The notes under the pieces were generated by a model, which worked only from the letters and a program-made list of their open reading frames with translations, had not been told where the DNA came from and searched no databases. This document shows positions 1 through 64,000 of a stretch of 64,000 nucleotides of DNA, piece after piece; position 1 is the stretch's first letter; every line of letters starts with the position of its first letter. Position numbers and translations under genes: made by a program. Source of the stretch: Kappaphycus alvarezii (taxonomy: Eukaryota; Rhodophyta; Florideophyceae; Gigartinales; Solieriaceae); assembly GCA_002205965.3 (NCBI GenBank), contig NADL03000640.1:310001-374000 (forward strand), in the 5' to 3' direction.

Positions 1-2034
1 GCAGTTTTTTCGTCTAATTTATAAGTGTCGGGTAAAAATTGACTTCCTTTAGTATCTTCTGGAGCTAATGAGCCATTCCGTGCTTCTAGATGCAGGGAGC
101 CCGAGTAGAGGGGAAATGGGTATTCTATTTCAAATTTATTTCGATATATACAACTTGTGCAGACCAACGACTGCTTGTCACCTTACTTTACACATTAATG
201 TATTTTTGACTTAAGATGTTCTACCACTTGCAAGCTATTCTTTTTTGGTTTTTTCATTGTTTTAAAACCTTCGCCATCCTAGAAAGTTTCATTCTGCTTT
301 TTGTGAATTTTCGTGTTGATTCCTTTAAACTAGAATGGATTTAACTCGATTGGCTTGCGCTCTTTATTGGCGTGAATATTGGTTTATCTTGGATTTTTCA
401 TTTGCTATGATACATTATTGGCTCTTTAGACAGGTACACTCTCTATTTTGGTTCGTTTTGTTCCTCAAAAAATCATGTTGACTCGCAAAGTGGATGTTAA
501 ATGGGCTATACTAATTAAGAAAAATTTTGTTGCTTGGAAAACCATTGATTTTTTCCGTTTTTCAGAAATTCTTCTAAAAATATAGACATAGCGTCTTCTT
601 CACAGATGCTTAACTGTAATTACAGGGACGTTACGAGTTATTACGGTTCAAATATGATCCAATGTCAGAGATCATCACCAAATTCCCTAGTTATTGACGT
701 AATTGGTCAATTTCGATGAAGTTTTGGTGGCAACAAAATTCCTCCAGCGATACACGGAGAAAGCGAATAATCTGATCTACGTAACGCGCAATTCCATCAT
801 GCAATCGACATTGCATAAAATGCTCCGAAATGGTAATTTTTTATCTCACGTACTCTGAAATACAAAGAGCATCTGGTGGGCGAGTTTTTCCAATCGATAA
901 CCTTCCGTGGGAACTTGAAAAAAAGCAGGACAAATGTCAACGAGAATGAAGTTTTGTTTGAATTAGATCCAAATATGGCTTAATTTTGTCGAAAATATTT
1001 CGTTTGGTGCTTCATTGAATAACGAACATCATCATTGATCAAAGTTCTCGTCTGGTATCTCTTACTTTATCTCGTCTATTTAATCTTTCCACTACACCCT
1101 GTTGTACTGGAGGTGGTTTACAAAATTTTAATCCATGTAGAGCCTGTTTTGACCCATATTGAAGATATTTTCGGTGGTTTCTTCCAAGGCCTTGCCTTTT
1201 TGACATAATTCAAATCACGCTGTTAGTCTCTAGATTATCTATTAGTCCTGAATGAAGTCTGGACGGAATCATTTGTTTATAGGCTTGTATTATATGCCAG
1301 AAGATTATGTTTTACGCTTTATTTTTCAGTGTAAGATGTTTTTGAAATGTCGATTTAGTGGTGAGGGAGCTTGATTGAACCTATTCTCCGGATTGGATTG
1401 TTCTAGGTAATTAAATGGAGACGGAGGTGATCCAGAAAGATAATTTAGTCTTTACATATATCTTAATATATCTTTATTAATGTGCTTCTAATTTACCACC
1501 AACTACTTTGCAGAATATTCAGCTGTACAAACTTATACACATAAAATTTTGATTTATCTATTTTAAGCTTTTTTCAAGTTATTCAAATAGATGCGAAATG
1601 ATTTTTGATAGCTTTTTATGTCCTACCTATCTTTTGAATAGATATTTTGTGCATATAAAATTAGCTAATTCAGCCGAGCAGTGATCAACTCTAAGTTTGG
1701 CAGCATGGGGCAGTAAAGATCTTGATCAGATTACTTTGAATAAGTTTTTTAAAATATAACGCATACTCAGTAGTACAAATAGCGGACTGGAGTCCCAAGG
1801 AGACATATGGTGGTAACTGATGTTAGTTCAAATGTTATGGGTAACTATTTGACGCAATGCTAAAGACTTTCTAAGATTCTGTAAATTAGCTACTACACCA
1901 TGTCAGGATAACATCGGGCCTGGCACGCATATTACTGTCCTGTTTCCAGCTTTGATTCCAAACCGCCCCGCAATTCATCTAGTAGTAGGCCAAAAGTTTC
2001 CCTCTACTAATTTCCCTATTTGCTAAATGATATC
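1..2034. other. AT-rich DNA, no gene recognised
   Basis: No reading frame of useful length and no recognisable protein motif was seen on either strand. The sequence is AT-rich with many short homopolymer runs. A short translatable stretch around 690-840 did not match any family I know. Confidence 0.5.
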
Positions 2035-2256
2035 AGTTTTGGCGAACGAAATTTTAGCCATATGATTGGCTAAGACCACCGTCGAGGTGCATATCTGCGC
2101 ACAAATGTTATTTTAATCAAGATCAATTAACGAGGGTGCAGTGAAAATGGATGAGCAGCACACTTATTAAGCATGTGCTTGGAGACATAGCTGCTCCTCG
2201 ACACCAGAGAAAGGGAACAGAGGAAGCTATCAATTAATCGTTGGGACAACGTTTCA
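2035..2256 (+). repeat. 5' LTR-like repeat of the copia element
   Basis: This stretch aligns with about 7190-7411. Shared blocks, in order, are GATTGG, a degenerate TCGAGRTGCAT, TTTAAATCAA/TTTTAATCAA, GTGCAGTG, a GATGA...CAACACTT/GCACACTT block, CCAGAGAA, and GTTGGGACAMC followed by TTTCAATT. It probably ends at the TTTCA at 2256. It is followed by CGGTATGGGAGC (2261-2272), which resembles the usual copia primer-binding site TGGTATCAGAGC. Confidence 0.6.
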
Positions 2257-4119
2257 ATTTCGGTATGGGAGCTTTGCCGAGCGGTTCAACACGTAAATCA
2301 CCGTCGGAAGGAGGCGAACACACCTTTAGTTTCTCACTGGGGATCTGAAGTCCGACTTCATCGGATTATAACCTCTTTGGTAAGCTTGTAACTTACGGGC
2401 TACAAAACTAATCTTAGGGGGTGAAAAATAGTCCCCAAGGAGATTAATACACACCATTCATTTTTTTCCTTTGCTTAAACAAGGGACCTCAATGGGAGGA
2501 TCGTCACACCCAGAATCGTATCGTGGCTGAAAGAACTGACCATAATATAACGAATAAAGCCCAGAAATCAAATTAGCTGCTGACTGCATAAAAGTTTATT
2601 GAACGATGACGGCTTACATTCAAGTATCGGAACTGCTTCTTCCCAGATTGAAGTATGGGCTAGAAGATTACAAAACATCAAGTGTTGAAATTGAATCCTG
2701 GATCCTTGAGAATAAAAGTTGCTAAGCTTAGTATCGTGATACTTATAGAAGATTTGTCGCATCTCAAAAAAGATACTTCTCTGACTATGATAAAAAGAAC
2801 ACAGGGGAACTTTTAGAAGGATTATAGTAGGTTTACCATGCCTAATAATCAAATTATACAGAATTTGAAACAGAAGTTTGACTACTCGATATTCAAGGAA
2901 GGGGAAAGGCGTGATAATCACGTAGCTTTCATTTATTTCTTTCTTAGGGGAACTCGCAACAGCAACATGCGACTAGGAGATAAGAGAGACCGAAATGGAA
3001 CGTAACATTTTACGATCCCTTCCTGCTCCATTTTCGCTTGAGGTGGTCTCAAGATTTCAATAATTACACTTGGAGAGAGTATTGAAATCTTTTCAAGCAG
3101 AGATCGCTCGGATTTATACTTCCCACAATCCAAAATCATTGGATAAACAATCACACGAGCCTTAGACGTATAGAATCGGTTTGTTGAATCCGGGAATCAC
3201 AAGATAGGGTAAAGGAAATAAGAGCTACGTTGGTGTTTTTGAAATCATTTTTGGTCCTATGTAAGATGAGGGCATCTCTTCAGAGAACGTCGGGATTCAC
3301 TCACTGTCCGTGACGTATTCTGTTCTCGAAGAAGACAACCTAAAGCACCATTCTGCGAAAAGTAATCCTCCTCCCTTAACAGCAGAAAATTTTGATGTAA
3401 CTCGTAATCGCAGATGTCACGGTCCTCCATCAAGTTTCAGAAGAGCCGGTACCCAGAATTAGCACATCGCCCAATTTTCTGAGAGTGAAGATGAAGAAGA
3501 TAATATTCCACCTGTTTTCACGGTCGAGAACTAAACTACTGCGTTTCGCAGCATAGTTAAGGCCATCAGCAATAACAGTTCCCCAATCGCCTGCAAGGAT
3601 TCCGGTGCTCATCATTAATTTTTTAACTGTCTTAATTATTTCATCCCATATTACCGAATAACTTTGAGAAAGGGAGGAAAGTTGGGGTTCTTTAATGATT
3701 GAAAAGCATGTTATCCTATGTTCTGAAGCGCATCAAATAACTGGTACGAGTAGTCGGCATGAGGGAGTCACGAAACGAAACTTATCTCTAAGAAATGTAG
3801 AGGGCGCCCCAGGAATATCCAAAATCTTTCCAATTAGATAATTAATGGTTCCAGTGAAAGTAAATATAGCCATTCAGGCCCTTCATACTTCGCATTTCTC
3901 TTCAAAAGTACTCTCTCTTTGCTCTTGCCAAATATAATTTTCGCATTCACGAATTTTACCCAAAAATGCAATTATTGCTTTTTTCTCCACAATTAAACAA
4001 GTACAATAATTAATGACGACATGAAAAACAGAGCTATACAAGATCACTTTGGAGGAAAATTAATCAGCCTCAGCAATGATAGTCACAATTCGTCCATCCA
4101 GAAACGTAGCTCTGGAATT

Positions 4120-6560
4120 GCATATTTGGACTGGTCACCTACGAGCCGATCACTACATCAATCTGTATGAACATTGCACCATCTGCACCAAATTTTGGAA
4201 GGTATTTGCTGAGAAAACTTAAAAACTTCCCCTGTCTAAAGGTAAATTCACTCTTCTCAGCAGCGCACTTAAGGGATTCCGTCTCAAATCACCCATTCCA
4301 TCTCATCCATACGGAACTTTTCGGTCCCATAACGCCGCTTTTTGCTGTAAATCGGGTCACTCCATGCATTTTGGCGACTTTACAGCCAATAAAGATTTTT
4401 CATGCCCAAAAGAAGTTATTACACTTAAAAATTCTTATAATTATATTTAAATCGATTCGAAAGACAGATAAATGGTCAGCTGTGGCCGCACGACACCAGA
4501 CTCGATCGCGAAGGAGGGAAAAGGGTAATTATAGTTTGATTGTATCTCATTTAAATGGAATTAGATTGTGCTTTTGACGTACTTACCCATCTGAAATAAA
4601 TGGTGCAGCAGAGCGTCATATTCAAGAAATTCTGAATCGAATTTGCGTATTTCTATGTTAAGTAATCTTACACGCTCATTGATGGGAGATTTCATTGATC
4701 ATTATAATTTGCTTTGAAATAGCGCGCTCTTCGAAAGAATAGGCATCATTGCCATCCTAAAATAGAGCCCGTCCATAAGGACCTAATTTCCTTGCATCGA
4801 TCATTTGAAACAGGAAAGGAACGCATATGCACACTAATACAAAATATAACATAAAAGAAAAATTTCCCGCTCCCCTTATACGTCCACTTCGTAGGCATAA
4901 AGAGGAACATATCCACCTTTGGAATATTTCTCACTTCCGCATGACAAATAATTCTCTCTCGTGCAATGTACTCTAAACCTTCAAGTCTGCAGGAATATCA
5001 AGCCTATCATAAATAATGGGCTAAAATTAAAGGTAAATGTAACTCGAATTTTTGAGAATAACCAAGCCAAAGAAGGAAATACTGACTCCCAATTGAAGTT
5101 CAACGGCTGATTTCCGTACAAACGGCCACCACATCCACCGAAGCATCTCTTTCCGTTTGTAAGAGGACGCGTTCAGACCTTAGCTTGCCGCTAATATTTA
5201 GAAAAGCGTGCCAGTATTCATAATTGGCTCCCAATTTAGACAGCATTTCAATTCCCAAGTGATCCGCGGAACAAGGAACCTTATCTAGCGTTCCAAAGAG
5301 ATGCAAACAGCCCCAAAACTTTATTTTTTCGACAAAAACGCCAAGTTGACGGATTTAAATTCATAAATCACCTTTTCTGGTCCGTGGAGACAAAAAAGGC
5401 GACATTTAGAAGTTGATTCAGTAAATTTATACGCTGCATTCGCCCTAAACAAGATTTCACGCAACCTTGCTATCATATTCAGCTGCTCAAACCATGGAAC
5501 TGGAAGAAGAAGACGTGTACGTTGCCTGTCTCAAAATGAAATGGACAATTTGATTCTCATATATTTGTCTGCCGACTTTTAAAGCGTACTAGCCACATCG
5601 CAGAGCTCATTTTTTCGATTTATGGGATCAACGACCCGGCTGACTCTGTTATTTGCCATTTAATAAAAGTTCTAATTTCTATATATGGCGCGCATGTTAG
5701 CTTCTCCTGGGAACTCGAAAATTCTATTATCTTTTTTTATCGTCGAAGATCTCAAATTCTCTACCATTTGCCATTGGCTCATAAACTCATTCAAGGCCAA
5801 AATGTATGCTCTATTTGACTTTAAAATTTTCGGAGCGGTGTTTACTCTAATGGTTGGAGTATCACTGTTACTCTACATGAAAACAGCGCTCTAAATACAC
5901 TTAAATCAAACGCATGTCTCCTCCCTATCAAAGAAAAAGAACGAGTTCTCTCCCTACCTTTAAATGTCCGACAACGATCCTTTACCAACGGCTTGCTATA
6001 CCTCCCAATCAGAAAACACCAATATATTTCATTTTTTATTCTAATCGCGTTTTTTCACCTTCACGCATAAACAATGTTCCACTAGTCGTACTTAAACAAT
6101 TCTTACTCTATCCTTGTGGTACAATTCATTACGGATTTCACTTTCCGACCAAAATCAGCCCCGAAGCTTACGCTCTCGTTGCTATTTTTAGGTCTAATGG
6201 GAAACTTACGGAAACTTGAAGAGCAAACACTGGACTTATTACCTCCATCAGTAACGCCTCTTTATTCCAGCGGAACAAAATAAAAGCAGTTATTTCACTA
6301 TCCTAAGCATATTCAGGAGGTGTGGCTCTGTGATTATGTTCTGAGGAAGTTTGACTGATACGAAAGATCTTCCCAGATATATGCCACGCAAATCCCTGCG
6401 AATAAAGATTTTCGTCTCGTCCTATTTATTCGTAGAAAGTTACCATGCATAATCAATGCCAAGCGAAAACCGTTCTCATCAATAAACAAACAGATCTACT
6501 CGAAGTATCACCACATTAGGGAATTAATACACTATCAAATAATATGTTTATGTCACATTT
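4120..6560 (+). pseudogene. copia pol remnants (integrase, RT, RNase H)
   Basis: About 4123-4200 encodes a GAG-pre-integrase/zinc region in which an H...H...C-x2-C pattern (GHLRADHYINLYEHCTIC) is visible. The integrase core follows at 4270-4570, with the C-terminal 'GAAERHIQE' motif at 4603-4629 matching the copia NGxAER signature. The reverse-transcriptase tail is seen at 5685-5880, with SFKAKMYALFDFK and an eroded 'LGWxI' block. The RNase H approach is at 5914-6219, with 'LKQFLLYPCGTIHYGFHFP' matching the copia LKRYLxGTxxxGLxF block. A 'KYHHIRELI'-like stretch near 6500-6530 matches the usual C-terminal HYHFIRE motif. These domains occur in three different frames, so the gene is a pseudogene. 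Assignment to copia rather than gypsy rests on the domain order. Confidence 0.7.
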
Positions 6561-7189
6561 GTTCATCAAATTAACCTGTTTATCTTCTGAAAAGATTAGT
6601 ACTGTTTTTATTTCATATATATTTGGCAAAAAAAATGGTCCTTGATGGCATTTATTCTAATTTATTCTTTTTAGTGTAACAGACGGCTTAAAAGTGTTAA
6701 CTTTCCACGAGATAAACTAAAAGTATACATATCTCCTCCATATTTTCTCCGAGTTTCTTCAAAGCCGAATTAAACGTTGTCTACTACATAGTGGATAACT
6801 TATCTTAGATAATTTCCGTAAATAGAAATATTCTTGACATGGTTGGAGTAATTTTTTTATTGTCCGTTTTGTCTATAACTGTTGTCTTCTCGGAAGCGCT
6901 TCCGTAATGTCTGTCTCAAAGCTACTTCAGTATTTCTACCAGTCTTTTGTGTCTGCTTATTTGTTTGCGATCGAAGAGACTGTTGTTTCTACGTTTCAAT
7001 GAGCCTGTCACACGTCTTCTGGACCACAGGCAAAATTTTTGGCTATAACGTTGGATTTACTTTGACACAGAAACTTTCGCATAAATGTTTTGAATTATAC
7101 TCAGAACTCCGAGCTGTTGGGACCTTTACTGCCTTTGTACTTGACCAACATTCTGGTTCTATGTTGCATCAAGAACTTTGCGCAGTTTT

Positions 7190-7411
7190 TTGGTTTTCGA
7201 AGATAATCTCATCCACTTGATTGGTTTAGACTGAACTCGAGATGCATTAGTACGCAAAAATTGCTATTTAAATCAAACTTCATGCACGGTGCTGCAGTGC
7301 AACTAGATGACCACAACACTTGTAAATCGTGTACTCGTATTGCTTGGGCGCTCCCCAATTCCAGAGAAGTCAACAAAGTAACTCACAATTAACAGTTGGG
7401 ACACCCTTTCA
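7190..7411 (+). repeat. 3' LTR-like repeat of the copia element
   Basis: This is the partner of 2035-2256. The best conserved parts are TGATTGG (7218-7224), GTGCAGTG-like and CAACACTTGTAAATCGTGTACT-type blocks (the latter shown only in part), and the GTTGGGACACCCTTTCA end (7395-7411). The two repeats have diverged strongly, which implies an old insertion. Confidence 0.55.
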
Positions 7412-10400
7412 ATTCTTTACACTGCTCGACTAACTCACCTGTCACTGAAAGCTTGAAGTAACTCAAAAATTCATCCCGTATCTCACTTCGTACAATTACG
7501 ATACGCGAAATAATTCTCTTCAACACTTCTTATTTTCCCTTAATCTTTATTGAATGCTTGACGAAACTTATTGTCCTCCATTTACTTGATAATGCCATTT
7601 AAGCAAGAATTAAAACCTTCAGTGACCACTTTTTGAGGTCTACTGAATGAAAATAAGCTGTTCAACTAATCAATTCCACTGGCTAGTCCTGATATTCAAT
7701 TCAAACACTCGACATGATAGGCAAGTCCCACGAAAAATTCCCTCAGCGCCATGTAGAATTTTCACACAATTCCAAAACACTTACTTCGGAGAGTTTTTGA
7801 TGCTAAAATACTCATAAACTAACTTTAATTCTATATAGGCTATACCAGATCCATATTTTTCCTGTTTTGTAGAAGAGCAGACAAAAAACCTCTTCTTGCG
7901 TTTTCTCCACGGCAATCTACAGTTCCAATCCTGTTAAGATGCCATAGCCTCCATTCTCATCCATAATACTATTAATTCTCTACATTATGTAAGTGAATCT
8001 CGGGAAGTTGATGTAATGGAGTCCATGACCCATCTACCAACACAAACTTTGGGAAAAAAAACTAGTCCTTCCCTGTACAACGTACAAAAACATATCCAGT
8101 ACCTGTTCTTAAAAACATTTGCCTGTAGTAATAAAAAACATCGTTCTCTGTTCGCTGAGATTAATTGAGCTTCACTTAAACCTCAAAATGCTCAAATATG
8201 GGTCAATTGGTAACACAAAAAACCTGAAGTCCATCATCTAAGACTCATTGGGTCACCAATATGCTCAGGAATCGCTCCTACTCGGTATGCCTGTTGGTCT
8301 TTGTTTTCATTCCAAACTTTATGAAAAATCTAAAGTCAAATATCCACATAAGTGCATAATTACATATTTATACACGGTGATTGGGCGCGAGGATAATATC
8401 CAAGCCATTGATTTTGAAGTGAATGGTTTAAAAAATTACGCTGAAAATCCAAACCATACACAATCCCTCAACTAACACGATATTTATACAATTTTCGTTT
8501 ATTTTCCGTTGTAAAGTCCAGAAATCACCCTATAAGAAACTGATGGCGCATATATTTATTACATCTAGTCACGCTGTACTCGCGTTGTAATAAACATTTT
8601 ACTCTACATGCATCCGTACACTTCTTCTCTGCGTGCATGTTTCCATTCCGCATGACAATAGATGATTCATACCCATCTTCCACCATCATAATCACTCAGT
8701 AAACTAAATCAACTCCGAATCGTCCCCTCGTCGGATCGCCCTCCCGCAAGGACACCGCGGGAAGTTGGTCCACATCGCCGCAGTCCTTTGGCGCAACCAC
8801 CAACCGTTGACTCTCTTGCGAACTAAAAACCTTCTGCAGTTCTATATGAGACATCCCAAACCAATTCGTCCGTAAATTCTTTCTGATCTCAACAATATGA
8901 TTGCATGAAAACCCTTTAAACTCTATCACAAAAGAATTGGAAGCATTTCAACTTTCATATTGATGACTTGCTTTTTGTGCCTCAAATTAAGGCTATAGCG
9001 TGCTCCGTTCTGCATAGCAAGCCACGAATAGAATATAAATAAATCCTTTAGTGCAAACGCACATGATCCACTTTTCGCAGATTTTCCACGGGGAAAACTT
9101 CTTTTATAACACCTACGTGGTCACCTGCTGTAAAGTCATTGTTACCATCACCTATATAAAACAACTAACTTCAAACCTTAAGCGTGCACTGTTCATGTCT
9201 ACCATAGGTTTCTGCCCTTCATCTCATTTCTTGTTCACAGGTATTGAGTGTGAACTAGTTTCAACTGCAGCGCAAAAGTTGTACGAAGAATTCCGAGTAG
9301 ACTTCCACCCAATAGTGTCTGAATGTACGCGAGATAACCGCATTTAAGAATTCATCAAGTCTATTTTAACTTGGAGCTTCCTTTTGCACCAGACATATCC
9401 TTTTTCAGGTATAACCGGTTCCGATGACAAGAAAGCCAAAGCTATACGTGCAGTTGTGGGAACCTGGATTAAATCTTCATTCGTGCATAATATATATACT
9501 AAAGTAGGTAAAGACTGTCCATTTATGACACATTTGTACGATATAAGTGTATATCACTGATATCTATGGTTTCTATGTGCAAGTTAAACCCTTAGTTCTC
9601 TTTCAGTTCCTTTGAATAGTTTTACTATGACCTTAGCCGAGAGTGCTACAGTAGTAGCGCCATCAGGGCTATACGAAGCCCCTTTACTTTACTAAATTCC
9701 AGTAAGCCAAGCATCAATCCCAATAGCAGCAAACCCTTACCCATTTTCAAGGAGTTGTTGTGTTTAACTAACAAACCCAGTTGAGCAACCGGCAAGCATA
9801 GAGCTGTCTGGATCACGTCAGTAAGACCCTTTACAGCGATCGGACGGAATAGTCAGCGCCAATATTTTGTAAGAACAGAAATAGTCATCCCTACCTTTTC
9901 TTTTATTCTGTCACGAAGAAGGGTTGCCTAGCTTCTCCTTTTTCCACTTTTACCCCTTTCCCTACTATTTTCCCTTCGCTACAGAGAAACCTGTACAAAC
10001 CTACAGCTTCATCTATGTTTTACTGGGAGCGAAATATTGTGGCCCTACCTTTCTACTAACGTAACCTTCTAGCCTCGCCGGACTGTTCTCCCGAAAACAA
10101 ATCGACCCTGTAATACAACCACTTTCTGTATGGTTTTTTTGGAGGACCATATTAAAACATTGATCTTTCGACCTAAAGAAGAAATCGTTTATCAAAAAAG
10201 CGAGAAATAACTAAAAATTCAATACTTTCTGAAGGCTCGACAGCCCGTACTTGCTGCTAATTAGGGATTAAATCTTTCCTTTAACGCTCTGAACCGCATA
10301 CAGTTCAAATAGCCCGCAATAAGAATTTTTGCGCATTAATTCCTCTAAATATGGGAACTAATGCGCTTTTCGCATGTCGATTACTGTCAAGGAGTACATA

Positions 10401-10848
10401 ACTGGAAATTCAAAATGAGTTTAGCTTTACTTTTGGAAGAGAATCCAGCGATTGCATAAAGTCAACCAGTTACTGTGTTGCAGAAAGATTTTTCTGGGAA
10501 TTTTGAAGTCTCCACAGTATTCGATGTTCCTTTTCCAATTTAAATAGGGGAGCAAACTTTTTTCTCTGTAGCTCCGGAGGATTTATTTGCTTGCTGGAGT
10601 CAAATATCTGGTAGATGCTGGAAGATGGTTTCATTTCCTTTCAGGTTGCGCTCGAAATGGTATCAAGGAGAACTAATATACCTTTTTCACAGCTATCCGA
10701 CATATTAGGGCACACAATAGCAATTTTCACTCAGATCGGCCGGCTGTTTTGGCTCAGGAGTAGTCTAAAATTCTCAAATGTATGACCAAGGATCTCAAGC
10801 AGGAAAGTAGCTTGATGGGGAGAGACTCATTGTCTCTGACCTGCATGA
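7412..10848. other. AT-rich DNA; one weak SWIM-like coding trace
   Basis: No complete gene is seen. A more GC-rich patch at 8696-8960 on the minus strand encodes 'EFKGFSCNHIVEI', which resembles the C-x-H half of a MULE-type SWIM zinc finger. The upstream CxC half and any DDE core were not found. A 98-codon frame at 9051-9347 (+) and a 75-codon frame at 8248-8475 (+) have no recognisable motif and are probably chance. Confidence 0.35.
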
Positions 10849-12759
10849 TCAACTGTAAGAGCCTACGCTCCGCAAGGGTCTATCTATGGCATCTGCCTGG
10901 AGTCCTGAACGGAAAGGCAGAAGGGAAAACACAGCTAAAGCCCTGTTAACGACTGGGATGTTGAGTAATGTCCTAAGTGAATACGCAGAGCGAGTGGATC
11001 GCTGATTCCCGATGCATCTGGGAAAGAAGTCCCGCAAGGCAGAACTTGAGTATATCTCTAACCGTACAAAATAATGGAGGGAGAGTCATACCACATCGAA
11101 GACCCTGTTTTGGTCCCAAGTATAGTATTCTGAGATGTTTCCACCCCGCAGGGATAAGTTTCGCTGCTTTTATATCTTTCGCAGGTGCCGTCTGCTCAAA
11201 ACTGACACAAATGTTCTCAAAAACTTTCTCGCCGAATTTTGAGACCATTACAAGCGACTCAAGCATTTTCGTGGGGTCAACAAATTTACGTCATTCACTT
11301 TTTGTCCGCATAAAAAAATTATGTGATAATAACCATGTAAGTGAGGAACTCACCCTCATCTAACCGCCATATTTTCTTTCGAGAGAAGCTCAAGAGCATT
11401 TAGAAGCCAACAAGTAACTTGGAGATGAGTGCAGTAGAAAATTTTCCTCCTTCCGAAGATCAGTGCACTCAATGCTCCGCACGTACAATTCTGATCGTTC
11501 GATCAAGACGTTAGTCGAAAACGCCGAAGAACTATACTGTGAGTCGGATGAAATGGATCTAGCTTATGCTAGTCGTCTGTGCGAAGCCGCAAGATCGCGT
11601 GTTGCAGTGGGCACCGCGCGGAAACCATAGCACTTGCTTCGTAAGGCGATACTTACCTTGATTGAAGCCACTACCTCAATTTGAGTGTCAAAGCGCTAAC
11701 ACTTCTCAGGATAACTCAATAATCCTCCGAAATTTATTAAGAAGACAGATTTTGTCGGAGACACACTACGCCCTCGTGCAGAAGCAGAAAGCGCTGCCAG
11801 AATCTTCCTGGAGAGCACTACTATCTCGGTAATCGCCGTCTACGAAGGACATCAGTCACAAGCACGTCCTCATGAGACAGCTCATCTTCATGGTATCAAA
11901 TTTTTCCCCATACATTTAGGCTAGGGCACTAACGCCTTCCCACAGTATAAATTTTCAATCGAGTTCCACTTACTTCGAACGCGCGTTTGTCAGGAAGATC
12001 ATAAACGAGAAGTGTCCGAGATTCCGGCTCGTAATCCACGACTTCCATCGCCTGCATAAACGAACAAGAAAAAGAAGCCTACCTAGATACATTATAGAGA
12101 TAAACCCTTATATATTTGCTTCGAGAGCTACGAGATCAGAAATCGGGGTCCCAGTTATATGAATAAGGGAAAGCATGAATCAGATCAGAACTTCTCGTAT
12201 ATCTTCCGCGAAAATATCAAAATCAATCCAAGAAACATAATTATCACCTTCGGGTAGTGAAAAGGTCGTCGTGCTTTCTCACAGCAGAAAAAAGGCCCTT
12301 TTCATTCTAGTAACACCCCACTTGCATCGTTTGTGATATCAGAGTCGCCATAAAAGGAATCCTCGATATCAAAAAGAAGTGATGGTTTCCTTTCTTCTTC
12401 TTGGAACCTTCTTCCTCACAAAGCCAGTAAAATAAATGGGATTCTAGTCAAGGCTCCACCATTGGATGGCCCCAACCACCAAGGGGACGGTCGGATAACG
12501 CGCAATTCGAACCTACATAGATAGGAAACTTATCTCTATCTAAAGGCGCTTCTCTCCATAATACTTCTGAAAAGTACCGGTAAGCCCAAACTTCTTCCAT
12601 TCGCGCTACAACTACAAGTTTGTCGCTGGAAATGGGGAATAACTACAAGACGCTTTGCGTGTACAAGACCTTTTTTAACACCAATGCTGAACCCAATTTG
12701 ATCTAATCAGCTTTTCTTTCCAATAATTTTGTTGCTAACGCCAACAAATTCGAGAGATA
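10849..12759. other. Possible eroded gag region, not recognised
   Basis: Base composition is less AT-rich than the flanks and several overlapping frames occur at 10973-11363 on both strands, but none matches a known family. A short hydrophilic stretch near 11510-11610 (+) reads as coherent protein (AEELYCESDEMDLAYASRL) and could be the remnant of a gag protein belonging to the gypsy pol fragment that follows. This is inference from position only. Confidence 0.3.
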
Positions 12760-14340
12760 TGCAACCTATCTCGTACATCCAACCAAAGGTTGAAGAATCT
12801 TGGTATTGTATTGCTTACGTTAGGCGTTAGGGACCTGACCTTTTGGCAACCCATTCTGTTTATCAGGCAACTCGGTGCTGACGCCATCCTTGGCATCACC
12901 TTTCTCCACCGACATGTGTACTTGATCCACATACGTCGTCAGGATGCCTTTCCTTGTAATTGGCCTCCAGTGTGGATCACCAAGAGACCTGCAGCGGTTT
13001 CTTGCCGTCGAAGCTCGACGGAGATTCTCAGCAAAAAAAGACTTTGGGATTATCCGTAGCTTACTTCTGCCTTCACAGTCTGAGAAAGTGGTATAAGTGT
13101 GAATTTTATGCTTACTTAACGGATAATGCACTGATACAACCCTATACGGGGATATACCAGAAGACTCAGGTCTGCCTGGATAAATTAATCGTCTCAACAA
13201 AGTCGAAGTGAACTACTGTATTAAATCCAGCGAAAGTGTCAATAGATATACTCGTTATTTAAAGATAGTAGATTAAAGAGTATTTATTAATAATGCCCAA
13301 CACAGCAGTAGAGGTTAATCTCGGTAAAAAGAAACATGGCTGGGAAGAGGAATTCATGCCGTTGCATGTGCGCTCCATTGCTGGGCAGTTGTGGATCAAT
13401 GAGTATGTTGAATTTTCCCCTCTCACCTCCGAAGTGCAAGATAAGATATGACAAATGCTCTTCAAACACGAAGACATAATCCGAGCCACGGAAAACCCTA
13501 TCTACTCTATACACTAATCAGTTCCATTCCGGTAGCACCTCTGTAGCGCATATACCAAAGTCTGCGAAATGGATTCCCAGGAACTCAATTGAATTCTTGA
13601 AAAGACTAAATCGAAACTTTCCAGCCTTGTTGGGCTGCAACCGAAATCAGATGGCATGGGGAGAGTATGTTCAACTAAAGAAGGCTCAACGCCATCACAG
13701 TCGAGATAGGCTAGTCTAGTAATTTATCTATTCCGCTATCCGGCATGGATACGTCATGGATAAATTACCAGACTCGCTGGGTGGATAGATTGTGTTCATG
13801 TCCTTAGATTTGAACTGTTGTTACTGGTAAGTCCAAGTCGGCGATTGATCAAAAATAGACAGAATTTGTCTGTGAAAAAGTCTTTCACCGGTTTCCCGGC
13901 GCCATTCGGGCTTTTCAACTCTCTAACAACATTTCAACTCATATCAAACATCCTGTTGCTGTGAATTAAATGAAGAAAATAGTTTCGTATACTTTCATTT
14001 CATAATTATATTCCCCAAATCCCAAGTAACACTTCTATCACATTGACGAAGTACTGGTCTTGCTTAAGGACTCGAGAGTATCCTTGGAATTGAAGAAGTG
14101 CACATGAGTCACCTCCACTGTGAACTAATTCGGCCATGTAATGGGGCCGCGGAAGCTCGAAGGTACCTCGAGGAACATTGAAGAGGTGAATGGCTTCAGC
14201 GGCCGCGTACACAAAGACAATGCAGAAGTTCTCGTAGTATTTACGGCGTGTTTCAAAGATTGGTACCGAGCTTTTCCAGAGTCTCGGCGCCACTCAAAAC
14301 GTTTTTGAAGAACTTAATTACCTTACAACTCCTAAAGCTT
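12760..14340 (+). pseudogene. Ty3/gypsy-like pol remnant (protease-RT)
   Basis: A retropepsin-like tail is visible at 12830-12940 ('LGADAILGITFLHRH'), matching the gypsy G-AD-ILG-x-x-FL pattern after the active site. The reverse transcriptase follows. 'LDLNxxYWQVQV' at about 13805-13840 corresponds to the LDLxSGYWQV block (motif A). 'FPAPFGLFNSLTTFQ' at 13890-13935 corresponds to the PFGLxNAPxTFQ block. At 14040-14330, 'SRVSLELKKCT...VTSTVN...GHV' matches the KCxFxxxxVxYLGHVI block. 'YRAFPESR...LKTF' matches the YRRFIPxFSxxAxPL block. Many frame changes show that the copy is dead. No LTRs were identified for it. RNase H and integrase are not recognisable downstream. Confidence 0.65.
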
Positions 14341-17300
14341 GATCCCGTGCAACTTGATTCATTTTTATCCTTGCAAAATCAATAATATAACCTACTGCAG
14401 AGACGTCATGATAGCATTCGCCATCTCATCGGATATCGAAGCCGTTGCCCCGGATAAGCGAGATTACTCACTTAGAGAATCATAAAGAATGCCTCGCTAT
14501 AGTATTAGCATTGCAGTTGCCCCGCACACACTTGTACCAGGAATGATTTCAACTGCTCACGGATCACAAATCATTGCTTTGTTTTGTGACATCAGCCAAC
14601 ACTGCAGGCGGTTTGAAGCACTGGAGGTTACGCGTCCTGTAGTTGAAATTCATCCTTGTCCGTCTAATTTGTTGAATAATCAGAAATAAGATGCTGAATC
14701 TCTTTCAAACACCGGCGGTGAAGCGGTTCGCCGGAGATTTGGAAGCACCGCGCTTCTTTACATAATCTGAGGTAATCACAACAAATTCTCGCAAATTTCT
14801 TCCAGTAGTAGCCTTATGCCAAATCCTTAATTCGAAAAGGGAAAAATTGCCCACAGCCCAAGTCTTGAAAGGGAGATTTTCATGACTAGTATTCCAGCGA
14901 ATAATCCAGTCATCGACATGTACTTTGATTACATTGACTCTTAAGACTGCCTCGTTTGATCCTAGTAATCCACAGGTGAAATAAAAACTCCAAATAGGGT
15001 AAAAATAATAAAATTTGGAAGTTATTTAAATAAAAACTGTCAATATAGTTATAACTCATATATTTCGGTTTCTATTGTTTTTGATACCAATTAATGTCAG
15101 GAGATAATTGAGTTTGAAAATTGGTAAGTGCAATTAACCCCAACTCCATCATTTATATTATCATTTTTATATCTTTTCTGACTCCAATATAGAAATAATC
15201 CAAACTCTTTCTACATACTAATCGAATTAATAATATAAATAACTAGGTTTAATGACATAATTGAATCATACTTTAATTACCAACACAAAAAAACTACCTC
15301 CTCAGGAAGCTATTGAATAAACATAGGTTATTCTTCCTGCAAATGTTTCAATTTAATAACACAGTCAATATCCAAAAAATTTTCAATTTGCATTTTATCA
15401 TTCACAACCAAATTAAGTTTCGCGTATAGCCTGGCCATATATGAATGGTTAAAAGGGAGTTTAATAGGTCAAATTTATTTAAGTAAATGAATATAAGTAT
15501 CGCAAGTACAATAGACATTCTATAGCATTTAATAAAAATAAATATATATAATGGACAAAACATACAGGTTTATGGAGGTATCTAAAAATTAATCTTCCTA
15601 TTTTTATTTCCAGCATTTGAACAGCTGAAAATAGATATTATAGTTATGATTTTTCTATATTTCTATGACGCCCACCCAGAGACCACATCCAGTAGCATTT
15701 CACATGGGGGAATCTTTTATGTGTTCAAAAATCTGAACCATGCAGGTAATAGTTACACTAGAAGCACATGGAGAAGTAAAGTTAAATTTACTTCCAGTAT
15801 GTTCTGATTTTTGTCGCATTTTTGTTGTGGGTAGAATCTAAACAAGATCTTTTTGGTAGTAATGAAGGACGTGACTGGAAATATTTTCCATGTTGAAAAT
15901 ATATATGCCTTTGAGTAAGTCAGAGTGGAAGTGACATGCTCGATTTTTCAAAATTGTATAAAAATCTTCATTGTCCATAAATATGCTCAAGTTTCTTAGC
16001 ACATCATTAATACGCCGTTCTGACTTCCTAAGGTTTCCATTCGCATCTGTCTCATTTGTTCGAGCTAAGAAGTTATAGTCTACTGTAATTTTATTCCCAA
16101 ATAATGTTTTTCAGTTTCTCTGTGCATACATCCAGTATGGGCATGCAATATTCCTTTACCTCAGAAAACCCACTTAGCACAAATCCATTATATTCACTAC
16201 CTACTGTGAACTCACTATACCATTATACTTCCTTTTATTACTCATAACATGCCGTTGGTGCAGTATTTAAAAATCAAGTTTTTCTTTGCAGTTCATAAAT
16301 ATATTTAAATGCGCAATTAGAAATCAAAATATCCTTTTTGCCCCATATAGTTAAAGTTTTTTTATTTTTACATTTATAACAGCAGAAATTATTTTCTTTT
16401 CTTGTATAATTTACTACTCAGTGCAGGATACATCTTCTTTGTCATTGAAGAGACCGGAATGTTAAGGCTGGAAAATCAGTTGGTCATAACACTAGATATA
16501 AGATCAACAACCAGTTCAACCTTACAACGCTGCTTCCAATTTTCATTAATCAGCAAGTAAATCGCTGAAAACCCTTTCTGTTGAAAGCAAATGGATTCAG
16601 ATGCAAAAACCGATCCTTGCAAGACAAAATAGAAAATATTTCATCCTTAATGATGAATCCTTTAACTCTTGCTTGAAAAGTAAACATTTCCCCTACTAAC
16701 AGGACCTAAAATATTTTTTAATAATTTTTTGGGTGTCAAAAATATCAAATACTATTTTTAATGCTAATCTTCAATTCTAGTTCTTGAAAAACACTCCAAA
16801 TAGCTTCATTCAGAAATTTGTCTCATTTTCAACCTTTTGTGATTTCTACTTCTGTAAGTGTCTTTTGAAAATAAAATAAACACAGACCTGTCATTCAGTA
16901 ATAGAAATCAACATTTCACGAGAACAACCGCAGTAGTTACATGATTAATTTAGCATCCCAATATATCTTAAATGAAGGAAGATTGAATTTTTCCAAAAGA
17001 TAGAGATCCAAATAGCTAGATTTAGCCTCGCGCTAATAAATTTGATACAAAATGCATCTAAAACCTTGAGGAATTGCGTCGGACCACACTTTCATTTCTA
17101 GCATTTAAAGACTCGAAAAATGTTTTTCTTTTTATCCGCAGTTCTTTATTTTGAAAAGGGACTTTGCCTGTAATTGGCGCGACTTTTTAATGGCTCTTCT
17201 GAGTGAATATGATATTTTTCACATATGCGGACAGTTGGAATCAAAAATCATGACTTCGCGAAGATCACCTCATGTGATACACAAATTCAAATACTCACTA

Positions 17301-18265
17301 TCATAAATAATGATCTCGCAATTGTTTTGCAATGAAAATGTGCATTTTTCCCTTCGAGCTACAAAAGCCCCTCCAGCAATGAAAATAACTAACAAAAATT
17401 CGACATGATTCACAGAGAGTCCGATATCTCTCTTCCTAATTAATCAACATAGTAGCATGGATCGCCACTAGAGAGAGGTCAAGACTTTAAAGAGGGATTT
17501 AGTTCGTGGGCATTTGGATAGTATACTTTTCCTCTAGGCTGTAAGGCTGGACAGTGATCCGCAGAATGATAAAACTTTGCAGACTCGGATAGAGAGGGTC
17601 CATTCACTAGGGGTGCAAAACGGATAAGAATCCAGACATATCTTGGAATTATCAGGCTCTCACGCCGCTGCAATTATATTTTAGCCCTTGGTACTGAAGT
17701 GAACTCTGCAGCTATCAATTTGTTTAAACCCTTATCTGGAAGCTTTCAATATGTGAATACTTCTTTCATTTTTCAGGTTTGTCACTAAATCCCCCGTCTT
17801 TATTTTTATCCTTGCACTTTAGCTATTTGAATGAAATTTACTGTGTCATTCATTGGATATTTTACTGGTCCGGCGAATAACTGAAATGGGATTCGTGAAT
17901 GAATTTATTGTCATGAATTCTCTTTCCAGTTTTGGAGAGATGATTGCCTTGGAAATCTTGGAAGAAATCCTGTTGGTACAAATGCTTGCGCGCTACCTCC
18001 AGGTCGAAGCTGACACTATCTGTTATTTGCGTCACTTTGCATGTTATTGTGCTGATCTATTCTATCGTCCACACTTCAAGCGATCATTTTCAATGTCATT
18101 ATATCCTTATTATTCTTAAGCAGCGAATTCCATAGAAACTAATTTGCCTGAATGATACTAAGATTTTCAACGATAACAAGATCAAAAATATCTGATTTGG
18201 TTAGTGATATAAACTGGTATTGGAGCTAGCCTCTACTCTACATGTGTACTCAATTGAGTACAATT
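14341..18265. other. Long AT-rich stretch without recognisable genes
   Basis: 14700-17450 is strongly AT-rich and stop-dense in all frames. Short frames at 14489-14689 (+), 17479-17673 (-) and 17853-18119 (+) have no known motif. 14489-14689 directly follows the gypsy fragment and could be its eroded RNase H region, but I see no TDAS-type motif to support this. Confidence 0.45.
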
Positions 18266-18700
18266 TCAAAATTCATTGATTGACTTTATTGACCTCGTTG
18301 AGTCACGAGAAGACTCCCTCGCACGAGAACGGATATTCGGGCAATGGGAAGCCGCGTAGGGACTGAGTTCTTCGACATCACCTCTCGCACCATTGAACAG
18401 GAGAGTCAACACGTTCAACCCGTTGACCCCCATAATGCAGGGCGAGCGGCGAAGCACAGAGAGTATCAGCCCTCCATTGGTACTTCCTCTCGAGGCAGAC
18501 TTGTCCCCGTGCCCATATCCACTCTCGGCGGTTGGCATCCAGACGCTTACGCCGTCATAACCGAAGTGGCAAGAAGCGTTGCAGTCAGGGTTATGGAATC
18601 ATATGGGAAGATTCGCCGGATATTCATGCAAAGGCACGCTGCGGCCGCTGCCACGTCCAACGCGGCCTGCCGGAGGGCTGGCCTCGAGTCAGCCATCTAG
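18266..18700 (+). mobile_element. 3' fragment of a non-LTR-type RT element (distinct subfamily)
   Basis: The frame at 18344-18700 carries 'EFFDIT' at its start, which resembles the second acidic DxT motif of the endonuclease-like module seen in the other copies. It then has 'STLGGWHPDAYAVITEVAR' (about 18518-18574) and a basic C-terminal tail ending at 18700. The GGWHPDA block occupies the place taken by 'FDSLGxPSATT' in the copies at 31-35 and 59-60 kb, so this is a relative and not the same subfamily. Only the C-terminus is present, as expected for a 5'-truncated insertion. It is clearly more GC-rich than its surroundings. The ATG at 18344 is not a real start. It lies 1.5 kb upstream of the APX gene on the same strand. 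Confidence 0.6.
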
Positions 18701-19332
18701 TGACTTTGAACCGGATTAATTCTGTTTGCTGGTTCCCCAATGCCGACCACATTGTACCAATTATTTGATGCGCTTTGGAACATGGGCTATCCTATCTTTC
18801 AATCATAAAAACACCCCAAATTTTCCACTTTATTGACCATGTGCAGAGCAAAGAATTTCTGCTACTGTACTGTATGCTGGCCAACCAGGTATTGAAAACA
18901 CCTTCTGGTAGATTTGAGTGCCATCCACAGCTTTCGACGCATCGTACGGTTTCGCAATTGGCTTGACAATGATACGATATCTACGCTCCGGTACAAATTT
19001 ACTGGATACCAACCCTACCACAGTAAATTAACCCCCCATTTACAGGTATTGAAAATCTTAAAAACAGTAACCCCAATTTGTGAAAAGTCAGAAGAGAAGA
19101 TACTGTAATACGGTATTTACTCAGTGAGGCTAAGAGGAAAACATCAAATGCCGTAGAAATGCACGAGTGAGGCAATTTCCAGCAGGTGGTGAGACTATCG
19201 ACAACGGCGCTCAGGAACAATATTACTGAACCGTAGACATTTCTACGGCAAAAAATAGCGAGGATTGCTCAGTTGTCCAACAAACTTGACGGTCATTGCA
19301 ACTTTGCAACGGCCCCAGGGATTACGGGTCGG

Positions 19333-19424
19333 TCTACCCTTGGACGTTCTATCTTTGGCCTGTTATCAAGTTCCAAGGGTAGATCCTTGGTAGACCCTTG
19401 GAACTTGGTACCCTTGGAACTCGG
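19333..19424. repeat. CCTTGGA repeats forming a 13-bp hairpin
   Basis: AAGTTCCAAGGGT (19368-19380) and ACCCTTGGAACTT (19394-19406) are perfect inverted repeats around a 13-nt loop. The word ACCCTTGGA also occurs in direct orientation at about 19337-19345 and 19409-19417. The block therefore has three copies on one strand and one on the other. Confidence 0.9.
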
Positions 19425-19525
19425 TAACCAACACCTTCAGTATTTTGCAAATCGCCACAGCAGAAGTGCGGTAATGGTACTATACGGCATTCTCCAAAGT
19501 CAATGTGAAGGTGCAGAATTGTTAC

Positions 19526-19637
19526 AGTACTGTACAGTACTGTACTGCACTGTACAATTTTCTGTTCTCCGGTACTGTACTGTACATACGGTACTGTACT
19601 GTACTTTTACTGACCGAGAAGGTACTGTGCTGCGCTG
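19526..19637. repeat. TACTGTACAGTA palindromic repeat cluster
   Basis: The stretch consists largely of GTACTGTAC/GTACAGTAC units in slightly degenerate arrays (for example TACAGTACTGTACAGTACTG). Each unit is self-complementary, so the array can form many alternative cruciforms. Similar clusters occur elsewhere in the window at 24.3-24.7, 27.6, 61.1 and 63.3-64.0 kb. Confidence 0.9.
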
Positions 19638-19901
19638 TATTTCCCCTGTATCCCCCAAAAAGTAAGGATTCAATGCCGTGACGTCTTTGGCAACGAGTCG
19701 CCTCGTTCTAGAAAATGCTAAAAAGGATTAAATTTCATGCTATGTGAAATGAACAAAATTGGTCACCTTAAGTTTTGCCCTGATTGGCTCAACTAAAACC
19801 TTTCTAGCTCAAACTGTGTCTGTCGAATTTCTGCCAGTTATTTTTTAGTGCTTGTGCTGGCATTTTGTCGAGTCTAACCACACCGTTTGACTGCCGCCGT
19901 C

Positions 19902-19933
19902 CACGTGTCCAGTCCGGCATAATTTATAAATTG
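19902..19933 (+). promoter_or_regulatory. Candidate APX promoter: CACGTG box and TATA-like element
   Basis: CACGTG (19902-19907) is followed by TTTATAAATTG (about 19923-19933), roughly 270 bp upstream of the APX start codon. The leader between them and the gene is pyrimidine-rich. A TATA element at this distance would imply a 5' UTR of about 240 nt. CACGTG is a common bHLH/bZIP site in plants and algae. Its use here is inferred. Confidence 0.4.
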
Positions 19934-20200
19934 TATAGCAAATTGCGATGGTCTCGACCCTTCCTTTGATGCTACTCTTGCAAACTTTATCCTTCTCTCG
20001 CCGCCGTCGTCCCTTCCTCAAAGTGCATTTTGCGATCTGCAGTGCGCATACACAGTAACTTTCAGAACAACCTCTTCGTGATCAACCATTCGTCTCACCG
20101 TGCAGCTTCAACTTTCTCAGACATTTAGTGACTGTCTTTTCACTCCCTGTCGCTGTCTTCAAGTCACATTTTGATTCATACCACATCACCATCTTCAGCA

Positions 20201-20929
20201 ATGGAAGCCAAACTACGTTCAATGTTGACCGATCTCTACAAGGAGATTCCGTGTATGCCGATCATGGTTCGGCTCGCCTGGCATGATGCCGGTAGCTATT
20301 CCGCCACCGACAACACGGCTGGAGCGAACGCCACCATTCGCTTCGCCCCTGAATCCGAATATGGTGCAAATGCAGGCCTGGGCAAGGCACGGAAGTGGCT
20401 CGAGCCCATCAAGGCTGCCTGTCCCGAGGTTTCGTACGCCGACCTCTTCCAGCTCGCCTCTATTGTCGCTATCGAATTTTCGGGCGGGCCGAAGATTCCG
20501 TTTGTCTTTGGCCGCAAGGATCAACCCGCAGAGGCTTGCTCTCCTGATGGAAGGTTGCCAGATGCTAACAAGAGGATGGGCCACTTGCGAGATATATTTT
20601 ATCGAATGGGCTTTAATGACAAGGAGATCATCGTTCTAAGCGGGGCGCATTGCCTAGGCTCTGGCCACAAGGATCGGTCTGGCTTCGAGGGTCCGTGGAC
20701 GAAGGACCCTCTCAAGTTTGACAATTCGTACTATCAGGAGATCCTCAAGGAGAATCCGGACCCGTCGCTCTTGCGACTGGCGTCGGATATGGCTTTGTTG
20801 GATGACCCCGAGCACAGGGCCCTCGTTGAGAAGTATGCGGCTGATCAGGACGCGTTCTTCGCCGATTACGTCCTTGCCCACAAGAAACTCAGTGAGCTTG
20901 GTATGGAGGTCCCGTCTACCCAGGCATGA
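20201..20929 (+). CDS. APX: Ascorbate peroxidase (cytosolic type), intronless
   Basis: This is a class I haem peroxidase that reduces hydrogen peroxide to water with ascorbate as electron donor. The 242-residue length matches cytosolic APX, and there is no transit peptide or membrane tail. The distal catalytic trio is in RLAWHDAG (Arg24, Trp27, His28). Asn57, which supports the distal His, is in GANAGL. The proximal haem ligand is His150 in LSGAHCLG, with Trp166 in FEGPWT and Asp196 in LASDMALL. The ascorbate-binding arginine (Arg172 of pea APX) is Arg159 in HKDRSGF. The lysine at pea position 30, also used in ascorbate binding, is replaced by Ile16. The cysteine at pea position 32 is kept (Cys18). 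ATG 20201 is chosen because the frame upstream has no other ATG and the family aligns from here. The gene is uninterrupted and lies tail to tail with the zinc-finger gene. The function is well supported; the organism is not. Confidence 0.96.
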   Translation: MEAKLRSMLTDLYKEIPCMPIMVRLAWHDAGSYSATDNTAGANATIRFAPESEYGANAGLGKARKWLEPIKAACPEVSYADLFQLASIVAIEFSGGPKIPFVFGRKDQPAEACSPDGRLPDANKRMGHLRDIFYRMGFNDKEIIVLSGAHCLGSGHKDRSGFEGPWTKDPLKFDNSYYQEILKENPDPSLLRLASDMALLDDPEHRALVEKYAADQDAFFADYVLAHKKLSELGMEVPSTQA

Positions 20930-22567
20930 CTTCAAACGCACGGAAACTGAGCTAGAGCTGCAGAAGCTGCTCCAGCACGGCTGCTAGGATTCATCCGTAT
21001 CGCGGATATGAACGATTAGATTGCGTGATTGCGTTAGTTACGACTTAGGCATGGATCTATGTTCCAATATATGTACCTTGTTGCTCTACGTGCAATGTGC
21101 ACCACCGTCCGCCCCTAGTACCGTTCTGCATGCTACGCGTTTACTGCTTCCTCACAGAATCTGCTGGGTAGTGTCGCGCAAAGGATGGGTGGATATGTCT
21201 ACAGCCAACGATTCCTTACGTTAAGTTCACCCTCCAAAATCAACACGATTGTCTCTGTCACAAACGGCCGTCGAGTGTTTTAGTTTCCCCAGTGCTCTTT
21301 CAATTCGCTAGGAAGCCAGCGTGAATCCTCTCCTGAGAACACAAGCGGGTGAGACGAGAACGGTGGAGAGTGGAATGGATCGATCCAGCAAACTCACAGC
21401 GTGGACAAATGCCCTACTCGATGGCCGACAGGAACCCCAATCCCTTGTAGACTAGTAGGATCCTTTGAACCGCATCATCTGTTATGATCTTTGCTCAAAT
21501 AAATAAAACCGAGCTCAAAAAAATGGCTTAAAGTTTTCCGCTCCAAAATAGAACATAATCATGACATTGTATCTTAATCACTGAAGGTTTACAGTGCTGC
21601 TTTGGATCTTGAAAAGAGCAAAATGAAAAGAGTAATTCCCATTACACGTGTGGAATAACAGGCCATCATGGAAAACGAGGATACGAGACTCTTTATCCAC
21701 AACCTACAGTAAAAGTACGGCAATATCCCCCAGGAAACAACCCCTCACGAATGGCTATTGCAACAAATGTATATGTAAGTCACCAACTTTTCAAGAAACC
21801 GAACAAGACTGCTCACCCAAATTCTACAGTAGTCTATTCCTGAGAAGCTTCTGATTAAAAGTTCTCTAGTTCAGATATTCCCAACTGCAGTGGGGACCGT
21901 TTGGGTTTATATGGTGCTTACTTGAATGGGTTGGTTAGTTTACTGCGATTGGGACATACGGTGAAAATCCCATTAGCCTGTGCAGTGTGGCGGCGGCGGA
22001 GTAAACACTATGGTGAAAATGGGCGTGCTATGGAACGCCGACTGCAGGTACTAATTCTCGCGATGGTGATACATCCCTCACTTTGCAGAGCGCAGTGATC
22101 GGTTCCTTTGTCTAAGGCGACGATGATGGTGTTCGTCGATATTGAACCCTTCAAATGTCTCTATCCTACAGAACTTCAAATTCTCCGGGTAATCCTTCCT
22201 CGGTTACTAGGTTAGGGCACTTCCAAGTTAACACATTTAGAATGACTATCAACTATTTACTTTCAATTACCTCTAGTATCTCTTTCCCTGCCATTACTTT
22301 GTCAGCGATGTTCGGCAGGCTACTGGAGTCACGAGATCTGCACGTGTCAAACACAGCTGCCTGGTAATTCCATATACTTTGTTCACGACGAACTCGAAGC
22401 AACAACGTACCAAGGGTTGCACGCATCTTAACCTTTAACATAGCACGAGGTATGCATAAAGAAGGTTCTTCATACGCCCTACATTGATACTAAAATGGCC
22501 TCGCACAGCATGCAAAACTGGAAACCTTTTCCAGACCTTGGTGTCCAGGTAATCCCCTATTTCCCCT
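20930..22567. other. Convergent intergenic region, no gene seen
   Basis: This is the spacer between the converging APX and zinc-finger genes. It should contain both 3' UTRs. The frames at 21021-21224, 21648-21854 and 21901-22098 (+) show no known motif and no coding-like composition. No clear polyadenylation signal was identified. Confidence 0.5.
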
Positions 22568-23220
22568 CTAGGGTTGATGGTGTATCGAACGCAGGTGCTT
22601 ACTCAAATGTGATCCTTGTTTAAAGCTCTTGTGACATATCTGGCATGTATGACGTCGTTGGTTTTGGTGGACGTGTGCTATGTGACGCACTAGTCCATCC
22701 CGGAAACTAAAACTTTTCCCGCATCCAGGCTCTGGACATACTTTTGTTTTCTCCTTGCGATGAACAGAGCTGATGTGCTTGTTCAAATTACCTATAGAGA
22801 AAAGGGGAAACATGGATCAGTACGAAACAGCCGCAAAGACGTCAGTGTGGGGGGCTAAAACCTTCCGCGTTTAAAAAGTGTAGACATTTGTGGCGATATC
22901 ACTGACGCACCTCTTTCAACGAATCCTTTCCCGCAAAGCTCACAACGATATGGCTTTGGTTGAGTAGAAGGGCCTGCATGGCTCCGACGTACGTTATCTT
23001 GACCTCCATGTTGTTGGGTTGGTCTAGAAGGCTGAGGAGGGGAATGAGCTGGACGTTTTTCTTGTGTAGGTGGCAATCCCGAAAGTAAATCTGTTGGGGA
23101 AAGAGTTCCAGATGATGATGGGGATGGCCTTTTGCGCTTTTCTCTATCTTCCTTGCGAGGATGCTCGTGCTCGTCGTTAAGCAAAAAATCAACCTTGAGC
23201 TTTTCGGGTTTGTGTGCCAT
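22568..23220 (-). CDS. C2H2 zinc-finger protein, three fingers, one intron
   Basis: Exon 1 is 23220-22911 and exon 2 is 22791-22568. Joining them at the GTGCGT...CTATAG intron keeps the frame (phase 1) and gives 177 residues. The join restores the first finger, in which Gly104 is encoded across the junction. The fingers are C93-x2-C96...H109-x4-H114, C122-x4-C127...H140-x4-H145 and C153-x2-C156...H169-x4-H174. The C-x4-C spacing of finger 2 (CPEPGC) resembles TFIIIA-like and other multi-finger DNA-binding proteins. The N-terminal 90 residues are hydrophilic and probably disordered. They contain a short VDFLLN motif (10-15) and a basic REKRKR stretch (26-31) suited to nuclear import, then a Ser/Pro/Gln-rich linker. 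It is probably a nuclear DNA-binding regulator; its target is unknown. Confidence 0.88.
22792..22910 (-). other. Spliceosomal intron (119 nt) in the zinc-finger gene
   Basis: The donor is AGAG|GTGCGTCAG and the acceptor is CCCCTTTTCTCTATAG|GTAAT, read on the minus strand. The acceptor has a polypyrimidine tract. The intron interrupts codon 104 after its first base. The unspliced frame would lose the second half of finger 1, so the intron is required for a sensible protein. Confidence 0.85.
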
Positions 23221-24300
23221 TCCGAAGTCTCTCTCAAGTAATCGTCAGAGTTGCATCGACAGGAAATCTCGAAGTTTGCCTCACGAGTGGACGAAATAAC
23301 CTACGGAATAGCAGAGTTGGGTGAAGGTATAGACTTGGTAAGAAGCTCAGAAGTGATCTGAGTACATCAACCGGGATATTGGAGTAAGTTGTCCAGTACG
23401 GATGTAGCACTTCAAACAGCGTTGCCTCTTGGTACGGCAGTTCAATAAATGGATCTAAATAGAAAACTTAAGAGTCAAGATCGGCTAGGAGGAGAGTATT
23501 AGGGCATGGGAATCAAAGTGATACGAGTGGAACAGACGAAGACTAAATTTCAGGAAAATACCCTGAAAACGCAGTGGTCCATTGCTTGGCGGGCTGCGTT
23601 CTCGGCGAGAGGAATATTTGACTATATCAGAAAGTACGTTTATCTGCTATTTTGCAAATGATCGTGGCTACTACAGAGCAGTCAGTTTTCATAACGTTGC
23701 TGCTGCACTTGGTCGTGGAATTGATGTAAGAGAAAGAATGCTCCATTGCTAGTCCAATCTTCTTCTAATTTACTGAAAAGATAAGCTGCACCTGCAGTGT
23801 TTTGCCGTCAGTTACTGCTACTAATACCGAGGGCGACGGATGAGTTATAGGCATATGTTATCGAGAGGGGATTCCTTGCAAAATTTAAATTTTATACAAA
23901 GCAGTTTAATATTTAATTGAAACTACAATACCATGCAGTTCATATATCTTGAGTGCTGTTTATGGAACGCGCCTGAATATGATTCAATGATTATCATCCA
24001 CTGGCAACATAGGAAAGCTTCATGGCGGAGATGATTGGTAGAAAAAAAAAATTAAGGAGAGTACCGCAGTCGTAATCAGGCCGCTAGTAGGAACTGCTGC
24101 ATCGTCAATGTTTTAAAACTGCGTATTTTATGGACATACCGCACATCGAGCCCTCTGCTGCTTACATTTTCAGGAGATTTTCCGAGTCAGTAAGTATTCT
24201 TTCTCAGGCATCGCCACCCCAACAAATTCCATCGCTACTTTAGCTTTAAGAACATATCATGCAGTGCGGATTTGAGTTTCCTCCCCACCTGCGTTCCCGC
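23221..24300. other. Upstream region of the zinc-finger gene, no gene seen
   Basis: This stretch should contain the minus-strand promoter of the zinc-finger gene. No convincing TATA element was found close to the start. No protein motif is recognisable on either strand. Confidence 0.4.
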
Positions 24301-24690
24301 TGTACTGTACAATACTGTACTGTAAATTATAGTCAGTGTAGTGTCCAGAGCACGGTAGGTAGTGTACAAAGTACCGTACAGTGCATTACATTCCAACACA
24401 GGACAGTACTTTGGTCCAACGGTAGATTTACGCACCTGTAAGCCACTGTAGAATTGGAGCTGAAGGACTGTAAGCAAAAAGCAAAAAAAGTAAATTGCAT
24501 GGTACAGCACAGTGTATGCACTGTAATTACCAATCTGATGTCCATAAAACTTGACTTATCTACGCTTTAGTTACATTACTGTACATAAAATATGTTCCGG
24601 CATGCTGTAAATGAATTGTGCAGTCCAGTACAGTAGAGAAATGGAGACCTTTAATTTGATACGCCTTAACAGTACTGTACAGTACTTTAT
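24301..24690. repeat. TACTGTAC/GTACAGTAC repeat cluster
   Basis: Palindromic GTAC-centred units occur at about 24301-24325, 24355-24385 and 24400-24412, then more sparsely to TACAGTACTGTACAGTACTT at about 24668-24688. They are the same family as the cluster at 19.5 kb. The two clusters bracket the APX and zinc-finger genes. Confidence 0.85.
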
Positions 24691-26640
24691 TCGTTTAGCT
24701 CCAACTTTTTGGGCGAAAATTTTAACTGTGAAAATATTTTTCCGGTTTTAATTCTAGCACTCAGCATCGCAAGGAATACGGTGTACAAACATTCTTTTAC
24801 TCTTTACTTATCTTGAGTGTACGCAGGATTTATCTGACATTTGAACTGTACACCAGTGGTAAAAGAATGAAATTTATCTGACGTTCTGCGGTGTACAGTA
24901 TTTATTTGGCGGTCTGGGTTACGGTAGCCACTTTTCAGGAACTAATAAATAGCTAGTCAGTTCTTATTTGAATACTGTGTGAACACCAGTTTCATAAATG
25001 TGAGCATTTGTCAGAATCGATCAGTTAGAATTATTTACAGCCATCAACTAAAAAAGTATATGTATATAATTTTTATTACCATACAGGAATGCACCGCCTC
25101 CCTTCCATTGATTTAATGTCCTGTCCTGTACTACTGTATCGATTATTTGTAAGCACTGTGGAAAACCTCATCCTTCCATGGCTTAGTTTTTTAGTGGAAA
25201 TTTCCGGTAAAAAAATTGGTTAAAAGATTTCCATTTCTACTTGCAATTTACAGCAGTCTATGTCCAAAGAAAGAACTTTAATGCATTCAGTATCTGCTGG
25301 AGACTGCGCACGTCCAAGGAGATTCCACCGTCCAGTCCAGGGCCCAGCTGAATACACATAAAATTATCTTCCCTGCTTAGCAATTGCGATTCGCAGCAAT
25401 AACAACCTCAACCCCCTAAATTGAAGTTATTCGTAATTACAAATAATTCTTTGAAAAAGAGTGAAAGACAACGAAAAAGTCGTTAAAATATCCAGCGAAA
25501 TTTGTAGGTTATGTTGGCAGCTAGCAGAGCTTAGGGCTAGTTTTTAATGGCAGTGATCAGCAACGGAGGCGGTGCAGTGTAACCACACGTCACAGCGAAA
25601 TCGGGTTGATGTGAAGCAATTGAAAAGATTCCAAATAAACGGATTTAAGCCTTTAATACATGATGATCAGGATTCCAATGTGATCATTGAGTCGAGACTA
25701 ATCTTTGGCCTGACCACTAGGATTCAAAATCATGGTAAGCCGATTTTCATTTCTTAACGCCCAGAAAAAATACAAGCCATCTCGTTGAGGGATCGTACCT
25801 CAGCACAAAGGCCATAATCCAATGTTGTCACTGTGAATTGCAAAACTAGTCGGTGCTTGATCTTTGTATGTCTATATTTGGTTTTCTAAATATCGTCAAT
25901 ATCGAAAAGGTGTGGGCTTGGTGATAGAGACTGCATCGGGAAAAGATCAAGCCGCAAAAATCTCATCCTCAAGCTATGAAAACAGTTGCATAACCCTCGC
26001 AACATTAGATGGTGTGATGAACATTTTATTTACTCCGGACGAAGAGCCATGCAGGCCTATGTTGTCGGGGAAAACTAAGGTGGTAACCATAGAGTTTTCG
26101 GTGCGGGGTCGATTGTAATTCATGAGATCGGTCGGGTCCATGCGCAGGCCCAAAAAAACCCAGTAAGAAAAAAAACAGACCTTGAACTCGATGTCGATCC
26201 CCTCGTCTACTGCTGTTCATCGCGGAATTCTTCGAGTGTGGGGTAGTCCTTGTCCGGGAGTCAGTGCTTGAGCTTGTGTTTGATCTTGTCCGTTCTTGCT
26301 TTGCTTGAGATAGTGCTTCTGCGTTTGTGGAGGAGTTTTGCGCCTTCCCACGGCCTAATGGTGACGGCAAAGAGTGTTAGCGCCTTCGAAATCCAATTGG
26401 GTCAATACTTGGAAAGAGAGTAGCAAGCAGTTCGGTGGATTAGGTCTAAACTTTTCCTACTGCGAAAATGGGCCTACCAATATTTTGATTAGTTTTACAT
26501 TCGACCAATCGCGCAGAACCAAACTGATTATTGTTTCCTCAAGATGCTGGCTCTGTTTACCACTGCAGCGAACTGCCTCCGAATTTTCAAAGGCTTTTTC
26601 CGGCCAGGACTTTTGCCAATCATCGCTTCAACTCGATCGA
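24691..26640. other. Mostly non-coding; weak Ser/Thr/Arg-rich frame on minus strand
   Basis: No recognised gene. A minus-strand frame at 26370-26026 starts with ATG and encodes a Ser/Thr/Arg-rich stretch of about 60 residues (PSPLGRGKAQNSSTNAEAL at its start) before a low-complexity poly-Phe region. It might be a first exon, since GTCTGT follows near 26180, but no partner exon was identified. A plus-strand frame at 25864-26118 is equally unsupported. Confidence 0.25.
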
Positions 26641-26650
26641 GCCTCCCAGT

Positions 26651-26691
26651 AAAGCTAGCTGTATAGCACTTAAAGCTAGCTGTATAGCACT
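26651..26691. repeat. 21-bp tandem duplication
   Basis: AAAGCTAGCTGTATAGCACT occurs twice (26651-26670 and 26672-26691), separated by one T. The copies are identical. Confidence 0.95.
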
Positions 26692-26868
26692 ATTACAGCT
26701 GAACCCTCATCATCTGCCTCCTTAGTGTTCATAGCCCACGAAGGCTTCTCGGAATACCAGTAAAGGTTTTTGACCCATGATGGCAGCAACAAGCAGTATT
26801 CCATTCTAGTCTGTATGCCGTAGTACCACATTAGGAAACTAACGCTGCTGGAATAATTTATTTTCAGC

Positions 26869-26949
26869 ACTCAAGACTGAAGGCATTCCCATAGTACTCG
26901 AGACTGAAGGCATTCCTATAGTACTCGAGACTGAAGGCATTCCTATCGT
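26869..26949. repeat. 27-bp unit in three tandem copies
   Basis: Units at 26869-26895, 26896-26922 and 26923-26949 begin ACTCRAGACTGAAGGCATTC. They differ from one another at only a few positions. The perfect phasing shows a recent tandem duplication. Confidence 0.95.
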
Positions 26950-27550
26950 AGACCCTCAGTGCTATTCAGCGAGAGGATAGTCGTGATGATAGATTCGACG
27001 AGCATAAATACAAGTTGTGCAAGTCAGAGTGACAATGAATCTGTCTTAAGGAATTCTTGTAACCAAGCTGGAAGATTGGCAGAGAAACGGAGTTTGTTTA
27101 TGTTTAGGATTTCAGCGGATTTGTATCGTGTAGGTCGATAGTAGTATGGCCTTTAGCAACATCATCACCCGTACCTGTCTGTATCTCCGGCAGGATGCAG
27201 AAGTTTGGTCTTAGACACTGGTGAGTCAAACGCAGAGCAAATGTGCAAATGAATTAGGTGGGTCATCGATATATGGATCGCGAACATAATTAAGCACAAC
27301 TGCAATGTTGAGTCTGATCCAGAGGACTAAACTAGTACACGTATGACCTCCTACTCCAAGTATAAACGGTAATCCGCAAGCAGAAAACCCATCAGGAAAT
27401 AACCCGGAATGCCAGTTGTAGGACTTTGTCATTCTTGATGTCAAATTAGAATATGACAGAAATAAACACCTGTCGTCTGGTCATTTCTTGGATACGTGCA
27501 GTACGTTGTACTTCACGGTGCAGAGCTGAAACCTTGGAAGTTGTGATGGT

Positions 27551-27600
27551 GAGTACAGTAATCTACTGTACTGTATGGTACTGTACAGTAGTACTGTATG
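27551..27600. repeat. Short TACTGTAC repeat cluster
   Basis: Units such as CTACTGTACTGTATGG and ACTGTACAGTAGTACTGTA belong to the same GTAC-palindrome family as the arrays at 19.5 and 24.3 kb. Confidence 0.8.
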
Positions 27601-27840
27601 CAGTGTGCACAGAAATGACAGTGATGCAGGCTTTTTTCGCTACAATAGTATCGACAGCTTCCACATTTCGAAAGGATACATTTTTTATTATTCTTTATTC
27701 AGAGTCTTTTTTTGATAAGAGACCTAATTATTATTCATTATTCAGTATCTGGGGGGGGAATGTGGAGTGCTATTGATATTTGAAAGATATGGTCGGTTGT
27801 GGCCCGAAATATCCTAGCCCTCTAGCTTGGCACTGCCCAC

Positions 27841-27880
27841 GGAGCTGCCCAGAAGGATTCGGAGCTGCCCAGAAGGATTT
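27841..27880. repeat. 20-bp tandem duplication
   Basis: GGAGCTGCCCAGAAGGATTC (27841-27860) is repeated at 27861-27880 with only the last base changed. Confidence 0.95.
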
Positions 27881-27959
27881 ATCAGCATTATCGACAAAGT
27901 CAAAGACAGCATAGTAATCGTTCTTGACGACCTGATGACCGCACTGATGCCTTGATGGA

Positions 27960-30870
27960 TTCTACGGCGAATCGTTCCGCTACCGTCGAAGGGGCGGGGA
28001 CTGTTCTAGATGAGTTCTGCAATCAAGAAAGATGTAGCAGTGGGAGGGCGCTGGGAGAATCAAATGCCATCGGCTACGGCGAAAAGCTCGGTGCGGGTAG
28101 GGGGAAATCGGGGAGGTTGAGGGTTCGGCGGGCCAGTTTGCGGTTGTACTAGCGCATCTTTTTCCGGTGGGCGATCTCGGTAGCTCCTCCGACGACTTGG
28201 GTAGCCTTGATGCGGGAAGTAGATTTGAATGGGGGAACAATGGTTAAATCGCATGCCAGGGGCGGGAAGCGGTGTCGGTGGGTGGGCCCGGTGGCCGCAG
28301 TAGGATACTTGCCAAGCCGGAGCTCAGTGCCAAGAACAAGAAAGGGGGCTTGGAACTCCTACTCACGGCCAGCAGCGCAGAGTACGTTGAAGGTAACGTC
28401 GTTGTGGACAGAACTATGTTGGTAGAGTCGGCCGAAACCAGAAACTCGGAGATTGGCCGCATGGTCCCGTATGTATCCATCCGCTGGAAGCAGTCATGGC
28501 AAGTAAGCGGCGCGAAGTGCGGGTATACCGGAAGGTCAAGGTGCCATTGCGGCATTACAGTCCAGTTAGTGGAGGTGATGGTACCGTCTGTGGGATAAGC
28601 AGTAAGGACAGATGCAGTCGGGCTGTGCCCAAGGGCGAGATCCCGGATGCGGACGCCAACGCATGCTGCGTTGCACAGGAAGAGGGTGGGAGTGGAATCT
28701 CGATTGTCATCCTTCCAATGGTCTTTCGCCGTGGCGTCCCGCTGTACCCTGTTCAAGATAGTGAGGGTATTCCGGGGTGAAGCAACAAGAACATGTAGTG
28801 TGTAGGGCCGAGACCTGAAGAGTTTCCAGACACGGTGGCCACGAAAGAGCGGATGATGAGTTAAGCTTGGATGAGCAGAGAAATAAGGTCTGCAGGGCAT
28901 GGGTGTCCAGTAGTCGTGAGATTCGAGGCTTAGAGTATAGATCAATGCGTGCACGGTCGGGGCTGCGTAGTTTACCCTAGCAGCGATGATGGCAAGACAG
29001 GATGGGTGAATGGCGGAGACTCGTTGACCGCCCAGACGGACTGGGACGCAAGTTTAAAACCAGGCCTGGTGTGTGAGAGAGACGCCATTAACGGACTAGT
29101 AAGGGGTCCTTTGGAGGTCATCAAATTGGCCAGCAGCAGGATGAGAGTGCTGTTACGGGACAGAGGTGAAAGACGTAGGTCATGGGGTAGGCTGAGGCGT
29201 AGAGCCGATGCATGTGTAAGTGTACGCAATGGTCGTGGACATCGTGTAGTAAGCGGAGGGTGCCACAACAAGCGTCGAGTCTGGATTGGAAGGTGATGGT
29301 GAAGTCCTGATAACCGAGCGGCGCTCCAAGAGGTTGAAAGCCATGGTCGGTGCATTCGTCGGAGGGGATCTCACTGAAGGAAGGAAGAGTGAGCTTGGGA
29401 GGAAATGGAAGTTCAGTAAATGCGCGTTTTGCGCATATTGAGGTGCAGGCCAGCAGCTAGGCTGTGATCCTTGATCAATCGAATCGCAGTTCGAAGACCA
29501 TCAAATGTCCCAACGACGGTGCCGTCATCAGCAAACCACTGGAGGATTTCTGCGATCCCGATCCGGCGGACGTGGGGATGGTTTGAAAGGGAAAAGAACT
29601 ACATCCTGGCTGGGTACCGCTGTTTGTTACCCTGGAAACTATAGATCAAGGTATGCTGCTGGTTGGAGATTATCAGAATTGGTTGGAACATATTGATGAA
29701 ACGGGGCAAGGTCGGCGTACGGGCGGGGAGGAGGCCAATCATAGGCTGGCGGCCCACACAGGTTAAGGCACTGAGTGAATCGACCAGAACGGCTGCAGCC
29801 TTGGGGACTTGGGAGTCGGCTTGGAGGAGGAAGCACGTATCATGGACAATGGTATCTATGCCGGCTTTGAAGCCGTTTGCCAATTGGAGCGAAGCAAAGA
29901 AGTTCCGCGTGTCGTCGATGGCGACGTGGATCAAAGCTTTTGTCTCGACGCAACGGAATACCGAGCCAACAACGATGGGCCGAATCTTGTCCCGTCGGGG
30001 TTGGAGAGCGGCAGCAGTGATGAGAGAACAGGGACTGTGGGAGATTTCCAGAGGCGATGCGGTCCGCAAGCTGTGTGAGCGTCGAGAGCCCTGTGACACC
30101 TGCTTCGGAGCTAACGGAGGTCATGACGAGCAAGCGAAACCAACGTGAGTGAGTACGGTCAGGGCCTGCAACGGAGTCGCGTGAGAGCCGCTGCTCTGTA
30201 TGCGGAACGACATCCTCAGTGATGTGGGAGGGTGAGGCATGCTGGAGTCGGGGAGGGGGATGACAGTTCGAAGAGGAGAAGGATGAAGATCTTGGAGGGT
30301 CCGCAGAGTGCGTGGGTCGTTGACGTCCGCTACGGTAGGGTCGTGTAATAAGCGCATGCCTTTTCCGTAGCGTGCGTCGACTCAGGGCGCTGCAGCGGAT
30401 AGCAGTCGTGACAGGTCGTGCGGGAGGATGGTTTATCTGAAGCCACTCGGCGCGTTTGGAATGAGCACTGATCGATTCAGAGCAGAGAGCAGAACAGTGG
30501 TCCTAGTGCGGGCACGGCAGATACGTTCAGGTGAGGCAGCATGTTGTGCAACTTGGTCCCGGCGGCGCGGGTCGGGCCAGTGTGTGCGGCGGAGACGGCG
30601 GTGAGGACATGTGGAGAATTAGATGGAGTAGGCGCGTAGATGGCGTGAGGCTCACTTGCAAGGGCTTCGTCTCGGAAGAACTTGATGAAGAGCAGCACGG
30701 ATTTCATGCAGGTTCTAGGAATGTCCAGAGAAATGCCAGCCTTACACTACAGAGTGCGTCTCTGCAGATTTCAACTGTTGTGCTGCTGGACAAGTTTCCC
30801 TTCAGAAATCAGCTGGGACCCAGAGGTGAAGGGCTGGGTAAAGCTGCAGGGGAATCAACTTCAAGGTGAC
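27960..30870 (-). mobile_element. Long decayed non-LTR-type retroelement, copy A
   Basis: Read from 30870 downwards. 'IPRTCMKSVLLFIKF' (about 30730-30670) matches 'IPGFCMKPFLLLFSK' of the copy at 57.7 kb and marks the N-terminal domain. The RT starts near 30130 ('SSEAGVTGL'), with 'KIRPIVVGSVFR' in the fingers. Motif A is 'AVLVDSLSAL'. Motif C is 'QWFADDGTVVG', with its two Asp codons at 29529-29524. The C-terminal module has CHDC (first half of the knuckle) near 28500. At 28258-28222 it has 'ACDLTIVPPF', which keeps the acidic residue lost in the 60-kb copy. The end is near 27960. Numerous frameshifts and stops make it a dead copy. The family is an RT with a restriction-like-endonuclease-type C-terminus. 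Antisense frames of good length on the plus strand are shadows caused by high GC content. Confidence 0.8.
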
Positions 30871-31214
30871 AGTGCGAGTGTGGACTGGGAACTCTGTCTT
30901 CTGGTCACCGATAAGTTTTGCCCTCGAAACCTTTCTGAGTTCAGAGCGTACATATGGCTATGGGCTCTGTGCATGCTCTACGAATCGCGCCATAACTCTC
31001 CGTGCCTCTGCCGACAGTGCATAATCGGGCAGTAGCATTGCTATTAAAACTGATTCACAATTGCCGGAAACATCCGTTTGTCCTCGTTCGGGCGAAGACG
31101 CTTGGAACAAATGCTCTTCGCCCCAAAGGCAGCGCATTTCGGTCCTTATATGCCTTGTTGCGAATGGGAGCCCTGCAATATAAATGTGTTTGTATCAAAC
31201 AGAATTAGAACTTG

Positions 31215-31690
31215 CCGTGCTGCAATCAAGAGGGTATTGTGACCTTGTACTGCAGAGGGGGAAGAGACGCAACGTTCGTGCATATCATTTCTTGCGCGCT
31301 GCAGATTTGGATTTCATCAACTCGGGACCCCGCTCCTCATCCCTGGAACCAATTGGCGGCCAGCAGACGTCCTCATCCACCTCTCTCTCGCTCTCGCTGG
31401 CCCCCGGGAACGGCCCTTCGCCTGTGCAGTCGAATTTCTTTCGCAGTTTACATCAGTTGCCGTCACAACAGCTATGAAAGCCGCGGCTCTGCGCAGGCCC
31501 ACCAGCCCGAGGTCCTCATACTTTCCTCTGGCAACCTCTCCCCCACCCCGGCCTCCATTTCCAGCCTATGGCTTTCGACTCTCTAGGTTCGCCATCCCCG
31601 GCCACAACCTTTGTTCCAGAAGAGTGCACCGCGCATAATGGCCCGATACCACTCTTCCGCTGCTACGATTAGCACTCGCAGTTGTCAGCG
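31215..31690 (+). mobile_element. 3' fragment of the same retroelement family, copy C
   Basis: In shifting frames this encodes a knuckle/RHN-like start near 31230-31300, then 'YHFLRAADLDF', which matches 'YHVFGAAGLDYQF' of the copy at 32.3 kb. 'FQPMAFDSLGSPSPATT' (about 31560-31612) is the conserved C-terminal block. Everything upstream of the knuckle, including the RT, is missing. The insertion is oriented opposite to copies A and D. Confidence 0.65.
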
Positions 31691-31924
31691 CCTAGGCTCT
31701 GCTCATCAATTGCTATGATCGTCACAGCTCGGGCTCCACTGCTCAGAAATAGAGTCAACGCCCGCTATGCACAGCATACAACTTTTCTTTAGTCATTATG
31801 TCTGAAGCGGTACACAGACTGACCGACTATTTAGTCAAGATCTAGCTGGATGGTTCAAGTCGATCACGTGCAGTTGAGCTCGAGACATGATGGCAGTGCA
31901 CAACTAAAGCGCTGGTGGATGCGT

Positions 31925-32860
31925 GTGCGAATCGTGGCAGCGGTGGCGTAATAGCGGGCCGCAATGTGCGGTACGTACTCCTCTAGAAACCAGAAGGTGG
32001 CCGCGGATGGCGCACCAAGAGAATCAAAGGCGATGGGTTGGAAACGGAAGCCCGGGTCGCGAGAGAGGTTGTCAGAGGGCGGTATCAGGCGGCGGGAGAG
32101 CTTTCGATCGGAATCCTGGAACTTTTGTCGGGAGGCCTGGGTAGCGGCGCCTGCAGCGGCTTTCCTCGTTGGTGTTATAGAGGCAGATGTATATGGCGAA
32201 GCAATTGTGACGCCTCAGGCAATGGGCCGCTCCCGTAGTCCAACGGGAGGAAGAGGGCGGTGGACAAGCAGGTCTGCTGGTCGCGGACCGGTGCCAGGTA
32301 TAAGGAGAGAGGTCTCGAATTGATAGTCTAAACCTGCAGCGCCAAACACATGATATATGAGGACGTTGCGGACGGAGTTGTGGCGGTGGATGCGGCAAAA
32401 GCCCGAGGGGCAGATGTCAGCAGCGTTGTCGCCAGAGATATCAACGGCATGCAGCGTCATCGAGTCTGTGTAAGCTGGAATCCCGAGATGTCAACGCAGC
32501 ATTATGCTCTAATGTGCACCAGTAGCTTTCGTTGCCGTAGCCGTACGCGCGTGGAGGAAAGCGGCGGCGGCAGTGTTTCGAAAAGCGAGCCCGCGGATCT
32601 GGTGGCGAGTACGTTGAGGACTGGCAGCAGATGGGGTGGGTACATTCTTCCAGAGAGCATCCTGCCAGAACACCTTAGCCTTGGCCTCTTGCCGCACCCT
32701 ATTTAAATTTGTATGAAGGTTGCCCGGTGTAGCTGCGAGGGTAGCAGGTTCATAGGTGCCTAGGTCGTGTACAGGTTTACCACTGACGTATTGGACAAAG
32801 TCACGCAGTCGCAATCCGGCTTGAGCGAGGACAGGTCCCCGCGGAAATGTTTGCATGTTG
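31925..32860 (-). mobile_element. 3' fragment of the same retroelement family, copy D
   Basis: From 32856 downwards it reads 'LAATPGNLHTNLNRVRQEAKAKVFW', shown here only to locate the block equivalent to 'LAASPSNTLSILNSVQQDAKARVHW' in the 59.7-kb copy (the match covers roughly 32690-32620). It is followed by 'GDNAADICPSGF', 'RIHRHNSVRN', 'GTGPRPADLL' (32300-32275) and 'VTIASPYTSA'. The Cys-Asp expected before VT is TGA-GGC (stop-Gly). The end carries 'AFDSLGAPSAATF' near 32030. There is no RT. Confidence 0.75.
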
Positions 32861-32999
32861 TGCTCTTCGACGCGTTATCTGTAAATGACTGTCCTGTAAT
32901 GATGCTGTTGTAGGTTCAAGAAGGTACGATTGTAACCATCTTAGCTCACGGCTGGTTACTGTCTGGCCGGTCGTGCCTTTTCAAGGCCTCTTTGTCTAC

Positions 33000-33470
33000 G
33001 AAGATTCGGCGAAGCCGATCTAGTGCCATCAGTGCCACGCCCGGAGGCACCCTCGCGGCGACCGTGCCTCTATTTGCAAGTCTGGTTTTGGTGTTGTGCA
33101 CCGCCACAACACCAAACGTAATTTTTCCACCAGACATGAATTCAGCCCGCCAGTCTCCCGTGCCAACAGAAGGTCCCCTTCTCCCCGGTGCTGCCTATCG
33201 ACCTGCTGATATCCTTATTCAACCCTACCCCCAGTTCATGGTGCCCCTCCGGACAAACCCACCGCACATGTTATTACGGTTCAATACCCGCTCGTCCGTG
33301 GCTCTCTGCGCTATGAAGCAAGGCAATGTCCTGGTGCTGCCGAACTCGCCGACGGCGCCAAACGTCGGTCACATCGTCAGATGTTCCGTAGCGCGATCTG
33401 TTGTCCACTTCCACGCATCTGTCCCCACATGTCCAATAGCATTCTATTCCATTAGCGTTTGATACACTCG
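33000..33470 (+). mobile_element. C-terminal fragment of the same retroelement family, copy F (5' part)
   Basis: At 33023-33077 the knuckle reads CHQC...GDRASIC, so the histidine of the C-x2-C-x9-H-x4-C pattern is replaced by arginine. 'GVVHRHNTKRN' follows at about 33084-33118. 'GPLLPGAAYRPADILIQPY' (about 33170-33225) keeps the acidic RPxD motif. The DxT motif and the FDSLG end are not found before about 33470. A plausible continuation of the C-terminus lies at 34780-35120, beyond a Tc1-like element. Confidence 0.65.
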
Positions 33471-33799
33471 GTACCCTGTCCACCCGTTCGCGTCAAGTTC
33501 TCATAGGACACCAAACGTTCCCGCTTTATCTAATCTCTTCATGAGGTTAAACATAATATGTTTCCCACTAAAATCCAGCCGAACGCCCTCCTTGAAGTCT
33601 GCGGCAGACACAATGCCGAGAGATTGTCAACTCAACGAGACCGACCGTTCTCAGGCATCCGCTCTCAAGCAGGCAGGCCACTCCCTTTCCGCATTTCCAA
33701 AACAGCTTCATCGTTCGTGAAATGTCATTCGGTCCTTCCTTGCCAATCCCTTGGCGTATGCGACCAGGAACAAGCGAACAAATCGATGGAAGAATACAA

Positions 33800-34605
33800 T
33801 CGGAGATGAGCGTAGGTTGATCTGAGTAGCATCAAATTCAACAAAAAACGTTAGAGTTATCTGCAGCGAGCTTCAGTTGCCCATTTCTGCGAGCTGAACC
33901 TGTGCATATCTTAACGGTAGCATCAATTTGCGGTATAAACGGGTTATATGTCAGCCTCCTTTGACGGTGAGTTATCGAGAAGCCCGCGTCGAATGGGCGA
34001 GGCAACACGCAATGAAAGGATATGGCTAGTGTGGACGTGTGGTGCTTAGTGACTAGAAGATGTTTAACTATAATGGACCGGATGGCTTAAGGAGCTATTG
34101 GCACGACCCAGGAAAGAAGAGTTCGTGGTTTTAAAGCGTCAACACGGCGGTAAAGGAATCATGGTTTGGGCAGCGTTTTGCGATTTTGGTAGACTAAGCT
34201 AGGTCAAGTAAGATCTCGGCTAAATGGACAGGAGTATGTGAAGATGTTGGAGAGGGAGCTACTGTAGCGGGCAGACGATAATTTGCCAGCTGAATGGGTC
34301 TACCAGCAGGGTAATGCCCCTGCTCATGCTTCCTCGGTTGCTAAGGAATGGTTTAAATCCCAAAGAATCAAGGATATGAAGTCGCCCGCAAGGTCTCCAG
34401 ACCTCAACTATGTAGAGAATCTGTGGGCATATTGCCTCGAGAAGTCCACGCAAGGAACCGCCAGTTTAGCCCTACTTCTTAATGAATGAACTGTATCAAC
34501 CTTTGTTGGAGCTCAATCGATGATACAATCACTAAACGACTCGCTTAATCTATGCATAAGCGTTGCGTGGATGTCATTTCTAGGCAGGGAGGTGTAATAG
34601 GTTAT
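33800..34605 (+). mobile_element. Decayed Tc1/mariner-like transposase, copy T1
   Basis: The second helix-turn-helix region is suggested near 33840-33930 ('SELQLPISARTV' in shifting frames). 'PPLTVSYREARVEWARQHAM' (about 33957-34016) matches the region just before the catalytic core. The first catalytic Asp is in 'LSD*KMFNYNGPDGL', with the Glu of SDE changed to a stop. The block 'SYWHD...GGKGIMVWAAF' follows. The second catalytic position is Gly in 'QQGNAPAH' (34310-34312), where active enzymes have Asp. The third is intact in 'SPDLNYVENLW'. The end 'SMHKRCVDVISRQGG' reaches about 34590. Terminal inverted repeats were not found. Confidence 0.75.
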
Positions 34606-34779
34606 TATTTTTGTGCCAGGATCTTTTTGTCGTCGTAGAACCGCTATGACAACAATCATCCTCAAAAACACACTTTTGAGTTTAATTTCTGAGGAGGTCT
34701 GGTTCGTATTAAAAAAACTCGCCAAATCATTATTTCTTTATACGTTCTCTCGATTGAGAATATTTATTTTTAATTTTAC

Positions 34780-35120
34780 TGTACAAATGTGGCCGAATCT
34801 CTTAATGGCGGGGGTGTCTTATGGCATCAGTCACCAGTGCACATACGTGTACTGTGGTATACCGTTTGCTGTCGGCGACAGCTCCTACTGTATTCTCCCG
34901 CATGCGTCGTTTCATAGCGAGCTTCCCAAACCGAGAAATGGGATGGAAGTTTGTGCTGTTAGTCTTCGACTCGCTTGGATCGCCGTCTGCAACGACGTCG
35001 AAGGTAATCGACGAATACGCGGCCACTATCGCAACCCGCAGCGGATGTTCGATGGAAGGAGTGAAGACTCGGCTTTACCAGCAGCTTGGTCGATTTAGTA
35101 CACGTGTACCGCGTCTGTAG
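34780..35120 (+). mobile_element. C-terminal fragment of the retroelement family (possible 3' part of copy F)
   Basis: The frame 34821-35120 contains 'GWKFVLLVFDSLGSPSATT' (about 34941-34998) and 'VKTRLYQQLGRF', matching the extreme C-terminus of copies C, D and E. Orientation is the same as copy F at 33.0-33.47 kb. The two pieces would be neighbours if the Tc1-like element between them were removed. Confidence 0.6.
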
Positions 35121-36129
35121 GATGTCGCGCCCCAAAACACACACTCTATTAAAATCTAATTCTTTTAGGTTTGTTACAGTCGGGTATTCAAGACTTTGCA
35201 TTTTGCACCTGCATATTTCCGTGGCGAATTAAACGAATAGAGCAACACAAACACCTTATCAAAGCAAAACATACAGTGTTAAAAAACTGACATCAATAGG
35301 GATAACTAAGTATGCATTACAGCAATCAGGGATAACTTGTGCAGCTGACTTACTCCAGTAGTTGGGACTGATTTGAAATTTTACGTTAGACGTTCGTTCT
35401 AGGCAGAAATGGTCTTGGAAGGGTAAAAAATGCTTGAAAAACCGAATCTCCGGATGCTGCTGTACAGCGGCTATTGGCGTGGGGCGCATCTTCCGGGGAT
35501 GGTACCGCAATGGAGTGTAGCGTGAAAGCTTCTGTTTGATCTCAACCTTACTTTACTTGAGTGAACCTACGCTGCAGTAATGACAGCCCTGGGGAGGCAC
35601 TTGAAGGGGAGAGAAAGTTCCGGCTAAAAGGAGAATGGGCTGCAAAGACCGAGAATAATGGAATTGTGGAATTCGACAAGTTGAGCCATAAGTCTTCCCA
35701 GACGCTGATTTTTTCCGGCTTCATTCGTTCCATCATGCTTATCTCGGGAGATTGGGTAAACTCTTTAGATTTGGTGTGTTCGCGACGGAAAAGTTGTTAG
35801 GATAGTAGCCCCGGTCATACGTCCGTGAACGATTATGCGCGTTGATACTCTTACCAGAAACATATCAATACTTCCACCGGTTGGTGAATTTGCGTTACGT
35901 ATGAATCATCGTCAGTAAAACAGGTGCAATGGATGCAACCAGTGCAGTCAAGATGCGGGACAGCGTGAATTGCTTCCAGTTGTGGATCAGAGCCACGTCG
36001 AATCCTCCTTACCATATTCAACTACAATTTTCCAATCATTTCACGGAATTAAACAAATAAGGAAAAAAGAAATTTACCGGAGGTACGTGATATTGAGAGT
36101 GAGGTGACAATAAGTGACCGAAGAAGAAG
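35121..36129. other. No gene recognised
   Basis: A 79-codon frame at 35561-35800 (+) and its antisense counterpart have no known motif. The rest is low in coding potential. Confidence 0.4.
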
Positions 36130-37000
36130 TAAGAATCATCACATTGCAACACGCGTGCATCCAAATATGACTTGCGAATAGTTTGTCCGGCCGTCTAGTA
36201 ATCCCAAATCAAGATGCAATATTACTGGTCTCCAATTACCCGACATTTTGAAGCAGCGTCCATCCGTAACGAATGAGCGGTCTATGCGACTTGCGGGAGC
36301 GGAGAAGCTTGAATAAGTGTCAGGCAAAACTTGAGCCATAATGTTATCTTGTCATCTTCCGTGCGCTGGTTGACAGGCGCGTTCGAGGTAGAGCCCAATA
36401 ATACTTGCTACCAGAGCGATTGTTGCGACGAATGGCATCAAAGAGTTAAACCAAATCAATTAAACTTGAGTCGAAGTTGGAATTAAGTGCGTAGGAGAGG
36501 ATGTGAGCCACGCATTGTTGATGTTTTTCGGAGTGCGATGGCAATCTTGATTGAATCTCGAGATACCGTAATATTGCGTAGCTTTAATGAAAAAATTCTC
36601 TCCACGTTCGAAGAATACATAGCTGACCAAGACAGCGGAAGCGTTACGAAGAAATTAAAAATCCAAATCTGGAGAAATGATTGCAGCAGCGAATATCTTG
36701 CGAGCCACCGATCTGGGCAGTGCTCGTCGTTCCATTGCACCGGCAGGATTCGTGACCAACTTGCGATCACGGTCTTTCTGTTGATATGAATCAATTGCTG
36801 GTTGAATAAGAGTTGTAAGCAAAAGGGAGCGACCGATTCGTAGGTGAGCTGTTGTGATGCCCGAGAGATAGTTACGAACCGATGCGGCGCTGATGTTAAA
36901 CTCGTCGTATAACCATCCCCGATAGCGAAGAATAGCACTTTCGTTACCGCATAGAGGATAAATACCAGCCTTAGAGCAACATAAATCCATTTCTACATTA
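36130..37000 (-). pseudogene. Tyrosine recombinase remnant of the DIRS-like element
   Basis: The N-terminal SAM-like part reads 'NISAASVRNYLSGITTAHLR' (about 36900-36841), typical of tyrosine recombinases. 'SLKLRNITVSRDSIKIAIALR', quoted only as the location near 36600-36530, is the strand region before the catalytic His. A box II motif 'AHSLR' (H-x-x-R) lies at 36278-36264 in another frame, followed by Gly-Asn-Trp and a possible nucleophile region near 36180. The box I Arg cannot be placed with confidence. Confidence 0.6.
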
Positions 37001-38259
37001 AGAATTTATTGGAACGCCAAGCGCTTGGCGCCCTATCCTTATGCATCAATCGCGCGATTACCCTTCCTCCACTAGTTCCCCCATATCCAGCCATAGAAAG
37101 AACAGACCGCTGCAACGTTACACCTAACGGGAGGGTGGCGAGATTTTCCACACGGCGATTTTCCACGGAGGAGAAGCCATTCCTTCCGGTTCCCAGATGT
37201 GCGCTATGTAGAGTTCATCTACGTCGAAAATATGCGTTCGAGCGAGACGACGCAAATGCGTATACTATTGCTGCGCGGGCCAATGAGTCGAGACCAGTAT
37301 TCCTCGGGATTGATCTTTACAAATTTTTTTAACCACAAGCGGGATCAACTTAAGTCGCGGTTCCAACAATTGATGTCCGAGCGCCGTTCTTATTTTAAAG
37401 CATCTATTCCTAGGGAGCCAAGACACGCGAACTCGCTGTCGACACGAAGGCATAAATTGTTCTGAATGCCTGCGAAGCGGTATACTGTAGGCGGGAAATT
37501 TTTGAGGAGCAGCTGAACTGTGGCCGTGTTGATCCTACAGTATTCTAATGTGCGAAATCTCGAGAATCGGTCTACGAAGCGATTGACCGTCGACGAAGCT
37601 AGCGGGATTCAATCAAGACTCTCAACGGGCAAAATTTCGTAGTCATTGCGTTAAGAATGGACACCTTTGCTTAGTTGTCCTCCCGGATTCGACGGTGCGT
37701 GCCGGAGGTCAGCATCTTAGCGAACGACCGGATGTTGTCGTTGACTGCTCGAAGCTCGAGAAAAGTAATCGGCTTTACCCGTAGAAGGGGATCCCATAGG
37801 CTCCGTGCTTCTCAAACTCCCTGGATCCCTAATCGGAGGTCCGAACCCAGTGTATTTCCTTGGTCTATTGACGTGAAGGCGTCGAAATGTAATGCTAGTG
37901 TAGGGAATGGGGCTGACATGGGCCTCTCTGGCTGGTGGTTGCTCAGATCCCGGCAGTGCTTGAGATCTCGAATCGAAGCGTGTAGAAGCCGGACGCGTTT
38001 GCCAGAGTTGGTCGTGTTCTTGAGTGAGTCTTACAGGAAGCTAGTGTAGAACCAAGCGAGCGGCATTGCGAAGGAGCATGAGATGGCCACTCCAGCGAGG
38101 TGGCGTAATAGTTGGACGTCGACTAGACGGCGCTTCCGGCGGGCTTGGCGCAATAATTTCTGCGAGATGCCCCGCAGTTTTTCCATTTAACGAGCTGAGA
38201 CCTAAAAAACCATCCGTTTTGAGTCTAGAAGGAATCCAAATGCTCCATGCGTTGCGGGC

Positions 38260-38720
38260 CCTTCCAATTCCCCTTTCTTCTTTGCGCTGAAGCCCAAATG
38301 CTTATAGAAGGCCGTTGATATGCAGACGTGACTTTTGTAGTCGAGACCGCCTTATAGCCACTAGGAAATCGCTCATGTATGGTTGAATGCGCAGTCTTAG
38401 ATGATGCCGATCGTAGTGGATCAGAGGGTGCATGAAATTGATAACGTAGGCTGGAGAAAGTTTCCAACCAAACGGTAGTGCGATGCATCGAAAGCATCGA
38501 TCGTCCAACTCGAACAGAAACAATTAAAAATATCCGAGTGCAACCGAAAGTGGTGGTACCCTTTTGCAATATAGAACGAGAACATCCTATCGTTCTGCTT
38601 GAGTTCCAGAGCGAATGCTTCTAGAGTCTCCATTTTGACAGGGATTTCTCGGAACAGGGTAGGCTGTCGCGATATGTCGACGACGAGACGCTACTTTTCG
38701 CCAGACAATGCCAAGATGGC
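38260..38720 (-). pseudogene. DIRS-type reverse transcriptase remnant
   Basis: The signature 'ALPFGWKLSP' (38488-38459) is diagnostic for DIRS/Ngaro-type RTs, in which the motif reads LPFGLxxSPxxFT. Upstream is 'VKMETLEAFALELKQND', the RxVKMExL block that precedes motif A in this group. The catalytic loop is YMSDF. The frame changes at least twice across this stretch. Confidence 0.7.
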
Positions 38721-39540
38721 GTTAGAGACCGGGTAGACATGCTTGTGAGGGGCGAGAGCGATAGCCGCCGATAACTCTTCGTATTTACGACGGTGTAGAG
38801 AATCTTTGATTGCGATGTCTAGGAATTTTCGGTCGGAGGAATCGAACGGAATTTGAGGGAGAGCGAGTTTTGTGCGGGAAGGAGAAGTATCGAGGGGGTT
38901 TCGTACACTCCGAAACGAAGTCGACGTGAAAGGAAGTTGGAAGATTGAAGTGTTTTCGATCAGAAAGGAGCAGCGTGCTGACTATAGCACCGTAGGAAGT
39001 GAGTCACACCACTGAGAAAAAAGCGTGACGGCTGTCGCTTTACTTGCGATTCTGCTTGTTGTCAGCTGCACCGGGGTACCTTTGAGCTCCTCGGTTGTTT
39101 TGACAATGAACTACAGATGCTGCTTGCTGCTCGTTAAACTCCTTGGCATAGGCTTTAGAGAGAAGTTCGGCAAACTTATGCTTCGTGGAGCGGTATAGTT
39201 CGAACGAAGACGGGAAGTCGTTCTCGCCCAAATAAATCTGAAGCAGAATTGCTTCGGATTTGCCTGGTTAGAGAGGGAGTGGGCGAAGATGTAGACACGT
39301 TCAAAGATACGGTTATATGAAGCTGAGAGGAAATGATACAGAACGGAGAAGGCTTCAGCGGCAGCCTCGATGTCCTTCGCAACCAAGGCCTCCGTGACTT
39401 GACGGGCACAGGCGAGAGCGTTCTCGCAGTTGTTCCCAATATTACAAAGGACTTTAAATTCCCAGCCGTCCCTTTGATCTGCAGACTTGATCCTTGCAAA
39501 GATTCACTCCGGTTTCGGTAATAAAAAGCTTAACTGGACC

Positions 39541-40855
39541 GCGAGAGGCACAATCTGTTTCCAACTGTAGCAAAAATTTATCGCTATTCTCTGGGGATTC
39601 CAGCCTCTCAAATTAATAATGAGATTAACTTCAGTTTGTCTGGCCGCATTAACAGTCCTCTGAGGAACCGTACATCAACTTTGACTATCAGTCACCTCGT
39701 TTACATCTGTCAGAATTGTCCAAATTTTTTCGAAGAGAAATCTATCGTTAAAACGTTTGAATAATTCATTGACTTTCTGATTCTGGGTGAGGAAGATGGG
39801 TTTGAAAGCATTACTTTAGATGAGTAAAATAGTGTGCTTAGCCGCCAGATGAATACATAACGCCTAGTTCCCGGTACTGCCAACTGGCCATTTGAATCAA
39901 TGGATGACGTATAATTTCTAATCCTCGCCTAACTGTATCTCGGCTACGAAAGCTACTCCCACTGCTAGGGTGGAGGAGATATAGCTCCAAGTGAAACTGA
40001 GCCGGGTCATTGGACTAGAACAGGACTCCAAATGACAGTCCTCTGTCTCCTCTCATCCACACAATACCTTGTGTGGTTTTAGCGTACATGCCTCGAAATT
40101 GAACCAATGATCTCATCTGGTATGATCCCAGTGATTTCCATTCGGTCACGGGGCTTTTTGGTTGGTAAAAGTAAGTATATAAGTTATAACTACATTTTAA
40201 TTGTACCTGGTACATGCTATAAGTTGCCCGTTGTGGTTGCCCATCTGATTTTTAACTCTTCAATGCACACATTAAAATTTAATTTTTAAATGTACATGCC
40301 CGGCCCTCAGGCATTACTTTGTGTGATATATGTCGATTTAACCAGTTTCTTTAGCGAATGAGATGTAGCAATGACCTGGTCCACCAAAGTTTTACATTGT
40401 ACCGATTACACTATGTACCAGGTATATATGCTTGAGATATGCCCACTACAACCTTGGCAGATACCCGTAGTCCCTCGTTCTGAATGATATAAAGTAGTTT
40501 GACAATCAGTTCCACTGAAATGAACATTATCGAAGTAAAGAGCCACAGAAGATTTCATTTTTAGAGTATTACTGCTGGATGCCATATAAGAACCCTTCAA
40601 TCCACCGGATACATCCAAGACCTCTTTAACGAAAAATATTAGGCTCGCTGTACTCAAAGCTGAAATTACTCCAACAAACAGTACAAGTGATTCCGGGGAC
40701 TAGTGTTACTTTGCAGTAAACAAAAAGCATCGCACAGTGTGGGTGCTTGGGGACATAGATCTTTATCGGGAAATGGAACACCCCATGAACTACACAGGCT
40801 TCAGCCACTTTCCGTCCACTTCCACAACTAAAACAAACTAGTCCTTGTCTACACG
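39541..40855. other. No gene recognised
   Basis: The frames at 40015-40215 and 40406-40657 (-) show no known motif. Two related stretches, TGTACCTGGTA near 40203 and TGTACCAGGTA near 40413, may be repeats belonging to the following Tc1-like element, but the match is short. Confidence 0.35.
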
Positions 40856-41770
40856 ATGCCTCTTGGGCGTAATCTATCCCTAGAAGAGCGCAGACAAGCC
40901 TCATTGCTATGGCAAGCTGGAAAAGCATCCTGGCGATTTCTGTACAGCCGAAACAGCCCGCAAAGTCATTTTAATATTAAATAATGCTCCTATGAGCTAC
41001 GGAAATGGAACTAAACCACGAAATCGCAAAAAGACAATTTGGGATGAAGACAGGTTAACTAGTGAAGCTTTAAATTTTTGCATCACCGGCAGAGCTCTTC
41101 ATCACTCTCTTCGGCAGCAGATTTGCGTATAGGATTCGTTCAGATCTTACTAAATTCATGCAGTTGCGGTGTCAACGTGTTTAAGGCAAGTCAGATTTGG
41201 CCCAGCAGCACAACTTAACCCGTTTAAAGTTGGCTAAATCTTATGTTCAGAGGGAATGTCAATTTTGGGTATCTGTGCTATTCAGGGATGAGAAAAGAAA
41301 AGTTTTAACTTTGATTGATCGGATGTCCTCCAGTACTACTGGTAATACCTTATATAGGGGCCTTTGATTATATCCAATTGCCAGCACCGCAGAAACGAAA
41401 TCATGATATTGGCTGGATTTTGCCCTCACGGGAAGACAAAGTTGTTTTATGCTAATGAAAGTTTGAATGCAGATCGCTACATTCAATTGCTAGATATCGT
41501 TATTCTGCTGTATAAAGATGAGGAAATGCCTACGAATTGGATGTTGCTGCGAGATATCGCGCTAGAGCACGCAGTTAAGAAAAATGCAGAATAATTGAAT
41601 CCATGAAGGATTAGCAAGGAAGAATTCGTTTTATGGGGAGCCTTGTTCGCTCCTCATACTTTAATCCCATCGCAAACTTGTGGGGTATAGTAGCTAGGGA
41701 CGTACACCATAATAATAGCCAGTTTTTGGTACCGAAGGATTCGTTACAATGATTTTAGAGTTTTTGGAGC
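40856..41770 (+). mobile_element. Decayed Tc1/mariner-like transposase, copy T2
   Basis: The start ATG at 40856 opens 'MPLGRNLSLEERRQASLLWQ', a typical Tc1 N-terminus leading into the first helix-turn-helix. Downstream are 'GTKPRNRKKT', a linker of the GRPR type, and the catalytic core in shifting frames. The first Asp is in 'FRDEKRK' (about 41280-41300). 'GFCPHGKTKLFYANESLNADR' marks the middle (41419-41481). The second Asp is in 'LLRDIALEHA'. The third acidic residue is lost, because 'NPIANLWGI' has Ala at 41672-41674 where active enzymes have Glu. It ends near 41770. Terminal repeats were not found. Confidence 0.78.
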
Positions 41771-41804
41771 TCCTTGACGACGGGGGCACTAAAACTTTTC
41801 TTTT

Positions 41805-41852
41805 AATCAATTCAATAGGAAGTAAAAAGTTTCGTTAAATCAATTCAATAGG
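41805..41852. repeat. 15-bp direct repeat, 33-bp period
   Basis: AATCAATTCAATAGG occurs at 41805-41819 and 41838-41852, just 3' of the Tc1-like copy T2. It may be a duplicated part of that element's terminal region. Confidence 0.85.
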
Positions 41853-42340
41853 GCACCTTGGATTTTTTTTGCGTGAGAGACGTTGTGTTGACTACTACAG
41901 ACTGAGTTAAGTGATTTAGTGCAATCCCCTCCGGTGGAGCAGTGTACCACGTGGTGGTGGACCCATGATGTCACCGGTCATCTGCTGTGGAATTCCATTA
42001 CCTTAGTGTAGGTGAATTAAGACCCAAATTGGTGTGAAAGGACGCACCTGCATACGTGATGAGATGATGATTTTATTTGTGCACAAGCACAATTAACTGT
42101 AGAAATTATGCAATTTTAATAGTATTAGAGTATTTACATTGTCCAGTTTAGCTCTACACTGATTTACGACTGGGATCGTATATATTTGGGCTGACCTTAG
42201 GGCTGGCCCAAGGAATTTGTAAACCAACTAAGCCCGACCTCGGAACTTTACCCTTCACTTTACTTCTATTGTTCTGGTTTGGCCTGGTTCTCCATCCATT
42301 CATTCCAATTTCCACTATTTTTCCACTGAAATTTCAGATG

Positions 42341-42580
42341 GAACCTTTCTTTTTTTGGTCGAATTCTGACCGCAGGCGAGCGTATCGACTCAAGCAGTGT
42401 CCGACGAAAGACACTCCGGACGCATATCCAGTCGATTCAAGTTACGTTTTCCCTACGAGACCGTTCCAGGTATCGCATGTACAACCCAGCATCGGGCCTT
42501 CCCACCGAAGCAACGGTGGGGAGACACGTCAAGACTCTACCAATTCGCCGTTCACCGGCGCTAAGCCACCCAAGCTGTAA
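42341..42580 (+). CDS. Unrecognised short open reading frame
   Basis: From the ATG at 42341 the frame encodes 79 residues rich in Ser, Pro and Arg, with no recognisable domain. It lies in a less AT-rich pocket. It could be the eroded gag of an unseen retroelement or chance. I do not assign a function. The frame itself continues upstream to 42269 without a stop. Confidence 0.2.
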   Translation, partial: EPFFFWSNSDRRRAYRLKQCPTKDTPDAYPVDSSYVFPTRPFQVSHVQPSIGPSHRSNGGETRQDSTNSPFTGAKPPKL

Positions 42581-45500
42581 ACCCGAACAATGAGGAAAAG
42601 CATGAACTGGACGCCCCGTGGACTTCCCCCCTTGTTTTTTGTTGTTACGTGGGATTTACCCCTGGATGTTTAGCGAGAAAGACCCAACAAGACTAAGTTG
42701 GGTATGCACCACACTGACCTAACAGTGGTGAAGAGGTTAACTGTTCTATGACTCCAAACGACCCTCGGGGGTAAATTATCTGGATAAGGTACAGTAAAAC
42801 TGGTTATTAGAATCAATTTTAGCGTTTCTACGGTTAATTTCAGCGTTGAGTACAGTGGGGTTTAATAATTTTCGTTTTAAGGAGGTCTTGATTGTGTAAA
42901 GTGGGTTGAAGTGGTTTGTTCTGTGGCATCAAGCAGCTGTTGGAAACATGTGACCTACAGTAGTAACATCTGTATTTCAAACGTTTTCTGTGTAGGTCAC
43001 TTACTGAGTCGACTATTCGGCAAAGGTCTAACCGGATGTTCCACATCGGCCATGTGCAGTGGGTACAGTGAGTTTAGTGCGGTACGTGTCACGTAATATG
43101 ATGCCAATTTTTACAGGTGAATTCACTGTGTTAAGAAGAGCGCCCTCGAAGATCGTCGGCTGCAGTGGTAGAGTCGTTTTGGCGACTAAGGTCACGTAGC
43201 CTTTAGCAACTGCGCTTCATGTGCGTATAATAACCATAATTTTCTAGACAGCTCTTATCTCGGTACGTACAAATTTAGCCTTGTTGATAAAATCCTTCGA
43301 CTAACTCATTTGCAGTGAAAAAATAATTTATGTGAGTATTAATACTAATTATTACCATAGCTTTATCATTAGTAGACACGTTTGGCAATAACATTAGTTT
43401 CTATAAATTAAGTCTAAAGCCGCGAAATCGAGTTCACTGGTATCGTATGTTTGCCAATAGCTCTCCATTGAAAATGCGTCCTTTACTCACATTATTTTAG
43501 CTCTTAAAATATTTCAGATTTATCATATTGGTGATGAATAAAAACATTTTTACAATACTTCCACATCAAAAGATTTGTATTTTTAAACATTTGAGAAACA
43601 TTCGAATTTTTGCTGAACAGAAAACGTATTAATTTCGTAATACTGAATTATAAATTTCAAAAAGGGACTGACACTAGCTCCTGGAAATGCTCGGTCGCAG
43701 ATATGATCAAACGCAAGTTTTAAATTATTTGGACGACATATTCTGCTCAACCTCTTCTGCAGCACAAAATTTTTAGATGTAACGATTTCATCCTTTCTTC
43801 GATATTTTCCTGTCACAAATATTGCGTAAAATATTAAGCACGACTAAAAAAACCCGATATCGACTAGAGAAAAGTATGTATACGTTTCGATAGATCCCAA
43901 AATACAGCTTTGATTTTAATTTTTGCTTTTTTCTCGACTAACCGCCTTTCCTTTTATATAAAATAATGTCAAAACTATTTTGTGTACTTGGAGACATTAA
44001 TTTAATGTAGCAAAGTTGATATATATAGGGGGTCGAAAATTGGGTTGTGACCCCTACAGAAAACGTTTGCCCAACTTGAATGGGTTATGATATACTTGAG
44101 TATAAAAAATGTCTTTTAGATTGCGTGGTGCCGTGTATTGAAAATACGGACATATTCAAATATTTTTTTGCGAGTGATTTTTCTGCCTAGTAATATCGTT
44201 ACAAATGATTTCAAAGATATCGAAAAGGAATTTACTTGTGCTGAAATAACTTTTCAAATATGCACAGGACTCTTAAGTAGCCGTTCATAATTTCAAAACC
44301 TCGTATTTTTGAGCAGATAATAATTACATTATATTTTAACATACATTATTCATCGAAAGTTTCTATACTTTCCTTCATTTAAAAGAATTCTTTACGAATG
44401 CCCAAGTCTGATAAATTGCTATGCGGTAGCTCTTTCTACAAAAAAGTAGTAGTAAAATGCGGAAAGAAGTGTAGGAAGATCGTTGCTTTGTATAAAAATT
44501 TCAGACCATGTTGTTAAACTGAAAGTTTAACCCCTTTGGCCCATAAAAGGAAATATGTTATATAAGATACCATTAATGCGTAAAATGGTATCTTATATAT
44601 CATACTTCTATGCATCAGTTCTTTCTTTATGCTCAATGATTATAGATGAAATTTAAAGACGTTTTCATCAAAAAAATTTTCTGTGTTGTTTCTTTTTCAA
44701 AATTCAGCCGTATTTCAGCTATAATTGAAGAATATTATATACAAGAGTAAAGAAAGCGTTCGATTTAATTTAACTAAAGCATTGGTATCGCAGGGATCTT
44801 ATATAAAATTCATTTACCATTAATTAATTCTATACCTTTGTGAAAGTTTTACTACGAGCTTACTATTTGCAGCATCAATCTAATAAAAGATAATTTTTGA
44901 GCACTTAAGGGCGTAAAAGTGCGTAGAGAGTACTCTGAAACTTCCAATTTCAACGCGACCATTAAGTAGCACAATTGTAATGATATAAAACCACAGTAAT
45001 ATTTTAGGACATTTGAGTATATTTTGTATCAATATCAAAATTAAGCTCAAAATTAAGCGAAAAGTTCAATTAAATTTACATTTAAATTAAAACACGAAAA
45101 ATTCCCCGAACATGGTGTTTGGCAACTATTTATTTATATAATCCATAATGCATATATCTATTCCTGTGTATGTGTACATTCAAAAGATTTTAAAATTTTC
45201 TGACTCCTTCAGATGCAGTTTTCTTGTAGCTGAAATAGTAAATTAATTAATTGAATGAAACTTGCTCATATTGTATCATTTACAGACCTTTCTAGAATAC
45301 CAAGAAGGATCATGATTCGAAGGCCCTCGCAATAGCCTTTACCATAAAAATATTGGAGGAAACGCAGCATAGATGTACCATGAATATTTTTTTGGACATA
45401 TAAAATATTCCATTTCACAGAAAAAGCTTCGAACTTACGTATGAACTCGACGCCTCTCGAATTTCAACTTCTATTATTCACCTCTTGGTCAATGATGAGA

Positions 45501-48500
45501 AAAATGTAACTTATGGCGTAAACTGATGAAAGTTTCTTGAATCAAGTGGTCAACCTCAATTCAGTCCTATTTTTTACCTTCAAGTTTTACACATTTAAGT
45601 ATTCGCCTTCTCTGCCCTTTTTCGTTTATCGGACCCTGAGCTATGTTTACTGTTATATCTTTTCTGTTTATTGGCGCGTGAGCTAGGATTTTGATACACT
45701 TGCGCCAATATATGAAATACAACCAGAACAATTTTCGCTGCCTTCGTTCTCCTAGTTTAAACCCTCACTCTTACTCGTGAAATTATATCAGCTGTAATCG
45801 TTTGGACTCAGCCCCACCTCTTCAACTTAGGTGCTAAATGTATGAGGTTTATACTTTTTTTTAATTCCATTGAGCCTATTTTTTCAATATCACTGATGTG
45901 ATAGCTTCCAAAAAATATTTCACTCCTCTATATTATCAAATTCTCTACCACATTATTCCGCCAAAATTATAACTTATCGAATTAAAAGGACTAAAACTGA
46001 ATTAAATCAAACGAAGGATAGTCCCAAAATACCTACTTCTGTGAAGTTTTCCCGTTGCTTTCGTGTAATTAATTCTAGCAGGTCAGTTTCTTTATATCAA
46101 ACCACAATAAAAAAGCAGCGTCTGCATCATTTAAATATATTGAACCTTCATTCGATAATGTTTCTCTCATCTGAACGATATATAAAGCAATATTAAAATG
46201 GAAAAATCAAAGAATATGATAATTAGTCTTCGCACGAATGTATTCTCATATTCCTCAAAACTTGAGAGACTTAAAATATTTAAATTCATAAATATGAACG
46301 CATTGACACATGCATGAAAAATTTTAGGATTATGATACAACTACCATAAACCAGATATTAATTTGATAGGAAAATTTGAATTTCATGATAGATTAGTGGA
46401 TCCAAATTCAAGTCCAATATTATTCCAACGCGTAATTTAGCGATATCGATATTCATTTACGAATTTACGAATTTTATTTGTTTTATTACAACACATATAA
46501 AATAACTGACAGAATTCCCACCCATACAGAATCTACTGTAATTGAAAACTTTTTTGTAATTCATTTTTTTCAAAAAAGAGGTTTTTTCAAAAAGGAGGTC
46601 AAAAGCTTTTGAACCTATTAAAATCTGAACTAAGGTTAAATAATTCTATCTCGCTAAATTTAAATAAGCTCCATTGCCTCCAACTATCTACTTGCTAGCA
46701 TGTAATGCTACACTTTTTTACATTAAGAAGATCGTATATTACTAAACTCTCAAAATTAGTTTTTAGTCTCTTACTATTTCCCTTAGTGAAGAAAAAAGTT
46801 TTCATTCGTTGTAATGAAAGCAGATAACATATAACTTCTCGAAATCCATTTTCTTAAAGAGAGGCAGATTTCTTGCCCTGAGGAAGAAGTATGCCTTACA
46901 TTAGATTGAGTGTGTGGTGTGGCAGTGATAGTTATGTGTACAGCAGTACTTTATTTCCATGTTCTGTATTACACCACAGCGCCTTGTACGGCACTGTATT
47001 TAATTGTGCAGAATTGATCTTTTATTGCATTACACAGTGCTGTTGTGCAGAACGGATTCTAAAACTAAGGAAATCATTGTCCTCAAATGAACACAAAAGT
47101 CCGATGCATATTTTACTGTGCAATGACTAAAGCAAACAAATAATTTTATCGGAGCTCGTGACTGTTTACTAAAAGAGTCCTCTGTAAACCACAAATTTCA
47201 GAAAAAGTAGTGCTCCATAGTTTCTACGTTGCTCATTTTCGACGATATTATCCACATTATGATATTGAAAGGATAATTTGAAAGAAATTGAACCTAAACT
47301 AAAGGATAAGAAGGTTGAAGAAGATGTTCATACTCTCATCAGTGTAACTAAAAAAGTTGTAAGACTTAGCGCCTTTTCGCTTGAAATTTTCCTCCAATTT
47401 TTCGACTTTCGGAACATTCCATAGAAGGAAAAAAAATTTCAGTATGCATTGCTCTGATTCGCTCAATATATGAAGATTCAATGTAACTAATTTGCTATGT
47501 CTTCCATTGCCGTCTAGGAAACATTGAAAGGTTCAATAAAATAATGTTCGCTTTAACTTTTAAGCTTCCTCGAGACATTTTGTTTTAAGGATATGCATAT
47601 GTGAAAATTTTCTATTCTGACGGGTACTTTAGACACAGTGAAACTGAAAATATCATTTGAAGAACATTTTGCTTGCCATTAATTTATATTTGAGCAATAT
47701 CTTTTCATTTTGAACGTTGAAATATATCTAACATGTGAATTTCACATCGGTCCATTTATAATCTGGGACATTATCGTACTTGAATAGGTTTGAAAATGAA
47801 TTTGTAGGTGCCTAAACCATGAAGTTAAGTTTTTTTTTATAAAGATATCTTTTTCAGAATAACTATAATTGAAATCTTTTCGAGCGGAAAATTATTTAGT
47901 TAACTCTGTAAGATACGTGCAGAGATTCTTATTTACCATTTATCTAGTGAATATATATAGACATACCTTATAAGTGAGTATTAATTGCTTCCAGGATTCA
48001 GAATAAGTAATTCTAGAAATGCATCGTTTTATTGATTTTTAATATGAATCAGGCTTAAAAGGTACCACATGTATTCAAATAATTTTATGTAGAGGCAAGA
48101 TAGAACTATACATGATTTTTGTGAAGGATTTAGAACAAATATTCCTAATAAAATTAGAACAAATTATCGTTTGTAATAATTATAATGCATATCAAGCTTG
48201 ACAAATTATTATTTAGCACCATTGGTTCTGTTTTTGATAAATTAAAATACTTTTTAGTCCTTCAAAGGCGTGGAGGTATGTTTCAAGTGCACATATTCCG
48301 TTTTATGCTTTTCGGAGAAGCTGCTGCCTAAAAAAACTATTATCTGATAAATAAAAGCACAATAAATCCATAAAAATTATTCAATTATAAGAGGCTTAAT
48401 CCTTCCACAGGGTAGCACTCAAAATTTCTCAGAACAAATCTTAATGGGCTAGACGTTTTGATATTATTGAACCAAACTGATCCTGGCGGGAATTTTCGTT

Positions 48501-50926
48501 CCAACTTTTATTTTTTCACCTTATGAAACTACAGAAAACTTTAAAAAGAGACGACAGACTTGAAGGTTCTTAATTTCAACTATCTCTTTGTTTAGTAAGT
48601 CTAAAATTATAATTTATCTATTAAGCAATTATCGCCTATTTGCGTTGCAGCTGAGGGTGGACGCAAAACGGGAAAATAGCCCATCCGGATTGATATTTTC
48701 TGATTTTTACTATAAATCTCTGTGTTTCATTGATTTCAGAAATTTTCTGAGCTAAACGAAAATAGAACCGTACGTTTTCCATACAAAGGTCGATGAATAC
48801 CACATAATAAATTCTTCTTTATTTGTTACTGCAAGTATAGTATCACCAGAGTAGCGAAATTAATTTTTTGTCATCGAAAAAGGACGCAACTCGAATAAAA
48901 AATTGTAAAACAGAATAATCTACATTCTGTTCTATTTATAGTAGACTAAAACAAGAAATATCTAAAAATCGAACAAAAAATCTTCAAAGTCATGATATTG
49001 CACCTAGAATATAATTAGAGAACATTTCCTTGAGTTCATGTAGGCATAACCGTGAATTATTTATAGATCATATGCGAAAATTCAAGCATTAAATAAATCC
49101 TGAGACTTCCAAATGGGTCATAATAAAACCTCTGTAGTGTAAATTTGAAGTTGAGTAAAAACATTTCAAATATACATGCCAATAATTTCTCATTGAAATA
49201 CGTAAAATTAATTTTTCCATGCTGTAACCAATATCAGTTGTAAGAGCTACTACAGAACATCCGATTGGATAGAGTTATTGGAAGCAGGGAATCTTTGATA
49301 TTATTTTTTTAAATGAATAATGATGTGAAATTCTGATTAACCCTCATAACAAGCTCAGTTGCGGACATTAGGATACGGCCTCTTTGATGAGACATTTCTT
49401 GACTTGAAGAATATTCTATCAAATTTTGAGTTTGGTAGTCATATTTCGATTAAATGAGACATAAGGTCTTCCTTGAAAAGCTTTTTCACCTACGAATGAA
49501 AAAATGAAATAATTCCCGAAAACAACACTGCCCGACAAGAGCCATGTTTCCGCAAGTTCTATCATATAAGGTGTAACTTTTAAGAGTCCATTCAATAAAT
49601 CCTCTTCCATCTGCAATTTCGCAAATCCGTACTTCAATAACAATTCCATAGTCACTGCAAGCAGGTGCTCATGTCTAAAATTCACTTTCATATTTTCAGT
49701 ACAGAACTCCGTATTGTAAGATACATCTATCACTACATGTACCCTCGGATTATACTATTCTGACGCATTTCCTTCCAAGCAAAGAAAATATGGTGAATAT
49801 ACGTGTGGTTCTCAATTTTGATTGATGGGTTCAATATAGTAACTGATTAGGCTTCATGAGGTGAATACTTCTTCATAAGCCAGTGGAAGTGATTAGTTAT
49901 TATTAATTCTACGGCGAGGGATTTTAAGTCCCAGAGCTTGTATATGCAATTTTTTCCTAACCTTTAGGGGCTGGATGTATCCTAACTGAGTTTTTGAGTT
50001 TAAAGAACTCAAAAACTACCTCCAAATTTCTCTCGCTGTGTTTGAATTGAGAAAAAATAATTTCTAAAGCAAAAACCTTAGAGAAGAAAATAGTTGAATA
50101 CAATAGAATTGGAGGCATTGGAAAAAGATGATGACATGTTTGCATAATTTTCAGAGCTATACCTGATATTATGGGCCAATTAATTTGTATATGCTCATCC
50201 TATCCTCTCGAACTGACAGAACTTTTCAAATTAAATGCTAACATACTGATATTCCGGTTATTTATATTTGAAGTTGTTTTCTTCTTTTTAAATCTCCAAA
50301 ATTGATTTTTACCCTCTTCATGAAGAACGTCTTATTTTTTATTATAGTTTTAACTTTTACAATGATTTTACTCCGAATTTTTAAGGGATACTTAAACGGA
50401 AATTGTTGATTGAGGCAGTAAATGTTTTAAAACTCTGAATAGAAATGTTTTACAAGTAATAGATATTAATTGGTTAATTTTCAGTGAACAAAGTCATACT
50501 AGCAATTTGTAACCCAATGTATTTGCTTACTCTAAAATTAATCAATTTAGTACAAATGGAGGAGTTAACACTTGTGCAATCAACTCATCCTTTCGCATTT
50601 CCGAAAAATTCACTGATTTTCTTTTGAAATGGCCCTACGCCTTGGTTCAAATTAAAAAAGCCAAAATTTGGATTAGTAACTGGGGAGCAAGTTATTACGC
50701 GAAGGAGCCGTTGCGTCGCCGCAGATCGCGGACATGTAAAGAAAATTCCGGCGAGGCTATTAATTGATTATTTGGCACATTTTCATTGGTCTCTGCTACT
50801 GTCTGCTGAATACGAGCTAAGGTCGTGCTACTGAAAGCCGACTATCCGCTTGTTATACACAAAAGTTGACACAAATCTCACATATTCTATATGAAGTGCC
50901 AATTACACCAAATTTACAGTTAACAT
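42581..50926. other. Very AT-rich 8-kb stretch without recognisable genes
   Basis: From about 43250 onwards the DNA is strongly AT-rich and stop-dense. Frames at 43583-43816, 49419-49733 and 49957-50145 (-) and 46891-47130 (+) show no known motif. 49419-49733 (104 codons) is the longest and ends in a basic tail, but its composition follows the local AT bias. No transposase or RT motif was found here. Confidence 0.5.
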
Positions 50927-51783
50927 TGTGGTAGTGACGGGCGCACAAGCGCCCTGACACTACATATTCCAATGATATTTGCATGTAGCAATAAATTAGC
51001 CACAAGCCAAGGGAACCGCTGGTTCTCGCGGAGTTACGCTACACTACTGAATTGGTACAAGTTATATTTGCACTGATCTAGGTAATTCACCTGTAAAACA
51101 ACTGAAATGGGGATAAGAAATACACTTTTAAAAAGAAAGTAGAACAATGAAGTGATGCCCTGTGCTTGTCGAAGTCGTCACCTTTGCGCTTGTGAACCGA
51201 CTCAGGCTTAGCATTCCCTCTCTTGTCGGCGTCGCCGCCCCCGCCATTCTGTCGATAAAGATTGGTGGCCTATCCCTTACTAAATATGTTTCAGGAACTC
51301 TTGCACGGCTACACTCGTGGGCGTAGTCATGCGTTGCATTTGAACATACCCTCGACTGATCCCTACTTATACCTTTGCGCATCCCGTGTGTTGTTGGAAT
51401 TTTTGGTGTTTGTTTTACCCTTCAGGTCGTTGCACTATATTTTCTGATCTCTCGAATTAAAACGGTTCAAGTTTTGGATGTATTTCTTACCTCATCAAAA
51501 TGGGTGAGTCACTCGACGTTGAAGAGTGAACCCTTGGAAGTTAAGCTGGCCAAGGAATTTGTTTTCGTATCATTTTTATTGTTTTCTCTCATTATTATCA
51601 TTCTTTTTCGAATCTCGTTGTTCATTTGTTTCGTTAATTAAGGATGTGGACAGGTCAATCTGGCAGGAGCACATCAAGTGCTCCTCCCCGAACGCTACGC
51701 TCTCATTCAATTCTATATACAAATAGTAACTTCAAGGTTTTCGTTGGTGACAACATCCTTATATCCAAAGGAGGTATTCAGCA
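50927..51783 (+). repeat. LTR of a retrotransposon
   Basis: The proposed LTR begins TGTGGTAGTGACGGGCGC at 50927 and ends ...ATTCAGCA at 51783, giving 857 bp with TG...CA ends. A hairpin sits at its start: GTAGTGACGGGCGC (50931-50944) pairs with GCGCCCTGACACTAC (50949-50963) apart from one bulge and one mismatch. It is followed after one base by TGGTGACCC, a tRNA-complementary primer-binding site. A second LTR was not found downstream in the window. Confidence 0.55.
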
Positions 51784-51784
51784 C

Positions 51785-51793
51785 TGGTGACCC
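51785..51793 (+). other. Primer-binding site TGGTGACCC
   Basis: TGG at the start complements the CCA end of a tRNA. TGGTGACCC matches the form used by several LTR retrotransposon groups. It lies one base after the proposed LTR end. Confidence 0.5.
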
Positions 51794-52044
51794 ACTACCA
51801 CAAATTATTTGTCCAGTATTACACCCCTGGTGTGTAATGTTCTTTGGAATTGATCCTTATCAAGATTCTAGCATTCCGGCGGACCGCGGTCCGGCCTCAT
51901 AACCCGGAGGACAAGTATACCGTCCAGCCGTCCAAGGAATCACCCCAGCTCTTCTAGTCCCACTTGTCCTCGCTGTCGACGAGCTTTGCTATTGCATCGT
52001 AGGGTGCTTAAAGAGAAAGAGAGACTGCGAACACTCTGTGGGTC

Positions 52045-52440
52045 TTGGTTTTCGTGTGTTGCTTTTCTCATTGCCTGACGGGGTTCCGTTCCTGGACGAG
52101 AAGAACTGCGCACCGCGAATTGCACTACACAAGTCCTCAGAGAGAGCCAATCTTTGGCATCCAAGCCGCCGCCAGAGCCGCAGCTTCGCAAGGCACCATA
52201 CAAGCTCTTGTGCGAGACAGTGAACAGTTTGTGTCCGCGTCAGGTGCGGGACCGTCTGAATAGCAAGCATGGCCTCTCGAACGCAATCTCTCCGAAAACC
52301 TGGAGTTTTTAGATTCGTATCAAGATCCGATTCTCCCAGCAGCTCAATGCAGTGCGTATATTCGGATGGAGGCGATACATCGCCAGGCTATGAAACAAGC
52401 CATGGTGAGAGCTACACAAGAGGTTTCTCGGCTTGCCCAG
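52045..52440 (+). pseudogene. gag-like remnant downstream of the LTR
   Basis: Two frames give coherent hydrophilic protein. 52123-52260 encodes 'REPIFGIQAAARAAASQGTI', quoted as a landmark. 52290-52440 in another frame encodes 'LPAAQCSAYIRMEAIHRQAM'. The alternation of Ala, Glu, Arg and Gln suggests helical gag protein. The position just after an LTR and primer-binding site supports this. There is no zinc knuckle and no pol behind it, because AT-rich unrelated DNA follows from about 52500. Confidence 0.4.
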
Positions 52441-52500
52441 TAGGAGGTACAAGTGATGCCCCGTTGTGTCTTCATTTCAAACATAGTATTATATTGATGA

Positions 52501-54139
52501 TTTATTTGTAAAGGGGTATATGATATTTATGTAAGTGTTCTAGGAGCAACTTAGTCAAAGCAAGGGGCATATGACCAACGTAAATTTTAGCGGAAGAAAG
52601 GGGTCTGGCCAAGGAATTTCAAGAAAATTTGAAGCAATCAAAAGCACTAATTTAGGGTAACGTTGTGAAAGAAGCTGCAAAACCATTATAAAGCTGGGTA
52701 TGATTTCTCGATTGCACTGAAAATAATATGTCGGTAATAACCAACACGTTTGGTTCTCCAATCATAAAAGATTTCAATGCTTGATACTCACAAAAAAATA
52801 AATTATTTCTCATGAAACTACCTTCTCCTTTCATTTTGGCGGAGGTTGGATGTATTCATGGTATAATAATACTTCGAAAATGCATTGGTATACAAATTAT
52901 TCAGTATTTCCTTGCATTTAATGGAAGGCAATTCTACATCTATAGCGACTCAGCTCATTTTACGTTCCTGTGGTTAAAATAGCATATAGAAAACTTGGAG
53001 CTTTCAATGCCCAAGCGCATTTTAATGTTTCTGTTGAGTATAAATACTAAAAAAGTCTGCGGCGGCCTTATATACAGGCCGAATCCGAGGTTTTAGACCC
53101 TAAATAAATATCCACAGTAAGGTAATAAGTATCTATCTACTTATAGCTAGCTACATTCAACTATCAACTACAATAAATAACTATCACCAGCAATCCAGAT
53201 CGCACGTGAGTGGCTATCTAATCCCGATTCCTGTAAACGGCCATCTCACTATACCACCTCCGCAATTATACTACAACCGAGTTTTCCCCTTTTGCACCTC
53301 TGCGATGCAATAAAATTGTGTACTGTGGTCTGATACTTCCTTATAATTTCAGCGGCCTTTCCGTCTGGATTCATCTCGTGAAAAAGGGCTGCAATGGAAC
53401 TAGTCTGTTGGTCAGTGATCCACAAAAATCTGCCCCTTTTGCTAAATAATTGAATAAAAAATGAGTTGGAAGAATAAGCGTTCTTTTCGCAGTATTAAAT
53501 TCGGAACTTAACTTACGCTTTGCAAAGTCAATTCTTCTGCAATGGACTTTAAATCTATTTGATTCTGTTTTGTGCGAAACAAGGGGTAGCGGCTTTCGAA
53601 AAAGTTGCACTGTTGTGCATGGTTCTTAATATTATGGTAGCTATGAAAATATATACCTTTCGCTTTTAAATGCATTCATATTATATCCCTGGAGTCATGT
53701 TTCTGTTTTGGTGCTATTCTATTTTCAGGGAGTGTACATATGTGATGTACATGGCTTCAAAATTCGGATTAAATTCTGCAGTACAGGACAAATCCTCCTC
53801 GCTTGGTCATCATCACCAACTTTCGCCTTCCAAACCACAACACTACTCCCTTCGGAGCTCATTAGACTGCGATCTACGTGCTAAAGCCCTACAGTGCGCC
53901 TGATAAATTTCGAAACGTTCGATTAAGGGGCACAAGTATAACATAGAGAAAAACGGTGAGACACGAACAACCCTGACTTTCCTCTAGAGACTAAAGTAGG
54001 AGAGTGGAGGCCAGAGAAATGGTATCTACTCTACTGTTTTCAATAGAAAATAACTTACTGACATACCGTAGTGGTAAATAAATACAGAAATTTCAAACAG
54101 AAGTAAAACCAAAAAGCAATTAAAATCTACGGCACAGCC
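52501..54139. other. AT-rich; short Tc1-related trace near 53.9 kb
   Basis: No gene is recognised. ACAGTGCGCCTGATAAAT at about 53890-53907 resembles ACAGTGCGCCTAATAAAT at 54837-54854 inside the Tc1-like copy T3 and may be a fragment of a further copy. The 79- and 77-codon frames at 53371-53610 (-) and 53670-53903 (+) have no motif. Confidence 0.35.
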
Positions 54140-54910
54140 TAGTTATGTATTATGCCTCCATTGGCCTAAAAACTTTAACGCACCGATTGGGTGTCGACTT
54201 AATTACCTTTTGCAGCATTTGGTCTTTGATTTTTGCCCAGTCTTCGTCAATTTCCACTTTAAAATCAGAAAATATGTCAAACTGCCTCCAATTACTGTTA
54301 ACAGGACGTGCTAAAAAACCCCACAGGTTCTCGATATGGTTAAGGTCAGGGGACCGAGCAGGTCAATTCATTACAGTAAGGTCCTTCTCAGAAAACCATG
54401 CCTTTGTTTGTTCAGACATATGGATTGCATAACTTTGCTGATGCACCCAATCAAATCCATGGTTAATGGCCGCAAAATCTAGTAAATTTCTTTCCAAAAT
54501 ATTTCAGTAACTTGCGGACACCTGCCTTGTACTCCGATAGACAACTGGACTCTTGTCAAAGTAAGAGAAACAAGCCCAAATGATAACTGAACCGCCAACA
54601 TTTTGACACGTATCCAATAGCCTCTCTCCTGTACGAAAATCATGCCAGAACTACTTAAAATAGTCTGGGCCATCTAAATTAAACCTTTCATCTGAAAAAT
54701 TATTTTCTTCCAGTCATTGAATCCATTGCCCAATATCTCCGAATCCCAATCAATTCTTGCTTTTTGCGAACTGCGTATTGCTGTAAGGCACGGAGCACGT
54801 TTGAATTTCTTGTACACAATAGTACTGCTTGCACGTACAGTGCGCCTAATAAATATAGAAACATCCCGATTTCTGAGTTCTGTACACTTGTCACAGCCCC
54901 TGTCGTAAAA
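54140..54910 (-). mobile_element. Decayed Tc1/mariner-like transposase, copy T3
   Basis: Read from 54910 down. 'RNRDVSIFIRRTVRA' is a second-HTH region. 'FSDERFNLDG' carries the first catalytic Asp (about 54698-54669), followed by the 'GGSVIIWACFSYF' block. 'WVHQQSYAIHM' (about 54447-54415) has lost the second Asp (QQD is QQS with a frameshift). 'SPDLNHIENLWGF' keeps the third residue, with the Glu codon at 54332-54330. 'DWAKIKDQMLQK' lies near the C-terminus. The first HTH and the left end are missing. It is about 80 percent similar by eye to copy T4 and lies head to head with it. Confidence 0.8.
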
Positions 54911-55107
54911 GAATAATCTAGAAAGGCGTCTCAGTCGGATAGATTAATAACAGCAGGGAAGATTTGCAACGGAATGGTATCTGGGCGATGTAATAGCAAT
55001 AATCCATTTTATAAACGGATCATAAATATAGAAACTATAGACATGTTGTAAAGAAAGTAAAATTTAAGACCTCTTACAATAGTAAAGTACTCTGCTATAC
55101 ACATTAA
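54911..55107. other. Spacer between copies T3 and T4
   Basis: No feature is recognised. The sequence is AT-rich and probably contains the missing or eroded start of copy T3. Confidence 0.4.
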
Positions 55108-55135
55108 ATAAACAATACCGACTGCAACCAGTATC
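55108..55135 (+). repeat. Left terminal inverted repeat of T4
   Basis: ATAAACAATACCGACTGCAA opens the 28-bp repeat. It matches the right arm at 56428-56455 at 25 of 28 positions. The start codon lies 61 bp inside. Confidence 0.85.
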
Positions 55136-56427
55136 TAAACGGCAAAGAACGACGAATACCCATAAAAAATGCCTCGCGGAAAGTCACTCACGGATCAAGA
55201 GAAAGGGAAAATTATGAGGATAAGGTTTGCCGGGAGAGAATTAATCCTATCGCATCGACAAAAAATCGCTCTAAAAAGATGGTGTGGATATTTATTCAAG
55301 CCCCGGAGAAATATGGCAAATTGAAACGCAGCGTACGCCCGCCAAAAGTATCTCCGCTGAAAGAAGGCATCTACTAAGAAAGGCACGCAGAGGTGACGAA
55401 TCCGCGGATAGCTATGCACCGCCTTGGATTTGCCAATAGGGAAGAAGAAAGTGCAGCAGATATTACGTGCGACAAGTATTCTTACGTGTAAGAAGAGTAA
55501 ACATGTTCCGCCCTTACCGCAGCCCATAAAAAAGCAGGACTTGATTGGGCTACCTAGAAGGTGGGCAAAGGACTGAATGATTGGAAGAAAGTTATTTTTC
55601 AGATGAAAAAGGTTTAATTTAGATGAGCCAGACGGTTTAAAGTATTACTGGCATGACATTCGTAAGAAAAAGAGGCTATTAGCTCAGCGCCAAAATGAAG
55701 GCGGTTCAGTTATGATTTGGGCTTGCCTCTCTTGCTTTGACAAGTGTCCAGTTGTTTATTTGAATGGAGGGCAGGTGTCTGAAAGATACTGAACGACATT
55801 GGAGAATCATTTGTTAGATTTTGCGGCCATTAACCATGGATTTGATTGGGTGTTTCAGCAGGATAATGCCCCTATCCATGTGTCTCAGTATGCATTAAGG
55901 CATGGTTTTCTGAGAAGGACGTTACTGTAATCGATTGGCCAGCACGGTGCCCAGACCTAAACCCAATCGATAACTTATGTGGTATCCTGGTGCGAGCTGT
56001 TTACAGTAATGGAAGATAAATTGACTTAGTTTCAGCTTTCAAAGTAGTAATTGACCAAGAATGGGCCAAAATCGAGGAAAATATGCTTCAGAAGTTCAGT
56101 AACACCGTCTGTACCCTCTTACTGCTTATTTTCAAATCGAGAGTAGTGCAGAACTTTCCCGCAGATTTTTCTCCCTTGCGCGCCTCTCTCAGTAGATACA
56201 ATCTGTCAGCGGGGGCATTTTGGGGGACGACCGCTACGTTTCTCCTTACAATACTTCCCGGGGGTTTGGATAAATGCCAGACTACTTTCTTGGAGTGATT
56301 AATCTTCGAGGCGATCGAATCATTGCTCTCCCCGGCACCTCTCATCCCCACGATTTCTCCTCTTCCTGATCCGTGACGTGCCGCGAGGCATTTTGTTGAT
56401 GGGTATTCGTCTTCTCTCTAGAGTATG

Positions 56428-56455
56428 GACACTAGTTGCAATCGGTATTGTTTAT
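56428..56455 (-). repeat. Right terminal inverted repeat of T4
   Basis: On the minus strand it begins ATAAACAATACCGATTGCAA. The inverted transposase start lies 64 bp inside, almost the same spacing as on the left. GACGAATACCCAT is also shared just before both start codons. Confidence 0.85.
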
Positions 56456-57539
56456 GCATATTGTACAATAGCATAGTGTTATATTTACTAATTAATTTTC
56501 TTCAATACTTGAAAAGGGCCACTAAAGTAAACTAGCTTTGGAGCGGGAGGCAAACTTCTAGCATAGTTGTACAGTATGTTGGTTTTACGAGGTGTAAGTT
56601 CTACATTTCTTAAAACGTCTTCTCCCTACCACCACTGACGCCCTCTCTCCCACAACTCTGCCACCTCTGCACCCTCCCGCTTCACAATGCTCCATTCCCT
56701 GAGCTCGCTCCAATCTTGGACTCGTACGCCTCCGCCGGCGAACTCCGCTTCTTCCCCAGCAAAATCGCCGGCATGCAAACATGCTTCCATTTGCTCCAAG
56801 GCCCCTCTTACATTCTGCGTGCAGATTGCTCGCGCCGTCCAATCCCACGCTGACACCCTTTATGCCTCCTGTCGAGCCCCTGCTGTGCAAACCCTCCTCA
56901 TGATCCCTCCCTAGCGACCAACCCTTCCCCTCCTTTGACCACCGAGAAACACTCCACCCCTGCTGACACCCTCCGTCCCGCTCCCGCCTGTCGGTAGCCC
57001 CGTGCCCAACCCTGCCGCTTTGTTTTCCGCTCGGACAAATCCAAACCCCTCGGCTGCCGCTGTCGCTCGACCTCGCGCTGCTTGTATCCTAACTGCTCCG
57101 TCCCTCGCCTCTCCCAGCACTCCCCCAAGAACCACCCATTCGCTCACCTCCACCTCCACCTCGTGACCGTCGAGTTAAGCCTGCCCCCACAGCAACACCG
57201 CCTGCACAGGCTCTGCTACCCGCCACATACATCTACCAAATCCTCCTCCAAAGGCCCGCCGTTGCAAGCATTCCAAGGTCCTGTAAACCCGCGCCCATTC
57301 CGCCAAAGTCCGCATCCCCTCACTGCCTAACCAAAGCCGGACACAAAGCGCAAAAACGGACCCAGCGCCATAAACGCGGCCTCTGCTCAGGTCTCTACTG
57401 CCGCCGGCAGTCTGGACTAGGCAATCGGCACCAAAGCGGACCTTTCCGCCGCCCCAACGTCGGACTCCTCTGCCGTCCATGGCTCCACCAAGGATGCGTC
57501 CCTATCAATCGTTCCGGACGCTGCCCGCGACCACCTCCG

Positions 57540-58112
57540 ATGGCGACGCCGCCCCCCCTCCCTCCCACCGCCCAACAACTGGTAACCATCATGCTTAGCA
57601 CTCAACATATTCCTATCCCCGTCCCCCCACGAGATCCATACACGGCAGCTACCCTGGCTCCGCTGCCCATGCTTGACCTGCCAAGCCCCATTGACGTACT
57701 TCGCACGCCATATCGAGAAGGTGATATCTTTCTCGGCATTCCTGGGTTCTGCATGAAGCCATTCCTTCTCCTCTTCAGCAAGCTCATCCGGGACGCTACC
57801 TTCGCCCTTGAGCCCTCGATAATCCAACGCGCCTTTCTCCTACTCCACATGCTCCCCACTGCCGTCCTCCGCCGCACGCTCCGGTTTGAAACTGGCCGGC
57901 GTCACCGAGAAACCCAGCACGCGGCTTTAGCGGAACGGATCCGTCGTGCTCATAATGGTACTCAATGGGCAGCCCTCTGTTCCGAGGCCCCTTCCGCCCT
58001 CCAGCCCCTCCCGACGTATCTGCTGCCCGACGTTCGCGCCGCACCGAGGCGCTCTGTGCTGATGCGCGCCACGGTAAAGCCATGCGTGCTCTGCACAATG
58101 CCCGCTAGCTGA
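57540..58112 (+). pseudogene. N-terminal domain of the copy E polyprotein
   Basis: The 190-codon frame has a Pro-rich start. It continues with 'IPGFCMKPFLLLFSKLIRD' (about 57737-57793) and 'HMLPTAVLRRTLRFETGRRH', an Arg-rich helix. The first block recurs in copy A on the minus strand near 30.7 kb, so it belongs to the element and is not a host gene. In related RTs this region precedes the fingers domain and probably binds RNA. The frame ends before the RT, where a frame change is needed. Confidence 0.65.
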
Positions 58113-58309
58113 CTTGAACGACTCGCAAACGCTACAAGCGCTTCGAGCGCTTTGCACCGCTCCGCAACAGCCCATCATCCCTCTTCCTGCCTCTACCCTC
58201 CCCTCCCCCGCTCTCCATCACCGAAGCCACCGTCGTCTGCGCCACGCGGAGCATCTCATCGGATACCGCTGCAGGGCCTGAACTCACCTTCTCCAGATAG
58301 TTCCATCTA

Positions 58310-59110
58310 TTGGTCAAGACCGCTGTCAGTTCCGAAGCCGGTGTGACAGGGCTTGCTGTCCTCACCAAGCTGGTTAACCACATTGCTTCGGATGGCCTAC
58401 CCGAACCCGTTCTTCCCCTTATTGCCGTTGCCACGCCGCTACCGCTCCAAGTCCGGACAAAAATCAGGCCCATTGCCGTCGGCTCAGTCCTCCGAAGACT
58501 TGTGACAAAAGCGTTGCTGCCTACTGCCATCGATGATTCGAGGACTTCCTCTCTCCGTACCAAATGGCGAATGATATCAAAGCCGGGATGGACGCCGTGG
58601 TGCACGATACGAGCCCCCTCCTCCAAAAGGTCTCCCACCTCCCTAACGTTGCGGCCATACTTTTCGATGTCCGAAACGCATTCAACCCAGTGCACCGGCA
58701 AAAATTGCTGAACCTTCTACCTTCCCATACACCCACCCTGGCTCGTTTTATGAATATGATGTACAGCCGTTCCCAACCACCCTTGCTGGTCCCGAACCGC
58801 CAACGCACGCTGATCCCCAGCGCCCAGGGCACCCAGGAGGGAGCCATGCAGGCATGCTCCCGTTTTCGCTAACCATTAATTCCCTCGTCCGCCAAATTGC
58901 TGGCTCCATCAACGTTCTTTTCAATCAATGGCTCGCCGACGATGGCACCCTAATCGGGTCGCTTGATGATCTTCGCACTGCTCTCAAGTTGATCCAGTGC
59001 CACATCCCCGCTGTCGGCTTTTTCCTCAACCTACACAAAACTCGGATCTTCTGGCCACACCCCGCCCGCTCCGTCTTCCGCCATGACTTCCCCTCGAAAA
59101 GGCACGGATG
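58310..59110 (+). pseudogene. Reverse transcriptase domain of copy E
   Basis: Three overlapping frames together cover the domain. 'TKIRPIAVGSVLRRLVTKAL' (about 58457-58516) is the fingers motif typical of non-LTR-type RTs. Motif A is 'AAILFDVRNAFNPV', with the catalytic Asp codon at 58666-58668. 'AQGTQEGAMQACSRF' is the eroded motif B, which in this class reads GxxQGDPxGxxLF. Motif C is 'QWLADDGTLIGS', with the Asp pair at 58938-58943. 'FFLNLHKTRIFWP' follows, as in motif D. All three catalytic aspartates are present, but frame changes near 58560 and 58850 disrupt the protein. The ADDGT form is unusual compared with YxDD. Confidence 0.82.
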
Positions 59111-59186
59111 AAAGATTCGAACTATTAGGTGCCCCTCTCGGCGACTCTCACTTCACCAATTCACTCCTTCAAGCTCAAATCGAGGA

Positions 59187-60395
59187 TTGCCAGAACACCA
59201 TTCACATGCTCCATGGCATGCGCGACCCGCGTGCACGTTTCCACATGCGTCGCCTTGCGCCTCGGCCTATCTCGTGGCACATGCTTTTTGCCTGGCTGAC
59301 CCGCAGCACTCTTCGAGCGCTGCTCTCCAATTCGACGACCTTCAAGGGACCTCATACAAGTCCCTGAACGGCGTCCCACTAGCGAGTGGGCGTGGGTCCA
59401 GGCTTGCATCCCTACACGGCTGGTGGTCAGGGTTTCTCCGCTGTTCACCCTCGCTCCAAGCCGCTACCGCCTCCAGTATCATTGATTCGGGCCCTGCCCG
59501 AACTCGCACCGCTCGGTACTCAATACCCCGCACTTCTCGGCTGCTCGGGCACCCATGCTATGCCGCCCCCGATTCCCTCCTTGTACAAGCTGAACCGCTT
59601 CTACGATCTTTCCTCGCTACGACCCCCGACTACACGTCATCCTTGGACTTTGGCCCCTACGCCCCGAGTGTCCTTGCTGCCTCACCCAGTAACACTCTTT
59701 CCATCCTCAACAGTGTGCAGCAGGACGCTAAGGCCCGGGTCCACTGGAAGGACGAGGACTGGAACGCCACTCCCTCACCAACCCAACACAGTGACGCGGA
59801 CATACGCCTTCGCATTCACGGAATCGCCTTCCGTCAACGCCCTGCCGCTGCCTTCCTTACCGCCCACCCCACCGACTGCACCGCTATCCCCGCCACCCAC
59901 TGGACAGCGATGCTTAGGCCCTACGTCGGCCTCAATGTCTTCCACGAGAGCCCGCCACTAACATGCCCCCATTGCCGCAGACCAATGGACGTCTTTGGAG
60001 ACCACGCTGTTGACCTCTGCTCCTCTGGTTTTGGGAGACTCCACCGTCATAACTCGGTTCGAAACGCACTTGGGTTCCACGTGTTCCGCGCTGCCGGACG
60101 TGAATGGGAGTTCGAGGCCCCCTTCCTCGTCCCTGGAACCGAGCTTCGGCCTGTGGACATTCTTCTCCAGCCCTCATCCTCTCCCTCCTCGTCCGACTCC
60201 CGCCCCCTCGCGTGTGGTATCACCACTGTCTCCCCTTTCAAGTCAACCACATGGACAAAGGCCACCCAATTCGGTGGCAGTACCGTCGAGATCGCCCGTC
60301 GTGACAAAATTCGCGACCTCGAGTGCAAAATGGCCCCCAGACCTCTCAATTTCCCGCCCCGTCGCCTGCCACCACTGGCCTCATTGATGCGTTAA
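59187..60395 (+). pseudogene. C-terminal knuckle and endonuclease-like module of copy E
   Basis: The long open frame is meaningful from about 59560 on; its first 120 codons are read in a frame different from the RT linker. 'CPHCRRPMDVFGDHAVDLC' (59964-60020) is a C-x2-C-x9-H-x4-C knuckle. 'LHRHNSVRNALGFH' follows, then 'GTELRPVDILLQP' (Asp codon 60156-60158) and 'ACGITTVSPF', where other copies have ACDLT. In restriction-like endonucleases of R2-type elements a knuckle precedes an R-x-P-D and a D/E residue; the match in order is good. Here the second acidic residue is Gly. The true C-terminus, 'PSPATTGLIDALTRSMARRF' and 'RRRIYQRL', lies in another frame to about 60480. Confidence 0.75.
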
Positions 60396-60500
60396 CACGC
60401 TCCATGGCACGCCGCTTCTCCACGGGCATTGGTACGGTTCGCCGCAGGATCTACCAACGCCTTTGCGCTACCATCTGGTCGTCAATGACGATGTCTACCT

Positions 60501-61084
60501 TGTCCCCAGCCCCGTTGCACGCCGCTGACTTGGCGTATCCGGTGACTTCCTAACTGAGGGGCGATCTATGAATCGTTGATGGTTCGAAACCGGACATTGG
60601 AAACGTCGGTAGTTTCCATACTTTCAACATTTTCACAGCCTGCTGTAGTCTATGAAAATTGGAAATGAGTTTTGCATATTACCTCAAATGCCCATCACCG
60701 GTTAATCGGGCTAGTTTGTGCAGGTACAGGTGTTGGTGGAGAGTCATCTTCGGGTAATTCCGTCAATAAGCGGGGCTGCGAGATTCGAGGTGGACAGTGG
60801 TGCGGAATAGATGACGATGGTTGGTCTAGCTGGAATCGGGAGGGACGCACAAGACAAGCCTGACCACAGTTTTGGGGATTCAACTCATGACTTCTTTGTC
60901 AAGGAAGTTTTGGATTTCCCCTGTAGTGGAATAGATTTCCCGTAGTAGAAATCGTGACGGGACAGGTGGACTGTATTTACTGACCGAAATTGCCAGATTT
61001 ATCCGATTTCATATTTTCCAGGGATTTCACTTTCATAGATCGGCCCTGAAACGTCGCATAAAGTTAGAATTTCTTTCAAGTTTG
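60501..61084. other. Flank of copy E, no gene recognised
   Basis: The short frames at 60672-60863 on both strands are complementary and have no motif. The 3' untranslated end of copy E probably lies here, but no poly(A) or other tail marks it. Confidence 0.4.
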
Positions 61085-61145
61085 CAGTGTACAGTACTAC
61101 ACAAACGCGTTAAAATAAAAGATTCATAACAGTACTGTACAGTGA
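61085..61145. repeat. TACTGTACAGTA repeats
   Basis: GTGTACAGTACTAC (about 61087-61100) and ACAGTACTGTACAGTG (about 61129-61144) belong to the GTAC palindrome family and lie about 30 bp apart. Confidence 0.8.
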
Positions 61146-62270
61146 TTGCGGTCAGTCATTCACGATTTAAGCCGTCCATTTGTCTAACGCTGCCACCCTT
61201 CAACTTTCGCTGCAGCGATCTTATCACACCCCAGCCCCACATACCTTGCCAGAAGATCTCACAGCAACCAAGTCTCAGCCCACACGTCACACCCTCCGGC
61301 ATTGTGGCGCCCCAACCAACGACCTCCACATCCCGTAACCCAAAGCCCTCCCACACATTCCCAACCATCTCCACAGCCTCCAATTCTCGCGCCGCGCACA
61401 TCCACTCCTAAACCAACCTCCTCAACGCGCACTCAACCCCGTAAGTCTAAGCCGAGCCGTTTCTCTACCACAGCCCTGGTTGCCCCGAGACAACTGCCGC
61501 ACACTGCGCACCCTGGCAACCCAACATAACAGCCCGATATATTGTAGTGCCTGTCGCAGCAAGCCTGTCTGCACCTTTTTACTTGTCGATACTCGAGCAG
61601 CCATGCACCCCAAGAATATTGTTCCACACTTCCGGCCTCGCGTGTCAACAAGCGGATACACTCCCGCACTACGATACCGGTCATCACGCGCAGAAATTAG
61701 CGCCCGAACATGCGCTTTCTCCAGCATGCATTCCGGACCGACTTGGACATTGCAGAATCACAGCACACGTCTCCTATACCCTCGCCACCCTCGCCACCAT
61801 ACTGCATACCGCATTACAGCGTACTTTTCGCGCCGCGCTCGCAGGTGGAGACCAATGCTGAAAGTACTGCGGAATGGATGCGCTTTGTACCGCAGTCTTC
61901 TGAAGTTTGACGTGTCAGTCTCGAAGGTTTGTGATGCGTTGTGCACGGACTTTGCAATCGCGTTGCTTTGCAACTCGTGTGGTGTTGGGTGGTTGCGCAA
62001 GCGCATCTGCAAGATATTTTGCTGCGCCATGTGGTCTGTGGTCGTGTTGCAGTTGTTTGTCGTGCTTTCACCCTAGGGTATTGGCTTGTTGCCGGACGTG
62101 AACGTGTACTCTTGAATACCGAAAGATGATTGTGCGCAGTGGTCCAGCGTTGAGTTGTGAAATGGACCGGGAAGTGTGTGGCTGCTGTTGAGGTGTCAGG
62201 CTGGCCTTGGTTTTTTGGTAGTGCTTCGGTGCATGTGTATATTCTAGTCTGCCAGTTCACGTAAACCCTA
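61146..62270 (+). mobile_element. GC-rich region, probably 5' part of a rearranged retroelement copy G
   Basis: A 198-codon frame (61480-62076) and overlapping frames lie in GC-rich DNA just upstream of a family C-terminus. 'YCSACRSKPVCTF' and 'HPKNIVPHF' near 61545-61650 resemble the Cys/His-rich start of copy E. The RT is missing, so the region would be an internally deleted copy. No other homology was recognised. Assignment to the family is inferred from position, composition and this weak match. Confidence 0.35.
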
Positions 62271-62279
62271 TTACTCTCG

Positions 62280-62985
62280 ATGCTCTTCTTTCACCTGCTG
62301 AACCACTTTCAGTATACGATCTTTCCACATCGCATTCCCTGGTTACGCGTCATCACTTGACCTTGGCCCCTCGACTACGTGCTGGCTGCCTTACGCAGTA
62401 ATACTTTCTCCATCCCAAACAGGGTGCGTGATGCCCAGACCCGGGCCAATGCGAAGAGCTACGAGTGGACCACCACTTCCACAGCCTCCGGTTTCCCCCG
62501 AGAGCCCGCTATTCACTCGCCACCACTGCCACAGACAGGTGGACGTATGCGGGAACCACACTACAAACTTCTGCCTATACGGTTTCAACAGACTCTACCG
62601 TCACAACTCTGTCCATACCGCGATTGCATTCCATTTGATCGGCACTACCAAACATGATTGCATGTTCTCCTTCATCCGTGACGCCATCCTGCGACAGCAA
62701 AGTTTTTTTTGCGGCCCTCTGAAGCCCCACACCACGTCCTCTTTCTCCGACACCCGCTCTACAGCGTCCAACATATTCATCTTCAGCCCATGAAGATACA
62801 CTACACGCACAAAGGCGACACGGTTCGTTGATGGTACCGGTTTCATGGCCCGTAATGACAGGATTCGCGACCTTAATCGCAAACAGGCCGGCAAACTCAT
62901 GAGTTCCCCTCAACGGCCCTACACCTTCACCGAATTTTACCTAGCTGTGCATGGCCTTTGATTCTCTGGGCGCCCCATGACATGC
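62280..62985 (+). mobile_element. 3' fragment of the retroelement family, copy G
   Basis: 'LAALRSNTFSIPNRVRDAQT' (about 62382-62441) matches the LAASPSNTLSILNxVQ block of copy E. The knuckle 'HHCHRQVDVCGNHTTNFC' (about 62510-62563) has lost its first Cys. 'RLYRHNSV' follows. 'TRTKATRF' and 'ARNDRIRDLNRK' match the 'WTKATQFGG...RRDKIRDLECK' segment of copy E. 'CMAFDSLGAP' near 62950-62980 is the C-terminal block, followed by a stop. It has the same orientation as copy E and lies about 2 kb downstream. Confidence 0.72.
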
Positions 62986-63970
62986 CACTACTTGCCTGCT
63001 TGATGATTTGGCGCGCCCGCACTTTCGGCTGCCGCTTTTTTACGAATGCTGATGCGGTTTGCCGCGGGTCCTATCAACACTGTGGTTGTGTCGTTTGATG
63101 GTCTCTAGCAATGGTGGTTCTATTTCGGGCGGCTTTCCGTATCTTTCGTATGGCACATGCTGTTGGTTTCGAATTGCAAGGCCAGCTTGATCAGTGCACT
63201 TACAAACGAGCTGGTCGCGGTGAATCGAAACGAATCTGAAAAGTGTGCCATGGTGCTACTGCAATCTTGAAAATGAATAATACAGTACTGTACCGTACAT
63301 ATTCAGGGTAAGATTCCGTCATTGGGCGTCTCTTTGCAAAATTGTACTGGATCCAAATTTGGTTGGACCTAAATTACCCTGAATTACGACAGCTTGTCCG
63401 ATGCGTGATGTAGAGGTACGGTATTGTGCAGTACAGGGCTGTGGAGGATTCACGTCCTACACAAATGCAGATGCGGATGCAGATACAGTAGTTGCGTGCG
63501 GTAATGGGTAAATTAGGTGGATCTGTAGAGGTTTTGCGACTTTTTCGGGGGTGCATTCGTAAAGGTAGTTATTCTTTCAGGTTATAACCAATGTTTTTGC
63601 TCCAAGCAACAAAGCTCTGGCTTGAGAAATAGCGCGAGAACTTTCGGCCTGTAGGACGGTAAGGAGTTTGTACAAATTGCCCCACAGTGGGAAGTAGAGA
63701 TGTATGCCGGAACGGAATTGGTTCCCCGACCAAGTCGACCGGAGTTGTGTGCATGGCGAGGGTGCGAGTGCGAGTGCGAGTGCGGGTGCGGTATCATACA
63801 TGAGTGGACAGCACATGAAGGTGTGAGGCCGAAGCGGTGTTGTTGATGTTGGGATTTGGCGATGAGAACGGCTTGCAAATATCTCCACACAGAGCACATC
63901 AACGAGCTGCGGTGTACTGTGGGACTGTTTTGGGTACAGCGCTGCACATGTACAGTACGGTATTGATTTC
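62986..63970. other. Mixed repeats, no gene recognised
   Basis: Frames at 63577-63987 (-) overlap one another and contain a low-complexity Ala-Leu-Pro stretch caused by the hexanucleotide repeat at 63757-63792. GTAC-palindrome units occur at 63281-63298, 63416-63436 and 63948-63963. No known protein motif was found. Confidence 0.45.
63757..63792. repeat. GAGTGC hexanucleotide microsatellite
   Basis: Four to six units of GAGTGC with degenerate ends (GAGGGTGC, GGGTGC) are tandemly arranged. A related GCAGATGCGGATGCAGAT tract lies near 63464-63484. Confidence 0.9.
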
Positions 63971-64000
63971 GGCAATTTCTGAATCATCCTGCGACGGGGC

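Follow-up and report, generated by a model that had tools for sequence, protein, structure and literature searches.

The window analysed here, a stretch of 64 kb (64,000 nucleotides), very probably contains the fossil remains of a LINE, a non-LTR retrotransposon, of the restriction-like-endonuclease (RLE) type, as judged from its sequence, with a proposed mechanism resembling that of R2. The likeness to R2 is meant for the proposed working, and assignment to R2 itself is not implied. The homology of the RT and RLE domains, the order in which they stand, the decay of the copies and past selection on the protein are shown by the sequence comparisons. The C-terminal signature is most likely that of an R2-like LINE nuclease, and a new class of retroelement is not needed to describe it. 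A first-pass annotation of the region had proposed a GC-rich retroelement family with an R2-like order of motifs and a signature fitting no named clade; its observation is confirmed, and its reading is supported in part.

The focal copy, copy A, spans about 57.1 to 60.5 kb on the plus strand; a C-rich stretch starts near 56.6 kb. The GC content of positions 56600-60540 is 0.596, whereas the two measured flanks have 0.422 and 0.437. The following parts were recognised in copy A:

57093-58109, plus strand: N-terminal ORF of 339 aa, a stop-free frame, probably the upstream part of the element protein
58253-58528, plus strand: RT piece a, with RPIAVGSVLRR (58466-58498) and one in-frame stop
58540-58866, plus strand: RT piece b, with FDVRNAFN (58663-58686), which holds the Asp of motif A
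58854-59108, plus strand: RT piece c, with LADDGT (58932-58949; WLADDG from 58929) and LNLHKT
59089-59361, plus strand: post-RT region (start of thumb/linker) in a shifted frame, tblastn to copy B E 6e-8
59112-60392, plus strand: stop-free ORF covering the linker, the CCHC knuckle and the RLE, RLE profile E 7.6e-5
59964-60020, plus strand: CCHC knuckle, C-x2-C-x9-H-x4-C
60045-60065, plus strand: RHNSVRN, counterpart in alignments of the R2 RH(N/D) motif
60147-60164, plus strand: RPVDIL, counterpart by motif order of R2 KPD (first catalytic acid)
60216-60218, plus strand: Gly, where copy B and the relative L027 (see below) have the second catalytic Asp (DxT)
60306-60308, plus strand: Lys at the position of the RLE catalytic Lys
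60386-60526, plus strand: C-terminal tail, read in a different frame, with a tblastn match to copy B at E 9e-5

The motifs that the first-pass annotation named lie where it had placed them, and its knuckle spacing is correct; this spacing exceeds by one residue the range CX2-3CX7-8HX4C given for RLE LINEs in the part of PMC5678591 consulted. All three catalytic Asp residues of the RT are present, as had been claimed, but they are spread over different frames, and the reading changes frame five times along the series RTa, RTb, RTc, mid, C and Cend, with an in-frame stop in RTa. When the tail of copy C was used as tblastn query, it matched copy A at 60356-60496. The coding strand of copy A (56600-60540) has a strong excess of C over G (0.39 and 0.21), and in the region of the minus-strand copy B (27900-30500) the skew is reversed (C 0.21, G 0.35).

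The N-terminal ORF of copy A had no Pfam match, and its similarity to the N-termini of the relatives was not significant. C2H2-like strings in the N-terminal part look, by eye, like the fingers of L027, but the resemblance is no better than chance, with a best E value of 0.28 against 2.9e-4 for the best control. Also by eye only, positions 57740-57860 or so resemble copy B near 30700.

An LTR element was rejected, since direct repeats were not found: in accordance with the earlier claim of no visible LTR, the interval 56000-61500 holds no direct repeat of at least 20 nt (12-nt seed), a search that diverged repeats could escape. Copy A is adjoined by two segments, 54199-55456 and 55529-56455, that repeat each other in inverted orientation (77 and 71 percent identity). 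A minus-strand reading near 56091-56417, without Pfam match, resembles what we take to be a Tc1-type helix-turn-helix, and a plus-strand reading at 34202-34500, with QQGNAPAH and ARSPDLNYVENLW, resembles the catalytic region of such a Tc1-type transposase. Elsewhere in the window, an intact-looking, single-exon ORF at 20132-20926 has cytosolic ascorbate peroxidase as its best PDB match (1e-76), which suggests a eukaryotic host.

The first-pass annotation counted at least five further fragments of the family. Five (B to F) were indeed recovered by tblastn of pieces of copy A against the 64-kb window, with best E values per copy from 4e-52 to 1e-6, and fragment G is a sixth:

27904-30187, minus strand: copy B, RT to C-terminal tail, broken, CDLTI kept (tblastn)
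31867-32832, minus strand: copy C, from the linker to the C-terminus, showing RHNSVRN, RPADLL and FDSLGAPSAATF (tblastn E 5e-48 over 32089-32832)
62314-63025, plus strand: copy D, fragment of linker and RLE that carries RHNSVH and FDSLGAP (tblastn E 3e-23, plus weaker pieces)
32976-33225, plus strand: copy E, fragment with knuckle, RHN and RPADIL (tblastn E 1e-7)
31297-31745, plus strand: copy F, fragment of the RLE that carries RPADVL, and FDSLGSPSPATT in another frame (tblastn E 1e-6)
34905-35111, plus strand: fragment G, C-terminal tail with FDSLGSPSATT (E 3.3e-10 with the copy C tail as tblastn query)

For copy C, the tblastn extent is 32832-32089 on the minus strand, and the end at 31867 comes from an extended reading. 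Copy D reached 62916 in the first tblastn search, its tail piece (62930-63025) being added with the copy C tail as query. Pieces of copy A covered only 31297-31479 of copy F, which gave E 4.7e-19 with copy C as query, and fragment G was missed by the first search altogether. Two tail matches were left out of the copies, one at 61975-62037 (tblastn E 0.002), whose order is wrong for copy D, the other at 33425-33481 (E 0.10, to the copy C tail). Copies F and C (31297-32832) lie tail to tail, and their 3' parts match to about 31820. In a search of the genome with Pfam RVT_1, none of the best 150 of 10,224 candidates (E 3.5e-36 or better) fell inside the window.

In codon-aligned segments (A-B, A-C, A-D and C-F, stop codons dropped), amino acid identity is 0.40 to 0.55. 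In all eight segments pS is higher than pN (0.683 and 0.326 for the sum of A versus B), so the copy lineages diverged while coding, and the element protein was under purifying selection between copies in the past. Such selection might also be expected of a domesticated or host gene that is no mobile element, and the host protein Prp8 has an RT-RLE core, according to the portion of PMC5678591 consulted. However, seven copies or fragments lie within the 64-kb window, in either orientation, and all are broken or fragmentary: A to F carry stops or frameshifts, G is a short fragment, and several are reduced to their 3' part. Because of these many broken copies we rejected a domesticated gene, which is extremely improbable.

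Relatives of the fossil LINE were sought with the RT motif QQGDPLGP, used as a pattern in a collection of bacterial and archaeal genomes. Among the 91 stretches found, seven (L027, L036, L049, L058, L063, L081 and L094) read as RT ORFs of this type and were kept, and 84 were taken for chance. The relatives have the RT motifs RP(I/V)(A/C), NAFN, QQGDPLGP and DD, and in six of the seven an RLE-like end follows, made up of a cysteine knuckle, an H(N/D) site, a block with an acidic residue and a G motif; L049 contains runs of N, and no RLE was seen in it. The ORFs of six relatives measure 1078 to 1841 aa, those of L036, L058 and L094 being open at the contig end on the 5' side. Unlike the window family, L058, L063, L081 and L094 are without a clear RPAD. 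The nearest relative is L027, with 38.6 percent identity to RT piece c (tblastn E 1.3e-12); RT piece b matched L036 (8.5e-8) and L027 (1e-7). By their titles, the records are bacterial MAGs (Verrucomicrobia, Spartobacteria, Curvibacter, Clostridia, Granulicella twice, and Hyphomicrobiaceae). The contigs are probably misplaced eukaryotic ones, a contamination of reference genomes. Assemblies of algae, protists and fungi commonly contain RT-RLE proteins with RPIAxG, QQGDPLGP, RHN and RPAD. Scans of a viral collection gave no relatives, and four stretches that read as chance.

A profile made from L027, L036 and L058 matched copy A in RT piece c (E 7.4e-14), piece b (2.3e-9), piece a (0.014) and, at the value listed above, the RLE, as well as the RT of copy B (2.6e-6). 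In 20 random windows matched for local composition, its best E values were 0.089 (RT) and 0.031 (RLE). The six-relative profile gave 2.9e-6 on RT piece a of copy A; its RLE part was weaker, with 0.0081 for copy C, 0.019 for the stretch of fragment G (34806-35117) and 0.048 for copy A, the best control being 0.082; for a different query, the finger comparison above, a control went as low as 2.9e-4. Pfam RVT_1 reached E 0.0029 on RT piece c, below the cut-off. Against the PDB (phmmer), the RLE ORF of the window and RT pieces b and c alone found nothing relevant, because these pieces are too decayed.

The HMM-HMM comparison proposed by the first-pass annotation came out above chance, but at low probability: the RLE copies of the window scored 37.2 in hhalign against the three nearest relatives and 22.5 against R2 (best of 60 column shuffles, 15.8 and 17.2), with probabilities of 61 percent for the three relatives, 4 percent for R2 and 28 percent for the six relatives. 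The RLE alignment of the three relatives scored only 16.8 against R2. These hhalign figures being weak, weight is put on the RT, the shared motif order and the shuffles. A chance resemblance is disfavoured by the profile control on 20 random windows together with the 60 column shuffles.

The nuclease core is unequally preserved among the copies. RHN is found in four of the five that reach the site (A, C, D and E, not B), and RP(A/V)D in four of six (A, C, E and F, not B or D). An RHN(S/T) string alone is little proof, for it occurs at seven places in the window, four of them inside copies. The RLE Lys is kept in three of five copies (A, B and C), with Arg in D and Ser in F, perhaps out of frame. 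Of the RPxD...DxT module described earlier, the first element stands in copy A as RPVDIL, but the Asp of DxT is Gly there, and among five copies only B has Asp (C Gly, D Asn, F Ala). The relatives L027 and L036 carry the complete RH and PD...D...K set. The absence of the second Asp in most window copies may reflect decay or may be a property of the family. The FDSLGxPSATT end was likewise found only in other copies: FDSLG starts at 32028 (minus strand) in C, 31574 (plus) in F, 62957 (plus) in D and 34965 (plus) in G, but it is absent from copy A, where a piece resembling SPATT survives in a different frame.

The CCHC knuckle also ends the linker of APE LINEs, as described in the part of PMC5678591 consulted, and after R2 the PDB protein that the relatives match next is L1 ORF2p. 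The element could thus be an APE-type (L1-like) LINE whose C-terminal knuckle merely looks like that of an RLE element. We judge this very unlikely: beyond the knuckle, the window copies and the relatives have RHN, RPxD, K and G motifs, the predicted low-confidence model of the L027 RLE matches the nuclease region of R2, and no APE match by Pfam was seen in the N-terminal ORF of copy A, a frame that is decayed.

A member of a named clade, for example NeSL, CRE, R4/Dong, HERO, Utopia or Dualen, would be compatible with an RLE LINE and would differ from our reading in the clade alone. We consider such an ordinary member somewhat more probable than not. The named-clade RLE LINEs likewise combine an RT, a linker with CCHC knuckle and an RLE, in the parts of PMC5678591 and PMC4640811 consulted. 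However, the window gives no support for a target of the Utopia or R2 type. It has no rRNA match at gathering score, although a short rDNA flank could escape. There is also no U2 snRNA match, whether at gathering score or at E<=1, where only an unrelated microRNA model appears (E 0.49). The RT trees of short fragments also place the window family apart from R2. Literature searches by clade and host words rather than by motif turned up no description of the signature.

Rather improbable is the combined proposal that the window family forms, with L027, L036, L058, L049, L063, L081 and L094, a deep unnamed RLE-LINE clade (RPIAxG / QQGDPLGP / DDG) separate from R2, within which the host lineage may have changed or lost the second RLE acid. 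If such a clade exists, it would extend the known diversity of RLE LINEs and offer new candidates for target-primed reverse transcription, a group of practical interest for gene insertion.

For the RLE LINE proposed here, the nicking and priming steps are taken from R2 biology. One protein would bind both its own RNA and the genomic target. Its C-terminal RLE would nick one DNA strand, by means of the acid of RPxD, the acid of DxT and the downstream Lys, and the freed 3' end would serve as primer for copying the element RNA into DNA (target-primed reverse transcription).

Utopia, present in oomycetes, amoebae and animals, has the RLE LINE architecture in common with the window family; in the part of PMC4640811 consulted it consists of fingers at the N-terminus, an RT, a single further finger and the RLE. 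Its target is the U2 snRNA gene, whereas the window has no U2 match; some Utopia families insert outside U2 too (same source and part). R2 inserts into the 28S rRNA gene, in contrast to the window, where rRNA is not matched at gathering score.

The RT trees are unrooted, are built on short fragments and include as named references only R2 and L1. Copies A and B group together in both (support 1.0 and 0.942). With piece c the window copies join L027 and L036 (0.845), and with piece b this is unresolved (0.11). R2 splits off with L1, apart from the window family and its relatives (0.994 for piece b, 0.879 for piece c).

By sequence and fold, the best PDB match of the relatives is R2 (R2Bm 8gh6, R2Tg 9nl3/9dou, Platysternon R2 9nl2). 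The knuckle/RLE part of their profile matches R2 weakly on its own (stretch E 0.81 for 9nl2, 170 for 9nl3). The fold comparison rests on two predicted models of L027, not of the window, with mean pLDDT 47.7 and 48.0 and rmsd of 6.6 to 10.5 A in the R2 rows. The suspected likeness to R2-like RLE elements is backed by profiles and also by fold, the latter at low model confidence. The signature is not unassignable: at the corresponding places the PDB R2 proteins show FADD, RHN, KPD, DVTV and a GARGKW end, and the RH pair, the distant catalytic K and the GxW beyond the last strand are general features of RLE LINEs in the part of PMC5678591 consulted. In the RT, the relatives have an RPIAxG-like motif and QQGDPLGP where R2 (9nl2/9nl3) has RPxxIG and KQGDPMSP. 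The order shared with R2 is an ADD-box RT, a CCHC knuckle, RH(N/D), (K/R)PxD, DxTx, K and a G-rich end.
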